The translations under genes were made by a program, and so were the position numbers. A stretch of 10,594 bases of DNA, taken from Fervidobacterium sp. (lineage in GTDB: Bacteria; Thermotogota; Thermotogae; Thermotogales; Fervidobacteriaceae). The notes under the pieces are model-generated. The model did no database searches. It saw only the letters and a list, made by a program, of their open reading frames with translations, and was not told the origin of the DNA. Each line of letters opens with the position of its first letter. Position 1 is the stretch's first letter. This document shows positions 1 to 10,594 of the stretch, one piece after another. The stretch spans positions 1 through 10,594 of the forward strand of contig DPIB01000226.1 in assembly GCA_003522805.1 (NCBI GenBank). Direction: 5' to 3'.

Positions 1-48
1 GCTTGCATTTCTACAAGCCCCCGCATCTATAGACGGGGGGTAGTTGAC
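1..48 (+). mobile_element. Right end of an IS200/IS605-family element (partial, body outside window)
   Basis: Two consecutive stem-loops are visible: GCTTG (1-5) with CAAGC (14-18), and CCCCCG (18-23) with CGGGGG (34-39), followed by GTAGTTGAC. A G/C-run hairpin with a short AT-rich loop, followed by a TAGTTSAC-like tail, is characteristic of IS200/IS605 right ends, which TnpA recognises as single-stranded hairpins rather than inverted repeats. TTGAC at 44-48 resembles the right cleavage pentamer of ISDra2-like elements (family recall, not checked), so the element probably ends at 48. A tnpB reading frame could finish inside this stretch, for example the plus-strand frame ending in TAG at 41-43 (reading QAPASIDGG), but too little is visible to assign it. 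The hairpins are seen directly; the family call is recognition; the position of the body to the left is inference. Confidence 0.7.
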
Positions 49-64
49 TTAGAAATTCTTCGTT
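1..64 (+). ncRNA. Candidate 3' part of a TnpB omega RNA (right-end scaffold plus guide)
   Basis: In IS200/IS605 elements that encode TnpB, the omega RNA is made from the 3' part of the element. Its scaffold is the folded right end, and its guide is the roughly 16-20 nt of flanking DNA next to it. If the element here carries tnpB, the scaffold would end at about 48 and the guide would begin at 49 with TTAGAAATTCTTCGTT, antisense to the last native codons of surE. Such a guide would match an uninterrupted surE copy and so favour keeping the insertion. Only the right end is in the window, so the existence of tnpB and of the RNA is inferred from family knowledge. Confidence 0.35.
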
Positions 65-799
65 TGTCATGAAAATACTTATTGGCGTTACAGATATATA
101 CCTTTCTGAAAGAGCCTTGTAGTCGGCTAGTGGATCCGGATCATCTTCGATTACATCACCTAGCATCCAATAATATTCCCTTCCTGTAGGGTCTACCCTC
201 TTCTCGAAGTAATCCTCGTATCTTCGTTTACTTTGCCTTGTGACCTTCCATCCATTTATTTCGTTATATGGCAACGATGGTACGTTTATATTTAATGCGG
301 TAAATTCCGGAATACTCTTCACATCGAACTCATTTAGAAAGTCTAGCAAGAACAATGCAGCAGTTTCATAGATCGGCGATTTGAAATCAGCAACCGATAT
401 AGCTATCGACGGGACTCCCGCAATAGCGCCTTCTAGTGCCCCGCTTACAGTACCTGAATATATGACGTCTGTTCCCAAATTCTCTCCTCTATTTATCCCA
501 CTTATTATGAGGTCCGGAATCATGCCCTTTTCTTTGTAAATCACATCCAGACCGATCTTTACACAGTCTGCAGGTGTACCAGAGACAGCGTACATTTCGA
601 AAGGCTCACTGATGTCTAGTTTTCTAGTCCATAACGGTAATCGTAACGTTATACCATGCCCAACTGAACTTTGTTCAGATTCTGGCGCACTGATGACTAC
701 GTTATGCCCCCGACTCAGAAATCTTGCTGCACACAGAATACCTGGTGCTGTCACTCCGTCATCATTTACAAGCAATATGTTCAAACCGTTCAAGCTCAT
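11..799 (-). CDS. surE: 5'/3'-nucleotidase SurE, C-terminus rewritten by an IS end
   Basis: SurE is a cytoplasmic metal-dependent phosphatase that removes phosphate from nucleoside 5'- and 3'-monophosphates and is linked to stationary-phase survival. The metal and active-site motifs are present: NDDG (Asp13, Asp14), a Ser in SEQSSVG (about Ser44) and Asn103 in SGINRGENLG, followed by the GTVSGALEGA helix. I chose ATG at 799 (262 residues) because GAGGAG sits 7 nt upstream; an in-frame GTG at 814 lies inside that site. Family members are about 247-255 residues. The native part ends near MTNEEFL, and the last 12 residues (SQLPPVYRCGGL) and the TAG are read from the IS200/IS605 right end. Only a short native tail appears lost and all catalytic residues are kept, so activity may survive. 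It is the last gene of the isoprenoid cluster and has its own candidate promoter. Confidence 0.93.
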   Translation of the reverse strand: MSLNGLNILLVNDDGVTAPGILCAARFLSRGHNVVISAPESEQSSVGHGITLRLPLWTRKLDISEPFEMYAVSGTPADCVKIGLDVIYKEKGMIPDLIISGINRGENLGTDVIYSGTVSGALEGAIAGVPSIAISVADFKSPIYETAALFLLDFLNEFDVKSIPEFTALNINVPSLPYNEINGWKVTRQSKRRYEDYFEKRVDPTGREYYWMLGDVIEDDPDPLADYKALSERYISVTPISIFMTNEEFLSQLPPVYRCGGL

Positions 800-806
800 G
801 ATGCCA

Positions 807-812
807 CTCCTC
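807..812 (-). promoter_or_regulatory. Ribosome binding site that fixes the surE start
   Basis: On the minus strand GAGGAG ends 7 nt before the ATG at 799. The longer in-frame GTG start at 814 would overlap this site, so the ATG is preferred. Confidence 0.7.
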
Positions 813-849
813 ACTACAATTTGTCGTCTTTCTTGTGTTTCACCACGAT

Positions 850-877
850 ATTCTAGTTACTTTAGCTACTTTGTCAA
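850..877 (-). promoter_or_regulatory. Candidate sigma-70-type promoter for surE
   Basis: Reading the minus strand, a perfect -35 TTGACA (872-877) is followed after 16 nt by TAGAAT (850-855), a 5 of 6 match to the -10 consensus. The -35 overlaps the last codons of ispG (Leu-Thr-Lys). The expected start site is near 843, giving a leader of about 44 nt before the surE ATG. This would allow surE expression apart from the upstream operon. Both hexamers and the spacing are seen directly; activity is inferred. Confidence 0.55.
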
Positions 878-1903
878 TTCTTTTACGTACTCTTCGAGTT
901 TGTTAATACCCTCTTCGTAGGGATACGTTCCTACTATTTGCCCTTTGTAAAACAAAACTACACCACCTTTTGTTCCAGCTATCCCTACATCGGCTTCTTT
1001 CCCTTCGCCTATACCATTGACAATGCATCCCAATACCGATACAGTTATTTTCTTATCTATCTTAGCAATTTTTTCTTCTATTGCAAGTGCTACTTTCTCA
1101 ACATCAAACACCGACCTTGCACAAGTCGGACAAGCTACAACGTCTGGCCCCTCCCTCAAGTGGAGGAACGTTAGTAACTTTCTTGCCGAAATTACTTCGT
1201 TTACAGGATTCCCTGAGATCGATATCCTCAATGTATCGACCAATCCGTCCATGATCAGCGTACTTAAGGCGATCGATGACTTTATCAACGAATTATAAAT
1301 TGTACCCGCTTCAGTAACGCCAACATGCAGTGGATAATCCACTTGTTTGGCTACATATCTGTTAGCTTGTATGGTCTCAATCGCATCTGAACTTTTCACA
1401 GAGATTACTATATCGTTGAACCCGTGTTTTTCGAGCAATTTGACCTCTCTGAGTGCTGCTTCTCCAAGGGCTTGTTCTCTTGGCAGATGTTCAAGGTCCT
1501 TTGGTAGTGAGCCAGTATTTGCCCCCACTCTTATAGGTACGCTACGTTCCTTGGCAATTTTCACAATCTCCAACACTTTTGATGGGTCACGTATGTTGCC
1601 TGGGTTTATCCTAATTTTGTCTATGCCATTCTTAATAGATTCTATGGCAATTCGATAGTCAAAATGTATATCTCCAACGAGTGGAACTGATATTCTTTCC
1701 TTTATTTCTTTCACTTTTTTGGCGCACTCTAAGTCGGGGAGCGAAACCCTAACTATCTCACAACCTGTTCGAACAAGATTGTTTATCTGTTCTACTGTTT
1801 TTTCCACATCTCTCGTATCTGTATTGGTCATTGACTGGATTACAATTGGATTGCCTCCACCTATTGAAATGTCACCAACTTTAACCATCTTACTAGCTCT
1901 CAT
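866..1903 (-). CDS. ispG: 4-hydroxy-3-methylbut-2-enyl diphosphate synthase IspG (GcpE)
   Basis: IspG is the cytoplasmic iron-sulfur enzyme that reductively opens 2-C-methylerythritol 2,4-cyclodiphosphate to HMBPP, the penultimate step of the MEP isoprenoid pathway. At 345 residues it is the short bacterial form: an N-terminal TIM barrel (about 1-250, with QSMTNTDT at 23-30 and VGDIHFDYR at 76-84) joined to the cluster-binding domain. The three [4Fe-4S] cysteines are Cys258 and Cys261 (CPTC) and Cys293 (LGCIVNG); Glu300 in GIGEG is the fourth ligand. The ATG has a GAAGGGA ribosome site 6-7 nt upstream. It lies 37 bp after rseP and is probably co-transcribed with dxr, another step of the same pathway. 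The electron donor is not encoded here. Confidence 0.96.
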   Translation of the reverse strand: MRASKMVKVGDISIGGGNPIVIQSMTNTDTRDVEKTVEQINNLVRTGCEIVRVSLPDLECAKKVKEIKERISVPLVGDIHFDYRIAIESIKNGIDKIRINPGNIRDPSKVLEIVKIAKERSVPIRVGANTGSLPKDLEHLPREQALGEAALREVKLLEKHGFNDIVISVKSSDAIETIQANRYVAKQVDYPLHVGVTEAGTIYNSLIKSSIALSTLIMDGLVDTLRISISGNPVNEVISARKLLTFLHLREGPDVVACPTCARSVFDVEKVALAIEEKIAKIDKKITVSVLGCIVNGIGEGKEADVGIAGTKGGVVLFYKGQIVGTYPYEEGINKLEEYVKELTK

Positions 1904-1940
1904 TGTTTATCCCTTCAGTCCGTATTTTCTGATTCGTAGA

Positions 1941-3425
1941 TTACATAAATAATCTGCCTATGTCCATGAAAGTAATGAAAATAAGTAGTCCTATAAGTAG
2001 GAAAAAGCCAATTGCATGGATCCAGTTCTCAATGTTCCTATTTATCTTCTTCCTGCTTATCATCTCTATAAGTGCAAAGATAATTCTTCCGCCATCGAGC
2101 GCAGGTAACGGGAAAAGATTAAAGATACCTAGGTTTATAGTGATTATCGCTATGATGGTTAGTATGGTTTCTAAACCAACCTGGGCAGCTTCACCTATTA
2201 TTTGCACCATACCAAGTGGGCCAGCCACTTCATCTAGATTCTTACCTACGAAGATACCAGGTAAGCTCTTCCAGATGTAAAGTGCCAAGCGGTTACTTCT
2301 CTGAACTGCCAAAGTGATATTCTGAAGACCTTTCGGCTTTATCGTCACAGACTGAGACTCAAGCACACCAGGTATGGATAGGATTTCGATAAATTTTTCT
2401 TTTGATAAGGTAATTTCTTTTATTTCGCCCTTTGATTCATATAAGATTCTAACATCGTTACCAGATGGGGTAATGATTGTATCAATTACAGTGCCATTAG
2501 TAGAAATATATATTTCATCAGGTTTCAACGTTAGCGATGTCACTGCATCAAAGAGATCGTTGCTACTATTGATGGGGAAGTCATTAACCTGTAGCAACTT
2601 ATCACCCTTTGAGAAGAATTCTGTATCTTTGGCAAAAACATTAGAAAACTGCCCATAGTAGATGCCTATAGCGTAGCGTTCCTGAGTCACAGAGACATTG
2701 CTCAGAATGCCACTCAGTTCCCCAGATTCCGATTTTATTGTAACAAATTCTTTTTGCCATTTTTCCATATAGACCGGTAGCTCCATATTGTTTATACTCA
2801 AGATCTTGCCACCCAACTCACCTTTGGCATCTTCTACTATAAATTCAAATTGTTGTGTCGTCAGTTGAGGAAAGACAGTTATCTCTTGAGTCTTCCCGTT
2901 ACGTGAAATTTCAAATGTTACAGTCTTCCCTTTCCTGATCATATCTGTCATATCTGCAATATCGAAAACATATTTCCCATTTATCTTAATAATTAAATCC
3001 CCACTTCTCAAACCAGATTGCTCTGCAGGCGAATTTGGAATCACCTTATCGATGACGATTGGTTTGTATCCCCATACACCGATAATCAAGATAAAAAGGA
3101 GATAGCCCGCAAGAATAGAAAAGACAGGTCCTGCAAGAAGTATTATGAATCGTTTCCACGCTGATACGCCATATAATGAATCAGATGACTCTTCTTCCGT
3201 TGGATCTTCTCCCTTGAGTCTTACATAACCACCCAACGGAAATGCGTTGATTCTAAAATCTGTTTTCTTGCCGGCCTTTCTATAGATTTGTGGTCCAAAA
3301 CCTATCGCAAATTCATGAACTTTTACTCCAAATACCTGGGCAAAAATAAAGTGACCAAATTCGTGTACTATGACTATGAACATGAAGACTACTAAGAATA
3401 CCAATATGTTGATCAATATTGTCAT
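1941..3425 (-). CDS. rseP: Site-2 intramembrane zinc protease, RseP/RasP family (M50)
   Basis: This is an inner-membrane metalloprotease that cuts transmembrane segments of anti-sigma factors or leftover signal peptides. From the ATG at 3425 (494 residues) the zinc motif HEFGH is at residues 21-25 inside the first hydrophobic helix, and the third ligand Asp is in PLPALDGG near residue 444, in the C-terminal membrane segment. A PDZ domain follows the second helix (about 120-190, PNSPAEQSGLRSGDLIIKINGK). A second, more diverged PDZ-like unit appears near 270-330 (FSKGDKLLQVNDFPINSSND). Two or three further hydrophobic helices end the protein. A TTG at 3434 would add three residues but sits only 2 nt from AGGAGG, so ATG (11 nt away) is preferred. 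The substrate is unknown. Placement between dxr and ispG makes it part of the isoprenoid operon, although its role is not metabolic. Confidence 0.93.
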   Translation of the reverse strand: MTILINILVFLVVFMFIVIVHEFGHFIFAQVFGVKVHEFAIGFGPQIYRKAGKKTDFRINAFPLGGYVRLKGEDPTEEESSDSLYGVSAWKRFIILLAGPVFSILAGYLLFILIIGVWGYKPIVIDKVIPNSPAEQSGLRSGDLIIKINGKYVFDIADMTDMIRKGKTVTFEISRNGKTQEITVFPQLTTQQFEFIVEDAKGELGGKILSINNMELPVYMEKWQKEFVTIKSESGELSGILSNVSVTQERYAIGIYYGQFSNVFAKDTEFFSKGDKLLQVNDFPINSSNDLFDAVTSLTLKPDEIYISTNGTVIDTIITPSGNDVRILYESKGEIKEITLSKEKFIEILSIPGVLESQSVTIKPKGLQNITLAVQRSNRLALYIWKSLPGIFVGKNLDEVAGPLGMVQIIGEAAQVGLETILTIIAIITINLGIFNLFPLPALDGGRIIFALIEMISRKKINRNIENWIHAIGFFLLIGLLIFITFMDIGRLFM

Positions 3426-3436
3426 ACGTTCCAAAA

Positions 3437-3442
3437 CCTCCT
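3437..3442 (-). promoter_or_regulatory. Ribosome binding site for rseP, inside the 3' end of dxr
   Basis: AGGAGG on the minus strand abuts the dxr stop codon. It is 11 nt from the ATG at 3425 and only 2 nt from the TTG at 3434, which supports the ATG. The layout suggests that rseP translation follows dxr termination. Confidence 0.6.
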
Positions 3443-4557
3443 CAGTTATTGATAAATTTCTTTACAAACTCTCCAGCATAAATCCTTGAAAGCTTGTCTA
3501 CTTCAAAGACATCGTCAATTGCAGAAACAGAGATAGCCTCACTCCCGATTTTTTCTACAACCTCTCGAATGATCCAATTGATGGCTTCGAATGTGATTTT
3601 GCGGGTCAAAAAGTACTCTACAGCAATTTCATCCGCACTGTTGAATGCAATCCTTTTTGCTAGATCGTCTTCCTTAGTAATCTCCAATCCATAGAAGAAA
3701 AGTGGATAACGCTCTTTTTCAACTAACAGAAGTCGTGTGTCAAACTCTTCGACAGGTGATACGTAAGATTCATACACTCGCGATGGATACGTTAAGGCAT
3801 AACCAATAGGTACCCTCATATCAGGCCTACCTGCGTGAATTTTTATAGTGCCGTCTTTCAAAAAAACTATTCCATGCACGAAACTTGACGGATTTATTCT
3901 TACATCAATCTTGTCGTAAGGTAAATTGAACAATTCATGTGCCTCAACAACTTCGAAGAATTTATTCACCATCGTAGCTGAATCAATCGTAATTCTCTTT
4001 CCCATATTCCAAGTAGGATGTTTTAGAATCTCATCAGGTAGCATGGTATTTATCTTGTCCAATGGGATCTGTCTAGTAGCACCACCAGAAGCCGTTATGA
4101 TGATATGGTCTATATGCTCCTCGTACAATTGAAAAATCGCAGAATGCTCACTATCGACCGGGATGATTTCCACTTCATTCTTTTCCGCTAGTTCTTTTAC
4201 AAATGGACCAGCACATACCATCGATTCTTTTGTTGCGAGTGCAATACGCTTTGCATATCTGATGGCGTCAAGAGTTGCCTTGACTCCATCAAAACCAGGT
4301 ACTGCACATACAACGATATCAGGATGCGTCTTTTCGAGCAACTCACTTGTACTCTCAACACGTGTTCCGTTGGGTAGTGCAACATTTCCAAGATAATACT
4401 TAACATGGAATTTGTTCAATATATCTTGTGCAACTTGCCCATTCTTGCCAAACGATATGCCAGCAACAGTGAATCCTTTGACTTTTTCTATAACATCTAA
4501 GGATTGCGTTCCTATAGATCCTGTAGCACCTAACACTACAACGGCTTTCTCCTCCAA
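3442..4557 (-). CDS. dxr: 1-deoxy-D-xylulose 5-phosphate reductoisomerase
   Basis: Dxr converts DXP to 2-C-methyl-D-erythritol 4-phosphate with NADPH, the first committed step of the MEP pathway, and is the target of fosmidomycin. The 371 residues show the NADPH-binding loop GATGSIG (10-16), [10 protein letters not shown] (108-117), the metal-binding VDSEHSA (Asp135, Glu137), the substrate loop TASGGATR (155-162), HPTWNMG (180-186) and [12 protein letters not shown], where Glu202 should be the third metal ligand. I accept the TTG start at 4557 because it gives [16 protein letters not shown], closely matching the start I recall for the T. maritima enzyme. The strong GGAGGAG lies after this TTG, so initiation probably uses AAGGTGG about 10 nt upstream or coupling to thiN, which it overlaps by 22 bp. 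Confidence 0.96.
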
Positions 4558-5147
4558 CGTACGTACACCACCTTGCCCATTTGAACATCTACCTTGACTT
4601 CATTTTCCAATGCCAAATTACTGACACCAATTGGTGAATCGATCTTCATCTCCCCATTGAAACCATATTTGAATCCAGTTAGTTTAAATTGTGCACTGCA
4701 TAGGGGTAGAAACGACCATATCTCGCCGTACACTGCTTTAAGGGCACTCTCACCAGCCTTTAATACACCTATCTCGCAGCTGTCAGAAACAGCTGTGACG
4801 TTATCATATCTACTCATAAGCCCTATCATAGCAAGGATCATATCTATCCTTTCACCTTGCCAGTTAAGTATTTCAATCTCCGAAGCGCCGTGCTTAAAAG
4901 CATAAATCAGCGCCAACTCTAGATCTGTTTCATCCTTTTCATGTGGATAAATCTGTATCTTTGCACCCATATTTTCAAAATACTGGAGTGTTTCTTCAGA
5001 AACCGAATCCATATCCCCGACTATTACATGAGGTACAACATTTCTCTTTCTAAGCTCTTCTGCGCCCCCATCAGCAGCGATGATAAACTCACCGGTTATG
5101 TACATCGTACCGTTATGACTCCCATTAACAATAATACTGGCACGCAT
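4536..5147 (-). CDS. thiN: Thiamine diphosphokinase (thiamine pyrophosphokinase)
   Basis: ThiN transfers diphosphate from ATP to thiamine, giving thiamine diphosphate (TPP). Of the 203 residues, the N-terminal catalytic domain carries AADGGA (24-29), GDMDS (44-48) and [10 protein letters not shown] (71-80), all typical of the family. The later GGRxDH motif is changed to GERID followed by Met (98-103), so one Gly and the His are replaced. The C-terminal half has the beta-rich thiamine-binding region with [12 protein letters not shown]. The ATG at 5147 follows GGGGGGAT at a short distance. It heads the dxr-rseP-ispG-surE cluster and overlaps dxr. TPP is the cofactor of Dxs, the enzyme just before Dxr, which makes the pairing sensible. 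The family call is firm; the effect of the changed motif is unknown. Confidence 0.87.
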
Positions 5148-5369
5148 ACTATCCCCCCAAGCTCTCTACCTGTATTCTCAAAGTACCCCTTGAGTAGGTA
5201 AACTATTCCATCTTATCCATCTTAAGAAGATGGAACTTCCTGTTTTATCGAGTACCTGAGACACTCTCCGCAGACGTAATTTCGGCCCGTTACTATCTAC
5301 TAAGTACATCAAATCATAATTTCATTCTTGCTCGCATTTATACGACTGACCTCCGCACGAATAATGGGA
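5148..5369 (-). promoter_or_regulatory. Structured leader region upstream of thiN
   Basis: This 222-bp gap holds no credible gene on either strand. Close to the thiN ribosome site is a bulged stem (TACCT 5167-5171 with AGGTA 5196-5200; CTCAA 5177-5181 with TTGAG 5190-5194). Next to it is a 9-bp stem, TTCCATCTT (5206-5214) with AAGATGGAA (5227-5235). The second arm can instead pair with TCCATCTT at 5216-5223, so two competing folds are possible. Weak -10-like hexamers TATAAA and TATGAT occur on the minus strand about 170 and 150 bp upstream of thiN, without good -35 partners. The gap probably holds the promoter and 5' leader of the thiN-surE operon. It lacks the TPP riboswitch core and I recognise no known riboswitch. 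Confidence 0.45.
5166..5260. repeat. Imperfect direct repeat flanking a hairpin in the thiN leader
   Basis: Plus-strand copies lie at 5166-5194 and 5236-5260. Both follow the pattern CTWCCTGTWTT, then AGTACC, then TGAG. Allowing a 1-nt and a 3-nt gap, about 21 of the 25 bases of the shorter copy match. The 9-bp TTCCATCTT/AAGATGGAA hairpin lies between them. The repeats are seen directly; whether they are protein sites or RNA elements is unknown. Confidence 0.5.
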
Positions 5370-6242
5370 TTAACGATTAGATACAATCGATTGGTAAATT
5401 TCTTTCACTTTAGCTATGTCTTGTGCATGCTCTAGATTTCCCCCAGGTGTTTCGAGTATCAAGGGAATCGATGAAAATGTACGATTCGATAAGAAGATCT
5501 TGAACCCTTCAATACCTATGTTCCCATTTCCTATGTTTTCATGCCTATCTTTTTGTGAGCCTAGAGAATTTTTTGTATCGTTGAGATGGATGAATTTCAA
5601 TCGTTCTATACCCACTTCTCTATCTATCTCATCTAACAACTGCTGGATACCTTCTGGCTTGGTAACATCATACCCTGCGTCATACCCGTGACAAGTGTCG
5701 AATGTAAAACCTATTCTATCTGGTTGTTCGCAAGCTTCTATGATCTTTCTCATATGTGCATAATTGTAACCTATGTTCCCACCTTTTTTGACCACATTTT
5801 CAAGTAGTATATTCACAGTCTTTTCTCTCTTGAATACGATGTTTAGTGCCTTTGCAATCCTCTCAATACCACTCTTCTCACCTGCACCAAGATGGCTTCC
5901 TGGATGAATGTTCAAATGTCTTATATCGAGTTTCGCACAGATCTTCATTTCTAATTCCAATAGCTCAGTAGACTTCTCCCAAACATCATCTTTTGTACTT
6001 GCGATGTTTATGAGGTAACCTGAATGACACATAAAATATTCAGGATTCAACTGATATCTTTTCACATCTCTTAGAAAATGTACCACATCTTCTTCTGCAG
6101 GCATCTTTGCAGTCCACTGCCTCGGGTTATGTGGAAATATCTGGAAGGTGTTGCCACCTATTTCTACAGTCTCTTTTGGAACTCTAGAAAAACCACCACC
6201 AATTGGCATATGAGCACCTATTATAATTTCTGGCATGATCAT
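5370..6242 (-). CDS. nfo: Endonuclease IV (AP endonuclease)
   Basis: Nfo cuts the DNA backbone 5' of abasic sites and trims damaged 3' ends during base excision repair. The 290-residue TIM barrel keeps all nine zinc ligands of the E. coli enzyme: His73 (CHSGYLIN), His113 (NIHPGSHLG), Glu148 (LLENV), Asp182 and His185 (FDTCHGYDAG), His219 (IHLNDTKN), Asp232 and His234 (KDRHENIGNG) and Glu264 (LETPG). Length matches bacterial homologues (about 280-290). Two starts are possible: ATG at 6242, 6 nt after AAAGG, and ATG at 6236, two codons later; I keep the first. It follows the GNAT gene by 51 bp and has its own candidate promoter in that gap, so it may be expressed separately. Confidence 0.96.
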   Translation of the reverse strand: MIMPEIIIGAHMPIGGGFSRVPKETVEIGGNTFQIFPHNPRQWTAKMPAEEDVVHFLRDVKRYQLNPEYFMCHSGYLINIASTKDDVWEKSTELLELEMKICAKLDIRHLNIHPGSHLGAGEKSGIERIAKALNIVFKREKTVNILLENVVKKGGNIGYNYAHMRKIIEACEQPDRIGFTFDTCHGYDAGYDVTKPEGIQQLLDEIDREVGIERLKFIHLNDTKNSLGSQKDRHENIGNGNIGIEGFKIFLSNRTFSSIPLILETPGGNLEHAQDIAKVKEIYQSIVSNR

Positions 6243-6266
6243 AACCTACCTTTATTAACACTCCCT

Positions 6267-6291
6267 ATGATATTCTCTATCATTATATCAT
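6267..6291. promoter_or_regulatory. Operator-like inverted repeat over the nfo promoter
   Basis: ATGATAT (6267-6273) and ATATCAT (6285-6291) form a perfect 7-bp inverted repeat with an 11-bp spacer. It covers the -10 hexamer and the expected transcription start. The position suits a repressor site, but the region is very AT-rich and the motif matches no regulator I can name. Confidence 0.3.
6282..6290 (-). promoter_or_regulatory. Extended -10 promoter candidate for nfo
   Basis: The minus strand reads TGATATAAT: a perfect -10 TATAAT (6282-6287) with the upstream TG of an extended -10 element. No good -35 is seen at 16-18 nt, which extended -10 promoters can do without. The start site would be near 6275, with a leader of about 33 nt. 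Confidence 0.5.
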
Positions 6292-6293
6292 TA

Positions 6294-6767
6294 TCATTTC
6301 CTATCACACCACTCGTCATGTAATATACCGTAAACTATTATATCCCAAAATCTGGCATTATGGAACTTTGCCTCTTTCAATCTCCCTTCTTCACTAAATC
6401 CAAGTGAATCTAGGATAGCCACTGATTTTTCGTTATATTCGTAGACCTCTGCGGTTAGCCTGTGCATATTCATTTCATCAAACGCATATTCGATAGATTT
6501 TTTCAACATGGCTCTCCCAAAGCCCTTGCCACGGAACGATTCGACTATGTAGTATGTAAGATATGCGTTTCTATTGAATACCCGCAGATCGAATTCGACG
6601 AATCCTATCTCTTCTCCAGCATGCTCAAATGTCAAGTATATCGGCTCAGCTTTTATAATTCTTCTTTCTGAGAAAAAGATAAGATCTGCGGTGGAAATAT
6701 CGATACTTGTGGAATGTGCTACAGTAAAATCCAGTGTTTTCTGAAAATCGCCAATACACTCATCCAT
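6294..6767 (-). CDS. GNAT-family N-acetyltransferase
   Basis: This protein should transfer an acetyl group from acetyl-CoA to an amine; the acceptor cannot be told. From ATG at 6767 (157 residues), the acetyl-CoA loop is RGKGFG (79-84) after a beta strand (YLTYYIVES). It is followed by AMLKKSIEYAFDEMNMHRLTA, then YNEKSVAILDSLGF (111-124) and EGRLKEA, the pattern of RimJ/RimL-like GNAT proteins that act on protein N-termini, spermidine or small molecules. An upstream in-frame TTG at 6794 would overlap the ABC-F gene by 17 bp, but it lies at the AAGGAGGAG ribosome site itself, so the ATG is preferred despite a 13-nt spacing. It lies 10 nt after the ABC-F stop, so the two are probably co-transcribed. 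Confidence 0.85.
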   Translation of the reverse strand: MDECIGDFQKTLDFTVAHSTSIDISTADLIFFSERRIIKAEPIYLTFEHAGEEIGFVEFDLRVFNRNAYLTYYIVESFRGKGFGRAMLKKSIEYAFDEMNMHRLTAEVYEYNEKSVAILDSLGFSEEGRLKEAKFHNARFWDIIVYGILHDEWCDRK

Positions 6768-6777
6768 ACTAAGAATC

Positions 6778-8595
6778 TTACTCCTCCTTATCAATCCTCT
6801 CTATAATCTCCGATTTTTCATTCAGGGCATCGATTTCCTCAAATACTGCTAACAATTCCTCTTCCAAAAAGCGTTTTTCCTTATCCATATTCATTATTTC
6901 GACATAATCCTGTGTTATATGCATCTTTCTGTCTATCTCTTCTATCTTTTGTGCTAATTCTAATTCTCTTACCTGTAACTCTTCCAATTTCCTTTTCATA
7001 GTCTTCAGCTGATTCCTGATTTTCTTCTTCTCTTCAAAATCGATGTTCTTTTGCTTCTCTTCCCTCTCTTTTTCCTTGGCAAAGAAGAGTGGCTCATTGA
7101 CCTCAACGATCGTGTGGTCTCTTATCGTCAGGAATCTGTTGCACACATTCCTGATCAATTCAACATCATGTGATACAAGCAATATACTACCTTTGTATTC
7201 TTTGAGAGCATCTTCCAACGACTCAACTGTTTCCAAATCCATATGATTCGTAGGTTCGTCCAATATCAACAAATTCGGCTTCCTCAAGAGTATCTTAGCC
7301 AGTGCCAGAATCTGCCTTTCGCCACCGCTTAGCGATGCAATTGTTTTAAAAACATCTTCCCCTTTGAACCCAAATCTTCCCGCATACGCCCTGATTACGT
7401 AATCAGGCTTTTCTGGCATCTCTTCAAATATTTCATCGAAAACCGTGTTATCGAGGCCAAGCTGGTCTACAAACTGCTCAACATATGCTACATTTACCTT
7501 ATGCCCGAGGTTGATTCGCCCCACTTGATAATCCAGGTTAATCGGATTGTCTTGGTTCAAAGTATTTACCAGACCGGAGTAGTCCATTTGGTTCGATTGG
7601 TTTATCTCATTTGCAATGATCTTCAACAAAGTGGTCTTCCCAGAACCATTCGGCCCCATAATGGCCACTTTATCCCTCTCGTAAATCGTGAAGGAAACAT
7701 TTTTTAGCAACCCATTCCAAGAGACATTCTCCACATTCAGAACAACATATCCTGTACTTACTGGCTCTGGTATGCTTATTCTTCTCTCCTCTTCTTCCAA
7801 ATACAAATTCGGCATATTCTCAAGCTCTGCTATCATCTTCTCCAGTATTTTTTCTTTACTCTTAGCTTGCTTTATGAGTTTTTCTCTACCCCATCTTCTA
7901 TACCTATCAATTATTGCCTTCAGTCTCTCTATTTCCCGTTGAATATTTGCCACCTGACGTCTTTGTGTCTCGATTATTTTTTGCCTCTCGATATGATAGT
8001 GGTCAAAATCCATGTCGAAAGTCCATATGGTTTCGTTGTTGATCTCCCAGAATTTTCTACATACGTCTCTGAGAAAATTTCTGTCATGCGAGATGACTAT
8101 GTAACCGCCCTTAAACGAATTCAGCAGTGTCTTCAAATACTCAATGCTCTCTATGTCGAGAAAATTGGTTGGTTCATCTAGAAGTAGGAAGTCTGGCTCT
8201 TCAATGAACAATCTTCCTACCTGCAATTTCGTTTTCTCACCACCACTGAAAGTTGATATATCTCTATTCCAGTCCTCTTCGGAGAATCCTAATCCCTTAA
8301 GAACACTTCTTACCTGTTTTTGCTTTTCACTTGTGTCCGCAACGTTCATGTAATACTCATATGGGGTATTACCATCAAACGTTCTGTACTGATCCATGTA
8401 AAGAACCTTTCCTGAAGTATTTATTTCCCCATCATAATCGTTGAAAATACCTGCTATTGCTTTCATCAGCGTACTTTTTCCACTTCCATTCTTACCCATT
8501 AGGCCTATTCTATCTTTCGGAAATATCGTTGCATTGAAGTTTGAAAACAAAACCTTCTCAGGAAACGAGATGGACAAGTTTTTGATACTGATCAA
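6778..8595 (-). CDS. ABC-F family ATPase (Uup/ribosome-associated type)
   Basis: ABC-F proteins are cytoplasmic twin-ATPase proteins without membrane domains; characterised members act on the ribosome or in antibiotic protection. In 605 residues, domain 1 has Walker A GKNGSGKS (34-41), signature FSGGE (116-120), Walker B LLLDE (137-141) and switch His170. A charged helical linker (about 200-262, the ABC-F P-site interaction region) follows. Domain 2 has GPNGSGKT (314-321), LSGGE (422-426), LLILDE (442-447) and His476. The C-terminal 100 residues are a charged coiled coil as in Uup. Domain 2 has an extra Asn/Gln-rich stretch of about 25 residues near 334-357, between Walker A and the Q-loop. 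The TTG start at 8595 follows AAGGGAAGA and gives the usual MISIKNLSISF opening. It begins 3 nt after the restored end of the acyltransferase pseudogene. The subfamily is not certain. Confidence 0.92.
   Translation of the reverse strand: MISIKNLSISFPEKVLFSNFNATIFPKDRIGLMGKNGSGKSTLMKAIAGIFNDYDGEINTSGKVLYMDQYRTFDGNTPYEYYMNVADTSEKQKQVRSVLKGLGFSEEDWNRDISTFSGGEKTKLQVGRLFIEEPDFLLLDEPTNFLDIESIEYLKTLLNSFKGGYIVISHDRNFLRDVCRKFWEINNETIWTFDMDFDHYHIERQKIIETQRRQVANIQREIERLKAIIDRYRRWGREKLIKQAKSKEKILEKMIAELENMPNLYLEEEERRISIPEPVSTGYVVLNVENVSWNGLLKNVSFTIYERDKVAIMGPNGSGKTTLLKIIANEINQSNQMDYSGLVNTLNQDNPINLDYQVGRINLGHKVNVAYVEQFVDQLGLDNTVFDEIFEEMPEKPDYVIRAYAGRFGFKGEDVFKTIASLSGGERQILALAKILLRKPNLLILDEPTNHMDLETVESLEDALKEYKGSILLVSHDVELIRNVCNRFLTIRDHTIVEVNEPLFFAKEKEREEKQKNIDFEEKKKIRNQLKTMKRKLEELQVRELELAQKIEEIDRKMHITQDYVEIMNMDKEKRFLEEELLAVFEEIDALNEKSEIIERIDKEE
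6781..6789 (-). promoter_or_regulatory. Ribosome binding site for the GNAT gene, within the ABC-F stop region
   Basis: AAGGAGGAG encodes the last residues of the ABC-F protein and precedes the GNAT ATG by 13 nt. It argues against the in-frame TTG at 6794, and suggests coupling of the two genes. Confidence 0.5.
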
Positions 8596-8598
8596 GTC

Positions 8599-9433
8599 TT
8601 ATCTTCCCTTCTTGTTTAATTTTGCTGCCCTTCTTGTTCTGACAAATTGATAAAACTGATATGGTTGCGACAATGCCAATTTCAATGGCTTTGGCAAAAT
8701 CAGAATGAGCAGATACATAGGCACATAGGCACGAGTATCGATGGAAAGGTAATGTACCAATAGGCTCTTAATGTCTCTTCTGTTACGACCATACCAATCA
8801 TTGTAAGTATTCCTAATATGATGCTGCCGACTGTGATATGGTAGCCCAAAACAAATATAGAGTCTTCCGAAAATCTATTCAACACAGATGCAATTTGTGA
8901 CCATACGATTTTTAGATTGTTTCTCTCAACAACTTGAGCAATCCAGATGACAAATATCATGGCACCAAATTCTCCAACCAAGCTCAGGAGGCCATATCTT
9001 CCATACCGTCCAGAATTCCAATTTGAACCACCATTTACCCAAGCAGTCAGAATCCAAATGCCTAGTGCTGTAATTCCATGCCAGAAATGCAATTTGAAAT
9101 GTACTTTTTCTCTGAACAATCTCCCAAACTCTAATGTGATGAGCGCCGTAAATGCAACATCTATCTTGAATGGCATTGCTACAGGCTTTATCGAAGAGTA
9201 CATCCTAAGGAATATGCCAAAAGCAAGTTCGATTTCTTCTTGATGATTTTTGTTACACTAGCCCCATCTTTTGGATAAAGATATCCACTGATAAAAGGAA
9301 AAATGGCTATTATATACGTCAGAAACTCAAAGATAAATGTTGGACATTGCGAGTGTGCAAGTATCACAAGAATTATCGCTAAACCACGCGAATAGTCAAG
9401 CCATTCAATTCGATTTGGTGCACTTGTTGCCAT
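8599..9433 (-). pseudogene. Decayed membrane acyltransferase (acyltransferase-3 family)
   Basis: The intact family is a membrane O-acetyltransferase that modifies sugars or surface glycans. The N-terminal piece (9433-9188; ATG with AAAGG 5 nt upstream) has the hallmark RIEWLDYSRGLAIILVILAHS and the membrane helix ending FISGYLYPKDG, then runs to TAA at 9188. A second frame, open from about 9245 and annotatable from 9203 to 8700, continues with FTALITLEFGRLF and further membrane helices. The roughly 100 or more residues normally between these parts are missing, so I infer an internal deletion plus frame change near 9225-9245. Near the end, an 8-bp tandem duplication (8715-8732) shifts the frame to TGA at 8700. 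Removing one copy restores YLLILILPKPLKLALSQPYQ and runs to TAA at 8599, 3 nt before the ABC-F start. Two separate lesions indicate a dead gene. The gap before it (9434-9566) shows nothing clear. Confidence 0.85.
8715..8732. repeat. 8-bp tandem duplication (CATAGGCA twice) in the pseudogene
   Basis: CATAGGCA occurs at 8716-8723 and again at 8724-8731, with period-8 identity from 8715 to 8732. Deleting one unit joins the minus-strand reading SILVPM to YLLILILPKPLK, so this looks like a slippage duplication that broke the frame. Confidence 0.85.
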
Positions 9434-9566
9434 ACTTGCCTTTCTTTCAACTACTTTGGTCAATCACTCCGATTCCATTGCGCCACTCTCTACATGCTGT
9501 TGAACTCTTATCACAGCAACCACCAGTGAAATCCTACTCTATTTAGACAGGAATTGAGAAATAAGA

Positions 9567-10475
9567 CTAATCAACTGCATCTGTTTGAACAGATTTGCTA
9601 GTCTGCAAGACTCCAAGTACGATCGAAAGGCTCATCAGTACAGCACCAATTGCTTGAATGGTTGATAACCTCTCATCAAGTAATAAGATCGAAAGTATCA
9701 TCGAGAAAATTGGCTCCCCAACAAAGATCAAAGCAGACACGTTACTCCCCACTACCTTTTGATATTTTGCCTGTATGATGATCGCCACTATCGTAGCGGT
9801 AACTGCCGTGAATGCAGCTGTCCCTAAAGCAGGTAGTGTAAATGTCCAAGTGCCACTTGGGTAAATGAAATTAAATATCGTGTTCAAAACTGCTACCGTT
9901 AGAAATTGTGGAGTAAGTAACTTGTATTCACTCGTCTTTTTGGAAAACACGGTGATTAAAACGACGTGGAGTGCATAACAAAGGCCACAGATCATCGTCA
10001 AAAAATCGCCAAAGTTGAAACCATTGATTCCACCGCTTAGTAGATACATGCCGATGAAAGCTCCTATAAATCCAAAAACCTGAAATATTCGTGGCTTTTC
10101 CTTTTCGATGAAGTACGAGAAGAAAGGTACTATAACTATGTAGAGAGAGGTTATAAATCCACTCTTTGTGGAAGTTGTCAATGTCAATCCCCAAGTTTGG
10201 GTAGCATAAGCCACAGACATCACTATACCGAGTATTGTTCCATGTACCCAGTCTGACTTTCTAAACATGAGCAATGATAAAAAAGTTGCGATCCAAAATC
10301 GGATCGCATTGTACAAAAAGGGTGAGACTTCTTCAGTCAAGACCATTTTCTGAATGGGAAATGTCAGTCCCCAGAGAAATGTCAAGACCAAGAGCCAGAA
10401 AACTGCTATCGATTTTTTAGGTTTACCAGTTGAATTTTTATTTTTGTTTGAAAACTCATTTTCATTATGTTCCAT
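9567..10475 (-). CDS. EamA-family transporter (drug/metabolite transporter superfamily)
   Basis: This is a probable inner-membrane exporter or permease of the DMT superfamily; such proteins move amino acids, metabolites or drugs, and the substrate cannot be told here. The 302 residues have a hydrophilic, Asn/Lys-rich N-terminus (1-21). They continue with two homologous EamA repeats (about 24-148 and 156-290), each with five hydrophobic helices. WLLVLTFLWGLTFPIQK in repeat 1 and ALIFVGEPIFSMILSILLLDERL in repeat 2 are typical motifs. The ATG at 10475 starts 8 nt after the stop of the upstream gene. Its best ribosome site, GAGGTGA, is inside that gene and 15 nt away, which is long; no better start is in frame. 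It is probably in one transcript with the upstream gene. Confidence 0.88.
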   Translation of the reverse strand: MEHNENEFSNKNKNSTGKPKKSIAVFWLLVLTFLWGLTFPIQKMVLTEEVSPFLYNAIRFWIATFLSLLMFRKSDWVHGTILGIVMSVAYATQTWGLTLTTSTKSGFITSLYIVIVPFFSYFIEKEKPRIFQVFGFIGAFIGMYLLSGGINGFNFGDFLTMICGLCYALHVVLITVFSKKTSEYKLLTPQFLTVAVLNTIFNFIYPSGTWTFTLPALGTAAFTAVTATIVAIIIQAKYQKVVGSNVSALIFVGEPIFSMILSILLLDERLSTIQAIGAVLMSLSIVLGVLQTSKSVQTDAVD

Positions 10476-10483
10476 GACGGTAT

Positions 10484-10594
10484 CTATAATTCACCTCGGT
10501 CCTTCTGTTTTCTTATCCTCACTTTTATCATTTTTCCTGCAAGAAGATTTCCACTTCTGTATGTGGGGAATGATACATATACCACATTAAAACC
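10484..10594 (-). CDS. 3' end of a gene with a TRAM-like tail, possibly a MiaB/MtaB-type methylthiotransferase
   Basis: A frame with no stop enters from the right window edge and runs for 36 codons to TAG at 10484, reading GFNVVYVSFPTYRSGNLL, then AGKMIKVRIRKQKDRGEL. The pattern of a Gly-aromatic start, an alternating hydrophobic strand, then L.GK.IKVRI and a final GEL resembles the C-terminal TRAM (RNA-binding) domain of radical-SAM tRNA methylthiotransferases such as MtaB or MiaB. Only the tail is present, so the radical-SAM motif cannot be checked; another TRAM protein is possible. It ends 8 nt before the EamA transporter start, and its last codons hold that gene's only visible ribosome site. 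That the frame is coding is likely; the family is tentative. Confidence 0.6.
   Translation of the reverse strand, partial: GFNVVYVSFPTYRSGNLLAGKMIKVRIRKQKDRGEL

Follow-up and report, generated by a model that had tools for sequence, protein, structure and literature searches.

The closest described systems to the locus studied here are the IscB/HEARO OMEGA elements, reportedly set out by Weinberg in 2009 and by Altae-Tran in 2021, and in the former work HEARO insertion is said to occur before ATGA or GTGA. In TnpB systems of the IS200/IS605 superfamily the RNA carries its guide at the 3′ end and the TAM is at the opposite end of the element, and IsrB is without an HNH domain. The present element differs from the former, with their 3′ guide and TnpB protein, in that TnpB was unmatched in its own assembly, and from IsrB in that the IscB proteins of the same genus carry HNH (PF01844). 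It shares with TnpB of the ISDra2 type (PMC8612924) the superfamily and a guide taken from DNA beside the element end, and the IsrB OMEGA nickase is likewise an RNA-guided relative, with an NTGA/TTGA TAM (PMC9581776). NTAAA is given for one IscB (PMC13180657); RF02033 is matched by 65% of these nucleases' 5′ UTRs, and few of the nucleases are near or associated with TnpA (PMC9755519).

The element, which lies at the end of surE in a Fervidobacterium contig, resembles the IscB/HEARO OMEGA elements (RF02033, NF040563) in a scaffold that begins with GTCAAC, a 5′ guide from flanking DNA, an iscB gene that in relatives stands downstream in the same direction, and, in other copies, a far flank of ATGA or GTGA. 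There is no categorical difference from them; what stands out here is that 15 of 20 two-ended copies lie at co-directional stops and that five copies in the same assembly are internally deleted. The surE element is a further IscB/HEARO element, of a known kind, and its gene-junction pattern is worth testing.

The terminus at the 3′ end of surE

The window (the whole stretch of DNA analysed, 10,594 nucleotides) is contig C216 of an assembly, here called G000, of 1.60 Mb in 235 contigs that is 81.89% complete. Two neighbouring hairpins were confirmed within window 1-48, and the hairpins and TTGAC end that an earlier note on this DNA had described there are real: as minus-strand RNA the segment had a folding energy of -19.7 kcal/mol (z -3.6), which none of 200 shuffles equalled, and the hairpin pair is a repeat terminus edged by TTGAC, or GTCAAC when read on the minus strand. 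The Rfam family RF02033 (HEARO) matched window 48 to 1 on the minus strand over model positions 1-42, with position 1 at window 48, and was the sole Rfam match up to E 10 when window 1-120 was scanned. The match reached 26.4 bits (E 3.4e-4) and stays below the gathering value of 83 because it is truncated at its 3′ side by the contig edge; 48 bases of the surE copy of the element are assembled, and the contig stops at position 1. Since surE sequence abuts HEARO position 1 directly, host DNA lies immediately 5′ of the scaffold, and the idea of an RNA guide consisting of surE sequence thereby stands. The omega RNA had been placed on the plus strand with a 3′ guide from 49 complementary to surE; the HEARO match puts it on the minus strand, with a 5′ guide that is sense to surE and reads from window 64 to 49. 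The features of the region are as follows, guide lengths of 16 or 20 nt being general background values.

1..48, minus strand: 5′ part of the IscB omega RNA (HEARO), from the RF02033 match and the fold; the remainder lies beyond the contig edge
48 to 39, minus strand: element terminus GTCAACTACC, with the hairpins next to it
49..64, minus strand: predicted guide of 16 nt, 5′ of the scaffold, the same as the surE coding strand and adjoining HEARO model position 1
49-68, minus strand: predicted guide if 20 nt long
11..814, minus strand: surE, 267 codons as now read, from the ORF, PF01975 (SurE) and nine surE loci of relatives
866..1903, minus strand: ispG (GcpE), co-directional and upstream of surE, Pfam PF04551
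1941-3434, minus strand: M50 protease, Pfam PF02163
3442-4557, minus strand: dxr, Pfam PF08436/PF02670

Comparison with relatives showed that the last 12 surE codons (SQLPPVYRCGGL) and the stop are supplied by the element terminus and that about 14 native codons are replaced, i.e., the 12 foreign residues stand against 14 native ones in relatives (18 in G002). At nine surE loci of eight same-genus genomes uninterrupted surE continues 14 to 18 codons past the break point, and the sequence of window 1-48 is absent after surE there, which bears out the claim that a terminus of the IS200/IS605-superfamily kind sits inside the 3′ end of surE. At the break point GAATTTCTAA is followed by GTCAAC in the window, and GAATTTCTGA by ATAAATTGGAGGG in G006 and G007; in these two genomes the start of the following gene, which from its motifs we take to be def (peptide deformylase), overlaps the final surE bases. 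The gene after surE found no match in G000 with G007 DNA as the only query and without a positive control. When the guide segment was compared with the same place in sibling surE genes, 12-14 of the 16 bases were alike in seven sibling genomes and 8 of 16 in the second surE of G005; this comparison leaves out the surE of G002, where the place matched is unrelated (TTGGAGGGA). The insertion shortens SurE and also breaks up its junction with the next gene, which is conserved among the compared relatives.

Copies of the terminus and of iscB

DNA searches together with an RNA-family search detected 21 termini in G000, the one in the window included. Contig edges hold 12 of them, among these window position 1, so that the window most likely starts where the assembler halted in a repeat. 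The termini nearest to that of the window (C222e and C191e, 92%) lie on contigs that break about 65 and 105 nt into the element. The five two-ended copies in G000 are internally deleted, with lengths of 223-408 nt, and 4 of 12 copies in G002 are likewise short (144-355 nt). Among the iscB pieces inspected in G000 none was intact; they are fragments, some with stops or deletions. At the right end of contig C91 (L035), a thirteenth edge, only the inner element part of about 75 nt is present, with other sequence on its far side and the usual far end absent; it is either a short leftover of the element or a chimeric join made in assembly.

The terminus as a DNA query found nothing in the eight other same-genus genomes, in two of which covariance and protein profiles then detected the element type. 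RRXRR (PF14239) and HEARO co-occur in the same three of nine genus genomes (G000, G001 and G002), and among 13 scanned sources HEARO exceeded its gathering value in eight (L084, L080, L045, L046, L059, L077, L036 and L087). The same terminus stands before iscB, directed away from it, in G001, in G002, in a Thermotogota MAG and in a viral contig, and iscB lies downstream of HEARO on the same strand in G002, G001 and L059. All four of the relatives' proteins tested were assigned to NF040563 (guided_IscB), and a Pfam scan of two full-length IscB proteins from the genus showed the HNH domain (PF01844) in both. G002 (L076-L083) holds two kinds of iscB whose far flanks differ, ATGA in one and GTGAA in the other, and in some copies of the second kind the GTGAA closes a ribosome-binding-like stretch, GGAGGTGAA.

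Outside the genus, a 21-base piece of the terminus matched four contigs (L045-L048) of the Thermotogota MAG USSF_maxbin.001, whose closely similar copies begin GTCAATTACC rather than GTCAACTACC, and a 19-base piece matched one viral contig of 180 kb, L059 (IMGVR_UViG_2529292852). IscB-type ORFs were present behind the terminus on the strand equivalent to the window's minus strand in L045, L046 and L059, and L047 and L048 end too early. The iscB of L046 is broken, and elsewhere in L045-L048 it leaves the contig or lies beyond reach; together with the iscB fragments of G000, the broken gene suggests that the subfamily may be dead. At 6548-8172 of L059 an iscB ORF of 458 aa was observed together with a HEARO RNA, and the terminus there is similar, so the element type is found on a phage-like genome too. 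In the plasmid collection the terminus was unmatched at E 1e-5.

Competing readings of the element

The earlier note had named TnpB as the nuclease, in an IS200/IS605 element whose right end lies here and whose plus-strand 3′ guide starts at 49. Hairpins bordered by TTGAC do look like IS605-type right ends, and TnpB was matched in four of nine genus genomes, but the TnpB profile (PF01385) gave 0 matches in G000, an assembly about 82% complete and broken at these repeats, by a search that was positive in 7 of 14 control genomes. In addition, HEARO was matched at the terminus on the minus strand, the strand that in relatives carries iscB behind this terminus. This reading is therefore highly improbable, and a TnpB element with a 3′ guide at its right end is ruled against by the terminus being the 5′ end of HEARO on the other strand. 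Given HEARO at the terminus, the iscB genes that follow this terminus in relatives and TnpB unmatched in the assembly, we conclude with high confidence, as to both identity and orientation, that an IscB element (OMEGA, HEARO-type; IS200/IS605 superfamily), co-directional with surE, ends in window 1-48 with its omega-RNA part. For annotation this means that an IS605-like TTGAC end may be the place where, on the opposite strand, an IscB omega RNA begins, a reading that flips guide, strand and TAM. A search for Y1 transposase gave a single weak fragment under the cut-off in G000 and four matches in G002, each about 1 kb or less from a TnpB match and over 10 kb away from any place with iscB; these IscB elements are thus without a transposase detectable by the Y1 profile.

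Within the IscB assignment, and not exclusive of it since it would be a special case, the surE copy could be a MITE-like, internally deleted derivative that consists of the omega RNA part and the far end without iscB and is mobilised, and perhaps served, in trans. The five two-ended copies of G000, too short for iscB, the short copies of G002 and an additional far end in L089 fit such a derivative, but the two nearest copies break inside the element, as expected of an unpassable and perhaps full-length repeat, and we give this possibility somewhat less than an even chance. It is unlikely that the terminus is what is left of a dead element and now serves as only a 3′ hairpin (a terminator or mRNA stabiliser) behind surE. 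That account would suit the strong double hairpin, the position of most copies just behind genes and the lack of a detected intact iscB in G000; against it, the 12 of 21 termini at contig edges point to many alike copies and so to a fairly recent spread, and in L002 and L003, copies that run further inward, a T run is absent after the second hairpin. As an IscB element, the copy in surE may lack autonomy and be supplied in trans, as such a derivative would, or it may be dead.

Far flank, placement and proposed working

The far flank starts with RTGA in all 20 two-ended copies (G000, G001 and G002) and with RTGAA in 19 of them, a count that is partly circular because the search patterns accepted only far ends with RTGA no more than about 10 nt from the conserved end. 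These 20 come from 24 copies away from contig edges, the far end being unrecognised in C59, C8, C188 and C191i; the set leaves out these four, the 12 contig-edge copies, the four USSF copies and the extra far end in L089, and one copy (G002 h) entered it under its own pattern. (A/G)TGAA is likely the TAM of the element, in place of the TTGAT motif proposed earlier. The end in surE can be called a right end, as it had been, in the transposase's orientation only, where it would be the end without conserved flank; for the RNA it is HEARO model position 1, and the (A/G)TGAA flank is opposite.

The empty site of one G002 copy was spanned in four siblings, which have TGGTGGG before the joint in common. 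In G001, GTGAA follows precisely at the joint and nothing is duplicated; the other three lack RTGAA (GTGGC in G006, GAGAA in G004, GAGAG in G008). Sibling surE genes carry ATAAA, AAGAA or AAAAA at the insertion place, never RTGAA, and we infer that the ancestor of the window surE carried ATGAA there. The predicted cutting of uninserted surE would accordingly be TAM-limited, as had been claimed, and would not extend to every copy, given AAGAA, ATAAA and AAAAA in the siblings.

The placement of the elements was compared with 1104 background RTGAA sites, which come from G002 only (200 kb), while the copies come from three genomes (G000, G001 and G002). Gene calls relied on ORF length only, and distances to stops were measured after joining the flanks. 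The results showed that 15 of 20 two-ended copies lie at most 40 nt from the stop of a co-directional gene, compared with 107 of the 1104 background sites (Fisher p 1.5e-11), and that 13 of the 20 lie at most 20 nt from it (59 of 1104). The five outside 40 nt are G000 C40, G002 e, G002 l, G001 a and G001 c; two of these (G000 C40 and G002 e) are the only ones of the 20 inside gene interiors, where 883 of 1104 background sites fall. At four of the 20 joints (G000 C209a, G002 d, G002 g and G002 j) the TGA of RTGA is itself the stop of the upstream gene, as a stop/start overlap. The upstream gene within 300 nt is in sense for 33 of 36 copies outside gene interiors; among background sites the figure is 127 of 187 (p 0.004). 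This result is weaker than it appears, because the 20 left-only copies were given artificial stops, so that a gene cut by the element passes for one that ends nearby. In 13 of these 20 left-only copies a sense ORF of at least 80 codons ends 1-50 nt before the element. Among all 40 copies the nearest upstream gene is antisense in three (G002 l, G001 c and G000 C233e), and the 300 nt upstream are gene-free in two (G000 C200s and USSF d).

The gene-end bias (15 of 20) suggests that host mRNA, extended at its 3′ side, supplies the omega RNA; most of the bias is accounted for by selection against broken genes. Transcription from the upstream gene may also be needed, as the guide is not part of the element itself, and such a need would add the orientation bias, which is modest here. 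We put forward tentatively, and regard as rather doubtful, the broader proposal that the IscB elements of the genus rely on host operons, in that the omega RNA would be promoterless and always cut from the 3′ tail of host mRNA and the elements would persist mainly at ATGA/GTGA stop/start junctions behind expressed genes. If this is true, an ATGA/GTGA junction would serve at once as TAM and as the landing site that does least harm, and guide supply, target choice and host tolerance would come down to a single sequence feature. No published description of IscB gene-junction placement was found at title/abstract level, which is not proof of absence.

At surE, the insertion sits in the last codons, just ahead of the junction with the next gene. 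The operon of dxr, M50 protease, ispG and surE, all on the minus strand, would be transcribed onward into the element; the first three genes are the likely source of this read-through, provided that they are co-transcribed. The resulting RNA would carry surE sequence first (the guide, window 64 to 49) and then the HEARO scaffold (from 48 to 1 and on past the contig edge), and IscB from this or another copy would bind it. The complex would address an uninserted surE allele in which the guide target is followed directly by (A/G)TGAA, and would cut there, and repair from the occupied copy would restore the element, so that the occupied surE allele would be favoured. The cutting and retention steps are modelled on what is known of this superfamily. 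We judge the chances to be evenly balanced for these working steps, namely transcription from the host operon, a prior RTGAA at surE, cutting and restoration. The wider set of copies makes for a testable idea on IscB guide expression and on the position of elements at gene ends.

Elsewhere in the window, an acyltransferase-like gene on the minus strand (8700-9463) seems to be split across two frames. Its part at 9188-9463 scored 29.8 bits against the N-terminus of PF01757 (cut-off 31), the next part, 8700-9203, had no Pfam match, and the split possibly reflects a frameshift or a sequencing error.
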